Positions 1-64,000 of a DNA stretch of 64,000 bases are shown here, one piece after another; positions within the stretch are counted from its first letter, which is position 1, and every line of letters starts with the position of its first letter. Source of the stretch: Salisediminibacterium beveridgei (GTDB lineage Bacteria; Bacillota; Bacilli; Bacillales; Salisediminibacteriaceae); contig NZ_CP012502.1 of NCBI RefSeq assembly GCF_001721685.1, positions 2,604,001-2,668,000 of the forward strand. Reading direction: 5' to 3'. A program made the translations under genes and the position numbers. The notes under the pieces were generated by a model. That model did no database searches. It worked only from the letters and a program-made list of their open reading frames with translations, and had not been told where the DNA came from.

Positions 1-605
1 ACGTTGTAGATGTTGAGTCAGAGGATGTCACCTCTCAAATTGACTTAGGCCATGATGCCAAAAGTAATTATGTATACCTCAATGAGGATACGCTCTATGT
101 GACTGATCACGAGAACGATGTCATCTATGTCGTGGACGCCGAATCAGAAGAAGTGACGGACACATTCGAAACTGGCGAGTTACCTCGTGTGGTTCGCGTA
201 TATGATGAAACCTTGTATGTAGCCAGCGGTGAAAGTGGTCTTCTTGAGATCATCGATCTTGATTCCGGTGATTCATCTTCCATTGATACCGGTCACGGAG
301 CCACTGATGTCATTGTCACCGAAGACGGGCACTATGGCATCGTCACTTCCATCGAAGGCGACAAGGTCGTTAAAGTCGATCTTGAACAAGGCAGCGTTGT
401 GGCTGAAATCGACGGACAGGAGGGCGCCAAGCACCTCGCCTTCAACCGTGAAGAATCCCGGGCGTACGTGACACTCAGTGAATCAAACGAAGTGTCCGTG
501 ATTGATGTGGACAGTTTCGAAGAAGAGTACCGGATTGAAATCGGTGGCGATATGCCGCATGGTATTGACATCAAAGCACTCCCCGGCATCGGAGGCAGTT
601 GCTGA
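1..605 (+). CDS. YVTN-type beta-propeller repeat protein (5' end outside window)
   Basis: The frame is open from base 3 of the window, so the N-terminus lies upstream. The translation is a series of roughly 40-residue blade repeats with the recurring pattern IYVVDAES, LEIIDLDS, VVKVDLEQ and VSVIDVDS, each followed by a short Thr/Ser/Gly strand. This is typical of YVTN/YncE-like seven-bladed propellers, which are usually extracytoplasmic and bind partners or metal centres. The protein is strongly acidic, as in halophiles. It ends in GIGGSC and is followed at once by a strong hairpin terminator. A GTG at 99 could start a shorter protein, but the repeat pattern continues upstream of it, so a truncated longer gene is more likely. 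Ligand unknown. Confidence 0.75.
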   Translation, partial: VVDVESEDVTSQIDLGHDAKSNYVYLNEDTLYVTDHENDVIYVVDAESEEVTDTFETGELPRVVRVYDETLYVASGESGLLEIIDLDSGDSSSIDTGHGATDVIVTEDGHYGIVTSIEGDKVVKVDLEQGSVVAEIDGQEGAKHLAFNREESRAYVTLSESNEVSVIDVDSFEEEYRIEIGGDMPHGIDIKALPGIGGSC

Positions 606-620
606 TCAATTAACATGCAA

Positions 621-649
621 AAGGCCCGGAGCTGAGTGCTCCGGGCCTT
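621..649. terminator. Bidirectional rho-independent terminator
   Basis: A perfect 12-bp GC-rich stem (arms 621-632 and 638-649) with a 5-base loop is flanked by A and T runs. It lies between the convergent propeller gene and chemoreceptor gene and can serve both. Confidence 0.85.
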
Positions 650-661
650 TCTTATATCCAT

Positions 662-1504
662 TCAGATTTCTTTTGCGTATTTTTTCAAACCTTGACTCAT
701 CTGCTCAATTTCACTGATGAACTTCGCCAGTTCTTCCGTTGACGTTGCCTGTTCTTTCCCTGTCTTCACCACTTGTTCCACCACGGACTGAATTTCATCA
801 ATCGATTGACGCAAACCGCTCAGTGTCTTTTCAATCTTTTCCGTGGAATCGAGGGTTTCTTGAGACAGTTTCCGAATCTCTTTCGCAACGATATTGAATC
901 CCTGACCATATTCACCAGCTCTGGCTGCTTCAATCGACGCATTCAGTCCAAGAATATTTGTTCTTGAAGCAATTTTTCGAATGAATTCCAATACTTCGTC
1001 CGTATTTTTCATACTTTCAGCGGCCTCATTCGATTGCAAAAGAAGCGCATTACTGCTTTTTGCAAGACCCCCTGCACTCTCTGAGATTGCTCCAACCTGC
1101 TCATTTGCATTGGTCAGTGAACCCGCAATCTGATCAGAGATGCGCCTGAGTTCCCGCTCATTGTATTCCTGCATCTGAATGGCCAATGCGCCGATAACTT
1201 CACCATCCTCCATTACCGGGGCCGCAAGTCCGGTGAAAGACACGCCAAAGAATGCTTCAGGCACTTCATCTTTTATAAAGCGGCTGTTCTCAATACAATC
1301 AGCCAGCGGTTCTTTCGGATCAATCGCCCGTCCCTGTTCCGCTCGTATATCGATCTTCGTCCCGGGATAATACGCAAGCCATGCGGATCGATCCGTAACA
1401 CCCATGCCTACATCCGGCAGAACCTTATGTAAGAGTGGCAGGACATCAAGAAAGGATTTCAGTTTCGGATGGATCGTGTCATTCGTTTTCGTTTCAGTGT
1501 TCAT
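662..1504 (-). CDS. Soluble methyl-accepting chemotaxis protein (YfmS-like)
   Basis: A 280-residue protein without membrane segments. Residues 1-115 form a small sensor-like region ([24 protein letters not shown]). Residues 120-280 form the coiled-coil signalling domain, with the conserved hairpin tip around residues 178-204 ([20 protein letters not shown]). The layout and length match the cytoplasmic receptor YfmS of Bacillus subtilis. Known receptors of this type pass signals to CheA/CheW. The ligand here cannot be told. The ATG at 1504 is chosen because AAGGAGTG sits 7 bases before it. A GTG 9 bases upstream overlaps that ribosome site. Confidence 0.8.
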
Positions 1505-1597
1505 GTGGATCACTCCTTGGAATATTTCACAAAGAAGATTATACCATTAACACTGCGACAATAATACTAAAACTCTTTACTCATTCCAGAAAGGTGA

Positions 1598-2482
1598 TCA
1601 GCGGTTCCGCAGGAAGACATACACGCTGCCAAGGACGAACAGCCCACCGGTAAACTGCTGCAAAGTTATCATTTCGCCTAGTAAAAACACGGCCAGTATC
1701 GATGCCCCTACCGGCTCCCCCAAAATACTCATACTGATTGTCGTCGTGTTCACATACTTTAAAAGAAGATTATAAATCACATGGGCCAAAGTCGGAAAGA
1801 TCGCCAAAAGCCAGAACAACTGCCATTCCGTCGTGCCGTAACCGGTGATCTCGACTTGCATCACCAGGTTATACAAAAGCAATAGAACCCCTGCGATGAA
1901 AAACACACAGAAACTGTAGATCCAGTGTGAGATCTTCTTCACCGTGGTTTGTCCGATTAACAGATAGCCGACGATCGCAATGACACTCAGAAATGATAGT
2001 ACATCCCCCAGAAGATGCGCAGGACTGATACCGATATCACCGATTCCGATAATGACAATCCCGATAAAGGCTATACTGATCGTCACTACCGTCCTCAGAT
2101 CCGTCCTTTCTTTATAAAAATAATAACCGCCTGCAAGTGCCACAATCGGCTGCAAGGCAAGGATGATCGTGGAGCTTGCGACGGTGGTCAGTTTCAGGGA
2201 CCCGAACCATAAAGCAAAGTGCAGTGCAAGGAAGATACCTGATCCGCAGAGGATCAATACGTCTCTACCCGTCAGCCGGAACAAGTCCTTTCGTTTCCAC
2301 CAGACAAAAGGCACTAACAAGAGACTCGCAAGAAACATGCGGTACATACTGATGACGGTCGCGGGTGCTTCTGACCATTTCACAAAGATGGCAGCAAACG
2401 AGATTGCAATGATGGAAATGGTCAGTAACAGCCCGGTTTTCGGAATTGCTTCCTCATTTTGAACTGGTCTGATGGCTGCCAT
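1598..2482 (-). CDS. EamA/DMT-family transporter
   Basis: A 294-residue protein with about ten hydrophobic helices in two halves, the EamA (drug/metabolite transporter) architecture. Starting hallmarks are the IAISFAAIFVKWSEAP segment in the first half and LLKYVNTTTISMSILGEPVG in the last helix pair, where the motif ahead of an EP pair is typical. Such proteins export amino acids or metabolites, and the substrate is not predictable. Its ATG shares one base with the TGA of the upstream 2-hydroxyacid dehydrogenase gene (TGATG), so the two are translationally coupled and may work on one pathway. Confidence 0.85.
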   Translation of the reverse strand: MAAIRPVQNEEAIPKTGLLLTISIIAISFAAIFVKWSEAPATVISMYRMFLASLLLVPFVWWKRKDLFRLTGRDVLILCGSGIFLALHFALWFGSLKLTTVASSTIILALQPIVALAGGYYFYKERTDLRTVVTISIAFIGIVIIGIGDIGISPAHLLGDVLSFLSVIAIVGYLLIGQTTVKKISHWIYSFCVFFIAGVLLLLYNLVMQVEITGYGTTEWQLFWLLAIFPTLAHVIYNLLLKYVNTTTISMSILGEPVGASILAVFLLGEMITLQQFTGGLFVLGSVYVFLRNR

Positions 2483-3432
2483 CAGTACCCTTGCTCCGTA
2501 TTGACTTGATTCGGCAACGCTTTACCCCTCTCAAGTTGCCCCACTGTATCCAGAAAACACGCCAGCCCTTCCTCTGCCGTTGTAATGGCAGAGATATGCG
2601 GCGTGATCTCGATACCCGGATGTGTCCAGAATGGATGAGCCTGCGGCAATGGCTCCTCAGAAAAGACATCGAGGACGGCTTCTTTCACCTGTCCCTGATC
2701 TAGTGCATCCAGAAGTGCTTCATCGACAACCGACTCCCCGCGTCCCACATTGATAAAGAGGACATCGTGACAAGCTTCAAAGAATTCACTATCAAAGTAC
2801 TGCTGCGTTTCATTCGTCAGCGGCATCGTATTAATGATCAGATGGGCCGATTGCATGCTTTTTTCCCAGTCCGAATCCGTTTTATCCGGCGTTAAAACGT
2901 GCATGAACGGTTCTTTTGTTTCCCCGGATCGGGACACACCTGTCACCGTCATCCCGAAGAAATCACAGGTTTGAGCCACTTTCGATCCGATTTCCCCCGT
3001 GCCGTATACCACAACATGACGGGTGTTCAACGGATCAGGAGGGATGAAATCCCACTCTTTCAAAACCTGGATTCGCCTGAATTCTGCATGTTTCTGCGTC
3101 TGACGAAGCAAATAGCTTAGTGTATATTCACTGATCCGCTCCCCAAAGGATGTGACTGTTCGGGTTAACAGTACATCTTCAGGCCAGTCAATCCCGTTCA
3201 TCAGTTTATCCACCCCGGCCCCGAGGGAATGAACCCACTTGAACCTTGACATATCCACATTGCCAGGGCGTTTAAAAGCAACCAGCGCATCCGCTTGAGT
3301 CACGTCACTTTCTGAGACGTCATCCGGATGACGAAAGAGTAAAGTGTAATGGTCCAGTGCGCGGTGTTCTTCAATCAATGCTCTCATATGATCATGCATT
3401 GGCGTTGCAATCAGTATCGTCTCGATCTTCAT
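2482..3432 (-). CDS. D-isomer specific 2-hydroxyacid dehydrogenase, NAD-binding
   Basis: A 316-residue protein. The nucleotide-binding fold begins near residue 138 with VVVYGTGEIG (GxGxxG at 144-149). The catalytic Arg is in INVGRGESVVDE, the acidic partner in DVFSEEPLP and the catalytic His in ITPHISA. These are the standard residues of the family that reduces 2-oxoacids to D-2-hydroxyacids. The N-terminal catalytic half is divergent, so the substrate is uncertain. AGGAGG at 3440-3445 precedes the ATG. The gene is coupled to the EamA transporter downstream. A TATACT -10-like hexamer lies in the short leader on this strand. Confidence 0.85.
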   Translation of the reverse strand: MKIETILIATPMHDHMRALIEEHRALDHYTLLFRHPDDVSESDVTQADALVAFKRPGNVDMSRFKWVHSLGAGVDKLMNGIDWPEDVLLTRTVTSFGERISEYTLSYLLRQTQKHAEFRRIQVLKEWDFIPPDPLNTRHVVVYGTGEIGSKVAQTCDFFGMTVTGVSRSGETKEPFMHVLTPDKTDSDWEKSMQSAHLIINTMPLTNETQQYFDSEFFEACHDVLFINVGRGESVVDEALLDALDQGQVKEAVLDVFSEEPLPQAHPFWTHPGIEITPHISAITTAEEGLACFLDTVGQLERGKALPNQVNTEQGY

Positions 3433-3477
3433 AACCAGTCCTCCTATGAAATCTATTTCGCTTTTCCAAGTATAGCA

Positions 3478-3515
3478 AAAGATGCACAGCTTCGTCAGAA
3501 GTGCTGTGCATCTTT
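3478..3515. terminator. Hairpin terminator downstream of the UbiB-like gene
   Basis: A 13-bp stem (arms 3478-3490 and 3503-3515) ends in a T run on both strands. It lies between the stop of the UbiB-like kinase gene and the start region of the dehydrogenase gene. Confidence 0.75.
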
Positions 3516-3522
3516 TATCACG

Positions 3523-5196
3523 TTACGTTTTTCTACGGGTTTTGAGAATCGAATAAATCAGCCAGATGAACAGGAATAAAAAGACAATAAAGACCACTTC
3601 AAAAAACGGCAGTGTCAAAATGGATTCATTCATCGTTCCACCGACAGTCACCCCGATAATCAACGAAGCAAAAACCAGACTGACGGCAATCAGCAACAGG
3701 CTGAGCGTCAGCTGATTGCCGATCCGGCTGATGCTCTCTGCAGCCCTTGCCGTATCAGGCGACCTCACTTCGACATGGACCTTTCCCTTTTCTGCTACCG
3801 CTGACACCTTACGAATCATGTGCGGCAGTTCTTTCATCAATTCTCCGTATTCCAGCACCTGGGTCATCGTTCTGTCCATGATCGACTTCGGGCTCATATA
3901 CTCTTTTAACAATTCATCACCCAACGGTTCGACCACTTCCATGATACTGATCTCCGGATCGAGTTTCACGGCGATCCCCTCAATGGTCATCAGCGACTTA
4001 CCAATAAGAAGAAAATCCTGCGGCACCTCAATGCCATGCCTCGAAATGATCCGCAGCACATCATTGACCACTTCGCCCAGACCCACATCCGTCAGATGAG
4101 CGGTGAGGTAAAGATCCTGAAATTCATCCAATTCGCGCTTCAATCCTGATAATTCGACTTCAGGAGGAACGGAGCCGACTCTCGCAACAGCCTTGACCAG
4201 TTCATTTGTATTCTGCCGAAGAAGCGCCATTACCATCATCGCCGTTTCGTTACGCATTTCCTTATTCAGCCGGCCCACCATTCCGAAGTCGATGAGCGCA
4301 ATCCGTCCATCGTCCATCAGTAATAAATTCCCCGGATGCGGGTCTGCGTGATAAAAGCCGTGGACATAAATTTGACGGGTGATCGTGGAAACAAGCTGTT
4401 CTGCGAGAAGTTCCTTTTCCGGGATATGACCTTCTTCCTCGATCACGTCATTGAGTTTTCTCCCTCTCACACGCTCCATTGTCAATACCTGTCGAGTCGA
4501 GAGGGTCGTATATACGCCCGGAATCTTCAGAAACTCCTCTTCACGATGCTGCTTTTGCATCCGTTCTGAATTTCTGGCTTCAATGCCATAATCCACTTCC
4601 CGCCTCAAACTCTTGGCCAGCTCCTCTATGTAAGCTGTGATCCGGTAGCGTTCAGCCCACTCAAGGCGTTTTTCGGCAATGGAAGCCATCTCAAATAAGA
4701 TATCCAGATCAATTTCAATTTGCTGACGAATACCCGGACGTTGTACTTTTACAGCGACTTCTTCTCCTGTATGGAGCAAAGCACCATGAACCTGACCGAT
4801 GGAGGCGGTCGCCATGGGGTCCTCATCAAAAGACAAAAAAAGATCGTCGAGCGGCGCTTCAAGCTCTTCTTCGATCAACTGCTTCACTTCATCGAATGGC
4901 ACTGGCTTCACATGGTCCTGAAGCTTTTCGAGTTCTTTTGTCAGTGACCTTGGTAAGCTGTTCGTTCTCGTGCTCGCGATTTGACCGAGTTTAATAAACG
5001 TCGCCCCGAGATCTTCCAACAGAAAACGAATTCTTTCTTCTAATGAGCGGTTTGACTGTTTTTCAAGCATCCGCCACTTTCTCGGAGCTGAAACCTGCTC
5101 TAAAAGACCCAACTTATGCATCATGAACCCGAATCCATTCCGGGTAAATGCCATGACTATTTCACGGAACCGTTGCACATGCTTCAATCGTTTCAT
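3523..5196 (-). CDS. ABC1/UbiB/AarF-family atypical kinase
   Basis: A 557-residue protein of the UbiB (ABC1/ADCK) family of atypical kinases or ATPases linked to quinone biosynthesis and membrane lipid metabolism. Visible hallmarks are the KxGQ motif in FIKLGQIASTR, the Ala-rich loop ATASIGQVH, the lysine strand VAVKVQRPG, HADPHPGN (catalytic loop) and LIDFGMVG (metal-binding Asp). Two C-terminal membrane helices (about the last 60 residues) anchor it, as is common in bacterial members. The start at 5196 is preceded by AAGGAGGT with 7-base spacing. A longer frame open to 5244 has no ribosome site. Confidence 0.88.
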   Translation of the reverse strand: MKRLKHVQRFREIVMAFTRNGFGFMMHKLGLLEQVSAPRKWRMLEKQSNRSLEERIRFLLEDLGATFIKLGQIASTRTNSLPRSLTKELEKLQDHVKPVPFDEVKQLIEEELEAPLDDLFLSFDEDPMATASIGQVHGALLHTGEEVAVKVQRPGIRQQIEIDLDILFEMASIAEKRLEWAERYRITAYIEELAKSLRREVDYGIEARNSERMQKQHREEEFLKIPGVYTTLSTRQVLTMERVRGRKLNDVIEEEGHIPEKELLAEQLVSTITRQIYVHGFYHADPHPGNLLLMDDGRIALIDFGMVGRLNKEMRNETAMMVMALLRQNTNELVKAVARVGSVPPEVELSGLKRELDEFQDLYLTAHLTDVGLGEVVNDVLRIISRHGIEVPQDFLLIGKSLMTIEGIAVKLDPEISIMEVVEPLGDELLKEYMSPKSIMDRTMTQVLEYGELMKELPHMIRKVSAVAEKGKVHVEVRSPDTARAAESISRIGNQLTLSLLLIAVSLVFASLIIGVTVGGTMNESILTLPFFEVVFIVFLFLFIWLIYSILKTRRKT

Positions 5197-5313
5197 GCTT
5201 TCCACCTCCTTCATAACAAGTGTTCTCTGTCTATTACATTCCACAACGGTTGCAAAGATTCCTTTCTTTTTTCATTTTGTTTGGTACTTAATGAGCGAAA
5301 GGAGGCGATGAAG

Positions 5314-5487
5314 ATGGAAATGCTTTTGCCGTTTATCAGTGATATCGGGTTTCCTGCTGCGATCACGTTTTACCTGTTGTATCGCATAGAAGGAAAACTC
5401 GATACATTGAATGGATCGATCCAGAAGTTACAATCCCTCTCGATCATCCCGCCTGCAACAACCAGCCGGGAAGAGAAATTCCGCTGA
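5314..5487 (+). CDS. yvrJ: YvrJ family small membrane protein
   Basis: A 57-residue protein beginning MEMLLPFISDIGFP, with one membrane helix and then the conserved LLYRIEGKL segment and a short polar tail. This is the YvrJ family signature; the family is widespread in Bacillaceae and its function is unknown. AAAGGAGG at 5298-5305 favours the ATG at 5314 (8-base spacing) over the ATG at 5308. A strong terminator follows. Confidence 0.8.
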   Translation: MEMLLPFISDIGFPAAITFYLLYRIEGKLDTLNGSIQKLQSLSIIPPATTSREEKFR

Positions 5488-5514
5488 ATCAGGAATCCGG
5501 ATCCTTCAAAAAGG

Positions 5515-5544
5515 AAAACCAGTCCGCGTATTCGGACTGGTTTT
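5515..5544. terminator. Bidirectional hairpin terminator
   Basis: A 12-bp stem (5515-5526 with 5533-5544) with a 6-base loop and T runs on both sides separates the convergent yvrJ gene and the gene at 5558-5908. Confidence 0.85.
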
Positions 5545-5557
5545 TCTTTTCATCATG

Positions 5558-5908
5558 TTACATTTCCATATCTTCATCCAAATAGGCATCGGCTTCTGCC
5601 AGTTTTTCCAACGCTTCATTCAACTGATTTTCAGCCACTGAAAATTCAAGTACATAATTCATTCCAGGTTCCTTCTGACCATCAGCCAATCCTTTTAATC
5701 CTCGTTTTAACGGATGGTTTTCCGGATCAGGAATTGCTCCTACACTCACATCGGGGCGACCCTGTGCACGAACAGGAACGAACATCATCCCGTCATTCTT
5801 TTCAGGGATTCGTTCAACGTAAACTGCCTCCGTATTTAACGTACGCAAACCAGCAGCTGCCTTTTCTGCATCATTCTCACTTTTGAAATAGGCCAGTATT
5901 TTTTTCAC
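5558..5908 (-). CDS. Hypothetical small acidic protein
   Basis: I do not recognise this 116-residue protein with certainty. It starts MKKILAYFKSENDAEKAA, resembling the beta-alpha-beta opening of small ferredoxin-like (ACT/YflT-like) stress proteins. It continues with an alternating pattern and ends in a very acidic tail. There is no signal peptide or membrane helix. The GTG start at 5908 has GGGGAGG 7 bases upstream. A role like the YflT-type protein at 63382-63726 is conceivable but not shown. Confidence 0.7.
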   Translation of the reverse strand: MKKILAYFKSENDAEKAAAGLRTLNTEAVYVERIPEKNDGMMFVPVRAQGRPDVSVGAIPDPENHPLKRGLKGLADGQKEPGMNYVLEFSVAENQLNEALEKLAEADAYLDEDMEM

Positions 5909-5986
5909 GATACAACCTCCCCGTTGTATTTATTCATTTATATTATTCCCATCCATCCAAATTATGAAACAATCTGGAATGACTCA

Positions 5987-6487
5987 TCAGCCGTTCGTCA
6001 ATTGACGAATCACAGCTTCGCACTGGGGATAAATCGCCAGGAGGTCTTTGCGGTCATATAAAATGAAATCCTCGAATTCAAAACCAGGGGATACCATACA
6101 GCCAACCAGGGAATAATCCCGATCATCATCCATATCCGAAGAGGCTCCGAAAATCGTCCCTTCAGGAACAAGGAGCTGGGCTGATTCTCCCTCATCAATA
6201 TTCAGTCCAAGCTTTTTTGACGTGTAGTTTCCTTGAGGATCAATCATATGTATGGTAAGCGGCGAGCCATCGTGGAAGTACCAGATTTCATCGGCCTTCA
6301 AGCGGTGGAAATTAGACACCTGTTCCTTTGGTAAAAGGAAATAAATACTTGTATACTGTGCCCGTTCAGCGCCCTCCTGATTCACACAGCTCTTATCGCT
6401 TTTCAAGACCTCCCGAAAATAACCCCCTTCAGGATGTTTCTTCATGTTCAAAGCGGTGATCCATTCAGCTGCTGTGTTTCGCCCCAT
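5987..6487 (-). CDS. Cupin-fold protein, DUF985 family
   Basis: A 166-residue cupin of the DUF985 (YML079W-like) family. It shows the opening motif KKHPEGGYFREV, the strand motif SIYFLLPKEQVSNFHRL, the cupin core EIWYFHDGSPLTIHMI, and the conserved end GCMVSPGFEFEDF. Members are small-ligand binding cupins, and the enzymatic role is unsettled. The ATG at 6487 has a GGAG 8 bases upstream. An in-frame ATG at 6514 lacks a ribosome site. It stands alone on the minus strand, divergent from the flavin monooxygenase at 6630. Confidence 0.8.
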   Translation of the reverse strand: MGRNTAAEWITALNMKKHPEGGYFREVLKSDKSCVNQEGAERAQYTSIYFLLPKEQVSNFHRLKADEIWYFHDGSPLTIHMIDPQGNYTSKKLGLNIDEGESAQLLVPEGTIFGASSDMDDDRDYSLVGCMVSPGFEFEDFILYDRKDLLAIYPQCEAVIRQLTNG

Positions 6488-6629
6488 AAGCCTCACTCCA
6501 TTCCCTAAGGTCATTGAATTTCAGTCTACAGATATTAGGGATCAAGTTCAAGTTCTTGCATCCTGTTCGGTAAATTCAGTATCGTAAGAACCGATACAGG
6601 TTTCCGATACTATCCTCGACAGGAGTCTG

Positions 6630-7631
6630 ATGACCGATATGAAGCTAAGCATACTCGACCAAGCCCCGATTACGCAGGGACACACTGGAGAACAGGCGCT
6701 GCAGTACGCCATCGAACTGGCCAAACTGGGGGAAGAACTGGGTTTCCACCGGTTTTGGATGGCCGAACACCATTCAACTGATGCATTTGCCAGTTCTGCT
6801 CCTGAAATCACGATTGCTCACATTGCAGCCTTGACGGAACGGATCCGTCTCGGCACCGGCGGGGTGATGATGATGCATTATTCGCCGCTGAAAATGGCAG
6901 AAGTATTCAAGACATTAAGTGCACTGGCTCCCGGACGCATTGATTTCGGTGCAGGAAGAGCACCAGGCGGGGACCGTGCGAGCATGTTTGCCCTCTCTGA
7001 AGGGCGTGAACCGATGCTGAACAATATGTATGAAAAACTGGGCATCACAATGGACTACCTGGCAGACCATGTGCCCCCTCACCGGATTTACGATCAGGTG
7101 AAAGCAGAACCTGCCAATGTCAGCCGTCCTGAAGCCTGGCTTCTTGGATCCAGTGGTAACAGCGCTCGACGCGCAGGCCAGATGGGCGTTGGTTATTCTT
7201 TTGCACAGTTCTTCAACGGCGAATTATCCAAAGCGATTCTTGACACTTACCGGGAGAATTTCAAACCATCTGAACTCATGACAACCCCGGAGATTAACGT
7301 CAGCTACCTGACCACCGTTGCAGATTCTGAAGAAGAAGCGGCCTATCACGCATTGCCTCAGGATATCGCCAGGCTGATGCTGATGAAAGGGAAGATCACC
7401 GGAGCCATGACCCCAGAAGCCGCTCAGGACTATCCGTTAACAGAAATGGACCGGATGCAAATTGAGAGCATGAGGGCTTTACATCTGGTTGGAACCCCTT
7501 CGCAAGTTGCAGATCACCTGAGCGCCGATCAGGAAACATACGGCTTCGATGAAGCGATGATTGTGAGCATCCCTCACAGCCAGGAAGTCCGCTTAAACGT
7601 CTACAGACACCTTGCGGAACAACTGCTATAA
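6630..7631 (+). CDS. LLM-class flavin-dependent oxidoreductase (MsnO8-like)
   Basis: A 333-residue luciferase-like monooxygenase. The opening LSILDQAPITQGHTGEQAL, the GFHRFWMAEHHSTDAFASS segment, LGTGGVMMMHYSPLKMAE and the GRIDFGAGRAPGGD loop are characteristic of the MsnO8/YceB branch, which uses FMNH2. The substrate is unknown. AGGAG lies 4 bases before the chosen ATG, and a second in-frame ATG at 6639 is a possible alternative. The gene is monocistronic, with a hairpin terminator after it. Confidence 0.85.
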   Translation: MTDMKLSILDQAPITQGHTGEQALQYAIELAKLGEELGFHRFWMAEHHSTDAFASSAPEITIAHIAALTERIRLGTGGVMMMHYSPLKMAEVFKTLSALAPGRIDFGAGRAPGGDRASMFALSEGREPMLNNMYEKLGITMDYLADHVPPHRIYDQVKAEPANVSRPEAWLLGSSGNSARRAGQMGVGYSFAQFFNGELSKAILDTYRENFKPSELMTTPEINVSYLTTVADSEEEAAYHALPQDIARLMLMKGKITGAMTPEAAQDYPLTEMDRMQIESMRALHLVGTPSQVADHLSADQETYGFDEAMIVSIPHSQEVRLNVYRHLAEQLL

Positions 7632-7655
7632 CGAAAACTGCCCTTCATGCAGAAG

Positions 7656-7686
7656 AACATGCCACCCTTTCACAGAGTGGCATGTT
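7656..7686 (+). terminator. Hairpin terminator
   Basis: A 10-bp stem (7656-7665 with 7677-7686) is followed by a T-rich stretch, just after the flavin monooxygenase gene. Confidence 0.75.
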
Positions 7687-7706
7687 TCTTTTGATACAAT
7701 AAACTG

Positions 7707-8108
7707 TCAATTCAACAACGAAGTACCTGCGTGGATTATAATCAACATCAATGCTGATAAAGCCATCATCCTGTGGGCACGTTTTCGCCGGCCTGTCGCT
7801 TTCTGATTACGAATCCATCCTGAACTGAGCAAAACCAGATAGAATGACAATGCCGCCAGACCCGTCCACTGGACAGGTCTCAGATCCGTCAGGCCGTATG
7901 CCACGATCGCTTGTCCTGCATGCAGGACAACAAACACGCCGGAAAGAACGGCAATTTTCCGATGATAAAGCATGAGCCGTTTGGCGATTTTCGCCATTCT
8001 GACTTGGCGCAGTCGGTTCCGGGACTTACGGATCAACAGAAATAATACATAATATCCGCTGTTAAACAAAATTAAGCATGATGCAATATAACCTGTAAGC
8101 AGAATCAT
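7707..8108 (-). CDS. Small four-helix membrane protein, possible haem-binding
   Basis: A 133-residue protein with four predicted membrane helices and a basic loop after helix 1. Helix 2 carries two histidines 14 positions apart (LMLYHRKIAVL and VVLHAG). Helix 4 carries a similar pair (AHRMMA and IIIHAG). Two His pairs on two helices resemble the bis-haem arrangement of cytochrome b561 or ferric-reductase-like proteins, but the family is not certain. GGAGGT precedes the ATG by 7 bases. It stands between two convergent or parallel genes without an obvious operon partner. Confidence 0.75.
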   Translation of the reverse strand: MILLTGYIASCLILFNSGYYVLFLLIRKSRNRLRQVRMAKIAKRLMLYHRKIAVLSGVFVVLHAGQAIVAYGLTDLRPVQWTGLAALSFYLVLLSSGWIRNQKATGRRKRAHRMMALSALMLIIIHAGTSLLN

Positions 8109-8195
8109 GTGACGGACCTCCTCTAAACTGAAATCGTCCTAAGTCTACCAAAATACCGAGAAGGCCGTAGTGATCTGGTTCACTTCGTGAAGAGA

Positions 8196-10451
8196 TTATT
8201 GAAGCAGGTGTTGTTGTTTCGCAAAATCCAGGGCTGCTTTTATTTCCAACGGCCTGCTGACGCAGTAGCCTTGCACGTAGTCACACTCCTGATCCAGGAG
8301 GTATCTCATCTGGTACTCCTCTTCCACTCCTTCAGTCACCACGCTCTTCCCTAATTTATGGCACATCGAAATCAAATCAGACAGAATCGGGTCTTCTTCA
8401 GAATGATCGCCAATTCGATTTGTAAACGTCCGGTCTATTTTCACACGGTCCACAGGCAAATTCTGCAGTCTTGCAAAAGAAGAATAGCCTGTCCCGAAGT
8501 CATCCAGGGAAACCGTCACACCTTTATTTCTTAATTGATTCAAATGCCTTCTCATTTCGTCATCTTTGTCGAGCAAGATCGATTCTGTAACCTCCACTTC
8601 AAAGGATGAGGGATCCACTCCATTGATCTTGCAAAGGTCTAAAAACCTTTCAGAAAAGTCCTTTCGCAGCAATTGAATTGCCGAAACATTTACGGCGACT
8701 CGCAACTTGTTCAACCCTTCTTTTTCAAGCTTATATACAAACTGACAGGCCTGATCGATGATGGTATACCCTAAATCAACGATCAGATGTTTCTTCTCAG
8801 CGATCGCAATAAATTCCAGAGGAGACAAAGGGCCGTATGTCGCTGATGTCATTCTCGCCAACGCCTCGTAACCACTGACTTTTCCGGATATCAATTCAAG
8901 CTGCGGTTGAAACATCAGGTGGAACCGAGCCGGGTTACCTTGATGAATGACGCTCTTGATTTCCTGCACGATCCGTTCTTCCCGCTGGATTTGTATTTCC
9001 ATCTCATCATTGAAAAATAGAATGCGATGAGTGTTTTCGATGTCCAGCTGATTCAATGTTATCGCTCCCCTTTTCGTTAATTGGTCCAGGGTAAGCATTT
9101 CTTTTCGACTTTCTACAATGCCAATATTTGAATGAATGGCACTGATCTGCCCGTCATCCTGGATCAGTTCATCGATTTGGTTCAAAAGGAATTCCGCATA
9201 CATCTCCAGCAGTTGGCTGTTGCCGGGATCGTCTACATACAAGAAAAAACGGTCAGCACTAAAATGAAACAACATATCGGAGTTCCTTATATTCTCCCTG
9301 AGTGACTTCGCGATCATCTGCAGCAATTCGTCTCCATATTCATAGCCGTGAGAAAGATTTATCGCACCGAAGTGACGGCAGTTGATCATGAATACAGCCA
9401 TATTCTGCACTTCACCGTTTGCCAGTTTCGCTTTCATAAACTTCTGCATATAGCCGTAATTCGGCAAACGGGTCAACGGTTCAAAATAGGCCAGCTGAAG
9501 GTGTTTTTTCGATTTCCGGTACCAGCCAGCAATTAAAAAACCGGCAAACAGCAGGACACTCGCATAGATGACAACATTGTTCCGGAGTATTTCCTGCCGG
9601 ACTTCAACGGCCCTGTCAGACGATTTCATGATTGACAGTGTGCCAATAACCGTCTCGTCTTCACCGGTAACCGGAACAAAAATTCGATACCCACCTTTGT
9701 GTTCATATATTTCATAGCCATCCGAATCCATGTCATGGATCGGCTCTTCTTCTGCATCCTGCAACTGACCAAAACCAAAGCCTGACTGATCGGGAAAGGT
9801 GATCCTCTTACCCTCACTGATAAATGCGACATCAATCACGCCATCCAGCAAACGCATCTCTTCGAGCATATTCGCCACTTTAAATCCATCAAAGAATCCA
9901 GCTGCAACGTTCGCCTCAATCCCAATTTGACTGAACGCCCCATCATCCAGGCGATAATAGCCAAACTTATATGGGACACCTGATTTCGTATCCGACCGGA
10001 TTTCTTCTACCAGACTGTCCTGCACACTATGAAGAAACTGTCCGGCTGGATGTTCATCAGTTGCCGTCCATCCGATGTAATCTCCAGAGCTCGAGTGCGT
10101 TACTTCGCCTGCACGGTTGTACAAGTAAATGACATCCACATTGAACTGATTCACAAGATCAACCAACTGTTCATTCGACAGGTTCTCATGATTCATCATG
10201 ACCGACTGTCCTGCTGCTTCAAGTCGTTCTTCCAAAAGCTCATTGATGAATTCCCGGGCGGATGCCGCTTTCGTAAAGGTATCCGAATAACTCTCAGCTA
10301 ATTGGATCGCATGCTCTTTCATTTCGGCGTTGACTTCATCTATGCGATTGACCACCGTCGAGTAAGCCATGACCGAGAAGAAAATGGTCACAAGAAAAAA
10401 GCCTGCAATAAAGCCTTTTACGTTCATGGATTTCATCGAAGTACCTTTCAT
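8196..10451 (-). CDS. Membrane c-di-GMP phosphodiesterase with degenerate GGDEF and intact EAL domain
   Basis: A protein of about 751 residues. An N-terminal membrane helix (about 10-30) precedes an extracytoplasmic sensor of about 260 residues (Cache-like), then a second helix near residue 295. The GGDEF domain (about 325-480) has SADRF in place of the catalytic motif and is probably inactive. The EAL domain (about 495-745) keeps YEALARM, EVTESILL, DDFGTGYSSF, KIDRTF and VTEGVE, so it should hydrolyse c-di-GMP. The ATG at 10451 fits the AGGTG ribosome site better than the GTG/ATG at 10460/10457. It is monocistronic. Confidence 0.88.
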   Translation of the reverse strand: MKGTSMKSMNVKGFIAGFFLVTIFFSVMAYSTVVNRIDEVNAEMKEHAIQLAESYSDTFTKAASAREFINELLEERLEAAGQSVMMNHENLSNEQLVDLVNQFNVDVIYLYNRAGEVTHSSSGDYIGWTATDEHPAGQFLHSVQDSLVEEIRSDTKSGVPYKFGYYRLDDGAFSQIGIEANVAAGFFDGFKVANMLEEMRLLDGVIDVAFISEGKRITFPDQSGFGFGQLQDAEEEPIHDMDSDGYEIYEHKGGYRIFVPVTGEDETVIGTLSIMKSSDRAVEVRQEILRNNVVIYASVLLFAGFLIAGWYRKSKKHLQLAYFEPLTRLPNYGYMQKFMKAKLANGEVQNMAVFMINCRHFGAINLSHGYEYGDELLQMIAKSLRENIRNSDMLFHFSADRFFLYVDDPGNSQLLEMYAEFLLNQIDELIQDDGQISAIHSNIGIVESRKEMLTLDQLTKRGAITLNQLDIENTHRILFFNDEMEIQIQREERIVQEIKSVIHQGNPARFHLMFQPQLELISGKVSGYEALARMTSATYGPLSPLEFIAIAEKKHLIVDLGYTIIDQACQFVYKLEKEGLNKLRVAVNVSAIQLLRKDFSERFLDLCKINGVDPSSFEVEVTESILLDKDDEMRRHLNQLRNKGVTVSLDDFGTGYSSFARLQNLPVDRVKIDRTFTNRIGDHSEEDPILSDLISMCHKLGKSVVTEGVEEEYQMRYLLDQECDYVQGYCVSRPLEIKAALDFAKQQHLLQ

Positions 10452-10751
10452 CGGCATCACCTGTGATTCCCTGTTATTTTAAAACCTTTATCCGACTTTT
10501 CGAATCAGGAGCCTTTTACTATTCCTGATCAATCCAGCGAATTCACACCCTTTTTCATGACCTTTTTTACTTATTATTTTTATAGATACTGGTAGTATAA
10601 CAGATGTTTACACTACAGTTATAGTGTTAAATGAAAATAGTTTTGCTCCGTTCGCATGTCGAACCTGCTTGTTATCCTGATTAACTGAAGTGATTCTGTT
10701 TTGAGCTCTCTTATCAGCTGTGTTACTCTGACGGGCAAGGAGCGTGATGAT
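10452..10751. other. Intergenic region with a TTACACTA inverted repeat
   Basis: No gene is visible in this stretch between two divergent genes. It is AT-rich and contains an inverted repeat at 10608-10629, with half-sites TTACACTA and TAGTGTTAA around a 6-base spacer. This could be an operator for either flanking gene. No clear promoter hexamers could be assigned. Confidence 0.4.
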
Positions 10752-11717
10752 ATGAAAGCCATACAGATCAATACCTTTGGCGGACCTGAAGAACTGAGAT
10801 ACTGCGATGTGGATGAACCGACTCCTTCAAACGGAGAAGTCATCGTCCACGTTGAAGCGATCGGTGTAAATTATGCCGATACAATGAGACGCCAAAATCA
10901 ATATGTCGTCGATACCCCGCTGCCATTTATTCCTGGTTCGGAAATCGCCGGAACGGTGAAAGAAGACGGAGAAGTACTGAAAGCCGGTACAAGGGTGGTC
11001 GCCTTGACAGGTACAAATGCCTACGCTGAACAGGTTGCTGTTCCTGAACAGCAACTGATCCCTATTCCTCAAAATTTATCCAATGAAGAAGCTGTAGCTC
11101 TTCCCCTTCAAGGACTGAGTGCTTACCACATATTGAAAACCATGGGGCAGCTTAAATCAGGGGAAACTGTGCTGATTCACGCTGCAGCCGGAGGGGTCGG
11201 CAGTCTGGCTGTGCAACTGGCCAAACGTTTCGGTGCCGGGCAAGTCATTGCGACAGCAAGTACGGAGGAAAAAAGAGCATTGGCAAAAACGCTCGGTGCA
11301 GATGTAACCATTGATTATACACAGACAGATTGGACAGACGAAGTCTGGAAAGCCACTGGTGACAAAGGGGTTGATGTGGCGTTGGAAATGGCCGGCGGCC
11401 GGATTTTTAACGACACCCTTGGGGTACTCGCTCCATTTGGGCGTCTGGTATTTTTCGGCGCTGCCAGTGGTGAACTCCCAACACTTTCCCCCTTCGATCT
11501 ATTGGAAAAAAACAAAACCGTGACCGGTTTCTTTTTGCCTCAAATGATGACAAGACCGGATGAATTCCAATCCAGTTTGAAAGAGATTTTCGAACTGGCT
11601 GCAAGTGGTGCTTTGAAAATGACGGTGGGTCCTGAATATGGACTTGCCGATGCCCATCAGGCACATACAGATATGGAAAAACGCAGGACATCAGGGAAAA
11701 TCATTCTCAAACCATAA
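10752..11717 (+). CDS. Zinc-free quinone oxidoreductase-like MDR enzyme
   Basis: A 321-residue medium-chain dehydrogenase/reductase of the quinone oxidoreductase type. The GroES-like N-terminal domain (EVIVHVEAIGVNYADTMRR) lacks the catalytic zinc ligands. The NADPH-binding fold starts near residue 135 with IHAAAGGVGSLAVQLAK. These enzymes reduce quinones or enones with NADPH. The ATG at 10752 follows an AAGGAG site with 9-10 bases spacing. The longer open frame upstream has none. An IS1182-family element begins about 20 bp after its stop. Confidence 0.88.
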   Translation: MKAIQINTFGGPEELRYCDVDEPTPSNGEVIVHVEAIGVNYADTMRRQNQYVVDTPLPFIPGSEIAGTVKEDGEVLKAGTRVVALTGTNAYAEQVAVPEQQLIPIPQNLSNEEAVALPLQGLSAYHILKTMGQLKSGETVLIHAAAGGVGSLAVQLAKRFGAGQVIATASTEEKRALAKTLGADVTIDYTQTDWTDEVWKATGDKGVDVALEMAGGRIFNDTLGVLAPFGRLVFFGAASGELPTLSPFDLLEKNKTVTGFFLPQMMTRPDEFQSSLKEIFELAASGALKMTVGPEYGLADAHQAHTDMEKRRTSGKIILKP

Positions 11718-11723
11718 CGAAAA

Positions 11724-13412
11724 TCATGACAAATTTGAAAAAAGAGGCTGGGACAAAAAGGCTTGAATGATCAAAATACGCTTCCGATTATCATAAATTG
11801 ATAGTCGGAAGCGTTTTGTCTGTTGATACAAATATAAAAAACAGTATAACGCAGTGTACTTTCTCAAGTTCACTGCCATGAGTGCAAAACCCATTTCTTT
11901 TTTCACTTTGTCTTTGCCTCTCACCGACATTCTGGTGAAATGCAAATTGGCCTTCAGAAATCCAAAAACTGGTTCGACATCGACTTTACGTCTGCCATAA
12001 ATCGCGCCAGTTTCTTCTTCCGAAAGCAGTTGACGAATATGCTCTTTTTGCAGCTCCCATTTTTCATTGTAATAAACCTTACGGTTTTTGCCTTCTTTCG
12101 CTTTTGTGCAACTGGCCCGTAAGGGACAGCCCGTGCAGTCTTCACTTTCATAGACCTTGAATGTTCGTTCGAATCCTGCGCGATCGGTTCGTTTGGATAC
12201 ATAGCGAAAGGTGACTTTTTTGCCGTTTGGACAGAGAAAATAGTCTTGATCCTGATTGTAATTCCAATTCATCACATGGTAGCGATCGGTTTTGAATGAC
12301 CGTTTCTTTTCTTTTCGGTACATACTATACGTGATCAGTGGTGTGCTTGATAGACGGTTCAAAAAAATATCCTCATAATTTTGTTCGCTTCCGTATCCGG
12401 CGTCCCCAACAATATAGTCAGGCAGTGAAAAGTACCGTCTCTCGATGGTATCCAGAAATGGAATCAGGGTTCGTGTGTCAGTCGGATTTGGATAGATGTC
12501 ATAAGCGAGCGTATATTGTCCTTCCGTTGCAATCTGGAGATTGTAACCGGCTTTCAGTTGGCCATTTTTCATATAGTCATCTTTCATTCTCATAAACGTG
12601 GCATCATGATCGGTTTTCGAGTAACTGTTACGATCACCCAGGATCGCGAGATCCTTCTCATAACGTGCTTTACGTTCGATGAAATCCTGAAATTTTTTAC
12701 GCTTTTCTTTCGGCTTTTTCCGCTCTGATCTCAGTCTTTTTCTTTCCTTCGCATCATCATTCTCTTCGATTTGCTTGTCGTAATCCTGAACGGTCTGGTC
12801 CAACTCTTCATGAACTTTATTCAGCTCATCATCCGTTAAGGCTTCCTGATCTTCCAGTTCAATCGCAGGAATGATTTCCTGTTCAATCAGTTCATCATAG
12901 ATCGCATTTGATTTCGTAACGATATCATGATGATACCGTTGCACGGATTTTTTCCATACGAACGTGAATTTATTCGCGTTGGCTTCGATCTTTGTACCAT
13001 CAATAAAAATTGCTTCGTTATCAATTGCTTCTTCCTGAACCAGTCGGCTTCTGAATTGCACAAAACACTGACGTAAGAGCTCTTCAACGTCGGGATGTAC
13101 TCTGAATCGATTGATCGTCCGGTAGGTCGGCGCGTGTCCTTGTGCCAGCCACATCATTCGAATACTGTCCTGCAATAAGGCTTCAATTTTCCGTCCAGAA
13201 AAAGTCGATTGAGTATACGCACAGAGAATCACCTTCATCATCATTTTCGGATGATAAGAAGGGCGACCCTGACTTTTATAAAAAGCTTCAAAAGCTTCTT
13301 CAGGTATCGATTCAACCAGGTCATTCACTGCAAAAGCGACATCATTTTTTTGTAATTGAAGCGATAAATCCATCGGCAAAACGAGCTGATTCATGTTATA
13401 ATCGAGAAACAT
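11724..13412 (-). CDS. IS1182-family DDE transposase
   Basis: A protein of about 562 residues. The N-terminal IS1182-type domain has the conserved RPSYHPKMMMKVILCAY segment and the RTINRFR motif. The catalytic core has IFIDGTKIEANANKFTF (Asp), IVGDAGYGSEQNYE (Asp) and RKVDVEPVFGFLK (Glu). A Cys-rich stretch (CTGCPLRASC) sits before the last acidic residue. The ATG at 13412 follows a GGAGGT site. The reading frame runs through the left inverted repeat (encoding SQPLF) and stops 15 bp outside the element, so the last residues come from flanking DNA. Confidence 0.9.
   Translation of the reverse strand: MFLDYNMNQLVLPMDLSLQLQKNDVAFAVNDLVESIPEEAFEAFYKSQGRPSYHPKMMMKVILCAYTQSTFSGRKIEALLQDSIRMMWLAQGHAPTYRTINRFRVHPDVEELLRQCFVQFRSRLVQEEAIDNEAIFIDGTKIEANANKFTFVWKKSVQRYHHDIVTKSNAIYDELIEQEIIPAIELEDQEALTDDELNKVHEELDQTVQDYDKQIEENDDAKERKRLRSERKKPKEKRKKFQDFIERKARYEKDLAILGDRNSYSKTDHDATFMRMKDDYMKNGQLKAGYNLQIATEGQYTLAYDIYPNPTDTRTLIPFLDTIERRYFSLPDYIVGDAGYGSEQNYEDIFLNRLSSTPLITYSMYRKEKKRSFKTDRYHVMNWNYNQDQDYFLCPNGKKVTFRYVSKRTDRAGFERTFKVYESEDCTGCPLRASCTKAKEGKNRKVYYNEKWELQKEHIRQLLSEEETGAIYGRRKVDVEPVFGFLKANLHFTRMSVRGKDKVKKEMGFALMAVNLRKYTALYCFLYLYQQTKRFRLSIYDNRKRILIIQAFLSQPLFSNLS
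11778..11814. terminator. Hairpin inside the IS left end
   Basis: A near-perfect 16-bp stem (arms 11778-11793 and 11799-11814) is flanked by A and T runs. It lies within the 3' coding part of the transposase and could terminate transcription entering or leaving the element. Confidence 0.6.
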
Positions 13413-13511
13413 AAGGATACCTCCGGTTTTGTTATGACTTGGTCGTTCTAACTTAATCCGAAGGTATCCTTTTTTTATGTAAAAATCAAGACCTGACGGT
13501 CTTTCAATGCA

Positions 13512-13638
13512 GTTGATTGTCAAAAATACATGAGACGCCTGCGGGAAAAGCAAGAGCTGAAGATCCACCGGCGGTGGTTTTCCGACGGTTAGCTGAAGCC
13601 TTGCCCGCGGCAAGCGATTGTATTTTTGCACAATCAAC
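13512..13638. repeat. Long hairpin repeat with CCCGCGG/CCTGCGGG core, inside the IS
   Basis: Outer arms 13512-13530 and 13619-13638 are inverted repeats that differ by one inserted base. Between them lie paired segments GCAAG/CTTGC, the short hairpin CCACC-GGC-GGTGG at about 13566-13578 and the boundary motifs GACGCCTGCGGG and CCCGCGGCAAGCG. The layout matches a widespread Bacillaceae intergenic repeat that I recognise only by pattern. A degenerate relative is at 44605-44690. The element resembles a MITE or a structured RNA and does not code. Confidence 0.6.
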
Positions 13639-13654
13639 CCTTCTATACAGAAAA

Positions 13655-13674
13655 CCCACACCGTTTGGTGTGGG
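13655..13674 (+). terminator. Hairpin terminator near the IS right end
   Basis: An 8-bp stem CCCACACC/GGTGTGGG with a 4-base loop is followed by a T-rich run. It lies just inside the right inverted repeat and is oriented to stop rightward transcription. Confidence 0.65.
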
Positions 13675-13737
13675 CCTCTTTATTTACTGGGTTTTGTCCC
13701 AGCCTCTTTTTCATTATTCAATGGATATTGATGATGA

Positions 13738-14616
13738 TCAATCTTGAATCATTTCATGTAAGAAACAGGCACCGACCACGCCTGCATCATCTCCTAATTC
13801 GGAGCGGATAATGCGGGTTTTCCCGCGCATGCTTTCGTACAGGTATACGTTTGTGCGTTCACGGATCTCGTCAATCAGATCCTCATCACTCATCGTCCCC
13901 CCGCCAAGCACAATCACTTCCGGATTCAGGACATGGATCAGGTTAGCCACGGTTTTCGAGAGGTAGTCCAACCAGGTATTCACCAGTTTTTCCGCCGCTT
14001 TCTCATGGTTACGCCAGCCGGTTACAAGTGCTTTCGGCGTTGGATAAAGACCATTTCCTGATCGTAACTGCCAGGCCAGCGCTGAACCGGAAGCCAATCG
14101 CTCAACGGCACCCGAATTAAGAGATGAAGGCATTCCCTCCGTATCGGAAATGATCATATTACCCACTTCACCTGCATTGTCATGTGCGCCTCGGATAAGA
14201 CGGTTTCCGATCATGATTCCTGCACCAACACCTGTACTGACAGTGATGTAAATCGAACTTGCGGACCCTCTTGCCGCTCCGGCAAAAGCCTCTCCAACTG
14301 CTGCAGCATTTGCGTCATTCTCGAGATTCACCGGGACACCGAGTATTCGTTTCAGCTCATCCACCAGCTTAAACCCGTGCCAGCCCGGCAGATTCGGTGG
14401 ATCAAGAATGATTCCTTTTCCAGTATCCAGAGGTCCGGGGGCAACGACGCCTGCTGAGGAAAGCTGATCCGTTTCTCCCAAGGCTTTGCAAATCAGATTT
14501 ATCGCATCATGAGGATGCTCAGGTGTAGGAAAAGCGAACTGCCTCACAAGCTCCGCCCCTTCATTCATCCAGCCACCTTTAATGGATGTGCCGCCAATAT
14601 CAATTCCAGAACGCAT
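13738..14616 (-). CDS. ROK-family sugar kinase-like protein without the zinc motif
   Basis: A 292-residue protein. The phosphate-binding motif [12 protein letters not shown] is at the N-terminus. The catalytic segment [12 protein letters not shown] and [20 protein letters not shown] place it among ROK sugar kinases (glucokinase, fructokinase, ManNAc kinase). The usual GEIGH plus CxCGxxGCxE zinc-binding region is replaced by [13 protein letters not shown] with no cysteines. The sugar is unknown and activity may differ from classical members. GGGGAGGA precedes the ATG. It forms a minus-strand run with the small membrane protein and helD upstream. Confidence 0.82.
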
Positions 14617-14631
14617 GATGTCCTCCCCCTG

Positions 14632-14829
14632 TCATGACTGAATCCAACTGACGATGAGGACTACAATCAGAAAGATTACCAGGTACATCAGTACTGAGCG
14701 GACAGAACGTTTGATATTATCCTGCTTTGCCTGATGTTCTTTGCCTTGACGCCCTTTTTGACTCATATAGAAGATAAACAGAATTAAAATGATGAGAAAA
14801 GGGATGACAGATAACAGTGCTTGTTGCAT
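14632..14829 (-). CDS. Small two-helix membrane protein
   Basis: A 65-residue protein with an N-terminal helix (SVIPFLIILILFIFYM), a basic central loop (SQKGRQGKEHQAKQDN) and a C-terminal helix (VLMYLVIFLIVVLIVSW). No family was recognised. It lies 17 bp after helD and 15 bp before the ROK gene on the same strand, so it is probably cotranscribed. A weak GGGGA ribosome site precedes the ATG. Confidence 0.65.
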   Translation of the reverse strand: MQQALLSVIPFLIILILFIFYMSQKGRQGKEHQAKQDNIKRSVRSVLMYLVIFLIVVLIVSWIQS

Positions 14830-14846
14830 ATGAATCAGTCCCCGTT

Positions 14847-17135
14847 TCAGATTTGTTTATGATTCAGTACGTCTTCAATCAGTCCTTCATGTTTCTGATT
14901 ATACCAGATTGACAGCCTGTGCAGGGCTCTTGTCATCGCAACGTACAAAAGCTTGATATCAATATCTTGATCTGTAAAAGCATCTTGATCGGTCAGGATG
15001 GTGACCACATCAAATTCCAGCCCTTTCGACAGATATGATGGCAAAATGACGATGTCTGTTCCATCATGTTCCTGGTTTTCATCGAGAAGTGAAACACTCA
15101 TCTCACCTGATGCAAGGGATACCTCTTGATACACCCGCTCTGCTTCACGTTCCGTTTTCGTTACGATTGCAAAGGAGTGGTAAACATCACCCCTGATCTC
15201 ACGATAGTGCTTGTATATGGCAGCTGCCGCTTCATTCATCGCCGTAAATTGGTGTATGTCCGGTTGCTCGTCATGACGGACAACGGGTTCTGCAAGCACC
15301 ATTCCTTCATATGAGCTCTTCTGAATGACCCGGTTTGCCTCTTGCATGATCTCAATCGTCGTCCGGTAACTCTGTCTGAGCGTTTGAAAGCTAGCATTCA
15401 CAAAGACATCCTCCATGACGTTTTGCCAACTTGTTATCCCCCGGTAGCTGTGAATGCCTTGAGATAAATCACCTAAAATGGTAAACAGACTCGTATTGCA
15501 AACCTGTTTCAAAACGACAAATTCCAAATAACTGTAATCTTGTGCTTCATCGATGAACACATTCTGGTACTGATGTTCCTTGTGAATACCGAACAGCCGG
15601 GATTCTATATACAGAAATATTGCCGCATCTTCAAGATCCAATTCCTTTTTTCGAAATGTTGTGCGGTGATGTCTGGTGAAGGTCTCAACTTCCGATTCTG
15701 ACAGGTATTCCGATGCGATGTGAATCAATGTATCTTTATCTGTTAGCAGTTTTCTTGTCAGGGCCTCTGTTTTCGTTTTCGGCATTTGTTTTGTCAACTG
15801 GGGTAAAATCGTTTTTGCTTCTTTTCTCATAGCATCAAGATGAGCTTCCCGTTTATCCCACAGCTTCACGACCCGTTGCCGCCGTTCCTCTTCGTCTTTC
15901 ACACGGCTTCTGAGTGCATCAATCTTATCATCATAGAGTTCTTCCACCTTATCCAGAAGTTCTTTGGATCTTCGTTTCACGGTTGCTTTGATGACTTCCC
16001 TGATTTTCATCAGTCTCTGATAAGGCGCGATATAGGTATATTCGTCTTCGTACAATTTACGGATTTCTTCTGCGGTAAACAATGTATACCGGTCCAGGGT
16101 AATGTCCTGATCAGGAAGCCAGCTGTCGATAATCCCTTCAAGATAACTGTCGAGAATCACCTTCATGTTTTTTGACCCTTTGAATCCTGCAATCCATTCT
16201 ATGTCTCCTGTGAATTGTTCCGGATCTATGATCGCTGCGATGCGTTCATCCTTCGATCGAAACGTAAAACGATCGCCGATAATGTGCTTCGTATAATCAG
16301 TAAAAGTGGTCTGCGTAACGAGGTCAACTCCCAGTTCCGGAAGGACATCGGAAATGTAGTCAAGAAACAGTCGGTTAGGAGCTAAAATCATTAATTGGGA
16401 TGGATCGAAATCGTCTGCATAACTGTATATAAAATACGCCATTCTGTGCAGGGCAATCGTGGTCTTGCCGCTTCCTGCCACCCCCTGAACAAAGAGCGGA
16501 CGGTTCATATCCGCACGGATGATCTGGTTTTGTTCGGCTTGAATTGTAGACACGATATCCTTCAGCCGGTTATCGGCACTTGTGGTTAACGATTCCTGAA
16601 GGAGCTGATCTCTGGCCGTCAGATCGATGTCGCGAATTTCCTGCAACGACTTTTCTTCAATGACAAACTGGCGCTTGAGTTCCAGCTCCCCATGAAACGT
16701 TTTTCCGTGTGCCTCATATGTGACTTCGCCAAGCTGGCCTTCATAATAAATATTGGCAATAGGTGACCGCCAATCCAGAATGACAGGTTCCTGGCTGTCT
16801 TGTTCTGTGAGCGATGTTTTTCCGATATATAATTTTTCCTTCTCTATCTTTCCCTCGGGCACAAAATCCATTCGCGCAAAATACGGTTCATCCTTCAGGC
16901 TCTCGAGCATCCGTAAATTCTTCCCCGTCGTATCCAGCATATTTGCATTCGCGAGGATATTGACATAACTGTTTGAACTGTCCAGGTGATCAAGGTCGAT
17001 CAGTGCCTGCTTGATCTTGCTTTTATAATCAATTTTGCTTTGTCTTGCTGCTTCAAGAACTTCTTCAATGTATTCCGTCGTGTATTCAAGACGTTTTTGT
17101 TCCTCTTCTTTTGCCGGATGTTTGTCCGCTTTCAT
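14847..17135 (-). CDS. helD: HelD, UvrD-like RNA polymerase recycling ATPase
   Basis: A 762-residue superfamily 1 helicase-like protein. Walker A is GVAGSGKTTIALHR (about 218), Walker B NVFIDEAQDYSYLE, motif IV QSYRTTIEI and motif VI LYVAMTRALHRL. The N-terminal coiled coil (RLEYTTEYIEEVLEAARQ) and an insertion rich in charged helices between motifs Ia and II are typical of Firmicute HelD, which removes stalled RNA polymerase from DNA. Length matches the B. subtilis protein. GGAGGT precedes the ATG at 17135. Confidence 0.92.
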   Translation of the reverse strand: MKADKHPAKEEEQKRLEYTTEYIEEVLEAARQSKIDYKSKIKQALIDLDHLDSSNSYVNILANANMLDTTGKNLRMLESLKDEPYFARMDFVPEGKIEKEKLYIGKTSLTEQDSQEPVILDWRSPIANIYYEGQLGEVTYEAHGKTFHGELELKRQFVIEEKSLQEIRDIDLTARDQLLQESLTTSADNRLKDIVSTIQAEQNQIIRADMNRPLFVQGVAGSGKTTIALHRMAYFIYSYADDFDPSQLMILAPNRLFLDYISDVLPELGVDLVTQTTFTDYTKHIIGDRFTFRSKDERIAAIIDPEQFTGDIEWIAGFKGSKNMKVILDSYLEGIIDSWLPDQDITLDRYTLFTAEEIRKLYEDEYTYIAPYQRLMKIREVIKATVKRRSKELLDKVEELYDDKIDALRSRVKDEEERRQRVVKLWDKREAHLDAMRKEAKTILPQLTKQMPKTKTEALTRKLLTDKDTLIHIASEYLSESEVETFTRHHRTTFRKKELDLEDAAIFLYIESRLFGIHKEHQYQNVFIDEAQDYSYLEFVVLKQVCNTSLFTILGDLSQGIHSYRGITSWQNVMEDVFVNASFQTLRQSYRTTIEIMQEANRVIQKSSYEGMVLAEPVVRHDEQPDIHQFTAMNEAAAAIYKHYREIRGDVYHSFAIVTKTEREAERVYQEVSLASGEMSVSLLDENQEHDGTDIVILPSYLSKGLEFDVVTILTDQDAFTDQDIDIKLLYVAMTRALHRLSIWYNQKHEGLIEDVLNHKQI

Positions 17136-17403
17136 TTATATAACCTCCAACAGGGTAATCTCGTGACAGTATAGCATGTTTACTTTTTACATTGAACGAA
17201 GATTATAATAAACCTGCTGATTTTCACACGATTTCACACAGATTCACGAATCCTTTGAGAATACCGATTAAACCCCTTCATAGCAGGATATAATCTGTTT
17301 TAATACCTATTATTAAATTATGTGCTGATCATGATACTATTTACATCGCATGTGTATATGTTAGCATGACAGTCAGAATACAATGAAAGAGGGGAATTGC
17401 ACA

Positions 17404-18216
17404 ATGAAAAAGAAATTATTTACAGGTTTATCACTCGCAGTCACAATGGCTGTTGTTACAGCTTGCGGGGGAAATGATGAGGGAAACACAAACGAAGAAA
17501 ATAATGGTTTATTGGACAATAACAATCAGGAAGAGGCTCCTGACAACGACGGCGACGGTAACGAAGCCGCTATGGAAGATGCCCTTGAAGATGAAATGGA
17601 AATGGACATGCCTGAACCAGACACAGAAGACCTTCCCGATGTAGTAGCTGAAGTCAACGGTGAAGAAATCGATCAGGAAGAATTTCTCATGACGTATGAG
17701 CCGCAATTTCAACAAATGGCCATGCAGTCGCAGATGAGCGGTGAAGAAGTTGACGAAGTAGAACTTCGTGAAATGGTTATCGACTCCATGATCAACAATA
17801 AGCTCCTGATTCAGGAAGCCGACGAACAGGGCATCGAAGCTACCGATGAAGAAATGGATCAGCTGCTCAGTGATTTGGCTGAACAAAATGGTCTCGGATC
17901 AGCAGATGAATTCATGGCTGCTTTAGAAGAACAGGGAACACCTGAAGATGAAATTATGGAACAGGTTGCCATGCAAGTGAAAGTCGATCAGCTGATTGCC
18001 AATGAGGCTGGCGACATCGAAGCATCTGATGCGGAAGTTGAGGAAATGTATGCCCAGCTTGAAGCTCAGCAAGAACAATCCGGCGGCGAATTGCCACCGC
18101 TTGATGAAGTTCGAGGAGAAATTGAACAGGAAGTCATCAGCCAGCAGGAAATGCAATTTGCACAGACGTTGATTGAAGAACTTCGAAGCGATGCCGATTA
18201 CACGATCTACTTGTAA
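17404..18216 (+). CDS. SurA N-terminal-domain lipoprotein, no PPIase domain
   Basis: A 270-residue predicted lipoprotein with lipobox VTACG (Cys near residue 20), followed by an Asn/Glu/Asp-rich spacer of about 60 residues. The body matches the SurA/PrsA N-terminal chaperone domain: VVAEVNGEEIDQEEFL, then helices including MVIDSMINNKLLIQEADEQG. The parvulin domain normally inserted after this region is absent. It probably acts as an extracellular folding factor. The ATG at 17404 follows AAAGAGGGG, and an in-frame ATG at 17383 lies before that site. A very strong terminator follows. Confidence 0.82.
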   Translation: MKKKLFTGLSLAVTMAVVTACGGNDEGNTNEENNGLLDNNNQEEAPDNDGDGNEAAMEDALEDEMEMDMPEPDTEDLPDVVAEVNGEEIDQEEFLMTYEPQFQQMAMQSQMSGEEVDEVELREMVIDSMINNKLLIQEADEQGIEATDEEMDQLLSDLAEQNGLGSADEFMAALEEQGTPEDEIMEQVAMQVKVDQLIANEAGDIEASDAEVEEMYAQLEAQQEQSGGELPPLDEVRGEIEQEVISQQEMQFAQTLIEELRSDADYTIYL

Positions 18217-18239
18217 TTAAAATTAATGGAAAGAAATAT

Positions 18240-18288
18240 AATCAAAACAACGGAGCCTATCAAGTCGATAGGCTCCGTTGTTTTGATT
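18240..18288 (+). terminator. Strong hairpin terminator
   Basis: A perfect 22-bp stem (18240-18261 with 18267-18288) with a 5-base loop is placed just after the SurA-like lipoprotein gene. T runs are present on both strands. Confidence 0.9.
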
Positions 18289-18316
18289 ATCCGGTTTTGA
18301 CTCGCTCCTCTTGTAA

Positions 18317-18602
18317 TGTCAACGAACCCCCACTGAGGTACAACGTTTCAGTGCGGGCTTGAGATAGCCAAACAGGTCTTTTCTTCTTACGAAGAGCGAC
18401 GCTCTGCATGGTTCTTCTCAAATCACTGTTTTTGGTTGGTACTGGCGACGTACGATCGTTTTCCCACTTGCACCACCCTTCCGAAGAAGAGCAGTTCTTC
18501 CTTTCGGAAGAAACCACCACTCAGAATATAACTGGCGTGTGCTACAAGCCCCAACAAAAGTTGAGTACACATGGATGGTTGACGCACCCACTAGGCTATG
18601 CG
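18317..18602 (-). ncRNA. Right-end region of IS605 copy 1, candidate omega RNA (reRNA)
   Basis: About 285 bp between the tnpB stop and the element end is nearly identical to 43190-43475 although it does not code. In characterised IS605 elements this region gives the RNA that guides TnpB, with the guide taken from the DNA just outside the right end. The predicted guide for this copy lies at and below 18316 on the minus strand. The transcript itself is inferred. Confidence 0.6.
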
Positions 18603-19916
18603 CTAAGCAACAGCTTTACGTTTTTGAACGTCCATGATCATGGGCGTTTTTATTTTCGTTTTTTCATCCCATTCTACTATTTGGGATTTCCGAAGGATAT
18701 TTAATGCTGCATTAATGTCGGCATGGATGCATTGTCCATTTTCACAGCGATAGAAGCCGCGATATAGGCGCTTCCCACTAAAGGAGTACATCGTGTTATC
18801 GCCTTTTGACCAAACCGGAATATCGTCATGATCCAGAAAACTAGCTTTAGACGTGTAGCTCTCTTCCTGCTTAACGAAACGGATGCCTTCCTTGAGACAC
18901 TTGTTCTCAATAGCCGAAATCAATCTGTGGAAAGGAATTTGTACGAACTCTTGATTGTTTTTCTTCCCTAAATGCGATTCTTGTTTCCAACCGGCATTAT
19001 AACCCATTACCACGGTATCGACGTTCAGTCGTTTTATCTGTTTGAACAACAAACCTACGGTTTGTGAAAGGTAGCCGTCTATTTGGAGATTTCGTTTACG
19101 CCAAAGAGAAGCTATTTGGTTTGTCACTATGCGTTTCGACAAGCCGTTTTCGATGTTTTTCTGTTTTAATTCGCTTATCTTTTTGTTGAAGTACTGATTA
19201 ATGGATTTTAACTTCTTTCCATTAATCAAAAAGGCGTCCCCTTGATTCGTTGCACAACTAAGAAGATAATCTACACCTAAATCGCAACTCAAAGCTTTTG
19301 TCGTCGTTTGTTGTTTCTTCATTTGAGACATAGGTACTTCATATACATAATGAGCCTCAAAGAACCGACCATTTTGCTTTGGCACAATTTCAATGTAAGA
19401 AATGTTTTTATCCATTAAATTCTTTGGCATTCGCAGTCTCAAGGGACCAAAACGTTTTCTGAAAGCAGTATTCATTGGAATATTCCAATACCCGTCCTTA
19501 TCCACTTTGGGAACTTGATAGATTTCGATGACGCGTTTAGCCGTGGAACGAGAATACTTTGGGAACTTTGGGCGACCTGTGAAACCTTCAGGGGTTGCTT
19601 TCCACTTCTTTAACGCTTCGAAGAAGCTCTTTACTTCACTGAGTAAGGTTCTTCGAACCGCTTGTACGGAGTTGGATTGAATGCCCCAATAGTTCATATC
19701 GGCCTTCATTGCGCTGTCTATTTCTTTTGTTGTCGCCATTTTGTTTTCATTCAAATACTTTTGTTTAATCGTATATAAGCCTACGTTGCGCAAAGCCTTG
19801 GAACTATGAGACATGCGTTGCAGAAGTCGAAACTCCCTAGCGCTAAGGGTGCTGCGACCAATGTTCTGCTTTTGGGTGAACCGTTGCATATTGACTGTTT
19901 TCTTTTTCTTGCGCAA
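18603..19916 (-). pseudogene. tnpB: TnpB (IS605 OrfB) reading frame cut at its 5' end by IS66
   Basis: The frame matches the intact TnpB at 41849-43189 with only about ten substitutions. The native ATG, ribosome site and first five codons have been separated by the IS66 insertion and now lie at about 22399-22420. The remaining frame is open through the RuvC residues (CDLGVDYL and HADINAALN) to the stop at 18603 and could start only from a TTG at 19916. Whether it is still translated is unclear. The protein belongs to the clade with GYNAGWKQ in place of the usual RuvC-II glutamate motif. Confidence 0.8.
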
Positions 19917-20021
19917 TACTTCAATCGGTTTTTTCCGTAAGCGTCAAAAATAAGCACGTGTAATTTTATTATTAGCTCCTTCATACTGTGATTATAGTAA
20001 AAGTACGAAGGAGTTGACGCG

Positions 20022-20357
20022 ATGAATAGGAATGCTAACCTCAGAGATTTCTGGGAACATAAAGTTAAAGAGGTCCAAAAATCTGGACTGTCTGTAGCTG
20101 AGTGGGTTCGTCAAAATGATGAATTCACGGTCCATCAAGTGCGCTACTGGATTCGTAAATTTAAAGAAGAATCCAAATCACTTGCAACCGCAGAACAGCC
20201 GCAAACTAATTGGATACCCGTAAACGTTGATGCCACATCCCGACCTGATCCCCAAATGATCTATCTTACCCTTCCAAATGATAGCCGACTTGAAATCCCT
20301 TCGGGATTAGATCAGTCGGACCTCACCAATCTTCTTCGAGCAGTGAATGCATTATGA
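20022..20357 (+). CDS. tnpA: IS66 TnpA accessory protein
   Basis: A 111-residue first ORF of the IS66 family with a helix-turn-helix-like N-terminus (RDFWEHKVKEVQKSGLSV, then EWVRQNDEFTVHQVRYW). It is needed with TnpB for transposition in studied IS66 elements. AAGGAG lies 8 bases before the ATG. Its stop overlaps the start of tnpB (ATGATG), showing coupling. Confidence 0.88.
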   Translation: MNRNANLRDFWEHKVKEVQKSGLSVAEWVRQNDEFTVHQVRYWIRKFKEESKSLATAEQPQTNWIPVNVDATSRPDPQMIYLTLPNDSRLEIPSGLDQSDLTNLLRAVNAL

Positions 20358-20710
20358 TGTCTCATGCTCAGCCTAAACAAGTCTTCCTTGCAAAAGGTGC
20401 AACAGATTTACGGAAATCCATCGACGGATTAGCTGCCATTGTGCAGGAAGGGTTCCAACTGAATCCTTTCTCACCGTCGTTCTTTGTCTTCTGTAACAGA
20501 CAAAGGGATAAGATTAAAATCTTGCATTGGGATCATAATGGTTTCTGGCTTTATTATCGCCGCCTTGAAAAAGGGACGTTTCCTTGGCCCAAAGCAGATG
20601 ACCATCAACCCTTACTCATTACAGACAGGCAGTTAAGATGGCTTCTGGATGGGCTTCCGATTGATCAAAAAGGAGCCCACAGAAAGTTATCTCCTGAAAA
20701 AGTTGTATAA
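20354..20710 (+). CDS. tnpB: IS66 TnpB accessory protein (Orf2)
   Basis: A 118-residue protein with the family hallmarks VFLAKGATDLRKSIDGLA, FCNRQRDKIKILHWD and GFWLYYRRLEKGTF. This is the IS66 Orf2 type and is unrelated to the RNA-guided TnpB of IS605. Start codons at 20354 and 20357 overlap the tnpA stop. Confidence 0.92.
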   Translation: MMSHAQPKQVFLAKGATDLRKSIDGLAAIVQEGFQLNPFSPSFFVFCNRQRDKIKILHWDHNGFWLYYRRLEKGTFPWPKADDHQPLLITDRQLRWLLDGLPIDQKGAHRKLSPEKVV

Positions 20711-20753
20711 ACTATTGAAGTGAATCGCGTTTCCATATAAAATAAATCTCGTT

Positions 20754-22325
20754 ATGAAAAAATCTTCTGCGATCTCACCCAAAACAACTGAACATCTCGA
20801 AGACCGTGTCTCGAAACTTGAACGGGAAAAGGCTGAACTTGAACTTCAACTCAAATGGTACAAGGAACAGCTCAGCCTCCAGCAAAGACAAAAATTCGGT
20901 AAGTCCAGTGAAAAAACGGATCCGGATCAGCTGGAGCTGCCTCTGTTTAATGAAGCAGAGCAAGAACAACATCCGTCCGAAGAAGAACCAACGGTCGAAT
21001 CGATTACATATGAACGTAAGAAAAAGCGCAAAGTCCGAAAGGACCTTACAGAAAACCTTCCATCAAAAACCATTGAGCATACACTCCCGGTTGAGGATCA
21101 GGTTTGTTCGTGCTGCAATGGAAAGCTCCATACAATGAAGCAACAAGTCAAAGAAGAATTGGAAATCATTCCGGCAGAGGTTAAAGTAATTCGATATGTT
21201 ACCTATCTATACAGTTGCAGAGACTGTGAGAAAAACGGTACGGGAAACCCGATTGTTAAAGCACCTGTTCCAGAGCGGGCATTCCCAGGAAGCCTTGCTT
21301 CACCATCGATGGTCTCTTACATCATGGACCAGAAATTTGTTCAGGGGACGCCGCTTTATCGCCAGGAACAGGCATTCAATCGTTTGGGTGTTCCTTTATC
21401 AAGGCAGACCCTTTCAAATTGGATTCTTGAAGGTTCTGAACAGTGGCTGGAACCGATCTACGATCGGATGGTTGAGACTTTAACATTGCTCGATGTTCTT
21501 CATGCCGATGAAACGACTGTTCAAGTTCTCAAAGAGGATGGGAAGGAAGCGAGCTCTACCTCCTATATGTGGTTGTACCGATCAGGCATGAGCAGTGTGC
21601 CGATTGTGATCTACGACTATCAACCCGGACGCGCCAGTAAATATCCAATTCGTTTCCTTGAAGGATTTAAAGGATACTTGCACGTAGACGGATATGGAGG
21701 CTATCACGGCTTAAAACCGAAAGTCGAACTTGTTGGGTGCTGGGCTCATGCACGCAGGAAATTCGTAGATGCTGTGAAATCCTTACCTGATGATGGTTCG
21801 ACAACCAAAAGTTCTGCACAGGAGGGTCTGGATTTTATCAACCAGCTCTATCGCATCGAAAAGCATATACAGGAAGAGCGCCTCTCTCCGGAAAAAGTCT
21901 ATGACGTTCGTCAAAAACGTTCAAAACCTGTTTTGGAGGCTTATTCAGCATGGCTTCAAACGATGCGAGCCAAAACCTTACCGAAAACGCTCCTTGGAAA
22001 AGCCATTGTTTATTCTATCAATCAAATGGATCACCTGAGAAACTTCTTAAAGGATGGCCGCCTTGATATAGATAACAACAGAGCTGAGCGCAGCATAAAA
22101 CCTTTTGTGATTGGAAGAAAAAACTGGCTGTTCTCCAATACACCGCGAGGTGCAAAGAGCAGTAGTGTTATTTACAGTATCATTGAGACAGCAAAAGAGA
22201 ATCGTTTAAAGCCTCAAGCTTATCTGGATTACTTGTTTGAACATTTGCCCAATAGCAAGCAATCTGAAATGGATCAGTTTCTACCCTGGTCAGAATCATT
22301 ACCAGAGGAAATTCGGATCAAATAA
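20754..22325 (+). CDS. tnpC: IS66 TnpC transposase
   Basis: A 523-residue DDE transposase. An N-terminal coiled coil (about 10-45) is followed by a zinc-binding region with two CxxC pairs (QVCSCCNG and YSCRDCEK). The catalytic acidic residues are visible in LHADETTVQVL, LHVDGYGGYHGL and NNRAERSIKPFVIGRKNW. It appears intact. Ribosome-site match before the ATG is weak. Confidence 0.92.
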   Translation: MKKSSAISPKTTEHLEDRVSKLEREKAELELQLKWYKEQLSLQQRQKFGKSSEKTDPDQLELPLFNEAEQEQHPSEEEPTVESITYERKKKRKVRKDLTENLPSKTIEHTLPVEDQVCSCCNGKLHTMKQQVKEELEIIPAEVKVIRYVTYLYSCRDCEKNGTGNPIVKAPVPERAFPGSLASPSMVSYIMDQKFVQGTPLYRQEQAFNRLGVPLSRQTLSNWILEGSEQWLEPIYDRMVETLTLLDVLHADETTVQVLKEDGKEASSTSYMWLYRSGMSSVPIVIYDYQPGRASKYPIRFLEGFKGYLHVDGYGGYHGLKPKVELVGCWAHARRKFVDAVKSLPDDGSTTKSSAQEGLDFINQLYRIEKHIQEERLSPEKVYDVRQKRSKPVLEAYSAWLQTMRAKTLPKTLLGKAIVYSINQMDHLRNFLKDGRLDIDNNRAERSIKPFVIGRKNWLFSNTPRGAKSSSVIYSIIETAKENRLKPQAYLDYLFEHLPNSKQSEMDQFLPWSESLPEEIRIK

Positions 22326-22398
22326 TCGAATTTAAACTCAGTATAGGAAATCCGCATCTAAATTAATAGGTGCGGATTTTTGACGCTTACTTTTTTCC

Positions 22399-22640
22399 TA
22401 GCCATTTGTGTCACCTCCTTTTCCGACCTCAAATTGAATGATATCAATTCTTTACATCTATGCCATTCATTATACCATTTAACAAAATAGAAGCTAGATA
22501 TATTTTCGAACACTTGTTCTTTTATTTGAAACACCTATCAGTCGTAAGACTGATGGCAATTCATCTCCACCTGAATCGCTGGGCTGACGCCCGTATCGCG
22601 AATCAGATGGAGTCTTCTTGCCTAATGATGATAAAAAACC
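22399..22640 (-). other. Left-end remnant of IS605 copy 1
   Basis: This stretch reads, on the minus strand, as the left end of the intact element at 41217-41410, followed by the AAAGGAGGTGACACAA ribosome site and the ATG GCT AGG start of tnpB. No tnpA remains. The left-end hairpin at 22537-22554 and the promoter-like GGTATAATG are kept. Confidence 0.85.
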
Positions 22641-22695
22641 CGGCTTTCCGGGAAACCAATGGCGAAAGCCTTCTTTTCACGAACACTTGAGTCGT
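22624..22695 (+). repeat. Small intergenic repeat with GGCGAAAGCCTTC core
   Basis: A short hairpin (CCCGG-CTTT-CCGGG) is followed by ATGGCGAAAGCCTTCTTTT. The same arrangement, with a different hairpin stem, occurs at 35225-35300. It abuts the left end of IS605 copy 1. No coding potential. Confidence 0.5.
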
Positions 22696-22724
22696 TCAGT
22701 AATCTTCGCTGCCCAATATCAAAC

Positions 22725-22767
22725 AGAACGCTTCCAAGGATCCTGTTTTGACCCCCGGAAGCGTTCT
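22725..22767. terminator. Hairpin terminator
   Basis: An 11-bp stem (22725-22735 with 22757-22767) built on GAACGCTTCC/GGAAGCGTTC lies downstream of the minus-strand lipoprotein gene. T-rich bases follow on both strands. Confidence 0.6.
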
Positions 22768-22813
22768 TATTATCTGATAGATTGTTCAACTCAGTTTCCT
22801 GTCAGCTTCACAA

Positions 22814-23830
22814 TTACTGTACTTCGATATCGCCTGTCACTTCAGTTTCTTCATCAATGTCTGCTGATGCTTCGAACTCATCGCTTGCAAAGTAGACATT
22901 TCCTTCAACCGTCATACCCGCCAGGACAAAGCCGTTTGCTTCAACAAAGATGTCACCGATAAACGTTCCGTTTTGCAGACGAGCGTTTTCATTAAGAACG
23001 GTTAAACTTGGTGCTTCAAGCGTATACTGTTCCGTTACGTTACGGTCTTCGTCCTGCTCATACAAAGCAAGCTTACGCTCCGGCTCATCGCGGTTTTCCT
23101 GATCGCCTTCCATCACGAGATCCTGATCCGTTGTCACATCATCGTAGAAGTGGAGAATCCACGCGCCATCGGCACCGATGTATTCGTGCAGGTTGTCAGC
23201 ATCCATCACTTCGTTGTACGTTGCACCGGTCATACCGTCCATGGCCATTTCTTCACCATCAACGTAGATCGTTCCATCGATCACTGTATCTTCATCGATA
23301 TCCGATGAATCGAAATATTCTTCCCCGGCAAAATGAACATCGCCTTCAACTGTCATACCCGCCAGGATAAAACCATTCTCTTCAACAAAAATATCACCGA
23401 TAAACGTTCCGTTTTGCAGACGAGCGTTTTCATTGTGAACGGTTAAGCTTGGTGCTTCAAGCGTGTACTGTTCCGTTACGTTACGGTCCTCGTCCTGCTC
23501 ATACAAAGCAAGCTTACGCTCCGGCTCATCACGGTTTTCCTGATCGCCTTCCATCACGAGATCCTGATCCGTTGTCACATCAGCGTAGAAGTGGAGAATC
23601 CACGCGCCATCGGCACCGATGTATTCGTGCAGGTTGTCAGCGTCCATCACTTCATTGTAAGTCGCTCCAGTCATACCATCTTCATCATTGTTCTCGTTTT
23701 CTTCGACGTTGTTATTGTTGTTGTCATTATCAACAACATTATCCCCCGCCGTCTCGTTGTTGTCACCACATGCCGCAAGCACAGACACCGTCAATGCTGC
23801 TGACATCAGTTTTAACGAATACTTTCTCAT
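22814..23830 (-). CDS. Lipoprotein with a nearly exact internal tandem duplication
   Basis: A 338-residue lipoprotein with lipobox VLAACG (Cys 21) and an Asn/Asp-rich spacer to about residue 50. Two units of 147 residues begin at residues 53 and 200 (both GMTGATYNEVMDADNLHEY) and are almost identical in protein and DNA (441-bp period), diverging only toward the C-terminus. The pattern of short strands (TFIGDIFVEENGF, AGMTVEGDVHF) suggests a beta-helix or bactofilin-like fold. I do not recognise the family. AGGAGGGG precedes the ATG at 23830. Confidence 0.75.
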   Translation of the reverse strand: MRKYSLKLMSAALTVSVLAACGDNNETAGDNVVDNDNNNNNVEENENNDEDGMTGATYNEVMDADNLHEYIGADGAWILHFYADVTTDQDLVMEGDQENRDEPERKLALYEQDEDRNVTEQYTLEAPSLTVHNENARLQNGTFIGDIFVEENGFILAGMTVEGDVHFAGEEYFDSSDIDEDTVIDGTIYVDGEEMAMDGMTGATYNEVMDADNLHEYIGADGAWILHFYDDVTTDQDLVMEGDQENRDEPERKLALYEQDEDRNVTEQYTLEAPSLTVLNENARLQNGTFIGDIFVEANGFVLAGMTVEGNVYFASDEFEASADIDEETEVTGDIEVQ

Positions 23831-24334
23831 TGTTAACCCCTCCTGTTTTCTTCACTTAATGTAATAAAAGTGTGTTCTTACTCACTTACAATTGGAGTGT
23901 ATCACGGAAATCAGCAGGGACATTTGTCTACTTGTGAATATTTGGTGAAAATAAATAACACTGTCAAAAGTGTAGTTAGTATTTAAAGTTTTGAATGCTT
24001 GGTGTGCAAGGATTTTTTGAGCTATTTGCCTTTTTACATTTGTGTCGAATATGTGAAGAGATGAGCGTTAGCGTTCTCATTTCCGTCACATCCCATAAAG
24101 ATTTCATTGCAAAACCCGTTCAATCGCAAGGTGAATTCCATTTTATTCCTTGTTCATTTCACGACTTTCACATATTTGCCATATGATTACCTGTCCATAA
24201 ACCCATCTCATGATATACTTTCTTTACAGGAATAACAGAATTTTTACACTTTTTCAAAAACATTGTCTCCGCAAAACACCCTGCGATCACACGCGGTTAT
24301 CAAGTTCAGTACAAAGAGAAAGGGGATGGATTCG
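23831..24334. other. Divergent intergenic region without a gene
   Basis: A 504-bp AT-rich region between two divergent lipoprotein genes. A 63-codon open frame at 23995-24186 has no ribosome site and an unremarkable composition, so I do not call it. A TATACT hexamer at 24214-24219 is a possible -10 box for the cytochrome gene. No other structure was found. Confidence 0.4.
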
Positions 24335-24967
24335 ATGAAAAAAGCGGTTATTGCTTTATTGAGCACTGTAGCAGTGCTCGGTGCCTGTGGTAATTATTCC
24401 TCCAATGAAGGTCCACTGCCTTATGAGGACGAAAATGGATCTGAGGAAAATGCGGTAGCAAACGGCGAAGGAAATGGCAACAATGAAGAGAATGTCACAG
24501 ATGCTGGTAATGGAGAAGAACTTTATCTGTCATCTTGCGCTTCTTGTCACGGTGATAATCTCGAGGGAGATTTCGGTCCTGGATTACTCGATGCATCATT
24601 TGATCTGAACATGGATTACCTTGTGAACGATCCGAATGACATGCATGAAGGTCTTGTCAATGAAGAAGAAGCAGAAATGATTGCAGAATGGATTACTTCA
24701 CAAGGGAATGGAAACGGTGATAACGAAGCAGCCAGTGATGACAATGGCGAAAACCGCCTGACAGATGCCGATGGCGAAGAAGTTTATATCCAGTCCTGTG
24801 CATCATGCCATGGTGACAACCTTGAAGGCGATTTCGGCCCGGGACTAGCGGGTGAGGACTTCGATGTGTCCATGAATATCCTCCTCGAAAATCCGGATGA
24901 TTTTCACGAAGGTCTGGTTATTGAAGACGAAGCAACCGCCGTGTCCGAATGGATGGCAGAACAATAA
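24335..24967 (+). CDS. Dihaem c-type cytochrome lipoprotein
   Basis: A 210-residue lipoprotein with lipobox VLGACG (Cys 18) and an acidic, Asn-rich spacer. Two class-I-like cytochrome c domains follow, with CASCH haem sites at residues 68-72 and 155-159, each within SCASCHGDNLEGDFGPGL. Domain 1 has Met103-His104 (NDMHEGLV), a plausible sixth ligand. Domain 2 has Phe-His (DDFHEGLV), so Met is missing there. It probably carries electrons on the outer face of the membrane. The ATG at 24335 has an AGGGGAT site. A terminator follows. Confidence 0.88.
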   Translation: MKKAVIALLSTVAVLGACGNYSSNEGPLPYEDENGSEENAVANGEGNGNNEENVTDAGNGEELYLSSCASCHGDNLEGDFGPGLLDASFDLNMDYLVNDPNDMHEGLVNEEEAEMIAEWITSQGNGNGDNEAASDDNGENRLTDADGEEVYIQSCASCHGDNLEGDFGPGLAGEDFDVSMNILLENPDDFHEGLVIEDEATAVSEWMAEQ

Positions 24968-24990
24968 GCGCTCACGATAAATAAACGTCA

Positions 24991-25016
24991 AGCCGGCAGC
25001 TGAAACGCTGCCGGCT
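24991..25016. terminator. Hairpin terminator
   Basis: A perfect 10-bp GC-rich stem (24991-25000 with 25007-25016) lies between the convergent cytochrome and CDF transporter genes. Confidence 0.75.
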
Positions 25017-25017
25017 T

Positions 25018-25926
25018 TCAAATGGCCCATTTCCGGTCATGGGTGAACGATACCGTCAGCCAGTAAGGCTTATGCGGTACACTTTTGGCAATTTCGCTGC
25101 GAATCTCGTCTTGGACCAACACAGAATCCACGTCCGAATCGGGAACAATCACATAGTCAATTTCAAGCCAGATCACTCTCCCAGCAAGGGTCATACGGGT
25201 GAATGATTCTTCCATACCGAAACGTTCTTCAATCTCTTTGATTTTTGCTTCCATCGGCCCGGCCAGATCCTCTTCAAGCCTGACCTCAACCAGCTGTTTC
25301 AAAGCTTCGCGCATCTCAACAACCGGTACTTTGATAAACCACACGGATACGATCACGACCATCGCCGGGTCCGTATATGGCACAAGAAAAGCCAGTGAAT
25401 CCGTAATGGAAAAAACCCCCGCCAAAACAAATCCACCCATCACACCGAAACTGACCAGCGTATCCATCAGCCATTGATTTTTTTCAGCCTTTACAAGTCC
25501 CGTTTCTGACTGTTTCGACAGCCAGTTTAACCAAAGATAGAACCCCGCAGAGACGAGTGAAGCGATCGTACTGTATAGAAGTGCCGCCCCAAGAAGCATT
25601 TCTCGTCCTCCGGTGAAGAGTGCAGTCAATGCTGCGAGCATCGAAGCCACTACCAGAATAAGAATTGCCGTGTATTTAACGAGTATCACGAGTGGTTCCA
25701 ACATTTTTTTCCCGAAGGGGAAATTTGTCACGTCTTTTTTATTCATAAATCCGGCTGCAAACAGTGACAGCAATGATAATGCAACACTCACGAGGGAGTA
25801 CAGGCCGTCAAAGAGAATCATCTGAGACGTCACCATCACGCCTGCAATGATCCCTCCCGCAGCAAAAAGCACTGCTCCTGCCACGGACCAGATTAGGATT
25901 TTTCGTTCATTCTGTTGTGCTGTCAT
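25018..25926 (-). CDS. Cation diffusion facilitator (CDF) family transporter
   Basis: A 302-residue protein with six membrane helices and a C-terminal cytoplasmic domain. Helix 2 has FDGLYSLVSVALSLLSLF and helix 5 QWLMDTLVSFGVMGGF, carrying the acidic metal-site positions. The NFPFGKKMLEPL motif is between helices 2 and 3. CDF proteins export divalent metals such as Zn or Fe/Mn by proton antiport. The metal site appears modified from the usual HxxxD, so specificity is open. The ATG at 25926 follows AGGA. It is downstream of, and probably regulated by, the TetR gene. Confidence 0.82.
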   Translation of the reverse strand: MTAQQNERKILIWSVAGAVLFAAGGIIAGVMVTSQMILFDGLYSLVSVALSLLSLFAAGFMNKKDVTNFPFGKKMLEPLVILVKYTAILILVVASMLAALTALFTGGREMLLGAALLYSTIASLVSAGFYLWLNWLSKQSETGLVKAEKNQWLMDTLVSFGVMGGFVLAGVFSITDSLAFLVPYTDPAMVVIVSVWFIKVPVVEMREALKQLVEVRLEEDLAGPMEAKIKEIEERFGMEESFTRMTLAGRVIWLEIDYVIVPDSDVDSVLVQDEIRSEIAKSVPHKPYWLTVSFTHDRKWAI

Positions 25927-25956
25927 GGTTATCCTGCCCCTTACCGTCGTCAATTG

Positions 25957-26508
25957 TCATTCACTATCCGGGAGTGCCCTCATAATCATCAATCTGACAT
26001 TCTCCTTGGCTGTTTCCACATCTGTCTGCTGCTGATTGGACAAATAGTAGGATTCCGAGGCGTGTTCGATCAATCCGATGATCAAGCGTGCAAGCTCTTC
26101 TTTTCCCGAATACGGGGTACTCGCCGGCAGGCAATTCGCCAGCCATTCGTAATAAGGCCGGTAAATCCTCTCCCACATCTCGAAGCGGTCGTCGTAGGCA
26201 AAACCCGAATAAAGAAACGTGACGAGATCGCGGTTCTCCCGGGTGGTATCAAAACTGACCTCGATGATCGTCCTAATCACGCCTGTTAAGTTCTGCTCCT
26301 CTGTGTTCGCCTGAATTCGGGTCAGTTGGTGCTGCAATATACCTGCTGCAATCTCCGTTACAAGATCGCTCTTCTTTTGAAAATAAAGGTAATACGTTCC
26401 CTGGGCAACGCCTGCCCGTTTTACAATTTGGGACACCGACGTTTTTTCATACCCTTGCTCACGGATCAACGCTGTTGCTGCCTGAATCAATCGTTCTTTT
26501 TTATTCAT
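25957..26508 (-). CDS. TetR/AcrR-family regulator
   Basis: A 183-residue regulator. The N-terminal helix-turn-helix is KTSVSQIVKRAGVAQGTYYLYFQKKSDLV (here spanning residues about 22-50). The rest is the all-helical ligand domain. It is the first gene of a minus-strand pair with the CDF transporter, 30 bp apart. A 19-bp palindrome at 26528-26546 just upstream is the likely autoregulatory operator. Confidence 0.9.
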   Translation of the reverse strand: MNKKERLIQAATALIREQGYEKTSVSQIVKRAGVAQGTYYLYFQKKSDLVTEIAAGILQHQLTRIQANTEEQNLTGVIRTIIEVSFDTTRENRDLVTFLYSGFAYDDRFEMWERIYRPYYEWLANCLPASTPYSGKEELARLIIGLIEHASESYYLSNQQQTDVETAKENVRLMIMRALPDSE

Positions 26509-26527
26509 TTGCGGGTCCCCCTTTTAA

Positions 26528-26546
26528 ATGACTGACTGTCAGTCAT
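26528..26546. promoter_or_regulatory. Palindromic operator for the TetR regulator
   Basis: A perfect palindrome ATGACTGAC-T-GTCAGTCAT lies 20 bp upstream of the TetR start codon. Form and place are typical of TetR-family autoregulation. It could also affect the divergent Nif3-like gene. Confidence 0.7.
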
Positions 26547-26605
26547 TATACAACATTCTGGAACTTGAAGCAAGTCTTCACGGGATATGATAAACTATTT
26601 TTATC

Positions 26606-27439
26606 ATGAATGCTGCTTATACCCGGAAGGATGTGTCCCGTTTGCCGAGAACCATTCAGCAAGCCCTCACCTACATCCATGCACTGGCCTCCGTACCTGA
26701 ATCCACCGTGGATGGCCTCATCAGAGGAGATGCCCATCAGCCTTTAACAGGCATCGCTGTCTGTTTTGCGCCCACAACAGCCGTCATCCGGAAAGCGAAC
26801 GAAGCAGGCTGCAATCTCCTCGTTACTCATCAACAGTTATTCCATCATCGTCCGGATGATGATGCCGGTTCACATAAGAACCAGGTTCATCGATTTAAGG
26901 AAGAATTACTGCAGGAAACAGCAATCGCTGTGTATCGATTTCATGACGGTCCCCACCAAATGAATCCGGAACTGTTAACCGATAGTCTGATCCGCAACGT
27001 TGGCTGGAACAGTCTGATAACCGGTGTGAATCGGTTTTATTCATCTGTCACGTTCACCGAACATTGTTCCGTTCAGGATATTATCGCTCACCTGAAACAT
27101 ACCCTGCGCATCTCACATGTCAGGTTGTCTGGTGACAGTGATGCCCTTTGCAAAAAAATTGGCGTATCCGCCGGATTCAGTGGATATGCACAACGGGTGA
27201 TTTCCCTTTTTACGGATGAAAATGTGGATGTGGTGATCACCGGGGAGCCCCTGGAATCCGGAGCTGCGGAATTTGTACAGGACGCAAACGCCCTCGGAAA
27301 ACAGTATGCATTAATCGTTCTCGATCACGGCGAAAGCGAAATCCCCGGCATGATAAAAACGGCAAAAATGCTCACACAATCCTTTCCGGAAGTGCCTGTT
27401 CATTTCATCCGCAACGAGCTTGCTTTTGAAGTGAAATGA
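26606..27439 (+). CDS. Nif3-like dinuclear metal centre protein, divergent
   Basis: A 277-residue protein of the Nif3/YqfO (GTP cyclohydrolase I type 2-like) family. The metal-site motif is CNLLVTHQQLFHH, where LIVTHHPLFF is usual. The C-terminal motif is VLDHGESEIPG, where GHxxSE is usual. The central PII-like insert of YqfO is absent. Function is unsettled in the family. No good ribosome site precedes the ATG at 26606. GTG 26633 or TTG 26642 after GGAAGGA are alternatives. Confidence 0.75.
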   Translation: MNAAYTRKDVSRLPRTIQQALTYIHALASVPESTVDGLIRGDAHQPLTGIAVCFAPTTAVIRKANEAGCNLLVTHQQLFHHRPDDDAGSHKNQVHRFKEELLQETAIAVYRFHDGPHQMNPELLTDSLIRNVGWNSLITGVNRFYSSVTFTEHCSVQDIIAHLKHTLRISHVRLSGDSDALCKKIGVSAGFSGYAQRVISLFTDENVDVVITGEPLESGAAEFVQDANALGKQYALIVLDHGESEIPGMIKTAKMLTQSFPEVPVHFIRNELAFEVK

Positions 27440-27457
27440 TCCGGCACCTGATCCATT

Positions 27458-27994
27458 CTACCGCATCAGATGCCGGATCAATTCGGAGCTTTCCTCTTCA
27501 CTGATGATGGCTTCGCGGTACTGCTGGTCTGCAAAGCCTTGTTCGATCATATGATCAAACAGCTGCAGGAGATTGTCATAGTAGCCATTTACATTCAACA
27601 GACAGCATGGCTTCTCGTGATACCCGATCTTTGCCCAGCTGTAAACTTCAAACCATTCTTCCAAGGTACCGAGTCCACCCGGAAATGCAATGAAAGCATC
27701 TGCTTCTTCCATCATGACCTTTTTACGTTCCGGCATATCTTTCACGATGCGAAGATCTGTCAAGCGGCTGAATGCCCGCTCTTGTTCTGCCAGTTTCTCA
27801 GGCATCACGCCGATCACGTTGCCACCGTAATCCAGCGAACCATCGGCCATGGCGCGCATACAGCCGATCCCGGCCCCTCCGTAAACCAGCGTCAGTCCGT
27901 TTTCAGCCAATGTTTTTCCCAGCTCATAAGCGGCTTGTAAATAGACCGGATGACTGCCATCCCGCGATCCGCAAAAAACTGTAATCGCCTTCAT
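27458..27994 (-). CDS. LOG-family phosphoribohydrolase (YvdD-like)
   Basis: A 178-residue protein with the family motif PGGLGTLEEWFEVYSW and the Rossmann-like GGAGIGCMRAMADG. LOG proteins hydrolyse nucleoside 5'-monophosphates of cytokinin type. In Bacillus the physiological role is unclear. GGAGTG precedes the ATG at 27994. Convergent with the Nif3-like gene, with only 18 bp between stops. Confidence 0.88.
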   Translation of the reverse strand: MKAITVFCGSRDGSHPVYLQAAYELGKTLAENGLTLVYGGAGIGCMRAMADGSLDYGGNVIGVMPEKLAEQERAFSRLTDLRIVKDMPERKKVMMEEADAFIAFPGGLGTLEEWFEVYSWAKIGYHEKPCCLLNVNGYYDNLLQLFDHMIEQGFADQQYREAIISEEESSELIRHLMR

Positions 27995-28010
27995 GGTACC
28001 ACTCCACTTC

Positions 28011-28403
28011 CTATGTTTCTGTTGTTTTGAGTTTTAAGGTGATGATCAGAAATGCAACAAAACTGATCAGATACACCGACCCGCCGACGATGTAAAAAAT
28101 CAATGTGAAGGTTTCCGGCAGCCCCAGAGGATTCACCTGATAGAGTAACATCCCGAGATTCAGACTCACTGAACCAATTATTGCAGTCCAGACATGCACT
28201 GCCGTAAGCTTGGGCATATTCGGGTTACATGCCAGATAGAAGATACCCCAGGCAAGCGTCGTCAAAAAACCCGAAACCAGCATGTGGGCATGGAATGTAC
28301 GGAGCTCATAACTCCCCGCCCCTGCCATGTGAGAACCGATGAATACACCGACAAGCCCAAAGATCGCTGCCGTGATTAAAAGTGCTTTTGCGTATGACCG
28401 CAT
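28011..28403 (-). CDS. Four-helix haem-copper oxidase subunit I-like small membrane protein
   Basis: A protein of about 130 residues with four membrane helices. The second carries FHAHMLVSGFL (His at about 38 and 40), recalling the haem-ligating helix of haem-copper oxidase subunit I. Short proteins of this kind are often annotated as cytochrome c oxidase in Bacillaceae, but a full enzyme is not encoded here. An ATG at 28412 overlaps the stop of the sodium channel gene. The ATG at 28403 is better spaced from GAGAGGA. Confidence 0.65.
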   Translation of the reverse strand: MRSYAKALLITAAIFGLVGVFIGSHMAGAGSYELRTFHAHMLVSGFLTTLAWGIFYLACNPNMPKLTAVHVWTAIIGSVSLNLGMLLYQVNPLGLPETFTLIFYIVGGSVYLISFVAFLIITLKLKTTET

Positions 28404-28408
28404 ATCCC

Positions 28409-29227
28409 TCATTCCTCTCGATCCGACGCCTGATGGTCACGCGTTTCCATCAGGATCGTTTTAATGTCCGCCATATCCTGCTTCAGCTCTGCATTTTCCT
28501 TAAAGAGCCTTTCCATCTGTTCGTTGTGCACTTCTTCATTCTCGTGCCCGAGATAATCCAGAATCACCGCCACGACAAGGTTCAATATGACTAATGCGCC
28601 AATGACAATGAATGAAATGAAATAAACCCAGGCCAGGGGCATTTCAGCAATGATCGGTCTGGCCACCTGACTCGCCCAGGATTCAAACGTCACCACCTGC
28701 ATCAACGTAAACAACGACATATGAAAGCTGCCGAAAAATTCATCCGGCAGTACGCCTCGGAAAAACGTCGTACCGATAATCGCATAAATCGAGAAGATCA
28801 ATGTGGTCAATCCAAGAATACCTGTCAGAGCAGGCAAGGAGCGCACCAGGGAATCGATGATTTTCCGAAGAGCCGGGATTGCCGGAATCATCCGGATCAG
28901 TCTGAGCACCCGGATCAATCGAAGTACACTGACGAGCGGCGTAGCGTAGAAGATGAGACTCAATGCCACAATTGTAAAATCAAAATGATTCCACGGATCC
29001 TTGAAATAGCCTTTGATGCCAAGACCCGTCATCTTCAAAACCAGCTCCGCGACAAAAATCCACACAATCAGTGTGTCAAAAGCAAGAAGTGTCCTGTTCC
29101 CTGGCAAGTAGGATTCTGCTACAATCACCAGCCCGTTGAGGATAATAACCCCGATGATCAGCGGCTGAAACCACGGGTGCTCCACCACCTGTCTTATCTT
29201 ATTTCGTACTGTATATGTATCTGACAT
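28409..29227 (-). CDS. NaChBac-type voltage-gated sodium channel
   Basis: A 272-residue single-repeat six-helix channel. S4 has regularly spaced arginines at about residues 103, 106, 109 and 112 (VLRLIRVLRLIRM). The pore selectivity filter TFESWAS (180-186) closely matches TLESWAS of Bacillus NaChBac. The C-terminal region (about 240-262) is a coiled coil for tetramer assembly. In alkaliphiles such channels supply Na+ for motility and pH homeostasis. The ATG at 29227 is preferred over an upstream TTG. Its 3' end overlaps the next gene by the ATGA arrangement. Confidence 0.93.
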   Translation of the reverse strand: MSDTYTVRNKIRQVVEHPWFQPLIIGVIILNGLVIVAESYLPGNRTLLAFDTLIVWIFVAELVLKMTGLGIKGYFKDPWNHFDFTIVALSLIFYATPLVSVLRLIRVLRLIRMIPAIPALRKIIDSLVRSLPALTGILGLTTLIFSIYAIIGTTFFRGVLPDEFFGSFHMSLFTLMQVVTFESWASQVARPIIAEMPLAWVYFISFIVIGALVILNLVVAVILDYLGHENEEVHNEQMERLFKENAELKQDMADIKTILMETRDHQASDREE

Positions 29228-29321
29228 GTCTATCAACCTGCACTTCTATGGATTTTCTGACTTCATGAGTATAGCATGTCCGCTACAGGGATGAAACCAG
29301 TGAGCTGCACTCATTCCCCTC

Positions 29322-29849
29322 TCACTCCTGCACGTGAATCACGTTAATGCCGTAGCGCTCCAGATAGGATTTTGCCACTTCATCCGGGTATCCTTCCGCA
29401 TAGTACACCGTTTTGATCCCGGCTCCGTTTATTTTTTCCGCACACTGCCTGCAGGGAAACGTTGTGGAAAACAAGACACTGTTTTCCGTCGAAATCCCTC
29501 GCCGCTGCATTTGAAACATTGCATTGGCTTCCGCATGAAAGGCATCACACGGATACTCATCGAGATACTCGCCCGACTTGATCAATCCCTGTTTTTTTGC
29601 CTCGAACCGCGGACACCCGCCGTCCACACAGTGCGGCTGACCGGATGGGTATCCGTTATATCCCGTGGACAAAATGTTCCGTTTGTCTTTTTCCAGACTG
29701 TTGACGATCACGGCACCGACTCGTCTGGAACCGCATGTTGACCGTAATGAAGCGATATACGCTTTGGACATGAAATACTGTTCCCAATCGTCCCTCACCC
29801 CTAATGGAATTTCATTCACCAATGCCTTGATTTCTTTCAATATACTCAT
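29322..29849 (-). CDS. comEB: ComEB/dCMP deaminase family protein
   Basis: A 175-residue zinc-dependent cytidine/deoxycytidylate deaminase-fold protein. The zinc motifs are HAEANAMFQM and FPCRQCAEKI. RSTCGSRRVGAVIV is the conserved opening of the dCMP deaminase family. It probably converts dCMP to dUMP. The ATG at 29849 follows GAGGTG, and an ORF open to 29888 lacks a ribosome site. It is not in a com operon here and stands alone, divergent from the HesB-like gene. Confidence 0.85.
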   Translation of the reverse strand: MSILKEIKALVNEIPLGVRDDWEQYFMSKAYIASLRSTCGSRRVGAVIVNSLEKDKRNILSTGYNGYPSGQPHCVDGGCPRFEAKKQGLIKSGEYLDEYPCDAFHAEANAMFQMQRRGISTENSVLFSTTFPCRQCAEKINGAGIKTVYYAEGYPDEVAKSYLERYGINVIHVQE

Positions 29850-29994
29850 CGCACACCCACACCTCAGCTTCAGAAATTTACTTCGCACACTGATTTTATT
29901 GTATCATTTGAAAAGCGATAAGGGTGCATGCTTTTTTCAGAAGATTCAATTATGCTACACTGAGAAAAATATCTTTAACTAGGAGGGGTCTTCG

Positions 29995-30285
29995 ATGCAC
30001 GTCACCCCGGAAGCGCACGACTTTATCTTATCTCTTGCGGATCGGCTGAATAAACATACGGTACAGATTGCCTATCGCGGCAACAAACGCTGAGGTGCAT
30101 CGGATTTCCGGCTGACTCTGGACGAGTCGCCTCCAGATGATGATTGCACCATGCACGAAAAGGATGGTCTGATCTATTGCATCACCCCATCAGCCATACC
30201 ACATCAGAAACGTCTCAGGATCGTCTATGAAAATAAACGATTAGCATTACTGGATACGGATGCACCGAATGGAGGGACTGCATGA
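29995..30285 (+). CDS. HesB/IscA-like selenoprotein (in-frame UGA at codon 33)
   Basis: From the ATG at 29995 (preceded by AGGAGGGG) the frame meets a TGA at 30091-30093 and then stays open to the TGA at 30283-30285. Read through, it gives 96 residues: a start like VTPEAHDFILSLADRL, the loop AYRGNKR-U-GASDFRLTLDE, and PPDDD, then a terminal beta region. HesB-like proteins of Bacilli have a Cys-Gly-Gly segment followed by LxLDEP at this place, so the UGA replaces a cysteine. A SECIS-like hairpin follows (30110-30131). The stop overlaps the start of the SDR gene (ATGA), which argues that the full frame is translated. A pseudogene is the main alternative. Confidence 0.8.
30110..30131 (+). promoter_or_regulatory. 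Bacterial SECIS-like hairpin for UGA at 30091
   Basis: Lower stem GGC (30110-30112) with GCC (30129-30131), a bulged U at 30113, upper stem GACTC (30114-30118) with GAGTC (30124-30128), and apical loop UGGAC. The loop starts 25 bases after the UGA and has G at positions 2 and 3. A bulged U beneath a short upper stem and a G among the first loop bases are the features SelB recognises in E. coli SECIS elements. Confidence 0.7.
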
Positions 30286-31175
30286 TGGACAAAGCACTTG
30301 TTCTTGGCGGCACCCGCTTTTTTGGCAAGCGGGTAGTCGAAAAACTGTTAGAGGACGGAATCGAAGTAACGCTTGCAACCAGAGGAACCGGGGGAAATCC
30401 CTTTGGAACAAGGGTCCACCACCTGAAAGTGGACCGCTTTGATCGCGGATCGATGGAGAAAAATTTCCAAGACGGGGAATGGGATGTGATCATCGACCAG
30501 ATCTGTTTCTCCCCTGATGACGCTTTCGACGCTGTCGAGATTTTCAAAGACCGTACTGAACGGTACATCTTCACTTCCACCTTAAGTGTTTATGAAATGA
30601 ATGGAAAAGCCGAAAAGGTCGAAGAAGATTTCGATCCCACGAGCTATCCTGTCGAATTCGGGCGCAAGGAACAATTCACCTATGGTGAGGGGAAACGGCT
30701 GGCTGAAGCAGTATTTGCTCAGCACGCACCGTTTCCCGTCGTGATGATCAGGCCTCCGATTGTTGTGGGAACCGACGATTACACGAAGCGACTTCAATTT
30801 CATATGGAACGCATCAAGGGGAAAGTCCCCATCGGTCTGGATGCTCCTGGAGCCGAGCTTTCATTTGTAGATGCTGAGGAGCTGGCCTCCTTCATTCACT
30901 GGAGTGCCACTCAGTCGTTTGACGGTCCTGTCAATACGAGCAGCCCGGACCACATGACGCTCGACAGGATGCTTCGTGACATGCATAAGGTTCTTGGAAC
31001 AGGAGAAGTGATCGTAAAACCGTCGCAAGAAACGGAAACGGCTTCCCCCATGAACTTTCCCACCTCCTTTTATCAAAACTCGAACCGGGCAACGACTCTC
31101 GGTTATTCGTTCAGTCCCATGTCCGACTGGTTCAGTGGATTGATTCAAAAACTTGATGATCATTCCGAAAATTGA
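30282..31175 (+). CDS. NAD-dependent epimerase/dehydratase (extended SDR)
   Basis: A 297-residue extended short-chain dehydrogenase. The nucleotide motif LVLGGTRFFGKRVVEKL is at the N-terminus, and YGEGKRLAE holds the Tyr-x3-Lys catalytic pair. Substrate is not evident. The C-terminal domain is of the nucleoside-sugar epimerase or isoflavone-reductase-like kind. Its ATG overlaps the stop of the HesB-like selenoprotein gene, and GGAGGG lies inside that gene's end, so the two are coupled. Confidence 0.85.
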   Translation: MMDKALVLGGTRFFGKRVVEKLLEDGIEVTLATRGTGGNPFGTRVHHLKVDRFDRGSMEKNFQDGEWDVIIDQICFSPDDAFDAVEIFKDRTERYIFTSTLSVYEMNGKAEKVEEDFDPTSYPVEFGRKEQFTYGEGKRLAEAVFAQHAPFPVVMIRPPIVVGTDDYTKRLQFHMERIKGKVPIGLDAPGAELSFVDAEELASFIHWSATQSFDGPVNTSSPDHMTLDRMLRDMHKVLGTGEVIVKPSQETETASPMNFPTSFYQNSNRATTLGYSFSPMSDWFSGLIQKLDDHSEN

Positions 31176-31182
31176 TCTGACT

Positions 31183-31202
31183 CTCCCGGTATATACCGGG
31201 AG
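31183..31202 (+). terminator. Hairpin terminator
   Basis: An 8-bp stem CTCCCGGT/ACCGGGAG (31183-31190 with 31195-31202) is followed by TTTTTATATTT, just after the SDR gene. Confidence 0.9.
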
Positions 31203-31310
31203 TTTTTATATTTCCGGGAAGTTTGAATAAAAGATACGTGCAGGTTTCCAATCGCAGGAAAACAGGTATAAGGAGCATAGTTTGCCACAATGTAATGGAG
31301 GTTGTTTGTT

Positions 31311-32645
31311 ATGAAAAAAGTTACCCGGAAATACCTGGATGATTTACTTGAACAGTTCAATACCCAATACAGCGACAAGAAAGAATACGCTCAAGCGGTA
31401 GAAAGTTTCCTGGGAACGATCGCACCGGTTTTGGATAAACACCCGCATTGGCGAGACGATAATGTAACGGAACGTCTCCTCTACCCTGATCGTCTTATCA
31501 CATTCAAAGTTGAGTGGTTAGACGACGATGGAAACATGAGGATCAATCTAGGTTACCGGGTGCAATTTAATCAAGCCCTCGGACCCTACAAAGGCGGTCT
31601 TCGTTTTGATCCCAGTGTGACATCAAGTGTTGTACAGTTCCTCGGATTTGAGCAAACCTTCAAAAATGCCCTGACGGATTTACCACTCGGGAGTGGCAAG
31701 GGCGGTGCAGATTTCGACCCGTCTGAAGCTTCTGACACTGAAGTAAAGCGTTTTTGCGAAGCCTTTATGGATGAACTCGCACGGCACATTGGACCGGACA
31801 CAGATGTCCCTGCAGGGGATGTCGGTGTGGGAAACAGCGAAATCGGCCATTTGATCGACCGATATGAACAAATCACTCACTCGAAAACGCCCGGTGTCCT
31901 GACCGGAAAACCACTCGAAAGAGGCGGGATTCAAGGCCGGGTGGAAGCAACGGGGTATGGCCTGATTTATTTTGTTGAGGAAATGCTTACTGGTAAGGGG
32001 GATGATTTTACCGCTAAGCGAATCGTCGTCTCCGGTGCCGGCAATGTCTCGCTCCATGCAATGAAAAAAGCGGTCGAAGAAGGGGCTATCGTCCTCGCAT
32101 GCAGCGATTCATCCGGTGCGATCCATTGCGCGGACGGGCTCGACCCCGATGTCATCGAAACGATCAAAAACAAGGGGCAATCCCTGAAGGACTATGCTTC
32201 CAACGAGAGTCAGATTACTCATCATCCCGATTCAAGTGCGATCTGGCAATTCGATTGTGATATCGCTTTGCCGTGCGCCATGGAGAACGAATTGAATGAA
32301 TCAGACGCCCAGCAACTGATCGAGAACGGCATTCAACTCGTTGCTGAGGGGGCAAACATGCCCTGCACACCGGAAGCAATTAACCTGTTCCTTGATCAAG
32401 GGATTCTGTTTGGTCCCGGAAAGGCCGCCAACGCAGGCGGCGTTGTGGTTTCCCTGTTTGAAATGGCTCAGGCCAACGAGCGCATACCGTGGACGTTTAA
32501 TCATACAGATGAACAGCTGAAAAAGCAGATGTCTGTGATTTACCGGAACGTGAAGGATGCCGCTGATCACTATGGAGACGGTCACGATTTGGATCAAGGG
32601 GCTAATATCGCCGGTTTTATCAGAGTCATTCAAGCGATGAGCTGA
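31311..32645 (+). CDS. gdhA: NADP-type glutamate dehydrogenase
   Basis: A 444-residue class I hexameric glutamate dehydrogenase interconverting 2-oxoglutarate plus ammonium and glutamate. Hallmarks are GPYKGGLRFDPSV, the catalytic-lysine region LPLGSGKGGADFDP, PAGDVGVGNSEIGHL and the nucleotide-binding segment IVVSGAGNVSLHAMKK. Sequence type and length point to NADP(H) specificity and an ammonium assimilation role. GGAGG lies 9 bases before the ATG at 31311. Confidence 0.93.
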   Translation: MKKVTRKYLDDLLEQFNTQYSDKKEYAQAVESFLGTIAPVLDKHPHWRDDNVTERLLYPDRLITFKVEWLDDDGNMRINLGYRVQFNQALGPYKGGLRFDPSVTSSVVQFLGFEQTFKNALTDLPLGSGKGGADFDPSEASDTEVKRFCEAFMDELARHIGPDTDVPAGDVGVGNSEIGHLIDRYEQITHSKTPGVLTGKPLERGGIQGRVEATGYGLIYFVEEMLTGKGDDFTAKRIVVSGAGNVSLHAMKKAVEEGAIVLACSDSSGAIHCADGLDPDVIETIKNKGQSLKDYASNESQITHHPDSSAIWQFDCDIALPCAMENELNESDAQQLIENGIQLVAEGANMPCTPEAINLFLDQGILFGPGKAANAGGVVVSLFEMAQANERIPWTFNHTDEQLKKQMSVIYRNVKDAADHYGDGHDLDQGANIAGFIRVIQAMS

Positions 32646-32745
32646 TTTTCTTGCAAAAACATCCACTGATTTAAAACTTCACAGACAGTGTAATTGATCC
32701 TGCCTTTTCATTACGTGTACAATAGAATAAAAGGAGGAATCACCT

Positions 32746-34215
32746 ATGTCTCAATCTGTGAAACAAGACACTTTCGGCTGGAACCTCGAACAAAGCTATG
32801 TCCGTTCATTGCCTGAACGTTTTTATACGGTGACAGATCCACAACCAGTAAAGGACCCTCACCTCTTGCTGTTAAACGACGAATTGGCTAAAGAGTTAGG
32901 GTTGAATCCTGATGCTGTAACCGATGAAGTTGTCGGCGTCCTGTCCGGCAACGCATTCCCGAAAGGGGCACTTCCCTTTTCCCAGAGCTATGCAGGGCAT
33001 CAGTTCGGTCAGTTCACCATGCTTGGCGATGGCCGGGCGATCATGATCGGTGAACAAATCACGCCTGAAGGGAAGCGGCTGGATTTGCAACTGAAAGGCT
33101 CAGGACGAACCGATTACTCGAGAGGTGGTGACGGGCGTGCTGCTCTCGGACCAATGCTGAGAGAATACCTGATCTCTGAAGCCCTCTATGCGATGAAAAT
33201 CCCTGCGAACCGGGCATTGTCCATTACCCTCACCGGTGAACCGGTGTTCCGGCAAACCGTCCAACCCGGTGCAATTTTGACCCGTGTGGCGGACAGTCAT
33301 CTCCGGGTTGGGACGTTTCAATTTGCGGCACAGTTTGGTGATGATGGCGACGTGAAGAAGCTGGCGGATTATGCCATCTTGCGTCACGATCCCGATCTCG
33401 AAGAGCAACCGGAAAAATATCACCACTTTTTCCAACGGGTGATGGATCGCCAGGCCAAACTGATGGCCGACTGGCTTCATGTCGGCTTCATCCATGGCGT
33501 CATGAACACCGACAACATGAGCATCAGCGGCGAATCGATTGATTTCGGTCCTTGTGCATTTTTAGATGATTATGACCCGGCGACCGTCTTCAGTTCCATT
33601 GACCGTGAGGGTCGCTATGCCTACGGTAACCAGCCCTATATTGCATCGTGGAACCTCGCTCGCCTTGCGGAAACATTGATTTCTTTGATTCACGATGACC
33701 AGGATGAAGCCGTCAAGCTTCTTCAAAAAGATCTGGAACAGTTTGCGACGCTCTACCAGAACTACTGGCTCGAAGGCATGCGCAGAAAACTTGGACTGAA
33801 AGAAGCGAAAGATAACGACCGGTCACTCTTTAATGACTTACTGCAATGGATGGAAGAACATCACGCCGATTTTACCAATACCTTCCGATCCCTCAGTAAC
33901 GGAAAAGAACCTGAGGGGACCGATACCGCATTGCGTGAATGGATCGCCCACTGGCACCAGCGCCTTGCAGATGAAGGGGCATCGGTGGATAACGCTCATG
34001 CACAGATGAAGCAGGTCAACCCGGTGGTTATTCCAAGAAATCACCTGGTCGAAGAAGCGCTGCAGAAGGCAGAGACTGACAGTGACATGACCTTCTTTCG
34101 GGATTTATTACAGGCCGTTCGCCAGCCTTACGATGAAAATGAATTAACCAAACGCTTCACCACCCCACCGCCACCTGATTTTACCGACGGGTATCAGACG
34201 TTTTGTGGCACTTAA
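32746..34215 (+). CDS. selO: SelO/YdiU-family protein AMPylator
   Basis: A 489-residue pseudokinase-fold SelO protein that transfers AMP to protein Ser/Thr/Tyr in studied members. Motifs seen are SYAGHQFGQFTMLGDGRA, LKGSGRTDYSRGGDGRAALG, HGVMNTDNMSISG and IDFGPCAFLDDY. The C-terminus ends TFCGT. This is the bacterial cysteine form of the position that is selenocysteine in vertebrate SelO. AAAGGAGG precedes the ATG. A terminator follows. Confidence 0.93.
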   Translation: MSQSVKQDTFGWNLEQSYVRSLPERFYTVTDPQPVKDPHLLLLNDELAKELGLNPDAVTDEVVGVLSGNAFPKGALPFSQSYAGHQFGQFTMLGDGRAIMIGEQITPEGKRLDLQLKGSGRTDYSRGGDGRAALGPMLREYLISEALYAMKIPANRALSITLTGEPVFRQTVQPGAILTRVADSHLRVGTFQFAAQFGDDGDVKKLADYAILRHDPDLEEQPEKYHHFFQRVMDRQAKLMADWLHVGFIHGVMNTDNMSISGESIDFGPCAFLDDYDPATVFSSIDREGRYAYGNQPYIASWNLARLAETLISLIHDDQDEAVKLLQKDLEQFATLYQNYWLEGMRRKLGLKEAKDNDRSLFNDLLQWMEEHHADFTNTFRSLSNGKEPEGTDTALREWIAHWHQRLADEGASVDNAHAQMKQVNPVVIPRNHLVEEALQKAETDSDMTFFRDLLQAVRQPYDENELTKRFTTPPPPDFTDGYQTFCGT

Positions 34216-34233
34216 TCGATTGACTTTGAGGAG

Positions 34234-34264
34234 AAAGGCCCTCCATAACAAGGGAAGGGCCTTT
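34234..34264 (+). terminator. Hairpin terminator
   Basis: A 9-bp stem AAAGGCCCT/AGGGCCTTT (34234-34242 with 34256-34264) lies just after selO. Confidence 0.8.
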
Positions 34265-34450
34265 CATCATTTGCATGCCCCCGCTCTCTCGTATGAGAAG
34301 GCACTTCAAGTTTCCCCGCGTCTCGAAGTGCCCTTCACCAACTCGCGCAGGGCAGTTGGTCCCTGCGTCATATCAGGAAATGCGCGCCACGAGGTGTGAT
34401 GGGGCACTTCCGTGCACCCGGACGTCACCAAATGCCGCCAATGAAAAAAA

Positions 34451-34485
34451 CCCCGGACCGGGAGGCTTCAGCCTCAGATCCAGGG
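34451..34485 (-). terminator. Terminator of DoxX copy A
   Basis: A stem built from an inner GAGGCT/AGCCTC and an outer GGACCGGGG/CCCTGGATC-type pairing, followed on the minus strand by seven T. The same structure follows copy B. Confidence 0.75.
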
Positions 34486-34499
34486 ATTGGTCAAATGTG

Positions 34500-35006
34500 T
34501 TATGCGGCTTTCGTTACGCTTTCTGCCTGCTTGTTCTTGAACACTTTGCTGCGAAGGTAAGGAACAACCCAGTAGTCGCCGCCGAATTTACCGGCGTTGT
34601 GACCTGCGGCAAGGATGAAGATCGACAGAAGGACAAGCCATGGGTTACTTGAAATGGTCCCTGCGAACATGAAAGCGAAGTTCATGACGACACCGAAGAA
34701 AATAGCGGCGGTTGTCAGGACACCGAGGATCAAGCCGAGACCGACGAGGAATTCTCCCCAGGCGACCATGAAGCTGAAGATGCCGGCATTCGGTAACGCG
34801 AAGTTTTCGATGAATGCGTGATACGTCGGGTACGTTGCCTGGACACTTTCGTTTGCGACGACACCGTTTAAGTAACCGGATGCGTCAAATGGTTCACCGG
34901 TAATTTTCCCCCAGCCCGCTGTGAGCCATTGCCAACCGATGTAAACGCGTAGAAATGTCAAAACCGCTGCGGCCACTTTGTTGTTTCTCAAAAAATCCAT
35001 AATCAT
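34500..35006 (-). CDS. DoxX-family membrane protein, copy A
   Basis: A 168-residue four-helix DoxX protein. It starts MIMDFLRNNKVAAAVLTFLR and shows YIGWQWLTAGWGKI in helix 1, the WGEFLVGLGLILGVLT segment and the short acidic-polar end. Family members sit in the membrane and are linked to thiosulfate or quinone redox chemistry and to thiol stress, but the activity is unclear. It differs from copy B at one residue (Glu versus Asp near the C-terminus). GAGGAGG lies 8 bases before the ATG. Confidence 0.88.
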   Translation of the reverse strand: MIMDFLRNNKVAAAVLTFLRVYIGWQWLTAGWGKITGEPFDASGYLNGVVANESVQATYPTYHAFIENFALPNAGIFSFMVAWGEFLVGLGLILGVLTTAAIFFGVVMNFAFMFAGTISSNPWLVLLSIFILAAGHNAGKFGGDYWVVPYLRSKVFKNKQAESVTKAA

Positions 35007-35129
35007 GATGTTTTCCTCCTCAGGAATTCTTGTATTGGGTGAGAACAAGTGACACACAGCAGAAAAAGGATGATGATTGCTGGTTGTTAGTGATCACTCA
35101 CTCTCTGATTTCTTATCTTGAGTATACAA

Positions 35130-35150
35130 CGGTTAAAGCAGTGTTAACCG
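35130..35150 (-). promoter_or_regulatory. 21-bp palindrome at the DoxX A promoter
   Basis: A perfect inverted repeat CGGTTAA/TTAACCG with a 7-base spacer overlaps the -35 region of a promoter whose -10 box (TATACT on the minus strand) follows. It is present identically upstream of copy B, so a repressor site is likely. Confidence 0.6.
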
Positions 35151-35224
35151 GCCTGACTGTGTCCATTTCGTTACCAATCTGTGTCTGATTTGTGACTTCA
35201 CTTTGCCTCGTGAAAATAAGTGCA

Positions 35225-35300
35225 CGATAAAGAAAACTTGGCTTCTCGCCAAGCTTACATGGCGAAAGCCTTCGTTGCGCTTATACTTCAATCCTTAAGC
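35225..35300 (+). repeat. Small intergenic repeat with GGCGAAAGCCTTC core
   Basis: Hairpin CTTGGC-TTCTC-GCCAAG followed by ATGGCGAAAGCCTTCGTTG and CTTATACTTCAA. The layout is the same as at 22624-22695. The rest of 35170-35390 holds no gene. Confidence 0.5.
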
Positions 35301-35390
35301 GAACGTAAACATTTCTATTAAGAACAAAAAAAGTTCCCCTCAGAATTACGGGGAACAGATTAATGTGAATCGAATTCATTATCTTACTTT

Positions 35391-36710
35391 TTAATATTGA
35401 CCACGGTTAAGTGCATCCATCATAGCTGAGAAGATCTTGTTTCCTCGGATCGTTGCACCACTGAATCCATCGACGTCTTCCACGAAGTCACCAGGGGAAT
35501 GCAATTCGTATACTGAATCAACCGGCTGACCTTCAAGGTACTCAAGTGCTTCTGTATACTGGACCATAAAATCATAATTTGCTGATCCTTCTTCTGCATC
35601 GAGGTAGTCCTCATCACTATAAGCGAGGTGTCGGAAATTCAACTCTGTGAATTCACCATTCTCGACTGAAAACTGAACGCCGACTTGCATTTCATTTCTG
35701 TCACCATAGTTACCCCGGTATGTGCCATCTGCCACATCACCAAGATCATGGGCTGTCACGTCCCCGTCAGGAGAATAAACCCCACGTACTGCGCCATCCA
35801 TCATGGCAGAAAAGATTTTGTTACCGCGGATTGTCGCACCACTGAAACCATCGACATCTTCTACGAAGTCTCCCGGGTTATGCAGTTGGTGAATGGAATC
35901 GATTGATTGACCAACCATATAGTCCAGTGCTTCTTCATACTGTACTCTGAATTCATCGATTGCACTGCCTTCTTCAGCGTCCAAATAGTCTTCACCACTG
36001 TAATACAAATGTCTGAATGAGGCTTCTGTAATTTCATTGCCTTCAAGTGAGTACTGAACGCCTACTTGCATGTCGTTACGGTCACCGTAGAACCCACGAT
36101 ACGTGCCATCGTCCAGATCACCGAAATCAGGTGCGGATACGCCGTTGTCTGGTGAATAAACACCGCGATTCAAAGCGTCATTCATGGCAGAGACAATTTT
36201 ATTTCCACGAATTGTCGCACCACTGAAACCGTCGACATCTTCTACGAAGTCGCCCGGCTCATACAAGTCATCAATGGCATCCACCGATTGACCGATAAGG
36301 TATTCCAATGCTTCTTCATACTGGCCGCGGAAGTCGTCAATCGCGCTGCCTTCTTCTGCATCGAGATAATCGTCGCCGCCGTAGGCGAGTTGCCGGAAGG
36401 AAGCCTCGGTAATCGTATCCCCTTCAAGTGAGAATTGTACGCCTACCTGTTCCAGTCCCCGGTCTTCATACACACCACGGTAGGACCCATTATCGTATTC
36501 TCCGTCTTCTGCAGGCTCTGCTGCAGTTTCATTGTTCTCATTGTTTTCATTGTTGTCGTCATTCTCATTTTCATTCGGCTCATTGTTCTCAACCGGATCG
36601 TTATTGTTACCATTGTTCTCATTTACTGCTTCATTATTGTCGTTGTTCCCACAGGCCGTCAAGACCAATCCGGTTGCAACTAAAGCGGTTAATAGTGATT
36701 TCTTTTTCAT
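35391..36710 (-). CDS. Lipoprotein with three FMN-binding-type domains
   Basis: A 439-residue lipoprotein with lipobox VLTACG (Cys 20) and a 50-residue Asn/Glu-rich spacer. Three repeats of about 127 residues follow (starting near 72, 200 and 328). Each begins with a YRGxY strand and ends in DVDGFSGATIRGNKI, the FMN-binding domain motif (SGAT at 163, 290 and 418). The Thr/Ser two residues after SGAT that takes covalent FMN in NqrC-like proteins is Arg here in all three. Possible role in extracytoplasmic electron transfer. GAGGGGG precedes the ATG. Confidence 0.82.
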   Translation of the reverse strand: MKKKSLLTALVATGLVLTACGNNDNNEAVNENNGNNNDPVENNEPNENENDDNNENNENNETAAEPAEDGEYDNGSYRGVYEDRGLEQVGVQFSLEGDTITEASFRQLAYGGDDYLDAEEGSAIDDFRGQYEEALEYLIGQSVDAIDDLYEPGDFVEDVDGFSGATIRGNKIVSAMNDALNRGVYSPDNGVSAPDFGDLDDGTYRGFYGDRNDMQVGVQYSLEGNEITEASFRHLYYSGEDYLDAEEGSAIDEFRVQYEEALDYMVGQSIDSIHQLHNPGDFVEDVDGFSGATIRGNKIFSAMMDGAVRGVYSPDGDVTAHDLGDVADGTYRGNYGDRNEMQVGVQFSVENGEFTELNFRHLAYSDEDYLDAEEGSANYDFMVQYTEALEYLEGQPVDSVYELHSPGDFVEDVDGFSGATIRGNKIFSAMMDALNRGQY

Positions 36711-36814
36711 GTTTGTTCCCCCTCATGTTATATTCACAGTCATTTATCTGACTAAGTAAACGATATCATGAGCCGCGAATCGATAAAGAGGGACATATGT
36801 CCTTGAATTTGTAC

Positions 36815-37447
36815 TTATTGTGAAGTTTTGTGCAATCTCTTTTGACGTGCCCAGAAACCCGCGGCCTCCGTGCGATTCGTCACATTGATTTTTTTGAACA
36901 CTTTGTGAAGATTATTCCGGATGGTTTTTTCATTCAGATTTAATTGAAGAGCGATTTCTTTGTTCACTTTCCCCATGCTGAGTAAATCCAAAATCTGTAT
37001 ATCCCTTGAACTGAGATTGTATTCTCGTTTTAATTGTTTATTCGGTAACTCCTTCATCTTCCGGCAATCAGATGGCTGAGAAGAAATGGATTTTATTTTG
37101 GAAATCAACTCATCACTCTCTATATCTTTGATGAGATAGGCAAGTGCTCCTGCTTCTGAGGCATCGGCCATCAGCGTTTCATCAGCATAAGCTGTCAGGA
37201 TTAAAACTTTCGCATCCGGAAAAGAACTGCACACGGCGGAACAACCTGTAATGCCATCGCCATCCGGCAATTTGAAGTCCAACAACACAACATCCGGTTC
37301 CACTTCGCCAATGAGATCAAGCATCTCTTTTAATGACCCCGCTTCCCCGCAAACGGTTAACTGCCTGTCTGCTTCCAAAAACATTTTCAGCCCTTTTCGG
37401 ACGACTTGATGGTCATCCACAATCATTACTTTGATTTTAGCTGGCAT
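36815..37447 (-). CDS. NarL/LuxR-type response regulator
   Basis: A 210-residue regulator. The receiver domain (1-120) has the acidic pair in VDDHQVVRKG, phospho-acceptor Asp in VVLLDFKLPDG, Thr in LILTAYAD and Lys in YLIKDIES. The C-terminal LuxR helix-turn-helix (about 145-200) has LSSRDIQILDLLSMGKVNKEI. It overlaps the kinase gene by 11 bases, so both come from one mRNA. Targets may include the adjacent FMN-domain lipoprotein gene, but this is not shown. Confidence 0.92.
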   Translation of the reverse strand: MPAKIKVMIVDDHQVVRKGLKMFLEADRQLTVCGEAGSLKEMLDLIGEVEPDVVLLDFKLPDGDGITGCSAVCSSFPDAKVLILTAYADETLMADASEAGALAYLIKDIESDELISKIKSISSQPSDCRKMKELPNKQLKREYNLSSRDIQILDLLSMGKVNKEIALQLNLNEKTIRNNLHKVFKKINVTNRTEAAGFWARQKRLHKTSQ

Positions 37448-38843
37448 GTGAATCCCTCCATGGAATAAAGCATTTGATTGCGGTCCCTTGTTTCAAACGT
37501 TCAATCTCCAGATTACCACCTACGCGATGAGCCCTTTCTCTCATTAATTGCATCCCCATGTGTCCCTGTTTATCCAAATCTTTCTGATGTATCCCGATGC
37601 CATCATCTTTAATCTGAATGCGAATCCCCGATTCGGATTCGTTAAATCTGATCACTACGATTCTCGCTTTTGCATGCTTTACGGCATTATTCAATGCTTC
37701 TTGAATGAGATAATAAATGTCCGTTGCTGTTTTGGCACTTAATTTCGCCTCCCATAAAATATGCTCGCCATCAATCCGGATATCCAAACCCGAACGACCT
37801 TTACATTCCTCAATTAAAGCGTCAATTTTTTCGGTTAATTGATTCATTTCAACTTCTGTCATCGTGGTCCGCTTGATAAACTCACGGGTTTTTGACATCG
37901 CTTCACCCAAATCCTGCTGGGTGTCTTCAAGCAAATCACATAGTTCCATCTGTCCTGGTTGATTTGAGAGTTGATTCTTGACGATCTTGGCCTTCAAAGA
38001 AGCTGCATACATGTGCTGAATGATGGAATCATGAACTTCCACACCTAACTTTTGTCTTTCTTCTGCCATGATTTTATGTTGGTTCAAAGTATCAATATGA
38101 TCATTTTTTTCTTTTTCAAACGCATCAATGATCAATGCAGTTACATAAAGAATCCCGACACCGACCAGGATTTTCAAAACTTGAATGGGAATGCCTGTGA
38201 TTTCGAAAAAGAGCACGTTATTGATCATGTCCGCCGGAAAAAAAGCCATTTCCCGAACGAAAACGCCGTCGATTAAAGCATAGAGTAAAAATAAAATAGC
38301 CAGTCTATGATATTTCCCCCTCATTTTGGAAAATGCTCCGCTCTGAAAATGAAACGAATGCCTGAAAAGCGCAATTCCTGCCATGATTCCTGCAGGAAGC
38401 CCCATCAAGTAGCGGAGGACCACCGTATTAAATGCAGGTTCCTCAATTGGATAGGATGCACCGAATGTCATAGACAGATAATACATTCCTGAGGCCCAGC
38501 ATATAAAAACCAGCCAGGGAATCAACATCCATCTCCGCTTATTTTTGTTATGATAAATCAGTAAATTCAGTCCAAATAAAAACAAAGATACAAAGGACAA
38601 CGCCTTGAGAAATTGCTTAATATAGAACAGGATTTCATATTGATTGTCGTACATCCCTGTAATGACCACCATTGTCATCCATTCTGACAGACCGTGAAGG
38701 ACACCGAAGCCGGCCAGAAAAATCAAGGAACGAATCAAAGGGATTTGCACAGTACTGGCACGCTTTCGCCCACTTACATAAATCCCCATCGCAATGTAGA
38801 CCAGGCCGTAAATTAAATACAAGAAGAAATAATAGTTTTCCAT
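37437..38843 (-). CDS. Membrane sensor histidine kinase, HisKA_3 type
   Basis: A 468-residue kinase. The N-terminal half has about seven to eight membrane helices without a large outer domain. A coiled coil (around 245-260) leads to the HisKA_3 dimerisation motif EVHDSIIQHMYAASL. The ATPase domain has EALNNAVKHAKA, IKDDGIGI and GHMGMQLMRERAH. This is the NarX/DegS class that pairs with LuxR-type regulators. The ATG at 38843 is 9 bases after GAGGTG. Confidence 0.9.
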   Translation of the reverse strand: MENYYFFLYLIYGLVYIAMGIYVSGRKRASTVQIPLIRSLIFLAGFGVLHGLSEWMTMVVITGMYDNQYEILFYIKQFLKALSFVSLFLFGLNLLIYHNKNKRRWMLIPWLVFICWASGMYYLSMTFGASYPIEEPAFNTVVLRYLMGLPAGIMAGIALFRHSFHFQSGAFSKMRGKYHRLAILFLLYALIDGVFVREMAFFPADMINNVLFFEITGIPIQVLKILVGVGILYVTALIIDAFEKEKNDHIDTLNQHKIMAEERQKLGVEVHDSIIQHMYAASLKAKIVKNQLSNQPGQMELCDLLEDTQQDLGEAMSKTREFIKRTTMTEVEMNQLTEKIDALIEECKGRSGLDIRIDGEHILWEAKLSAKTATDIYYLIQEALNNAVKHAKARIVVIRFNESESGIRIQIKDDGIGIHQKDLDKQGHMGMQLMRERAHRVGGNLEIERLKQGTAIKCFIPWRDSHAS

Positions 38844-38985
38844 CCCTGTGTTCACCTCTTTTTTGTGTGCCTGATTTAAAGATACACCGCATAGATCCTA
38901 TGCACATAGCGTAAAAGTGTCAATCCCCCAACAATTAATAGCACAGCGAACCTCAAAAGGACCACTGTGCTACTTATGCGAAGAT

Positions 38986-40653
38986 TCATAACAGATTTTG
39001 CGCCGTTTCCTGGGACCACCCCGAAACCTTCAATTCGAACAGAGGATTCAATTGATCCTGGATATAGACATCCAGCTCATCCAACCAGCGCTTTTCTTCT
39101 TGATGACTGACAGCAAACGTTGCCAGCGACACGGCCTCCAATAAGGTAACCATCTTTTTTGTCAGTGCATGTACCTGTCTTGTCTGTTCACTCTCCGGCA
39201 GCTGTGTAAATTGATCAAATTGCGTCTTCAGCAGTTCTGCTGCATCATGCAGGTGAATCCGTTGCGTCATATCCTCTGGAATTTCAGCCATTTTAGCTGT
39301 GCATAATCTGAGAAATTCATCATGTATCGCATATTTGCGCACGAGACGGATCACTTCCAAACCCAGAATGTTGCGGGTGCCTTCCCACACCGTCAGGACC
39401 TGCGCATCGCGTAACAGCCTCGGCGTCACAAAATCCTCAATATAACCGTTTCCGCCATGCATTTCAATTCCTTCATGGGCAAAATGAATGGACTGATCTG
39501 CGCTCTCGGACTTTAACAATGCAATCAAAAGTCGCATCAATGCCTCGTCCTTATCATTGGCCTGTCCCTCATACCAGCGGTCAAAGCGTTCAATCAAGTC
39601 AAAAGTAGCAATGAATTCTGCATCGTGCTTCACCTTCATCTGAACGAGACTGTCCTGAATCATCGGAAACTCCATCAGACGCTGTCCAAACGCATCCCGC
39701 TCTAAGGCATAGTAATAGGATTCATGCCAGGCACGCTTCATAATCCCAAGAGACGCCACCGTGTTGCAGACCCTGGAGAGATTCAGCGCTTCCATCATGT
39801 AATAGATGCCCCGCTCTTTTTCACCGACGAGATAGCCGCATGCCCCGTCGAACTCCACTTCTGCAGAAGGGACTGCCCGGACACCGAGTTTATCCTTGAG
39901 CCTGCGGATACTTAAGCGGTTCTTCTCGCCTTCATGATGAAGCGGAACGAGAAACAGCGACAAACCTTTCGTTCCTGACGGTGCTCCCGGTGTTCTCGCC
40001 AGCACCATCATCACTTCAGCCATCCCTGCATTACTGGCAAAATATTTTTCCCCGTACAGTCTGTAATGACTTTCCCCGGTTTTTTTATCCGGTGTCGCGA
40101 CGTGCAGGGCGTACGTATCAATCGCTCCTACGTCGGAACCACCCTGGCGCTCCGTCAGGAAAGTCGCCCCTTCATAGAGCTCGGTCTCGCCGGTTGCAAG
40201 TACGTGGGGTAAATAGTTCTCCTTCAACCGCTCGCTGCCATAGCGATCCAGTAAATAGGCCGTTGCCATCGTCAGTGTCACCGGACAATAAAATCCGATT
40301 TCACTTTGCGACACCAGATATCCCTGTGCATAACTGTAGAGGTAGTTTCCTTCCCGGTTGAGCTCAGGAATAGTCTTATGACGGTATGCTGCGATACCCA
40401 TATTGTAGACCTGTTTCACCGTATCCCTGTACCCCTCATTCGTCCAGACTTCTGAGACTTCATTGCCGTATTTGTCATACTTGAGTAATTGCGGTTCACC
40501 GGCCCGGTCTGTGTGTGCCGCCCGTTCGTCAATTTCTTCGGCACAGGCCCGGCCAAGTTCACTCAATTCCTTCGTTGCAAAACGGAAAAAAGCTGGATTG
40601 AGCCGGTCTTCAAGCAGTTGTTGAAGCAGTGCATCCTGTTCAAAAAAATTCAT
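38986..40653 (-). CDS. Acyl-CoA dehydrogenase family protein (AidB-like)
   Basis: A 555-residue flavoprotein longer than ordinary acyl-CoA dehydrogenases, with the AidB-type opening. FAD and substrate-binding motifs include GATFLTERQGGSDVGA, YRLYGEKYFASNAG, the RLKDKLGVRAVPSAEVEFDGA loop and the C-terminal EGIEMHGGNGYIEDF and VWEGTRNILGLEV. Substrate unknown. It is downstream of the MerR regulator gene by 8 bp, with its ribosome site over the MerR stop codon. Confidence 0.87.
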   Translation of the reverse strand: MNFFEQDALLQQLLEDRLNPAFFRFATKELSELGRACAEEIDERAAHTDRAGEPQLLKYDKYGNEVSEVWTNEGYRDTVKQVYNMGIAAYRHKTIPELNREGNYLYSYAQGYLVSQSEIGFYCPVTLTMATAYLLDRYGSERLKENYLPHVLATGETELYEGATFLTERQGGSDVGAIDTYALHVATPDKKTGESHYRLYGEKYFASNAGMAEVMMVLARTPGAPSGTKGLSLFLVPLHHEGEKNRLSIRRLKDKLGVRAVPSAEVEFDGACGYLVGEKERGIYYMMEALNLSRVCNTVASLGIMKRAWHESYYYALERDAFGQRLMEFPMIQDSLVQMKVKHDAEFIATFDLIERFDRWYEGQANDKDEALMRLLIALLKSESADQSIHFAHEGIEMHGGNGYIEDFVTPRLLRDAQVLTVWEGTRNILGLEVIRLVRKYAIHDEFLRLCTAKMAEIPEDMTQRIHLHDAAELLKTQFDQFTQLPESEQTRQVHALTKKMVTLLEAVSLATFAVSHQEEKRWLDELDVYIQDQLNPLFELKVSGWSQETAQNLL

Positions 40654-40661
40654 GGTTCACT

Positions 40662-41099
40662 TCACTCCTTCTTTTTGAATGGTTTCTCATTGTCATCCAT
40701 ACGTGCCAGTTGATCATTGAATTTCTCCCGGTAATGCAGCAACTCTCTTCTTAATGATTTCAATTCACCGATTTGCCGATCCAGTTCCTGAATTTTTTCA
40801 TCACCAAAAGCCACAGCCCGCTCCAGCTGTTTGCGTCCTGATCGGTCTTCATTGAACAATTTCAGCATCTCCGAAATTTCTTCGAGGGAAAAACCCAGCT
40901 GTTTCCCACGCAAAATCAACTGAATCCGGGCCAGATCCTCCCGGTCATAATAGCGGTACCGATTGATCCGATTCGGTTGAATCAACCCCAATTCTTCGTA
41001 ATAACGGAGCGCTCTTGTCGTGATATCAAACAGTTCTGCGGTTTCACGGATTGATTTTTGATCTCCCTTTTCCTGAACGGTTTCATGATCCTCTTTCAT
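40662..41099 (-). CDS. MerR-family regulator
   Basis: A 145-residue MerR protein. The winged helix has SIRETAELFDITTRALRYYE, ELGLIQPNRINRYRYYD and the coiled-coil dimerisation helix is at about 85-140. No metal-binding cysteines are present. Its pairing with an acyl-CoA dehydrogenase and the operator sequence are like the LiuR/fatty acid and branched-chain acyl-CoA regulators. It probably represses its own operon. Confidence 0.88.
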   Translation of the reverse strand: MKEDHETVQEKGDQKSIRETAELFDITTRALRYYEELGLIQPNRINRYRYYDREDLARIQLILRGKQLGFSLEEISEMLKLFNEDRSGRKQLERAVAFGDEKIQELDRQIGELKSLRRELLHYREKFNDQLARMDDNEKPFKKKE

Positions 41100-41140
41100 A
41101 GCGGTTTCCTTTCTTTACCTCTTTTATCTGTACTTTATCA

Positions 41141-41156
41141 TTAACGTCAACGTAAA
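41141..41156. promoter_or_regulatory. MerR-type operator upstream of the regulator gene
   Basis: The near palindrome TTAACGTCAACGTAAA lies about 42 bp upstream of the MerR start. Its ACGT half-sites resemble those of LiuR-type operators. Confidence 0.6.
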
Positions 41157-41417
41157 TGTCAATCTGCAGCAGATGAAACCCGATTTACAGAAATTACGTA
41201 GACAGACTAACTGGAATTTTTTATCATCACTAGGCAAGAAGACTCCATCTGATTCGCGATACGGGCATCAGCCCAGCGATTCAGGTGGAGATGAATTGCC
41301 ATCAGTCTTACGACTGATAGATGTTTTAAATAAAAGAACAAGAGTTCGAAAATATATCTAGCTTCTTTTTTGTTAAATGGTATAATGAGTAGTGTAGACG
41401 GAAAGGGTTGATACCAT

Positions 41418-41816
41418 TTGGAATTAGATAATAATAATCATTCAGTGTTCTTGTTGTATTACCACTTAGTCTTGGTTGTTAAGTACCGAAAAGAAGTGAT
41501 TGATAATAATATTTCAGAGTATTTGAAAGATCATTTCGTTCGCTTAATGGAGCCTAAGGGAATCAAATTGGAAGAGTGGAATCAAGACGGTGACCACGTT
41601 CACGTATTGTTCCGTTCGGTTCCTAATGTAGATTTGTCAAAAACAATAAACAATTACAAAAGCGTTAGTTCCCGTTTAGTAAAGCGCGACTTCCCTCATA
41701 TTAAAAAGTCGCTATGGAAAGAAATGTTTTGGTCGCGCAGCTATTGTCTTTTAACTTCGGGTGGCGCACCTATTGAAACCATTCGCAAATATATCGAAAC
41801 ACAAGGGATGAAGTAA
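41418..41816 (+). CDS. tnpA: IS200-type Y1 HUH transposase TnpA
   Basis: A 132-residue single-strand transposase. The metal-binding HUH motif is in GDHVHVLFR and the nucleophilic Tyr in the C-terminal helix IRKYIETQG. It starts with TTG after a GAAAGGG site. It appears intact and is the only tnpA in the window, so it could mobilise copy 1 in trans. Confidence 0.92.
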   Translation: MELDNNNHSVFLLYYHLVLVVKYRKEVIDNNISEYLKDHFVRLMEPKGIKLEEWNQDGDHVHVLFRSVPNVDLSKTINNYKSVSSRLVKRDFPHIKKSLWKEMFWSRSYCLLTSGGAPIETIRKYIETQGMK

Positions 41817-41848
41817 ACATCTTAACGTCGGTAAAGGAGGTGACACAA

Positions 41849-43189
41849 ATGGCTAGGAAAAAACCGATTAAAGTATTGCGCAAGAAAAAGAAAACAGTCA
41901 ATATGCAACGCTTCACCCAAAAACAGAACATTGGTCGCAGCACCCTGAGTGCTAGAGAGTTTCGACTTCTGCAACGTATGTCTCATAGTTCCAAGGCTTT
42001 GCGCAACGTTTGCTTATACACAATTAAACAAAAATATTTGAATGAAAACAAAATGGCGACAACAAAAGAAATAGACAACGCAATGAAGGCCGATATGAAC
42101 TATTGGGGCATTCAATCCAACTCCGTACAAGCGGTTCGAAGAACCTTACTCAGTGAAGTAAAGAGCTTCTTCGAAGCGTTAAAGAAGTGGAAAGAAACCC
42201 CTGAAGGTTTCACAGGTCGCCCAAAGTTCCCAAAGTATTCTCGTTCCACGGCTAAACGCGTCATCGAAATCTATCAAGTTCCCAAAGTGGATCAGGATGG
42301 ATATTGGAGCATTCCAATGAATACTGCTTTCAGAAAACGTTTTGGTCCCTTGAGACTGCGAATGCCAAAGAATTTAATGGATAAAAACATTTCTTACATT
42401 GAAATTGTGCCAAAGCAAAATGGTCGGTTCTTTGAGGCTCATTATGTATACGAAGTACCTATGTCTCAAATGAAGAAACAACAAACGACGACAAAAGCTT
42501 TGAGTTGCGATTTAGGTGTAGATTATCTTCTTAGTTGTACAACGAATCAAGGAGACGCCTTTTTGATGAATGGAAAGAAGTTAAAATCCATCAATCAGTA
42601 CTTCAACAAAAAGATAAGCGAATTAAAACAGAAAAACATCGAAAACGGCTTGTCGAAACGCATAGTGACAAACCAAATCGCTTCTCTTTGGCGTAAACGA
42701 AATCTCCAAATAGACGGCTACCTTTCACAAACCGTAGGTTTGTTGTTCAAACAGATAAAACGACTGAACGTCGATACCGTGGTAATGGGTTATAATGCCG
42801 GTTGGAAACAAGAATCGCATTTAGGGAAGAAAAACAATCAAGAGTTCGTACAAATTCCTTTCCACAGATTGATTTCGGCTATTGAGAACAAGTGTCTCAA
42901 GGAAGGCATCCGTTTCGTTAAGCAGGAAGAGAGCTACACGTCTAAAGCTAGTTTTCTGGATCATGACGATATTCCGGTTTGGTCAAAAGGCGATAACACG
43001 ATGTACTCCTTTAGTGGGAAGCGCCTATATCGCGGCTTCTATCGCTGTGAAAATGGACAATGCATCCATGCCGACATTAATGCAGCATTAAATATCCTTC
43101 GGAAATCTCAAGTAGCAGAATGGGATGAAAAAACGAAAATAAAAACGCCCATGATCATGGACGTTCAAAAACGTAAAGCTGTTGCTTAG
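41849..43189 (+). CDS. tnpB: RNA-guided nuclease-like TnpB (IS605 OrfB), variant active site
   Basis: A 446-residue TnpB. RuvC-I Asp is in CDLGVDYL (about D221) and RuvC-III Asp in HADINAALN (about D409). At the usual RuvC-II glutamate position the strand reads VVMGYNAGWKQ, without an acidic residue in register. Glu in QEESYTSKAS (about 360-361) or KQE (322) is a candidate substitute. The zinc ribbon is reduced: the first Cys pair is missing and only CENGQC remains. AAAGGAGGTG precedes the ATG. TnpB proteins keep IS605 elements in place by RNA-guided cleavage. Activity of this variant is inferred only. Confidence 0.88.
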   Translation: MARKKPIKVLRKKKKTVNMQRFTQKQNIGRSTLSAREFRLLQRMSHSSKALRNVCLYTIKQKYLNENKMATTKEIDNAMKADMNYWGIQSNSVQAVRRTLLSEVKSFFEALKKWKETPEGFTGRPKFPKYSRSTAKRVIEIYQVPKVDQDGYWSIPMNTAFRKRFGPLRLRMPKNLMDKNISYIEIVPKQNGRFFEAHYVYEVPMSQMKKQQTTTKALSCDLGVDYLLSCTTNQGDAFLMNGKKLKSINQYFNKKISELKQKNIENGLSKRIVTNQIASLWRKRNLQIDGYLSQTVGLLFKQIKRLNVDTVVMGYNAGWKQESHLGKKNNQEFVQIPFHRLISAIENKCLKEGIRFVKQEESYTSKASFLDHDDIPVWSKGDNTMYSFSGKRLYRGFYRCENGQCIHADINAALNILRKSQVAEWDEKTKIKTPMIMDVQKRKAVA

Positions 43190-43475
43190 CGCATAGCCTA
43201 GTGGGTGCGTCAACCATCCATGTGTACTCAACTTTTGTTGGGGCTTGTAGCACACGCCAGTTATATGCTGAGTGGTGGTTTTTTCCGAAAGGAAGAACTG
43301 CTCTTCTTCGGAAGGGTGGTGCAAGTGGGAAACCGATCGTACGTCGCCAGTACCAACCAAAAACAGTGATTTGAGAAGAACCATGCAGAGCGTCGCTCTT
43401 CGTAAGAAGAAAAGACCTGTTTGGCTATCTCAAGCCCGCACTGAAACGTTGTACCTCAGTGGGGGTTCGTTGACA
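43190..43475 (+). ncRNA. Right-end region of IS605 copy 2, candidate omega RNA
   Basis: Noncoding but nearly identical to the right end of copy 1. It ends in a hairpin with stem CACTGA/TCAGTG (43439-43444 with 43456-43461) just before the element boundary. The predicted guide is the flanking DNA from 43476 onward. Expression is inferred from characterised IS605 systems. Confidence 0.6.
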
Positions 43476-43517
43476 CTTCAGATAGATGCAGCGATTTTTC
43501 AGAGGAGGCTTGACGTT

Positions 43518-44507
43518 ATGTCAGTGGAATCAGTCGTTAATCGTTATGAAGAAATCTATGACGAAATGAAAAAGGAATTCAAATGGTCATTTGTGAATAA
43601 GAAGGTGCTCTTGCATGCGGCCATGACGTATGCCGTTCAACCGCACATACCATTTAACAGTCAGCAATTCAAAGGACTGTGTAACCGGATCAGTAAAGAT
43701 GCTTCCATGTTTTCGCCGCTTAAACAGGATAAACGGCTCACTGTTGCTGCGATTCTCGAAACGAAATATGATGATCCGAAGACGAATTTTCACTACATGA
43801 AGCGGATCTATGATCTGTTGGTGAAAAAAAAGTTCCGAAGAGGTGCCGCGTCTTATACGACAGCCCTTGTTATTCTCTCTCAAGCGGATGAGGTTCAGTC
43901 GCTTGACGAATATGTGGAACGGACGATGGCAATTCATAAAGGAATGAGAAAAAAACACCCGTTTATTACTTCTGAATATGATTATCCTCTGGCTGCACTC
44001 CTTGCAGTAGAGCATCATGATACAGATGAACTCATGCGCCGGATCGAATATTTTTATGAGCAACTGGCCAAGAACGGTTTTCGAAAAGGCAGTGATCTGC
44101 AGTTTCTGAGTCATATTTTGAGTCTTGACGACGAGCACAGTCCAGATGAGATCATCTCAAGAACCCTTGCTGCCAGAGAATCCTGGAAGCTTTCCGGCAT
44201 GAAACACAAAGGGCTGCACTATCCTGTGACCGGTCTGCTTGCATTGGCTGGTGGGGACAGCCTGCTGTTTGATACCATCAGTGAAACTTCGGAAGACTTA
44301 AACCGGCGTAAATCCTTCAAGTGGGAAAAAGACTGGAACAGCCTCGTTGCCGCGAATATCACGATGCGCACAACGCTTGATCCGGATGAATCACTGTCTG
44401 TCAGTATGTACGCCAGCTTGAATACCGTTTTGGAAGCACAGAATGCCGCGATGGTAGCGGCAGCAACAGCCGGTGCCGTCGCCGCCACCAGTTCATCAGG
44501 AAATTAA
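43518..44507 (+). CDS. DUF4003 family protein
   Basis: A 329-residue mostly helical protein of the DUF4003 family of Bacilli. The start MSVESVVNRYEEIYDEMK, the segment KLSGMKHKGLHYPVTGLLAL and the Ala-rich C-terminus (AAMVAAATAGAVAATSSS) are visible. Function unknown. AGAGGAGG precedes the ATG by 9 bases. The IS605 element ends 42 bp upstream and has probably displaced the native promoter. Confidence 0.82.
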   Translation: MSVESVVNRYEEIYDEMKKEFKWSFVNKKVLLHAAMTYAVQPHIPFNSQQFKGLCNRISKDASMFSPLKQDKRLTVAAILETKYDDPKTNFHYMKRIYDLLVKKKFRRGAASYTTALVILSQADEVQSLDEYVERTMAIHKGMRKKHPFITSEYDYPLAALLAVEHHDTDELMRRIEYFYEQLAKNGFRKGSDLQFLSHILSLDDEHSPDEIISRTLAARESWKLSGMKHKGLHYPVTGLLALAGGDSLLFDTISETSEDLNRRKSFKWEKDWNSLVAANITMRTTLDPDESLSVSMYASLNTVLEAQNAAMVAAATAGAVAATSSSGN

Positions 44508-44517
44508 TACAGAAAGA

Positions 44518-44552
44518 AGAGGAGACCGGGGCGCAAGTCCCCGATCTCCTCT
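44518..44552 (+). terminator. Hairpin terminator
   Basis: Stem arms 44518-44531 and 44539-44552 (one mismatch) with a short loop are followed by a T run, after the DUF4003 gene. Confidence 0.8.
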
Positions 44553-44604
44553 CTTTTTACTCTTTAGTATGTTAACGTTCGTTGTTGTTCTCAGTTGCTA
44601 TCGT

Positions 44605-44690
44605 CTGACGCATACCGCGGGCTTGCCTCAACTGAATTCCACTCCGTGAATTTGGATTTTCGGCCTGCGCTTTTCCCGCAGTGTCGCCGT
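44605..44690 (+). repeat. Degenerate copy of the CCGCGGGC...CCCGCAG intergenic repeat
   Basis: Starts with CGCATACCGCGGGCTTGCC and ends with GCTTTTCCCGCAGTGTCGCC. These match the ends of the 13512-13638 repeat read in reverse (CGCTTGCCGCGGGC and GCTTTTCCCGCAGGCGTC). The outer flanking arms are absent. No gene. Confidence 0.5.
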
Positions 44691-44736
44691 CTGTCGCTCC
44701 CTCAAACTATATATCAACACCAGACTTTAACAGTAC

Positions 44737-45468
44737 CTAATCTTTAAGAAGGTCCTTCCAATCTCTTACCATTTCTTTTCCGAATGCGCCGGATTTACCG
44801 AGACGCTTTTCAATCGTCTCAAACTGTTCCAAAACGGTTTGCAGTTCGTTGGATACACTTTCCAGTTCTGTCCGCTGCACCTTGATCACACGGCGCATGC
44901 GAAGTGTTTTTTGCAGTTCTTTTGCCAGCTTATAACCCCTTGCCGCATTGAAATTCTCCTGCTCGATCTCGTGATAATAGCGGCTCACTTCTTTATCCAT
45001 CCGGCTCTCTTCCCTTGGAAGCTGCTTACGCCAGACGTCAACCTGACGGAGACGGTCATGCATATCCGCAAACAGTTTCTCATAACCCATCGCATCGTCT
45101 GGGATATCTGCTACTTCGGACTGCTCATTTTTGTATCGAAACTGATCCGGAAAAGCTTCGTTCAAATCAATCACTTGACCATATTCATCATCCCTGATCA
45201 GTTCTTCAATATCGATGGACTCACTCGGTTTACGAATTTCCAGGACAACACGGCATTCTGCATCCAGGACGACGTCAAGGATATGTCCATGAAACTGATA
45301 CCCTTCGTCAATGCGGGATTTCTCCCCGGTTTCCACAGTCATCTGGATTTCCTCGACCAGACCTTCGTCGGAAATCGACAGCTTCAACGTCTTCTTTGCC
45401 ACCTCAAGAATCTTCCGTTTTGGTCTTAATGCTTTAATATTTTGTACTTCAGCCATTTGGCTCGCCAC
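44737..45468 (-). CDS. Hypothetical protein with C-terminal coiled coil
   Basis: I do not recognise this 243-residue acidic protein. The first 110 residues look like beta strands (KTLKLSISDEGLVEEIQMTV, then ILDVVLDAECRVVLEI). The rest (about 140-235) is long charged helix with heptad character, probably a coiled coil. No signal peptide or membrane helix. The GTG at 45468 is near AGGAAAG, and an ATG at 45456 is an alternative. Divergent from a TetR regulator gene. Confidence 0.65.
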   Translation of the reverse strand: MASQMAEVQNIKALRPKRKILEVAKKTLKLSISDEGLVEEIQMTVETGEKSRIDEGYQFHGHILDVVLDAECRVVLEIRKPSESIDIEELIRDDEYGQVIDLNEAFPDQFRYKNEQSEVADIPDDAMGYEKLFADMHDRLRQVDVWRKQLPREESRMDKEVSRYYHEIEQENFNAARGYKLAKELQKTLRMRRVIKVQRTELESVSNELQTVLEQFETIEKRLGKSGAFGKEMVRDWKDLLKD

Positions 45469-45592
45469 ACTTTCCTGCTTATTCTCTATTTCTTATAATA
45501 CGAAAGATTTGTGAATAATTCAATATTCGACGTTACCAACCGTTCACATACGTTACGATGAAAGCAGAAGAACATAGAAAGGAGTGTCCGAA

Positions 45593-46177
45593 GTGAATCA
45601 GGATGAAACGAAGGAACGGATTCTGGATGCAGCCATCAACCTGATGTGCGAAAAAGGGTTTTCCTCCACTTCTGTGCGTGTAATTGCTGCAGAGGCTGGT
45701 GTGTCAGAAATGACGCTCTTCCGGAAATTTAAGAATAAGCAGGCCATTCTGGATGAAATCACTGAAAAATATACCAACACCTTTTCAAGCTCAAAAATTT
45801 TTGCGGAAGACTGGACGTATGACCTTGAAACAGATCTCAAAAACCTGAGCCGCACCTACCAGGATTTTATGAATAAACATAAAAATATCGTCCGGCTTGC
45901 TTACAAAGAATCAGGCGCTCACGATGAAATTTCTGAAGGATTGACTGAAAATCCGAAACTGATGAGAAACCATTTGTCATCATATCTAAATGAGATGCAG
46001 AAAAAAGGTCTCGTCACCAACGATCTCAACATGGATGAACAGGTCTTGAATTTTATGTGGATGAATCTCGGTCATTTTTCCGCACAGTTTATTTCCGGGA
46101 ATCAGGTCACTAAGCTTCCTACCGAATCTTTCATCGAAAGCAGCATCGCTTTATTTGCCAGAGGATTGAGGCCCTGA
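45593..46177 (+). CDS. TetR/AcrR-family regulator
   Basis: A 194-residue regulator with helix-turn-helix SSTSVRVIAAEAGVSEMTLF and FKNKQAILDEI. The remainder is a helical ligand domain. The GTG at 45593 lies 8 bases after AAAGGAG. A GTG at 45584 overlaps that site. The target is unknown. The divergent hypothetical gene is a candidate. It ends about 100 bp before the cobalamin riboswitch. Confidence 0.87.
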   Translation: MNQDETKERILDAAINLMCEKGFSSTSVRVIAAEAGVSEMTLFRKFKNKQAILDEITEKYTNTFSSSKIFAEDWTYDLETDLKNLSRTYQDFMNKHKNIVRLAYKESGAHDEISEGLTENPKLMRNHLSSYLNEMQKKGLVTNDLNMDEQVLNFMWMNLGHFSAQFISGNQVTKLPTESFIESSIALFARGLRP

Positions 46178-46274
46178 TCAGGACTTCAATCCTTTTTCTT
46201 TCTGAATTGAATTTACATTTCAATCGTTCATCGCTATACTGAATATAACGAAATCACGAAGATACGCCAACTTC

Positions 46275-46450
46275 ATAGCAACAGCAAGGTTCCCTGGGGT
46301 TCAACCCCGGGGTGAAAAGGGAAGCCGGTGTAATTCCGGCACGGTCCCGCCACTGTAAACACTGATCCGCTTAACAAAGCCACTGTGAACAATTGTTCAT
46401 GGGAAGGCGTTTTGCCGGATGCGACGTGTGAGTCAGGAGACCTGCCATGC
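46275..46450 (+). promoter_or_regulatory. Cobalamin riboswitch
   Basis: The conserved B12-box segment is present: GCCGGTGTAATTCCGGCAC, then GGTCCCGCCACTGT near 46343-46358. It is followed by GCCACTG, the GGGAAGGCG element and the closing GAGTCAGGAGACCTGCC near 46429-46446. It precedes the B12 uptake operon by 190 bp and should shut it off when adenosyl- or methylcobalamin is plentiful. No gene lies in the remaining leader. Confidence 0.95.
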
Positions 46451-46639
46451 TGTATTTTCAAACACCTTCGAGGAAAAGGATGTTTTACACTGTGCCGGTT
46501 TGGTTCGAACGCTTTCATTTGTTCATTCCTGCCTGACGCTAATGTAGAGTACATAAGCTGACGCTTTTCCTTCATGAGGAATGGCGTTTTTTTTCTTGCA
46601 TGATTTCGTAATTCAGTTTAACCAGGAGGAGAAGCACCT

Positions 46640-47665
46640 ATGAAAAAAACGATGATAAGTCTCGCTGCGACAGCCCTGATCTTCAGTGCATGCAGCAACA
46701 ATGAAGAAGACCCTGACGGGAACAATGTGAACAATGACAACTCGAACAATCAGGCCGCAAATGAAAATGAGACGGATTATGAGAACGGTACGGACAATAA
46801 TGCCGAAACCGCTGCTGATGACTTTCCCGTCACGATCACTGATGACTCCGGCCGTGACATCACACTTGAAGAAGAACCGGAAACACTCGCATCCCTGTTA
46901 CCGAGTACAACGGAAATTCTCTTTGCCATCGACGCAGGTGACGGCTTGATCGGTCGTTCCCAAAACGATAATTATCCAATGGAAGAGCTCGAGGATATTG
47001 ACATCATCGGAGGGATGGAAATCGATGCCGAGATGATTATAAGCCTCGAACCCGACCTTCTGTTCATTCAGGATTATCACTTCTTTGAATATGAGGACAT
47101 GTTAGCCGAATTTGAGGAAGCCGGCATCCAGTATCTTGTCATTGAAGGGATTGAATCCTTTGAAGCGACATATGATTCCATAGAACTGATTGGCGAAGCC
47201 GTAGGTCGTATTGATGAAGCAACGGCTCTCACATCAGAAATGCAGGAGGAAGTCGCCAAACTGAGGGAACAGGCTGAAGCGGTATCTGAAGAAGATCGAC
47301 AGCTTGTCTGGACGGAAGTTTCGCCGTCTCCGGATATTTTCACCACAGGTACAGGAACCTTCTTCCACGAAATGCTTGAGATTATCAACGCAGACAATGC
47401 CGCTGCCGATCATGACGGATGGGTTCAGCTCAGTGAAGAAGAAATGGTCGCTCTGACACCTGACGTCATCATCACAACGTATGGCTATTACGTGGAAGAC
47501 GCCTTTGACGAAGTTGCTGAGCGTGACGGCTGGCAGGACATTCCTGCCGTTGAAAACGGTGAAATCCATGACATCGATAACGATACCGTTTCCCGCCCCG
47601 GGCCCCGGCTCGTTGAAGGAGTGAGACAGCTCGGTGAACTCATCTACCCGGATGTCTTCAATTAA
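46640..47665 (+). CDS. btuF: BtuF-like corrinoid-binding lipoprotein
   Basis: A 341-residue ABC substrate-binding lipoprotein with lipobox IFSACS (Cys 17) and an acidic, Asn-rich spacer. The cobalamin/siderophore-type two-lobe domain begins TITDDSGRDITLEEEPETLA and has LLPSTTEILFAIDAGDGLIG and SLEPDLLFIQ. First gene of the operon under the cobalamin riboswitch, so cobalamin or cobinamide is the likely ligand. AGGAGGAG precedes the ATG. Confidence 0.9.
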   Translation: MKKTMISLAATALIFSACSNNEEDPDGNNVNNDNSNNQAANENETDYENGTDNNAETAADDFPVTITDDSGRDITLEEEPETLASLLPSTTEILFAIDAGDGLIGRSQNDNYPMEELEDIDIIGGMEIDAEMIISLEPDLLFIQDYHFFEYEDMLAEFEEAGIQYLVIEGIESFEATYDSIELIGEAVGRIDEATALTSEMQEEVAKLREQAEAVSEEDRQLVWTEVSPSPDIFTTGTGTFFHEMLEIINADNAAADHDGWVQLSEEEMVALTPDVIITTYGYYVEDAFDEVAERDGWQDIPAVENGEIHDIDNDTVSRPGPRLVEGVRQLGELIYPDVFN

Positions 47666-48692
47666 TCGCACAGCTTTAACTTACACACTGGCCCTGATGT
47701 TTACCATTGGGGCTGTGCTTTTATCCTTATCCATCAGTTCTGTGCATGTTCCCCTTGGGCATATTGCCCACATTGTCGGAGAGAACCTGTTTGGCTTACA
47801 GCCGAATCCCGAAATTACGGACGGTGAGCGCCGGATCATCTGGAACATCCGTCTGCCACGGGTGTTTCTCGGATTGGGCGTTGGCGCCGCTTTAGCACTC
47901 GCAGGTGCAGCATTTCAGGGACTGCTGCGTAACCCGCTGGCGGATCCCTATACGATCGGGGTCTCCTCCGGAGCATCGCTGGGCGCTGTTATCGTGATTT
48001 TTTTCGGGATCAGTCTCCCTGTCATAGGCGGTTTCACCTTGCCTTTGATGGCGATTCTCTTCGGCTTTGCGACACTGATGATCGTCTTTGGACTGGTACA
48101 ATTGACCAGCCGGAGCCTTGCCGTTGAGACGATCATCCTTGCCGGTATCATCATGAGTGCTTTTATCGGCGCGCTGATTTCGTTACTCATTGCCCTCGGT
48201 GATCAGGATGCGATGACCCGGATCATTTACTGGTTGTACGGCAGTGTTGCACTGAGAGGCTGGAGCTATGTCCAGCTCCTGGTTCCGTTTCTGGTAACAG
48301 GGAGCCTGATGCTTCTCGTCTATTACCGTGAACTCAATGCCATGGCACTCGGCGAGGAAGCAGCTGGGCACATCGGTGTCAATGTCCGCCGCGGTAAAAT
48401 TGTGGTCGTTGCAGGGGCCTCACTTCTCACTGGTGCTGCCGTTGCCGTATCCGGAACGATCGGCTTTGTCGGGCTGGTTATTCCCCATCTTGTGCGGCTG
48501 CTGACCGGGCCCAATCATCGCCACGTCCTGCCGATTTCATTTATCACTGGTGGGGGCTTCCTCGTCTTCGCAGACCTTTTAGCCCGCACGATTATCGCAC
48601 CGCAGGAGATGCCAATCGGGGTATTGACCGCCCTTATTGGCGCACCTGTTTTTGCGCTGCTGTTAATTCGAAAACGCCTCGGAAAGGAGTGA
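47652..48692 (+). CDS. btuC: BtuC-like FecCD-family permease
   Basis: A membrane permease of about 346 residues with nine to ten helices. The conserved RLPRVFLGLGVGAALALAG and LRNPLADPYTIGVSSGASLG segments and the GTIGFVGLVIPHLVRLL coupling motif near the end are typical of FecCD/BtuC permeases. It overlaps the btuF stop. The ATG at 47652 is chosen, and a GTG at 47634 is possible. Confidence 0.92.
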   Translation: MSSINRTALTYTLALMFTIGAVLLSLSISSVHVPLGHIAHIVGENLFGLQPNPEITDGERRIIWNIRLPRVFLGLGVGAALALAGAAFQGLLRNPLADPYTIGVSSGASLGAVIVIFFGISLPVIGGFTLPLMAILFGFATLMIVFGLVQLTSRSLAVETIILAGIIMSAFIGALISLLIALGDQDAMTRIIYWLYGSVALRGWSYVQLLVPFLVTGSLMLLVYYRELNAMALGEEAAGHIGVNVRRGKIVVVAGASLLTGAAVAVSGTIGFVGLVIPHLVRLLTGPNHRHVLPISFITGGGFLVFADLLARTIIAPQEMPIGVLTALIGAPVFALLLIRKRLGKE

Positions 48693-48697
48693 GGAGC

Positions 48698-50167
48698 ATG
48701 CTGCATCTGGATCATGTCACTGGGGGCTACGGGCCAAAACCCGTCATTCACGATCTGAGTCTGACCGTTGAGCAGGGTGAATTTTTCACCCTGTTGGGCC
48801 CCAATGGCAGTGGGAAATCCACCCTGTTCAAATTGATCAGTGGTACGCTCCCTCTCTCATCGGGTTCCATTACGATGGACCAAGAGGCGGTCAATGAATT
48901 GCCCCCTGCAGAACGGGCCAGGAAAATTGCCGTTCTCTCTCAGGAAGCAACCGTCTCGTTTGACTTCACAGTCGAAGAAATTGTCAGCCTTGGCCGCTAC
49001 GCTTTTCAACATGGCTTGTTTAAATCGTTATCCAAACGTGATAAAGAAATGATCGAGCATGCGCTGAAGGTGACGGATACGACCATTTTCCGGAACAGAC
49101 CTTTTCGCACGTTAAGCGGCGGGGAAAAGCAGCGTGTACTTCTGGCCAAATCGCTCGCTCAGGAACCGAAACTGCTGCTGCTCGATGAACCGACGAACCA
49201 TCTGGATATCCGTCACGCCTTTCAACTGCTTGATTTACTGAAGGACTGGCAAAAATCCCATCAGCTCAGTGTATTCGCCATTTTGCACGATTTGAATGTG
49301 GCGTCCTTGTACGCTGACAGGGTAGGCCTTTTAAACGAAGGGCGTCTGGTGACCACCGGAAGCCCTGACATTCTTCGAAAAGAAGAGCAGCTTGCCAGCA
49401 TTTATGAAGTGAAGATCAACGCCCAGTCCCATCCTGTAATGCCGAAGCCGCAAATCACGATCACACCTGGCCATGCGAGCCATAGCGGTTCGTTTCAGTT
49501 TGGTGAAGACGTCACCATTTCAAGAAGCGCAGAGCTGATCCGCGTAAGCTTCGATCTGCCCCTGCGGACGATTTCCAGCGGGGTCACAGGCGACGGCATC
49601 GGATGGATGAAGCATTTCTGCAATTTCCATGTGGATCCGCACTATGACGGTGTGACACCCTTGGCGGACATGACGGCCTGGCTGAGTGAACGACGCCTTT
49701 CCCCGGACAATACCGTCGGCATGATGACAGCGGTTCACCTCGACGATGCGGCAACAGTTAAGGAAACCATCGACGGGATCGATATCATGGTACTCGCAAC
49801 TGCGGGGATCGGGAATGCTGTCGACATCACGCTTGCGGATAAACGGGAAGGACTCAGCCACATCGGCACATTGAACATCATGGTATTCATTGATGCTCAT
49901 CTGACCGACGGGGCGCTCGTCAATGCAATGATGTCTGCCACAGAGGCGAAGACCAAGGCCTTACAGGACCTCGAAGTAACCGACCGGTTTACCGGGACAT
50001 TGGCCACCGGCACACCAACGGACAGTCTTGCCATTGGCACAACGCAAAACGGAGACCTGACGCCGTTTGCAGGATCAGGCACACCGGTTGGAAAAGCGAT
50101 TGGTGCTACTGTCTACAAGGCGGTAACCGAAGCCATAAAGCACTATCTAAGAAGGTCAGCTCCGTGA
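48698..50167 (+). CDS. btuD: BtuD ATPase fused to CbiZ adenosylcobinamide amidohydrolase
   Basis: A 489-residue fusion. Residues 1-255 are an ABC ATPase: Walker A GPNGSGKSTL, signature LSGGEKQRV, Walker B LLLLDEPTNHLD and the switch His in AILHDLN. Residues about 265-489 are a CbiZ domain (GVTGDGIGWMKHFCNFHV, LATAGIGNAVD, GTPTDSLAIGTT). CbiZ cleaves adenosyl(pseudo)cobinamide forms to adenosylcobyric acid for remodelling. The fusion ties uptake to salvage. AGGAG lies 8 bases before the ATG at 48698. The stop is inside the terminator hairpin. Confidence 0.9.
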   Translation: MLHLDHVTGGYGPKPVIHDLSLTVEQGEFFTLLGPNGSGKSTLFKLISGTLPLSSGSITMDQEAVNELPPAERARKIAVLSQEATVSFDFTVEEIVSLGRYAFQHGLFKSLSKRDKEMIEHALKVTDTTIFRNRPFRTLSGGEKQRVLLAKSLAQEPKLLLLDEPTNHLDIRHAFQLLDLLKDWQKSHQLSVFAILHDLNVASLYADRVGLLNEGRLVTTGSPDILRKEEQLASIYEVKINAQSHPVMPKPQITITPGHASHSGSFQFGEDVTISRSAELIRVSFDLPLRTISSGVTGDGIGWMKHFCNFHVDPHYDGVTPLADMTAWLSERRLSPDNTVGMMTAVHLDDAATVKETIDGIDIMVLATAGIGNAVDITLADKREGLSHIGTLNIMVFIDAHLTDGALVNAMMSATEAKTKALQDLEVTDRFTGTLATGTPTDSLAIGTTQNGDLTPFAGSGTPVGKAIGATVYKAVTEAIKHYLRRSAP

Positions 50168-50182
50168 TAACGGGCTGACCTT
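50152..50182 (+). terminator. Hairpin terminator of the B12 operon
   Basis: A 9-bp stem AAGGTCAGC/GCTGACCTT (50152-50160 with 50174-50182) is followed by GTTTT. It overlaps the end of the coding region. Confidence 0.75.
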
Positions 50183-50367
50183 GTTTTCTGTATCCCTCCC
50201 TTTCCGGAGCCTTAAGACACGGTTGCTCTCTTATCCAATAAACAATGAGAGTCAATTTACCTGGATTCAGGATTGAGATGAGCAAAGCTTTTGCATTTAT
50301 TTCGCAGTGCGAATAGAATAACGCTTGTACCATTTTTACTACAGAGACACAGGAAAGGTGATGCACC

Positions 50368-51003
50368 ATGGCAAATGTATTGTATATTACAGCTCATCCT
50401 TTGACTGCAGCGCAGTCCATCAGTATGGCAACCGGAGAGACATTTTTGAAAGAATATCAGACCCATCATCCTGAGGATACGGTTCAGCATGTGGACTTAT
50501 TCAAGGCAGAAGTTCCTTACATCGACTCAGATGTATTCAGTGGCTGGGGGAAACTCGGTGAAGGGATTGCGTTCAATGAACTCACGGAAGCCGAACAGGC
50601 GAAAGTGGGCAGACTCTCAGAATTACACGAACAGTTTATGCAGGCTGATAAATATGTCTTCGTAACACCGCTATGGAACCTCGGCTTTCCACCAGTTGTG
50701 AAAGCATACCTCGATGCCGTAGCTGTACCAGGAAAAACGTTCCGTTATTCCGAAGAAGGTCCAGTCGGCCTTTTGACAGATAAAAAAGCTGTCCACATTC
50801 AGGCACGCGGCGGAAATTATTCTGAAGGGCCTGCTGCGGATCTCGAAATGGGCGACCGTTATATCCGCCAAATGATGACGTTCTTTGGTGTACCATCCTA
50901 TGATGCACTCTTTGTTGAAGGGCATAACGCTCAACCTGAACAAGCAGAAGAAATCAAGCTTCGCGCCAGTCAGGAAGCAAGAGAATTGGCTGTCAGCTTT
51001 TGA
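50368..51003 (+). CDS. azoR: FMN-dependent NADH-azoreductase
   Basis: A 211-residue flavodoxin-fold enzyme. It has [20 protein letters not shown] at the N-terminus, the [23 protein letters not shown] loop and [18 protein letters not shown]. This is the AzoR/AcpD family that reduces azo compounds and quinones with NADH. AGGAAAGGTG precedes the ATG. Monocistronic with a strong terminator. Confidence 0.92.
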
Positions 51004-51020
51004 TTTCACTCAAAAAAAGG

Positions 51021-51055
51021 AAGCGTCAATCCCGGTTTATCTGGGATTGACGCTT
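51021..51055 (+). terminator. Strong hairpin terminator
   Basis: A perfect 13-bp stem (51021-51033 with 51043-51055) is followed by TTTTTATTT, just after azoR. Confidence 0.9.
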
Positions 51056-51175
51056 TTTTATTTCCTATCTTCAATCGGAAATTGACTGCAGTTCGATTTA
51101 CGAAGTAAATGTGAAATTTCGGGACTTGTGACACACAACGTTCACAATCCCGCTACAAAATGGACACAGTTCGGC

Positions 51176-51196
51176 CGGTTAACACTGCTTTAACCG
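51176..51196 (+). promoter_or_regulatory. 21-bp palindrome at the DoxX B promoter
   Basis: CGGTTAA/TTAACCG with a 7-base spacer overlaps the probable -35 region. TATACT at 51200-51205 is a good -10 box. The same arrangement is found at copy A. Confidence 0.6.
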
Positions 51197-51319
51197 TTGT
51201 ATACTCAAGATAAGAAATCAGAGAGTGAGTGATCACTAACAACCAGCAATCATCATCCTTTTTCTGCTGTGTGTCACTTGTTCTCACCCAATACAAGAAT
51301 TCCTGAGGAGGAAAACATC

Positions 51320-51826
51320 ATGATTATGGATTTTTTGAGAAACAACAAAGTGGCCGCAGCGGTTTTGACATTTCTACGCGTTTACATCGGTTGGCAATGG
51401 CTCACAGCGGGCTGGGGGAAAATTACCGGTGAACCATTTGACGCATCCGGTTACTTAAACGGTGTCGTCGCAAACGAAAGTGTCCAGGCAACATACCCGA
51501 CGTATCACGCATTCATCGAAAACTTCGCGTTACCGAATGCCGGCATCTTCAGCTTCATGGTCGCCTGGGGAGAATTCCTCGTCGGTCTCGGCTTGATCCT
51601 CGGTGTCCTGACAACCGCCGCTATTTTCTTCGGTGTCGTCATGAACTTCGCTTTCATGTTCGCAGGGACCATTTCAAGTAACCCATGGCTTGTCCTTCTG
51701 TCGATCTTCATCCTTGCCGCAGGTCACAACGCCGGTAAATTCGGCGGCGACTACTGGGTTGTTCCTTACCTTCGCAGCAAAGTGTTCAAGAACAAGCAGG
51801 CAGATAGCGTAACGAAAGCCGCATAA
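51320..51826 (+). CDS. DoxX-family membrane protein, copy B
   Basis: A 168-residue four-helix protein identical to copy A except for Asp in place of Glu in the C-terminal KQADSVTKAA. Conservation also at third codon positions shows that the copies were recently duplicated or homogenised. GAGGAGG lies 8 bases upstream of the ATG. Function as for copy A: membrane redox-associated DoxX family, reaction unknown. Confidence 0.88.
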   Translation: MIMDFLRNNKVAAAVLTFLRVYIGWQWLTAGWGKITGEPFDASGYLNGVVANESVQATYPTYHAFIENFALPNAGIFSFMVAWGEFLVGLGLILGVLTTAAIFFGVVMNFAFMFAGTISSNPWLVLLSIFILAAGHNAGKFGGDYWVVPYLRSKVFKNKQADSVTKAA

Positions 51827-51840
51827 CACATCTGACCAAT

Positions 51841-51875
51841 CCCTGGATCCGAGGCTGAAGCCTCCCGGTCCGGGG
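51841..51875 (+). terminator. Terminator of DoxX copy B
   Basis: Inner stem GAGGCT/AGCCTC with outer pairing of CCCTGGATCC against GGTCCGGGG, followed by ATTTTTT. Confidence 0.75.
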
Positions 51876-52030
51876 ATTTTTTCATTCGGAGCTGTGCATT
51901 TCATGACGTTCGGGTATACGGAAGGGCACTTCGCAGGGTGGTCAAGCGCACTTCCTGATCCGTCGGACGCACCAACTGCCTTCTATTAAAAAAACACTCT
52001 GTCCGGTGGATAACAATCAACGTCATCCTT

Positions 52031-52068
52031 AAAACAGCCTCGGAAAATGGAGTCTCCGAGGCTGTTTT
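52031..52068. terminator. Hairpin terminator
   Basis: A 14-bp stem AAAACAGCCTCGGA/TCCGAGGCTGTTTT (52031-52044 with 52055-52068) lies downstream of hpt on the minus strand. It also works in the other direction. Confidence 0.85.
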
Positions 52069-52081
52069 CTATACCTGTCGA

Positions 52082-52624
52082 TTAATGTTTCACGCTGGCC
52101 GGGGCAACACTGGCGATATAAGGCAAGTTGCGGTATTGCTGGGCGTAGTCAATGCCATAACCGACGATGAATTCGTCAGGAATTTGAAAACCGACAAAAT
52201 TTAAGACCAGGTCGTCTACTTCGCGTCGTTCCGGTTTATCAAGAAGTGTGCAAATCTTCAGCGCCTTCGGCCGGTGCATCTTGAAATGATCCATCAAAAA
52301 ATGCAACGTCAGACCGCTGTCTACGATGTCTTCTACCACCACCACATTCTGATCGGTAATATTGGAGTCCAAATCTTTCAATAGCCGGACTTTCCCCGAA
52401 GATTCCGTCTGATTCCCGTAACTGGATACACTGATGAAGTCGATTTCCACACTGCCACTGATATGACGCATCAAATCTGCGGCAAACATAAAGGAGCCTT
52501 TCAAAACAGCCACCAGCGTGATCGACTCCCCTGTGAATGTTTCCTCAATTTCCAGCGCAAGTTCCTTCACTCGTTTTTGAATGACCTCTTCACTGAGCAA
52601 TGTTCCCTTGATTTCATATTCCAC
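52082..52624 (-). CDS. hpt: Hypoxanthine phosphoribosyltransferase
   Basis: A 180-residue purine salvage enzyme making IMP or GMP from hypoxanthine or guanine and PRPP. The PRPP motif is VVVEDIVDSGLTLHFL, preceded by IDFISVSSYGNQTESSG. The ADLMRHISGSVEIDF and VGYGIDYAQQYRNLPYI segments are standard. Usual length. It starts with GTG after GGGTGG. Here it is not next to tilS or ftsH, its usual Bacillus neighbours. Confidence 0.93.
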   Translation of the reverse strand: MEYEIKGTLLSEEVIQKRVKELALEIEETFTGESITLVAVLKGSFMFAADLMRHISGSVEIDFISVSSYGNQTESSGKVRLLKDLDSNITDQNVVVVEDIVDSGLTLHFLMDHFKMHRPKALKICTLLDKPERREVDDLVLNFVGFQIPDEFIVGYGIDYAQQYRNLPYIASVAPASVKH

Positions 52625-52747
52625 GTTCCATCCACCCTTTCAATTCTGATCAGCCTCTTTAATCTTATCAGAAAATCTAACAAAATAAAGACCGTATATG
52701 GTAGCATAAAAACATTGATTCGAATTGACTGAAAGGTGATGATCGAC

Positions 52748-53350
52748 GTGCAGGAAGCAACCATTTACCTCATACGCCACGGTGCAACCGGCTGGAATCA
52801 GACCGGCAGATATTTAGGGCATACCAATGAGCCCATTCTTGAAGAATCTTACCCGGTCATTGATAAACTGAAAACAGTAGCTGATTCACTTGAAAATCCG
52901 ATCGTGACATCGAGCGATTTGCTCCGTTGCACGCAAACCGCCTCAAGACTGTTCCCCGATACTGCCATTCATTTTGACCATCGTTTGCGGGAAATGAATT
53001 TTGGCGACTGGGAAGGCAAGACAAAAGAAGATCTCAAACAAAACCCGGATTTTGATACTTGGCTGTACTCCTTTCATGAGAGTACGATCCCGAACGGGGA
53101 AGGGGCGGCCGAATTCTCCAACCGCGTACTTGGCTGGTGGACTGAATACGCCAATCGTCCTGATTTGTTGGAAAGTTCACATGTCATCGTCGCGCACGGC
53201 GGGGTCATTCGCGTTCTGATGACACATTTAACCGGTACCGGACTTGAAACATTCTGGGATTGGCGGATCCCGCACGGCACTGCCATCCGGCTGACGCTCA
53301 CGAAGCAACAAGATGACTACCTGGCATCGGATTGGATCCGTTTGCCCTGA
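52748..53350 (+). CDS. Histidine phosphatase family protein
   Basis: A 200-residue phosphoglycerate-mutase-like phosphatase. The phospho-histidine motif is IYLIRHGATGWNQTGRYLG, the catalytic Glu region is LREMNFGDWEG and the second His is in VIVAHGGVIRVL. Close in form to CobC/PhoE-type phosphatases. Substrate unknown. The GTG at 52748 is chosen by spacing from AAAGGTG, and an ATG at 52739 is possible. Divergent from hpt. Confidence 0.87.
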   Translation: MQEATIYLIRHGATGWNQTGRYLGHTNEPILEESYPVIDKLKTVADSLENPIVTSSDLLRCTQTASRLFPDTAIHFDHRLREMNFGDWEGKTKEDLKQNPDFDTWLYSFHESTIPNGEGAAEFSNRVLGWWTEYANRPDLLESSHVIVAHGGVIRVLMTHLTGTGLETFWDWRIPHGTAIRLTLTKQQDDYLASDWIRLP

Positions 53351-53396
53351 TCACTCCGCAGTGATGCTCCTGAATCAGAGGGCCCCGCCTCCTGAT

Positions 53397-53813
53397 TCAG
53401 TGACATCCTTCTTCTTGCTCCATCAAATTCCTTAAATGAATCAGGGCCGATAACAGGATGCCTCTTTGAATCGCCGCGGCCAAAAACCCACATGAAAACC
53501 GGTCACCCCGCACATAATAAGTGATGAGAGCCTCTGTTTCGATATTGCTTAACGTTGAAATCTTCACCTCGTCGGGCAGGCAGTGCAAGTTCGATACAAT
53601 CTCCATGTACCCTTTTCTGAGAATCCCGTATGCCTGTGCATCTTTTTTGAATGCCGATACCCCTTCATCATAATCAGGCCCGCGAATCTGCATTACCCGG
53701 TGTGACGTGTTTTTTTGATCCGGCCAGGAGAAAAAAGGTACGTCGTCTCTCTTAAAATAGGCAATATAACGATTCAGAAATTCCAGCTTGGTATTCGATG
53801 TCACAGTCATCAT
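53397..53813 (-). CDS. Small protein resembling DUF6508 family
   Basis: A 138-residue protein with KLEFLNRYIAYFKRDD at the start, PDYDEGVSAFKKDAQAYGI in the middle and LITYYVRGDRFSCGFLAAA near the end. The order of these segments resembles DUF6508 proteins, whose function is unknown. No membrane helix or signal peptide. Start at 53813 with AAAAGGGG upstream. Confidence 0.6.
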   Translation of the reverse strand: MMTVTSNTKLEFLNRYIAYFKRDDVPFFSWPDQKNTSHRVMQIRGPDYDEGVSAFKKDAQAYGILRKGYMEIVSNLHCLPDEVKISTLSNIETEALITYYVRGDRFSCGFLAAAIQRGILLSALIHLRNLMEQEEGCH

Positions 53814-53938
53814 CCCCTTTTCAAGTTGATCTGTGTATCATTCTAGCGGTACCCCTGACAACTGCTGTCACGGAACATCAATTCGCTTCAAAAATATGCT
53901 ACACTTAATCCCACTTATAAATTTCAGGAGGTTTGACT

Positions 53939-54214
53939 ATGCTGCTATTTTCGATCGGTTTTATCGCATTCCTTGTGGTGCTCAACACGGTCATTATTCG
54001 CATCAGCCGTGGAGATCGTTGGAAACGGATCTTATCAGGAGCCGTTCTCCTCGTGATCGCTCCCCTCAGCTTCATCCTATCCATTACGCTGCTTCCTTCC
54101 ACTGGCGCTTTTAGTGAAAGTGGTTCAGCTGAAATCGCGACACTGATGACAACAACAACTCTCGTTGTCAATGGCATGATCCATATTGTAAAAGGCATAC
54201 TGACAAACGAATAA
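53939..54214 (+). CDS. Small three-helix membrane protein
   Basis: A 91-residue protein with three hydrophobic segments (about 2-24, 34-55 and 68-86) and a basic loop after the first (SRGDRWKR). No family recognised. AGGAGG lies 7 bases before the ATG at 53939. Confidence 0.7.
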   Translation: MLLFSIGFIAFLVVLNTVIIRISRGDRWKRILSGAVLLVIAPLSFILSITLLPSTGAFSESGSAEIATLMTTTTLVVNGMIHIVKGILTNE

Positions 54215-54257
54215 CAACCGTGCCGGACCTGATGCTGATCAGGTTCTTTTTGTTTAT

Positions 54258-54272
54258 TGATATCAATTATCA
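54258..54272. promoter_or_regulatory. Fur-box-like site
   Basis: TGATATCAATTATCA matches the Bacillus Fur consensus TGATAATNATTATCA at 12 of the 14 fixed positions. It lies about 110 bp before the promoter of the metal ATPase gene. Three copies of TCTCAATTA follow between 54290 and 54365 and may be additional regulator sites. Confidence 0.45.
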
Positions 54273-54365
54273 TTCACCTATTTGATAACCTCTCTCAATT
54301 ACCTGTATGATAGCTCCATTAGTTGATCATCATTCTCAATTAAGATTAATTTTCTCAATTAAGCG

Positions 54366-54393
54366 TTGAATTCTCTCTGTTTCATGGTATAGT
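54366..54393 (+). promoter_or_regulatory. Promoter of the metal ATPase gene
   Basis: TTGAAT at 54366-54371 and TATAGT at 54388-54393 with 16-base spacing. An AGGAGGG ribosome site follows 17 bases later. Confidence 0.6.
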
Positions 54394-54423
54394 AAAGATA
54401 AGGAGAGACAGGAGGGAATGACC

Positions 54424-56358
54424 ATGCAAACCGAATCAACCATCATCACCAATACGAATGAGAGCTACCAATCGCAGTGGCTGAGATCCCTCATGAGACA
54501 CCGCGAATTAATTTTTGCCGGCTTGGGCGGTTTATTTCTTTTCATCGGATTTATCCTCGATCGCCAGGAAGTGAGCACCGCCGCGGTACTCTTTTTCATC
54601 TTATCTTATGGTGTCGGCGGCTATTACAAAGCAAAAGAAGGGTTATATGACCTGTTGAATAATACGCGGCTGAACGCCGAAATTCTGATGATTCTGGCAG
54701 CTGTCGGGGCCGCATCCATCGGTTATTGGGAAGAAGGTGCCATTCTGATCTTCATTTTCTCCATCAGCGGCGCACTCGAAACGTACACGATGCAAAAAAG
54801 TGAGAAGGATCTCTCTTCACTCATTTCATTGGCACCCGACACCGCGACAATCATCACCACGGATGGTGACCACAAAACGATCCCTTTGGACGATGTTGCC
54901 ATCGGTGACCGCGTACTCGTTCGTCCAAATGAACGAATCCCCGTGGACAGTGTCGTCTTACAAGGCCATTCCACCGTTGATGAATCAACACTCACCGGTG
55001 AAGCCGTACCTGTCGAAAAAATTGAGGGCAGTGAACTGTTCAACGGCACGTTGAATAACAGCAGCTCCCTGACGGTGGAAGTGACCCGCCGGAATGAAGA
55101 TTCTTTGTTCCAGAAAATGATTACCCTGGTCCAGCAGGCCAAGACTGAACGTCCGGAAACCCAGCGCTGGATCGAGAAAATTGAAGGACCTTACGTCATC
55201 ACGGTTTTGATTATAACTGCCCTCATGCTCATCATCCCATATACCGTGTTCGGCTGGCCGTTCACAGACACATTTTACCGGGCGATGGTCCTGCTTGTTG
55301 TCGCTTCCCCTTGTGCCATCGTCGCTTCGGTCATGCCAGCCATGCTTTCAGCCATTTCAACCGGCGCACGTAACGGGGTGCTCATGAAAGGCGGGGTATT
55401 CATGGAGCAGCTCTCGAAGGCTGATGTCATCGCATTTGATAAGACCGGGACAATTACAGAAGGTGCCCCGAAAGTGACGCACTTCCTCACGCACGATCAG
55501 GAATCACGTGTGCTGGACATCGTGTCTGCCATTGAAAAACAATCAAATCACCCACTTGCTGAAGCCATCGTATCGTATTGTGATCGTCATGTACCCAAGG
55601 GCAAGGAAAAGGTTGAACTGAACAATGTGGAAGACGTTACCGGCTTCGGTGTCAAAGCCAGTGTCAATGGTGATGCCTGGTATGTAGGGAGCCTCAGCTA
55701 CATGAAGCGTATGGATGTGGCTAAGCAGGATGATCAATGGATGTCCACCATCACTGCGTGGCAAAAAGAAGGAAATACCATCGTTTGTGTCGCAAAGAAC
55801 CATGAACTCGCAGGGGTTTTCGCCATTAAGGATCAGCTCCGCAAAGGCGTCAAAGAAACGCTTGAAACCCTCCATAAAAACGGGATTCGTACCGTGATGA
55901 TTACCGGCGACCAGGAACAGACGGCCAAAGCAATTGCGCAGGAAGCCGGTGTTTCCGAATGGTTCTCAGAGAGCTTACCGGAGGAAAAAGTCCGCAAAGT
56001 GGAAAAACTGAAAGAATCCTATACGTCCGTCATCATGGTCGGCGACGGCGTCAACGATGCCCCGGCTCTTGCGAAAGCAGACATTGGTATCGCCATGGGT
56101 TCAGGAACCGATGTTGCGATTGATACAGCTGACCTCGTCCTGATGAAAAATGATCTTTCCAGAATTAATCTGTCCGTCAACCTGTCCAAGCGAATGAACC
56201 GGGTCATTATTCAAAATTTAATTTTCTCTGTCAGCGTCATCTTGATCCTGATCAGCGCAAACTTTTTTCAAAGTCTTACGCTCCCAATGGGGGTCATCGG
56301 TCATGAAGTCAGCACCATTCTCGTGATTCTGAATGGACTAAGGCTGTTGAAACCCTGA
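54424..56358 (+). CDS. P1B-type metal-transporting ATPase (ZosA/PfeT-like)
   Basis: A 644-residue P-type ATPase. Actuator TGEAVPVEK, phosphorylation site AFDKTGTITEG, hinge MVGDGVNDAPALAKAD. The membrane metal site is SPC (VVASPCAIVAS), not CPC, and the last helices carry GHEVSTILVILNGLRLL. This is the P1B-4 pattern of Bacillus ZosA/PfeT, tied to iron (or zinc/cobalt) export. No N-terminal metal-binding domain. The ATG at 54424 has better spacing from AGGAGGG than the one at 54418. Confidence 0.9.
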   Translation: MQTESTIITNTNESYQSQWLRSLMRHRELIFAGLGGLFLFIGFILDRQEVSTAAVLFFILSYGVGGYYKAKEGLYDLLNNTRLNAEILMILAAVGAASIGYWEEGAILIFIFSISGALETYTMQKSEKDLSSLISLAPDTATIITTDGDHKTIPLDDVAIGDRVLVRPNERIPVDSVVLQGHSTVDESTLTGEAVPVEKIEGSELFNGTLNNSSSLTVEVTRRNEDSLFQKMITLVQQAKTERPETQRWIEKIEGPYVITVLIITALMLIIPYTVFGWPFTDTFYRAMVLLVVASPCAIVASVMPAMLSAISTGARNGVLMKGGVFMEQLSKADVIAFDKTGTITEGAPKVTHFLTHDQESRVLDIVSAIEKQSNHPLAEAIVSYCDRHVPKGKEKVELNNVEDVTGFGVKASVNGDAWYVGSLSYMKRMDVAKQDDQWMSTITAWQKEGNTIVCVAKNHELAGVFAIKDQLRKGVKETLETLHKNGIRTVMITGDQEQTAKAIAQEAGVSEWFSESLPEEKVRKVEKLKESYTSVIMVGDGVNDAPALAKADIGIAMGSGTDVAIDTADLVLMKNDLSRINLSVNLSKRMNRVIIQNLIFSVSVILILISANFFQSLTLPMGVIGHEVSTILVILNGLRLLKP

Positions 56359-56374
56359 GCCATTCCCCATACGA

Positions 56375-56405
56375 AAAGGGCGCAGGTTAATCACCTGCAC
56401 CCTTT
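56375..56405. terminator. Bidirectional hairpin terminator
   Basis: A 13-position stem with one mismatch (56375-56387 with 56393-56405), A and T rich at the two ends, between convergent genes. Confidence 0.8.
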
Positions 56406-56412
56406 CTTTCAA

Positions 56413-57105
56413 TTATAACTCAGCCAATGCTTCATCAAAAATGGGCCATCTTTTTTCCCTTGCAATTGCTTCCATTTCCTCATTCGGATTCACCACAACA
56501 GGTGTCTGCACATATTCAAAAAGCGGAATATCCGTTTCACTGTCCGCATAGGCCCATGTGGAAAAAGCAGATTCTCCAAAGCCCGGATGCATCTCTTTTT
56601 CCTGTAACCATTTTTTGAGTTCTGTGACCTTCTCTTCTCCGTTTATAATCTTCTCTACCCGGCCGGTGCAGATCATGTCATCCGTAAACGTCAGGCGGGT
56701 ACTGATGATCTCTGCATCAAGCTCCAGTAAATCTCGAAAGGCTTCCAGAAACGGATGAAGCGCGCCGGACAGAATGATTATCGTATCCCCGCGTTTTTCA
56801 TGTTCTCGTAACTTTTCCACCAGTTCCATGTTGACATTGGACAGATCACTGCTTGCAAGCTCTTTAAAAAAATCATCCAGTTTCGTTTTACTCATCCCTT
56901 TGAATGTCTTCGCAAAACCACGGAAAAAACACATTCGCATTGCCTGTTTCCCTTTGAAAACCCGGGTAACCAGGGTGGCCAAAATCACCATGCCTAAAGT
57001 CAGCCATTGCTGATACCCAAACCATTTCTTTCCTGCTTTGAACATTGCTTTAAAAGAATCGCCCTGATAAAGCGTACCATCAAAATCCACTGTCACAATC
57101 GCCAT
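56413..57105 (-). CDS. HAD-IB family hydrolase
   Basis: A 230-residue phosphatase-like protein. Motif I is VDFDGTLYQGDS, motif II IILSGALHPF and motif III/IV YADSETDIPLFEY. The pattern is that of the HAD-IB (SerB-like) group, which often acts on phosphoserine or lipid head groups. A hydrophobic stretch at about 40-60 may be a membrane-facing cap. The ATG at 57105 lies 7 bases after AGAGGTGG. The upstream open extension has no ribosome site. Confidence 0.82.
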   Translation of the reverse strand: MAIVTVDFDGTLYQGDSFKAMFKAGKKWFGYQQWLTLGMVILATLVTRVFKGKQAMRMCFFRGFAKTFKGMSKTKLDDFFKELASSDLSNVNMELVEKLREHEKRGDTIIILSGALHPFLEAFRDLLELDAEIISTRLTFTDDMICTGRVEKIINGEEKVTELKKWLQEKEMHPGFGESAFSTWAYADSETDIPLFEYVQTPVVVNPNEEMEAIAREKRWPIFDEALAEL

Positions 57106-57224
57106 GTTCAATCCACCTCTGTTTCGTATAATGCATCCATTTTCCCTGAGATTCTGATTCAACACAAGTGAACAATGATTCATTTTCCAGATATTACACA
57201 CTTCAATAGAGTTTCCTCCACGGC

Positions 57225-59414
57225 TCAGGGTTCTCTGATCGACAGAAAATGCGCCACGACCTCTGGGTCGAACTGCCTGCCGGATTCTTTTTGCAAAACA
57301 GCCAGCGCATCTTCTTCCGGCATGGCTTCACGGTAAGCCTGCTTTGTCGTCATTGTCTCATAGGCTTCTGCCACAGCAATGATCCTCGCCTCCAGCGGAA
57401 TTTCTTGTTTCTTCAGCCCTTTTGGATATCCGCTCCCATCCCATTTTTCATGATGGGCCAGAACAATTTCAGATAAATTGCCGTATTGATTCACTGCGTT
57501 CAGGATATTGTAACCGACTTCAGGATGACGCTCGATCTCTTCACGTTCGTCTTCAGAAAGCCGGTCCGCCTTTACCATCATTTCCAGCGGCAGGGCCACT
57601 TTACCGATATCATGCACAAGGCCCGCCGTCTTCAGCTCCTGAATCCGCAAGCGGTCCACCCCCATTTCCGTGCCAATCATTTCGGCATACAAGCCAACAC
57701 GTTCGGCATGTTCCTCTTCGTTCGGAAAACTGTCAAAGAAGGTTTGCATGATCGTTTCAACTGCCTGATAAGCAATTTTTTGCTTGTCCGCTATTTTTTG
57801 ACGGTACATTTTTTCCTCTGCCTTACGAAGAATGTGCTCCGTCGGCTCTTCTTCACGGAATTTCGTTTCGAAACCGAACGATGCGGTGATCGGCAGACCA
57901 CCGACATTGAATTGTTTCAATCCTTCACTGATCCGCTCCACAATGATTTCCACTTCCTGCGGATCGGTTTTCGGAAGGACAATTGTAAACTCATCGCCTC
58001 CGACCCGGGCAATAATATCATCTGCTCTGCACTGCTGGCGAATGGTCTTTGCCACCTTCCGTAAGAGCTCATCCCCTTTGGCATGACCGAAGGCATCGTT
58101 TAAGAGTTTCAATCCGTTCACATCAAGAATCAGCACCGAGAGCGGGAAATTGCGCTCAGTGTTCAGGCGATTCAGTTCCTCTTCGAGGAATCTGCGGTTA
58201 TACAGATCCGTTAATTGGTCATGAAAACTCAAATATTCAATTTGTCTGATCCGTTCTTTCTCGACGGTGTGATCCCTGAAGACGATCACAGCTCCTTTGA
58301 CCCCGCCGTCAATCGATCGAATCGGAGCGGCGCTGTCTTCCACAGGGATTTCTTTCCCGTATTTATTTTTCAATAACTTGTCTTTTTCCATCTCCGAATT
58401 TTCTCCGGTTTTGAGGATTTTATACACCAGGCTGTCACACTTTTCACGGGTGTGTTCGTTGATGATGTAGAACACTTTATCAAAAAATTCACCGGTTGCT
58501 TCGTCCATCCTAAAACCCGTCAGCTTCTCCGCCATCCGATTCATCAACGTGACTCGCCCTTTATTATCCGTAGCAATGACGCCGTCCCCTAAAGACATTA
58601 ACGTCGTTCTGAACATCTCTTTTTCGAGATGAAGCGCTTCTTCAATCTGCTTGTAATCAGTAATATCCATTCCAATCCCCAGAAGGCCTGTAATCCGGTC
58701 TGCATCATCTTTTAATGGAACTTTTACCGACCTGACCGTATGAACCTCACCGTCACTGAATGTGATTTCTTCTTCACGTACAATCGTCTCTTCAGATTCA
58801 AAAGCATCCCGATCGCCCTCCTGGCAAACGGATTGCTGCATCCGATCCACCTGATAATTCTCTTGAAACCAGCGGTTCGACATCGGGATTGATCCGTCTG
58901 GCTTCACAAGCCAGAGCCCTGCAGGCATGTGGTCAAAAATCGATTCGAGCAGCCGGTTGTTTCGGGCTGTTTGTTCCTGATAATGAATAGCAGTCTGCTT
59001 TATGGACTCTTCTTCTGATACGTCCCGAAAATGGCCATGAAACCTGACGCTGCCATCTTCAAGGGATTCCGCCCGCGAATAACCCTGCACCCAGATCAAA
59101 CCGTATTCAGGATGATTGACCCGAAACCGCGCATCCCATAAGCCGCCTTCTTTTGCAACCTGGAACGTTACCGAGAACACATCGTCCAGGTCATCGGGAT
59201 GAATGGCGTCCAAAACCACTTGCTGATCCATCATGGCTTCTTCAGCTTTGCAGCCAAAAATGTCGCTGATCCCTTCGCTCGCGAAATCAAAGACCCCATT
59301 TCCAGAAGGCGTCACACGGTATTGGTACATCGCGCCAGGAACGTAGTTCATGAAGTCTGAGAGCTGTGTTACAGATATTAACGATGTTTCACATGTGTTT
59401 TTTTGCCTGGGCAT
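57225..59414 (-). CDS. PAS-GGDEF-HD-GYP c-di-GMP protein
   Basis: A 729-residue cytoplasmic protein. Three PAS-type domains (about 15-135, 145-265 and 270-390) are followed by a GGDEF domain with intact RVGGDEFTIVLP (about 480) and an HD-GYP domain. The latter has HDIGKVALPLEM, HPEVGYNIL and HHEKWDGSGYPKGL. It thus has both diguanylate cyclase and phosphodiesterase signatures. The PAS domains probably sense redox or small ligands. The ATG at 59414 follows AAGGAG by 8 bases. Confidence 0.9.
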   Translation of the reverse strand: MPRQKNTCETSLISVTQLSDFMNYVPGAMYQYRVTPSGNGVFDFASEGISDIFGCKAEEAMMDQQVVLDAIHPDDLDDVFSVTFQVAKEGGLWDARFRVNHPEYGLIWVQGYSRAESLEDGSVRFHGHFRDVSEEESIKQTAIHYQEQTARNNRLLESIFDHMPAGLWLVKPDGSIPMSNRWFQENYQVDRMQQSVCQEGDRDAFESEETIVREEEITFSDGEVHTVRSVKVPLKDDADRITGLLGIGMDITDYKQIEEALHLEKEMFRTTLMSLGDGVIATDNKGRVTLMNRMAEKLTGFRMDEATGEFFDKVFYIINEHTREKCDSLVYKILKTGENSEMEKDKLLKNKYGKEIPVEDSAAPIRSIDGGVKGAVIVFRDHTVEKERIRQIEYLSFHDQLTDLYNRRFLEEELNRLNTERNFPLSVLILDVNGLKLLNDAFGHAKGDELLRKVAKTIRQQCRADDIIARVGGDEFTIVLPKTDPQEVEIIVERISEGLKQFNVGGLPITASFGFETKFREEEPTEHILRKAEEKMYRQKIADKQKIAYQAVETIMQTFFDSFPNEEEHAERVGLYAEMIGTEMGVDRLRIQELKTAGLVHDIGKVALPLEMMVKADRLSEDEREEIERHPEVGYNILNAVNQYGNLSEIVLAHHEKWDGSGYPKGLKKQEIPLEARIIAVAEAYETMTTKQAYREAMPEEDALAVLQKESGRQFDPEVVAHFLSIREP

Positions 59415-59719
59415 GATCAGCACTCCTTATCAGTGACCTGAATCACTGTGTGAATCTATGTATGAATCGGGTTGTCACAAGCAACGTTCACATCGAAAAT
59501 CCTCATAATATGCTCAGGTCTATTATACTTTAAATAAGATGAAAAACTAGCATTTTTTCATTTCATCACCAATATTTCTAGTTCTTTAGTTTAGTTTTAT
59601 GTGTATTTTCAAATAATATTGTCGAATCTTCAGTTATTTTGGTTCCGATTTGGTATTTGAGTCCCGATCCTGCTATTCTGAATGGACACAACTCTTTGCA
59701 TCGGAAAGGAATCGATTCG

Positions 59720-60358
59720 ATGACCACTCACCGGTACCTCCTTTTCTATTCGCTTCTCTGTTTCGGTTTCTATAGTGTGCTCGCTCTTTTCATTACCCGT
59801 GAAACTGCATGGATAATCCGCATCGATGAGGCGATTCAGGCAAGCATGACAACGCACTCTCCCGACTGGCTCTATACCACGATGAACTGGTGGACGGATC
59901 TTGGCAGCGTCTCTTTTTTTACCACTGGGACCCTTTTGACTGCCTTGTTCATCTGGATACACCCTCGCATAAAGCCGGTTTGGGTCTTACCGCTCACCGT
60001 CAACATGCTCGGTATCTCGGCGTTGTCCACGTGGATGAAAGAAGTGACCGCGCGTCCACGTCCGAGTATCAATGAAACCGTGGACGCTGTCAGCTTCAGC
60101 TTCCCCAGTGCACACGCTTCCGGCAGTGCAGCCTTCTACGGGTTTCTGATCCTGCTGGTGACGCTTCATGTATCGCATTCCCGCTTGAAAATCAGCCTGA
60201 ACCTGGTTCTTCTGTTTATGATGCTCACGGTCTCATTCAGCCGTCTGATTCTGAATGTTCACTTCTTTTCAGACATGCTCGGCGGATTGCTCCTTGGTGC
60301 CGGCTGGCTTTTCATTGCAATCAGGACAGGCATTTTCCTTGATCAAAAGACTCGCTGA
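59720..60358 (+). CDS. PAP2-family membrane phosphatase
   Basis: A 212-residue protein with six membrane helices. The phosphatase signature is complete: KEVTARPRPS (KxxxxxxRP), FPSAHASGS (PSxH) and SRLILNVHFFSDMLGG (SRxxxxxHxxxD). It probably dephosphorylates undecaprenyl diphosphate or phosphatidate outside the membrane. The ATG at 59720 follows AAAGGA. The open frame upstream to 59639 lacks a site. Confidence 0.88.
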   Translation: MTTHRYLLFYSLLCFGFYSVLALFITRETAWIIRIDEAIQASMTTHSPDWLYTTMNWWTDLGSVSFFTTGTLLTALFIWIHPRIKPVWVLPLTVNMLGISALSTWMKEVTARPRPSINETVDAVSFSFPSAHASGSAAFYGFLILLVTLHVSHSRLKISLNLVLLFMMLTVSFSRLILNVHFFSDMLGGLLLGAGWLFIAIRTGIFLDQKTR

Positions 60359-60557
60359 CACACTATCACATTAAATCGATCTATACACTGGGTTTATTTT
60401 CACAAAAAATTCATATTTCATCGGAACGTCCTCTATCTTCCTCTTGTAATTTAAGCTACAATGTAGGTATTGAACCGCCTGCGGCCGTTCATCTAACCAA
60501 TGCGGGCTGAAAATCAGGCTGTACAGCACGACAGAACAGATAGAAGGGGGAAGTAAG

Positions 60558-61079
60558 ATGAGCAAAATGCGCATTGCTTTACTTGGATTTGTAACTGCAC
60601 TCCTCTTTACGCTCTCAGCATGCGGCAATGAGGAAACCATGTCTGCGGACGATATAAAAGCACTGGTAGATGAATACAGCGCGAATTTCGAAACCGGTGA
60701 ACTGGCGGCCATCACATCCGATGAATTGATCATCACGACAGAAGACCAGGAAGAAATCAGCCACGAATTGCCTGAAGAGGAATTCTTTGTATCCATTGCA
60801 CCTTATTTTGATCAGACCCATCCATGAACCATTCATAGCCTGACAGGTTGTCAGGGAGAGCTGAAAAACGAAACCTTTGCCGTTCATATTGAAGATCAGG
60901 ACGGAGAAGTCGTGATGGATGAAGAGATCGATTCATTGGACAATGGATTTATCGACCTTTGGATCCCGCGGGACAGAACGTATCAGGTCACGATTGAATA
61001 CGACGGCCACGTGACGTCTCAGGAATTATCCACTTTTGAAGGTGACGACACCTGCATTACCACGATGCAGTTTGACTGA
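60558..61079 (+). CDS. cueP: CueP-like copper-binding lipoprotein, selenoprotein (in-frame UGA at codon 90)
   Basis: From the ATG at 60558 (GAAGGGGG upstream) the frame meets TGA at 60825-60827 and then continues to TGA at 61077-61079, giving 173 residues. Lipobox LSACG (Cys 22). The part before the UGA ends FFVSIAPYFDQTHP. The part after reads TIHSLTGCQGEL, then GFIDLWIPRDRTYQVTI and DDTCITTMQF. CueP proteins have THPC at this point, with three conserved Cys. The first Cys is the UGA here, the second is 8 residues later and the third is near the end. A SECIS-like hairpin lies 17 bases after the UGA. CueP binds copper outside the membrane. Two adjacent pseudogene pieces are the alternative. 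Confidence 0.85.
60839..60855 (+). promoter_or_regulatory. Bacterial SECIS-like hairpin for UGA at 60825
   Basis: Perfect stem CCTGAC (60839-60844) with GTCAGG (60850-60855) around loop AGGTT, or 7 bp around GGT if the A-T pair closes. The loop begins 17-18 bases after the UGA with G at the first or second place, within the range known for bacterial SECIS elements. Confidence 0.7.
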
Positions 61080-61089
61080 TGAAAAGATA

Positions 61090-61125
61090 AAAGCAGGAAT
61101 CCGCCAAGAGCGGATTTCCTGCTTT
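61090..61125 (+). terminator. Hairpin terminator after cueP
   Basis: A 15-bp stem with one bulged T (61090-61104 with 61110-61125) lies 11 bases after the second in-frame stop. This placement supports 61079 as the true gene end. Confidence 0.85.
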
Positions 61126-61216
61126 AATTTCGTCAAAACTCACACTGCTCATCTTTTTTCCGGGTCAACTCTGCCAATGGATCAGCCAGCAGCATGCTGT
61201 CTTCCGTCAGTCTTCT

Positions 61217-61675
61217 TTACCGGAAAATCACATCGTCATTGACCAGTTTCTTGTTTTGATAATCCGCTTCCCCAGCAAATACACCTGCTTGCACAACGTG
61301 CAATTTCATATCATTCAAAATCGGCTTCAGCCGATGCTCTTCCACGAGGAAATGTTTGGCTGAACCAGCGGTGACCGCAATCCCTGCGACCTTGTTTCGA
61401 AAGGCATCCACCGGCAACAAGTCGAAGACGTTTTTCAGGCTCCCTGGAATCGAACCCTGAAACACGGATGCACCGATCAAGAACAAGTCGGCATCCATCA
61501 TCGTTTGCTTCACTGTCGCTGCATCTCCTTCGTAATCCAGAAAATGCCGCCCGTCACTGAACGGCAGGTCAAACTCCGCTTCCTCACTTCGTGGCTTCAG
61601 CTCTTCTTCGAGTGCATTCAGCGCCGTTCTTGTTTTCGACCCGGCAACGGATCCAGACAACAGAACAAGCTTTAT
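61217..61675 (-). CDS. NADPH-dependent FMN reductase-like flavoprotein, noncanonical start
   Basis: A protein of about 152 residues. Flavodoxin-like: KLVLLSGSVAGSKTRTAL at the N-terminus, then LFLIGASVFQGSIPGSLKNV. Such reductases supply reduced flavin, and the next gene upstream is a flavin-dependent monooxygenase (13 bp). Homology suggests the start just before KLVLLSGS, where the codon is ATA (61675-61673), 8 bases after AAGAAG. ATT at 61681 and TTG at 61660 are alternatives; the latter would remove the first beta strand. Confidence 0.75.
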   Translation of the reverse strand: MKLVLLSGSVAGSKTRTALNALEEELKPRSEEAEFDLPFSDGRHFLDYEGDAATVKQTMMDADLFLIGASVFQGSIPGSLKNVFDLLPVDAFRNKVAGIAVTAGSAKHFLVEEHRLKPILNDMKLHVVQAGVFAGEADYQNKKLVNDDVIFR

Positions 61676-61687
61676 AACAATGACTTC

Positions 61688-62749
61688 TTACTTCTTACGC
61701 GTGTGTTTTTTGATTTCCGGCAGGATTTTTTCACCGATGAGATCAATGTTTCGCATCAGCTGTTTAAACGGCACACCGCCGAAATCCATTTGACCAATGT
61801 AGCGTTGGTGGCCAAACTGTTCGTGCTGATACAATATTTTCTCTACGATGGCTTCCGGGCTGCCGATGTTGATGACGGAACGGATATCTTCAGCCTGCGC
61901 AAAGGCTTCTTTCGGGAATCCCCTGCCGTTGGTCAGCTTCATGCCCTCGTTTATATGTGGGTACATTTCCCGCTGTGCGTCTTGTAAAGAGTCCGCGGCA
62001 TGGAAAAAACCGGCGGCAGCGACCGGCAGTTGTGCAGGGTCATGACCATTCTCCTGTGCCGCTTCCCGGTAGGCTTCGATCTGTCGTTTAAAGACGCTGA
62101 CGGGGCCGCCGAGCATCGCCATCATCATCGGTACCCCGCGATGACCTGCTTTCATGGCACTGGCGGGTGTGCCGCCGACGGCCCGCCAGATCGGGAGTCT
62201 CCCCTCTTTGGGCTGTGGCAGCAGTTCCGCATGCTTTAACGGTTTACGGAATTCCCCCGCCCAGTTCACCGGTCCTTCTGTTTCATTCAGCTTGAGAAGG
62301 AGTTCGAATTTTTCCTCATAAAGGGCCTCGTAATCGCGGATATCATAACCCAAGAGGTCAAAGAGACCCACCCGGGATGCCCGGCCGGCAATGATCTCCG
62401 CCCGCCCGTTTGAAATCAGGTCCAGCGTCGAAAAATTTTCATACACCCGGACAGGATCCGACGTACTGATGATCGACGAAGAACTGCTGATCTTGATGTT
62501 TTCTGTCGCCTGAGCGATGGCTGACAGTACCACCGCATGGGCCTGTGTGGCAAAGTATTCCTGATGACTTTCCCCCACACTGAAGAAATCGATCCCCGCC
62601 TGATCAGCCAGTTTCGCAAATTCAATGATTTGCTGCAGACGTTCTTGTGCAGAAATCCGTTCTCCGGTATTCGGGTTCGGTAAATGGTCGCCTAATGTGT
62701 AAATTCCAAATTCCATTCCTTGATCCTGATCGATGCGATAGTTATCCAT
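61688..62749 (-). CDS. LLM-class flavin-dependent monooxygenase
   Basis: A 353-residue luciferase-like protein. It shows [54 protein letters not shown] and [20 protein letters not shown]. It depends on reduced FMN, likely supplied by the reductase encoded just downstream. The ATG at 62749 is 6 bases after GGGTGA. Divergent from an HxlR regulator gene. Confidence 0.88.
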
Positions 62750-62822
62750 ATGCATTCACCCATTTCATATTTCTCTTGATCATAGTTTTATTATGATACA
62801 TAAGTGCATTTCATGGAAGTAC

Positions 62823-62858
62823 GCACTTCAAAGTGCTATAGTATCCAAAAAGATACTA
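62823..62858. promoter_or_regulatory. Tandem inverted repeats in the HxlR/LLM divergent region
   Basis: GCACTT-CA-AAGTGC (62823-62836) is followed by TAGTATC/GATACTA with a 6-base spacer (62839-62858), just before the HxlR ribosome site. They are likely operators for this regulator. Confidence 0.55.
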
Positions 62859-62873
62859 TTGGAGGAATGCATG

Positions 62874-63239
62874 ATGGCCAACATTGAACCGGAACAGTGC
62901 CGGGTGGACAACGCCCTGGGAATCCTCGTTGGAAAGTGGAAACCGATTATCCTCTTACACCTGTTAAAAGAGGGCACCCAGCGCTTCAGCGAATTAAAAC
63001 GAAGCATCCCCGGTATCACCCAGAAAATGCTCACGAATCAGTTAAGGGAACTCGAAGAAGAAGATATCGTCGAACGAAAAGTGTACCCACAGGTACCCCC
63101 GAAAGTGGAATATACCATCACTCCTTACGGACAGAGCCTCAGGCCGATCCTCGACGCCATGCACGAATGGGGTCAGAAACACATCGAGCACAAACGGCAG
63201 CTTCAAGAGGATGCGGAAAAGAAGCAAGGGGGAGCCTGA
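62874..63239 (+). CDS. HxlR-family regulator
   Basis: A 121-residue winged-helix protein. Hallmarks are [43 protein letters not shown] and [14 protein letters not shown]. The single Cys near the N-terminus (EQCRVDN) is the conserved redox or electrophile sensor of YodB-like members. It probably controls the divergent flavin oxidoreductase pair. GGAGG precedes the start codons ATG ATG at 62871/62874. Confidence 0.92.
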
Positions 63240-63381
63240 CCACAGCCGAGGCGTTCCGGTTTTTCTCTGTTGGTCGCGGGAGTTTCCGATACCCGCATTC
63301 CAACTGACAAAATTGCATGTTATTCAATCATTTGAATAGGGAATTAAAGCAACTAATCACACGAATAAAAGGAGGCTGAAA

Positions 63382-63726
63382 ATGGATCCCTTGTGTAAAG
63401 TCTATGAAAATCAGGACGACGTAGTGATTGCCGTTCGCACATTGCAAAAAAAAGGACTGGATGAAGACAATCTGTACATCCTTTACCTCGATGATGACAT
63501 TTCAGAGCACGCTTCAGAGAATCCCGAAGCGATAGCTGTCGGGATGAATGAACAGAAACTCGGTACCGCCGTGGACCGGATTTTTCCCGGGACTCTGACC
63601 GGTTTGAAAAACAAACTCATTAACATCGGCTTCGATGAAGCGTCTGTCACCGTATTCTCAGAAGCACTGCAGGATGGCAGCACGTTACTCGTCCTGGTTG
63701 ATCCCCCGGAACAAATCACTTTTTAA
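63382..63726 (+). CDS. YflT/GS17M-domain stress-type protein
   Basis: A 114-residue protein with CKVYENQDDVVIAVRTLQKKG, DEDNLYILYLDD and LKNKLINIGFDEASV. This is the ferredoxin-like YflT domain of Bacillus general stress proteins. Function unknown. AAAGGAGG precedes the ATG. No SigB promoter was confidently seen in the preceding 140 bp. Confidence 0.78.
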   Translation: MDPLCKVYENQDDVVIAVRTLQKKGLDEDNLYILYLDDDISEHASENPEAIAVGMNEQKLGTAVDRIFPGTLTGLKNKLINIGFDEASVTVFSEALQDGSTLLVLVDPPEQITF

Positions 63727-63735
63727 CAAGGAACG

Positions 63736-63759
63736 CCCCTGTCACGGTTGCGACAGGGG
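63736..63759. terminator. Bidirectional hairpin terminator
   Basis: An 8-bp stem CCCCTGTC/GACAGGGG followed by a T-rich run. It is shared by the convergent YflT-like and ABC ATPase genes. Confidence 0.8.
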
Positions 63760-63762
63760 TGT

Positions 63763-64000
63763 TTATTTTTCGATCTTAAACAGGGGATGTTCGCGCCAGG
63801 GCTGTAAAAAAGCGGCCAATTTCTCAGATGGTTCATGCAACAGTGATGATGTATTCCCTTGATCACAGTTTATACCGTCTTTAAGATACAGGAGGCGGTT
63901 CGTCAGCTGTGTGATCTCCGTCAAGTCATGACTGATCAAGACAGCCGTTGTGCTGGTGTTTTTCAGGATCAGATCCAGTTCGGTAATCAATGTCATTTTC
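63763..64000 (-). CDS. ABC transporter ATP-binding protein, C-terminal part
   Basis: The frame is open to the right edge of the window, so the N-terminal part with Walker A, signature and Walker B is outside. The visible part has TAVLISHDLTEITQLTNRLLYLKDG, the switch-His region after Walker B. Transported substrate cannot be told. Confidence 0.75.
   Translation of the reverse strand, partial: KMTLITELDLILKNTSTTAVLISHDLTEITQLTNRLLYLKDGINCDQGNTSSLLHEPSEKLAAFLQPWREHPLFKIEK

Follow-up and report, generated by a model that had tools for sequence, protein, structure and literature searches.

The genome of Salisediminibacterium beveridgei contains a member of the CueP family in which a TGA stands for the first conserved cysteine, and this gene very probably encodes a selenocysteine (Sec) form of CueP, with Sec inserted at the UGA. 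It is located in a stretch of 64,000 nucleotides, hereafter called the window, and had been proposed as a candidate selenoprotein in a preliminary description of this DNA. The recurrence of the UGA among relatives, the covariation within a downstream hairpin, the selection acting on both sides of the codon and the Sec machinery of the genome strongly support this proposal. Sequence, covariation and co-occurrence with the machinery were observed directly, and the actual insertion of Sec is what we infer from them. The features considered are the following:

60558..61079, plus strand: putative Sec-CueP coding sequence, ATG to TGA frame, 173 amino acids with the UGA (residue 90) read as Sec
60558..60623, plus strand: signal peptide with lipobox LSAC (Cys22), identified from the sequence; predicted lipoprotein on the outer face of the membrane
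60825..60827, plus strand: UGA in place of the conserved THPC cysteine, equivalent to Salmonella C96 by spacing
60834..60836, plus strand: His93 codon, conserved at U+3 in 79/79 UGA and 84/84 Cys copies
60839-60845 / 60849-60855, plus strand: stem of a bacterial SECIS-like hairpin with loop GGT at 60846-60848 (CCTGACA-GGT-TGTCAGG)
60849..60851, plus strand: Cys98 codon, aligned with the Salmonella copper ligand C104
61053..61055, plus strand: codon of Cys166, the third conserved Cys, by alignment
61077-61079, plus strand: final stop TGA of the Sec-CueP frame
61090..61125, no strand assigned: inverted repeat, possible terminator, terminator-like on the minus strand only in a terminator scan

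The frame 60558-61079 reads with a single interruption, the TGA at 60825-60827, and its read-through product (THP-U-TIHSLTGCQGEL ... TCITTMQFD) has 173 residues, in line with the initial observation that the same frame resumes up to the third Cys (TCITTMQF). The product matches the Pfam CueP family PF21172 over nearly the whole mature part (E 4.4e-45, 153 bits for a cut-off of 27) and the NCBIfam model NF038094 (CueP_fam; E 3e-55, 186 bits for a cut-off of 60), and it stays under the cut-off of the narrower metallochaperone model NF038095 (130 bits against 195). A signal peptide and a lipobox, recognised from sequence alone, complete the CueP-like lipoprotein first described; with a crude pattern, a lipobox-like motif was retrieved in 61 of 79 UGA copies and 60 of 84 Cys copies. 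Salmonella CueP (4gqz), the only solved relative found, aligned over residues 45-170 (E 2.6e-26) and places U90 on the Cys of THPC, where the TGA had initially been located, Cys98 on the Cys eight residues further and Cys166 on the third Cys. In the metal cluster of this protein the first Cys is replaced by the UGA, hence by Sec if this reading holds, and the His at +3, the Cys at +8 and the third Cys are present. We take U90 to be the equivalent of Salmonella C96 if Cys98 is C104, C96 and C172 being the residue numbers that we assume for that protein. The AlphaFold model of the window protein has a mean pLDDT of 84.1. Like Salmonella CueP and the family in general, the protein displays a nearly complete mature domain, the THP-x-..H....C motif, the third Cys and export features; it differs from the family in having a Sec codon where the first of the conserved cysteines is expected, and from the Salmonella protein as a predicted lipoprotein of a Gram-positive. 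It is thus predicted to be a membrane-anchored, extracytoplasmic copper-binding protein.

The UGA-containing form is common among relatives of the window. CueP matches were obtained in 42 of 100 genomes (that of the window included), and in 30 of the 42 a copy was flagged for a TGA in frame, while the 67 CueP-containing genomes found among 299 of the same order were divided into 33 with a UGA copy and 34 without. A total of 187 loci was pooled from the genome samples, 80 loci of named genomes (the best 80 of 416 relatives) and 9 loci of a phylum sample, and the site was readable in 185 of them, a fragment (L115) and a locus lacking the motif (L211) being dropped. They represent 164 distinct cores, namely 79 with UGA, 84 with Cys (TGT or TGC) and a decayed one with Tyr (L093); the latter was excluded and one locus per distinct core was retained, giving a comparison set of 163. 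An earlier count with a stricter motif had given 76 distinct loci, with 3 spurious motif matches dropped and 15 loci lacking the strict motif. The search for the same U in related genomes, suggested with the preliminary description, thus retrieved TGA at the same codon in 79 of 163 distinct copies. A sequencing error for TGT or TGC in this assembly would require a single base, but it does not explain the identical TGA in 79 distinct related copies from many genera and its probability is negligible.

Named genomes with a UGA copy include Bacillus methanolicus DE0196, Cytobacillus firmus DS1 and NBRC 15306, C. oceanisediminis, Neobacillus niacini, Mesobacillus selenatarsenatis SF-1, Anaerobacillus arseniciselenatis and Salipaludibacillus neizhouensis. 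One genome (G065) harbors two CueP copies, one with UGA and one with Cys. In the phylum sample (398 genomes, 9 with CueP), the in-frame TGA was absent from the 7 CueP genomes outside the order of the window; a UGA copy with THDU was seen elsewhere in Ammoniphilus resinae (L189), assigned to Paenibacillaceae by NCBI, whose genome has selB. CueP relatives were also present in 23 plasmid records, all below 60% identity. In the protein database, the 120 listed of 1159 relatives all had Cys at the site, although this database may not display U. Three loci have further lesions. L093 (G192:C1:355219-356541) is a decayed CueP copy, the second in a genome that lacks selB; it encodes Tyr at the site, its second Cys codon is a TGA, and it contains one more stop. 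L088 (G001, same genus as the window) and L087 (G034, a genome 76% complete) carry the UGA and have their frame broken within T runs, a few codons upstream of it; these breaks were neither mended nor treated as programmed.

Should the UGA be a true stop, which is the default reading of this codon, the gene would be a pseudogene or would encode a truncated protein of 89 residues, the remainder being untranslated. The existence of decayed copies such as L093, and of L087 and L088 with their frames broken before the UGA, fits this explanation. It is opposed by the sharing of the TGA by 79 distinct copies and by the retention of the downstream metal residues, since the His at +3, the Cys at +8 and a Cys near +76 occur in all 163 distinct copies and hence in 79/79 UGA copies. 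It is also opposed by the substitution pattern, the median dN/dS being 0.11 over the 40 codons before the UGA and 0.12 after it (79 pairs of UGA copies with usable divergence, pairs sharing rows). Purifying selection past the UGA is as strong as before it, and the downstream half is free of the decay among relatives that had been envisaged as an argument against a selenoprotein. The comparison of the window with L009, of the same genus, gave pS 0.85 and pN 0.18 after the UGA, and pS 0.40 and pN 0.14 before it. We consider termination at this UGA as very improbable.

The hairpin downstream of the UGA provides a further argument for Sec insertion. Its stem starts 11 nt past the UGA and the apical GGU corresponds to codon +7; the perfect stem and the G starting the loop were as initially reported, but this G is separated from the UGA by 18 nt, not 17. 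Seven pairs (G-U counted) closed by a GGT loop were present in all 79 distinct UGA copies and in only 4 of the 84 Cys copies (Fisher p 3e-42, a value that overstates independence because the copies are related), 2 further Cys copies having all seven pairs around a different loop. The stem nucleotides also code for the peptide LTGCQG, present in 76/79 UGA and 67/84 Cys copies, and the difference between the two groups is therefore largely a matter of synonymous codons. In UGA copies, Leu is always CTG or TTG and Gly always GGT, and Thr and Cys are ACA and TGT except in a single compensated copy, which departs from both; in Cys copies, six codons occur for Leu, four for Thr, four for Gly and two for Cys. 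Moreover, the Leu and Gln codons covary in UGA copies, with TTG..CAA in 62, CTG..CAG in 17 and mixed combinations in none, with at least 5 changes of the Leu codon state along the tree. In the exceptional copy (L083), GCA..TGC replaces ACA..TGT, a compensatory pair change made at the cost of a Thr to Ala substitution. An intact element arose in 2.6% of independent draws from the codon usage of the Cys copies, and pairing is partly favoured in any copy because the stem lies within the coding sequence of a highly conserved peptide. Folds of 30 nt were more stable in UGA copies (median -7.3 kcal/mol) than in Cys copies (-3.5 kcal/mol), while over 60 nt, counted from the UGA, a different structure is favoured in at least one UGA copy (L026).

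The Cys copies with an intact hairpin and GGT loop are L166, L117, L193 and also L032. Robertmurraya siralis, which has selB, and Bacillus chungangensis and Ornithinibacillus bavariensis, which do not, are among the genomes with such Cys-CueP copies. The nearest neighbour on the tree is a UGA copy for R. siralis and B. chungangensis, whose hairpins may thus be relics of a Sec past, and Cys copies for O. bavariensis, where the intact hairpin is possibly due to chance.

All the components of Sec synthesis and insertion whose presence the preliminary description had proposed to check (selA, selB, selC and selD) were found in the genome of the window. The selB gene (348 bits for a cut-off of 242) adjoins a tRNA-Sec (63 bits; anticodon TCA by ARAGORN), selA is found beside both (Pfam SelA, 9.6e-138), and selD (L197) occupies G000:C1:3203246-3204172 with one in-frame TGA in the motif KAGUGCK, so that SelD is likely itself a selenoprotein. 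Two formate dehydrogenase-like genes with an in-frame UGA followed by His (L199 and L200, at G000:C1:1606300-1608315 and 796184-796936), one over the family cut-off and one below, are likely further selenoproteins. Both have GGT at the same offset, codon +7, as does E. coli fdhF. The CueP gene thus resembles those of SelB-dependent selenoproteins such as FdhA in combining a UGA with a downstream hairpin that bears an apical GGU at codon +7. It differs in its target, a predicted copper-binding lipoprotein, and in its loop of 3 on an uninterrupted 7-bp stem, whereas a loop of 5 is predicted for the FdhA-like genes of the same genome.

The machinery also co-occurs with the UGA copies. In the order sample, selB was present in 32 of the 33 UGA-CueP genomes (the codon was read in 32, and G238 was counted from its TGA flag) and in 10 of the 34 Cys-only genomes, with the same counts for tRNA-Sec (Fisher p 3e-9 for selB and likewise for tRNA-Sec, the genomes being non-independent). 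No UGA genome lacked both genes: G232 is without selB and G065 without tRNA-Sec, each having the other gene, in assemblies of about 480 and 200 contigs, respectively. In 12 chosen named genomes, selB was found in 8/8 with UGA-CueP and in 1/4 with Cys (R. siralis); at least 2 of these 8 overlap with the order sample, G717 and G724 sharing their selB places with G188 and G213. The machinery does not enforce the Sec form, since 10 of 34 Cys-only genomes possess it.

These observations also bear on a decoding of the UGA as Trp, or on its unspecific read-through, both independent of selenium. UGA is leaky in some bacteria, and here it is followed by an A. Such a decoding would leave the hairpin and the association with tRNA-Sec and SelB without a reason, the window gene itself terminates with TGA, and the distinct copies without UGA have Cys in 84 of 85 cases and Tyr in the decayed L093, but never Trp. 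We therefore regard it as highly unlikely.

According to the Sec reading, codon 90 would be recoded by SelB carrying Sec-tRNA-Sec, which the hairpin, beginning 11 nt past the UGA, would position through its apical GGU at codon +7. Sec would replace the first of the three metal-cluster cysteines, with His93, Cys98 and Cys166 kept as its partners. At neutral pH a selenolate is ionised, and it is softer than a thiolate. In CueP it would most likely act as a Cu(I) ligand, as the partner of another site Cys in a reversible selenenylsulfide, or as both, and a selenenylsulfide pair could take up and reduce copper outside the cell by giving electrons to Cu(II). The chances that Sec directly ligates copper appear about evenly balanced. 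Another possibility, to which we give slightly less than an even chance, is that Sec serves in redox chemistry (reduction of Cu(II), resolution of a disulfide, or reactions with selenium or tellurium oxyanions) instead of ligating copper. This would be consistent with PMC13188914, where most characterised selenoproteins are redox proteins, and with PMC13201067, according to which two disulfide reductase proteins of the Scs system, ScsB and ScsC, hand Cu(I) over to Salmonella CueP. In the latter source the effect of CueP on copper tolerance is abolished by C104S, and this ligand established by mutation aligns with Cys98, not with Sec. Conversely, PMC7558416 describes the conserved Cys and His residues clustered on one side of the C-terminal domain as the copper-binding site of CueP.

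A profile search of the genome of the window for SodC (PF00080) found none. The client known for CueP in Salmonella is thus missing here, which makes a role in buffering or detoxifying copper outside the membrane likelier than the feeding of SodC.

The evolutionary relationship of the two forms was examined on a tree of 163 rows and 141 columns, built with a quick method that left 77 of 160 inner branches open and in which L087 and L088, whose rows hold wrong-frame residues upstream of their breaks, both form long branches. The tree requires 21 changes between Sec and Cys, at least 7 of them forced by starred branches, and is silent on their direction. A single origin of the Sec form was rejected on this basis. 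The interchange of Sec and Cys forms in evolution suggests that Sec probably tunes the same job and does not confer a new one. Repeated switches within one metal site also provide a natural Sec/Cys series, which allows one to ask what Sec buys for copper.

The preliminary description knew of no Sec form of CueP, and none was found in the sources covered here. CueP, PF21172 and NF038094 do not appear in an inventory published in May 2026 that covers 119 families and subfamilies of prokaryotic selenoproteins (PMC13188914), nor was a protein resembling Sec-CueP found in the passages searched of PMC9312934, PMC12013277, PMC5029168 and PMC1794560; a table of 2006 in the last of these gives 3 selenoprotein families for Firmicutes/Bacillales. 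A full-text search combining CueP and selenocysteine returned only a hydroxyapatite paper with one mention of each, and subscription papers or preprints may describe such a protein; broader searches gave nothing to the point among the matches listed. Three selenoproteins in the inventory are likewise predicted and linked to metal handling, namely a CopZ-like (2Fe-2S) protein, the SO_0444 Cu/Zn efflux transporter and a cation-transporting E1-E2 ATPase, but their names and domain accessions there place them in other families, none of them CueP (PMC13188914). Sec-CueP would thus add to the bacterial selenoproteome a family absent from that inventory, and would link selenium to copper homeostasis. 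If so, automatic annotation probably cuts or misses the UGA copies. We put forward more tentatively, at just under an even chance, that this is a widespread and previously unlisted selenoprotein family in which Sec is a native extracytoplasmic Cu(I) ligand, making copper tolerance of many Bacillaceae dependent on selenium.

The CueP gene is flanked by a PAP2 family gene and an FMN reductase gene, neither of which is a copper gene. The inverted repeat reported as a terminator is present, but it starts 10 nt past the final stop, not 11 bp, and the scan gave it a terminator score for the minus strand alone. A scan upstream of the gene found no sigma-70-like promoter, and no copper operator was shared among 160 upstream regions, whose start codons were set by a rough rule. 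The near-palindrome CTACAATGTAG of the window, present in 1 of these 160 regions, was rejected as a copper operator and attributed to chance; TACAn(1-2)TGTA, present in 6 of 160, and a CsoR-like pattern, present in 0 of 160, were not retained either. Elsewhere in the window, a P-type (E1-E2) ATPase gene at 54418-56358, about 4 kb upstream of CueP, encodes a possible metal exporter, and a cobalamin riboswitch (Rfam RF00174, 122.8 bits) occupies 46270-46463.
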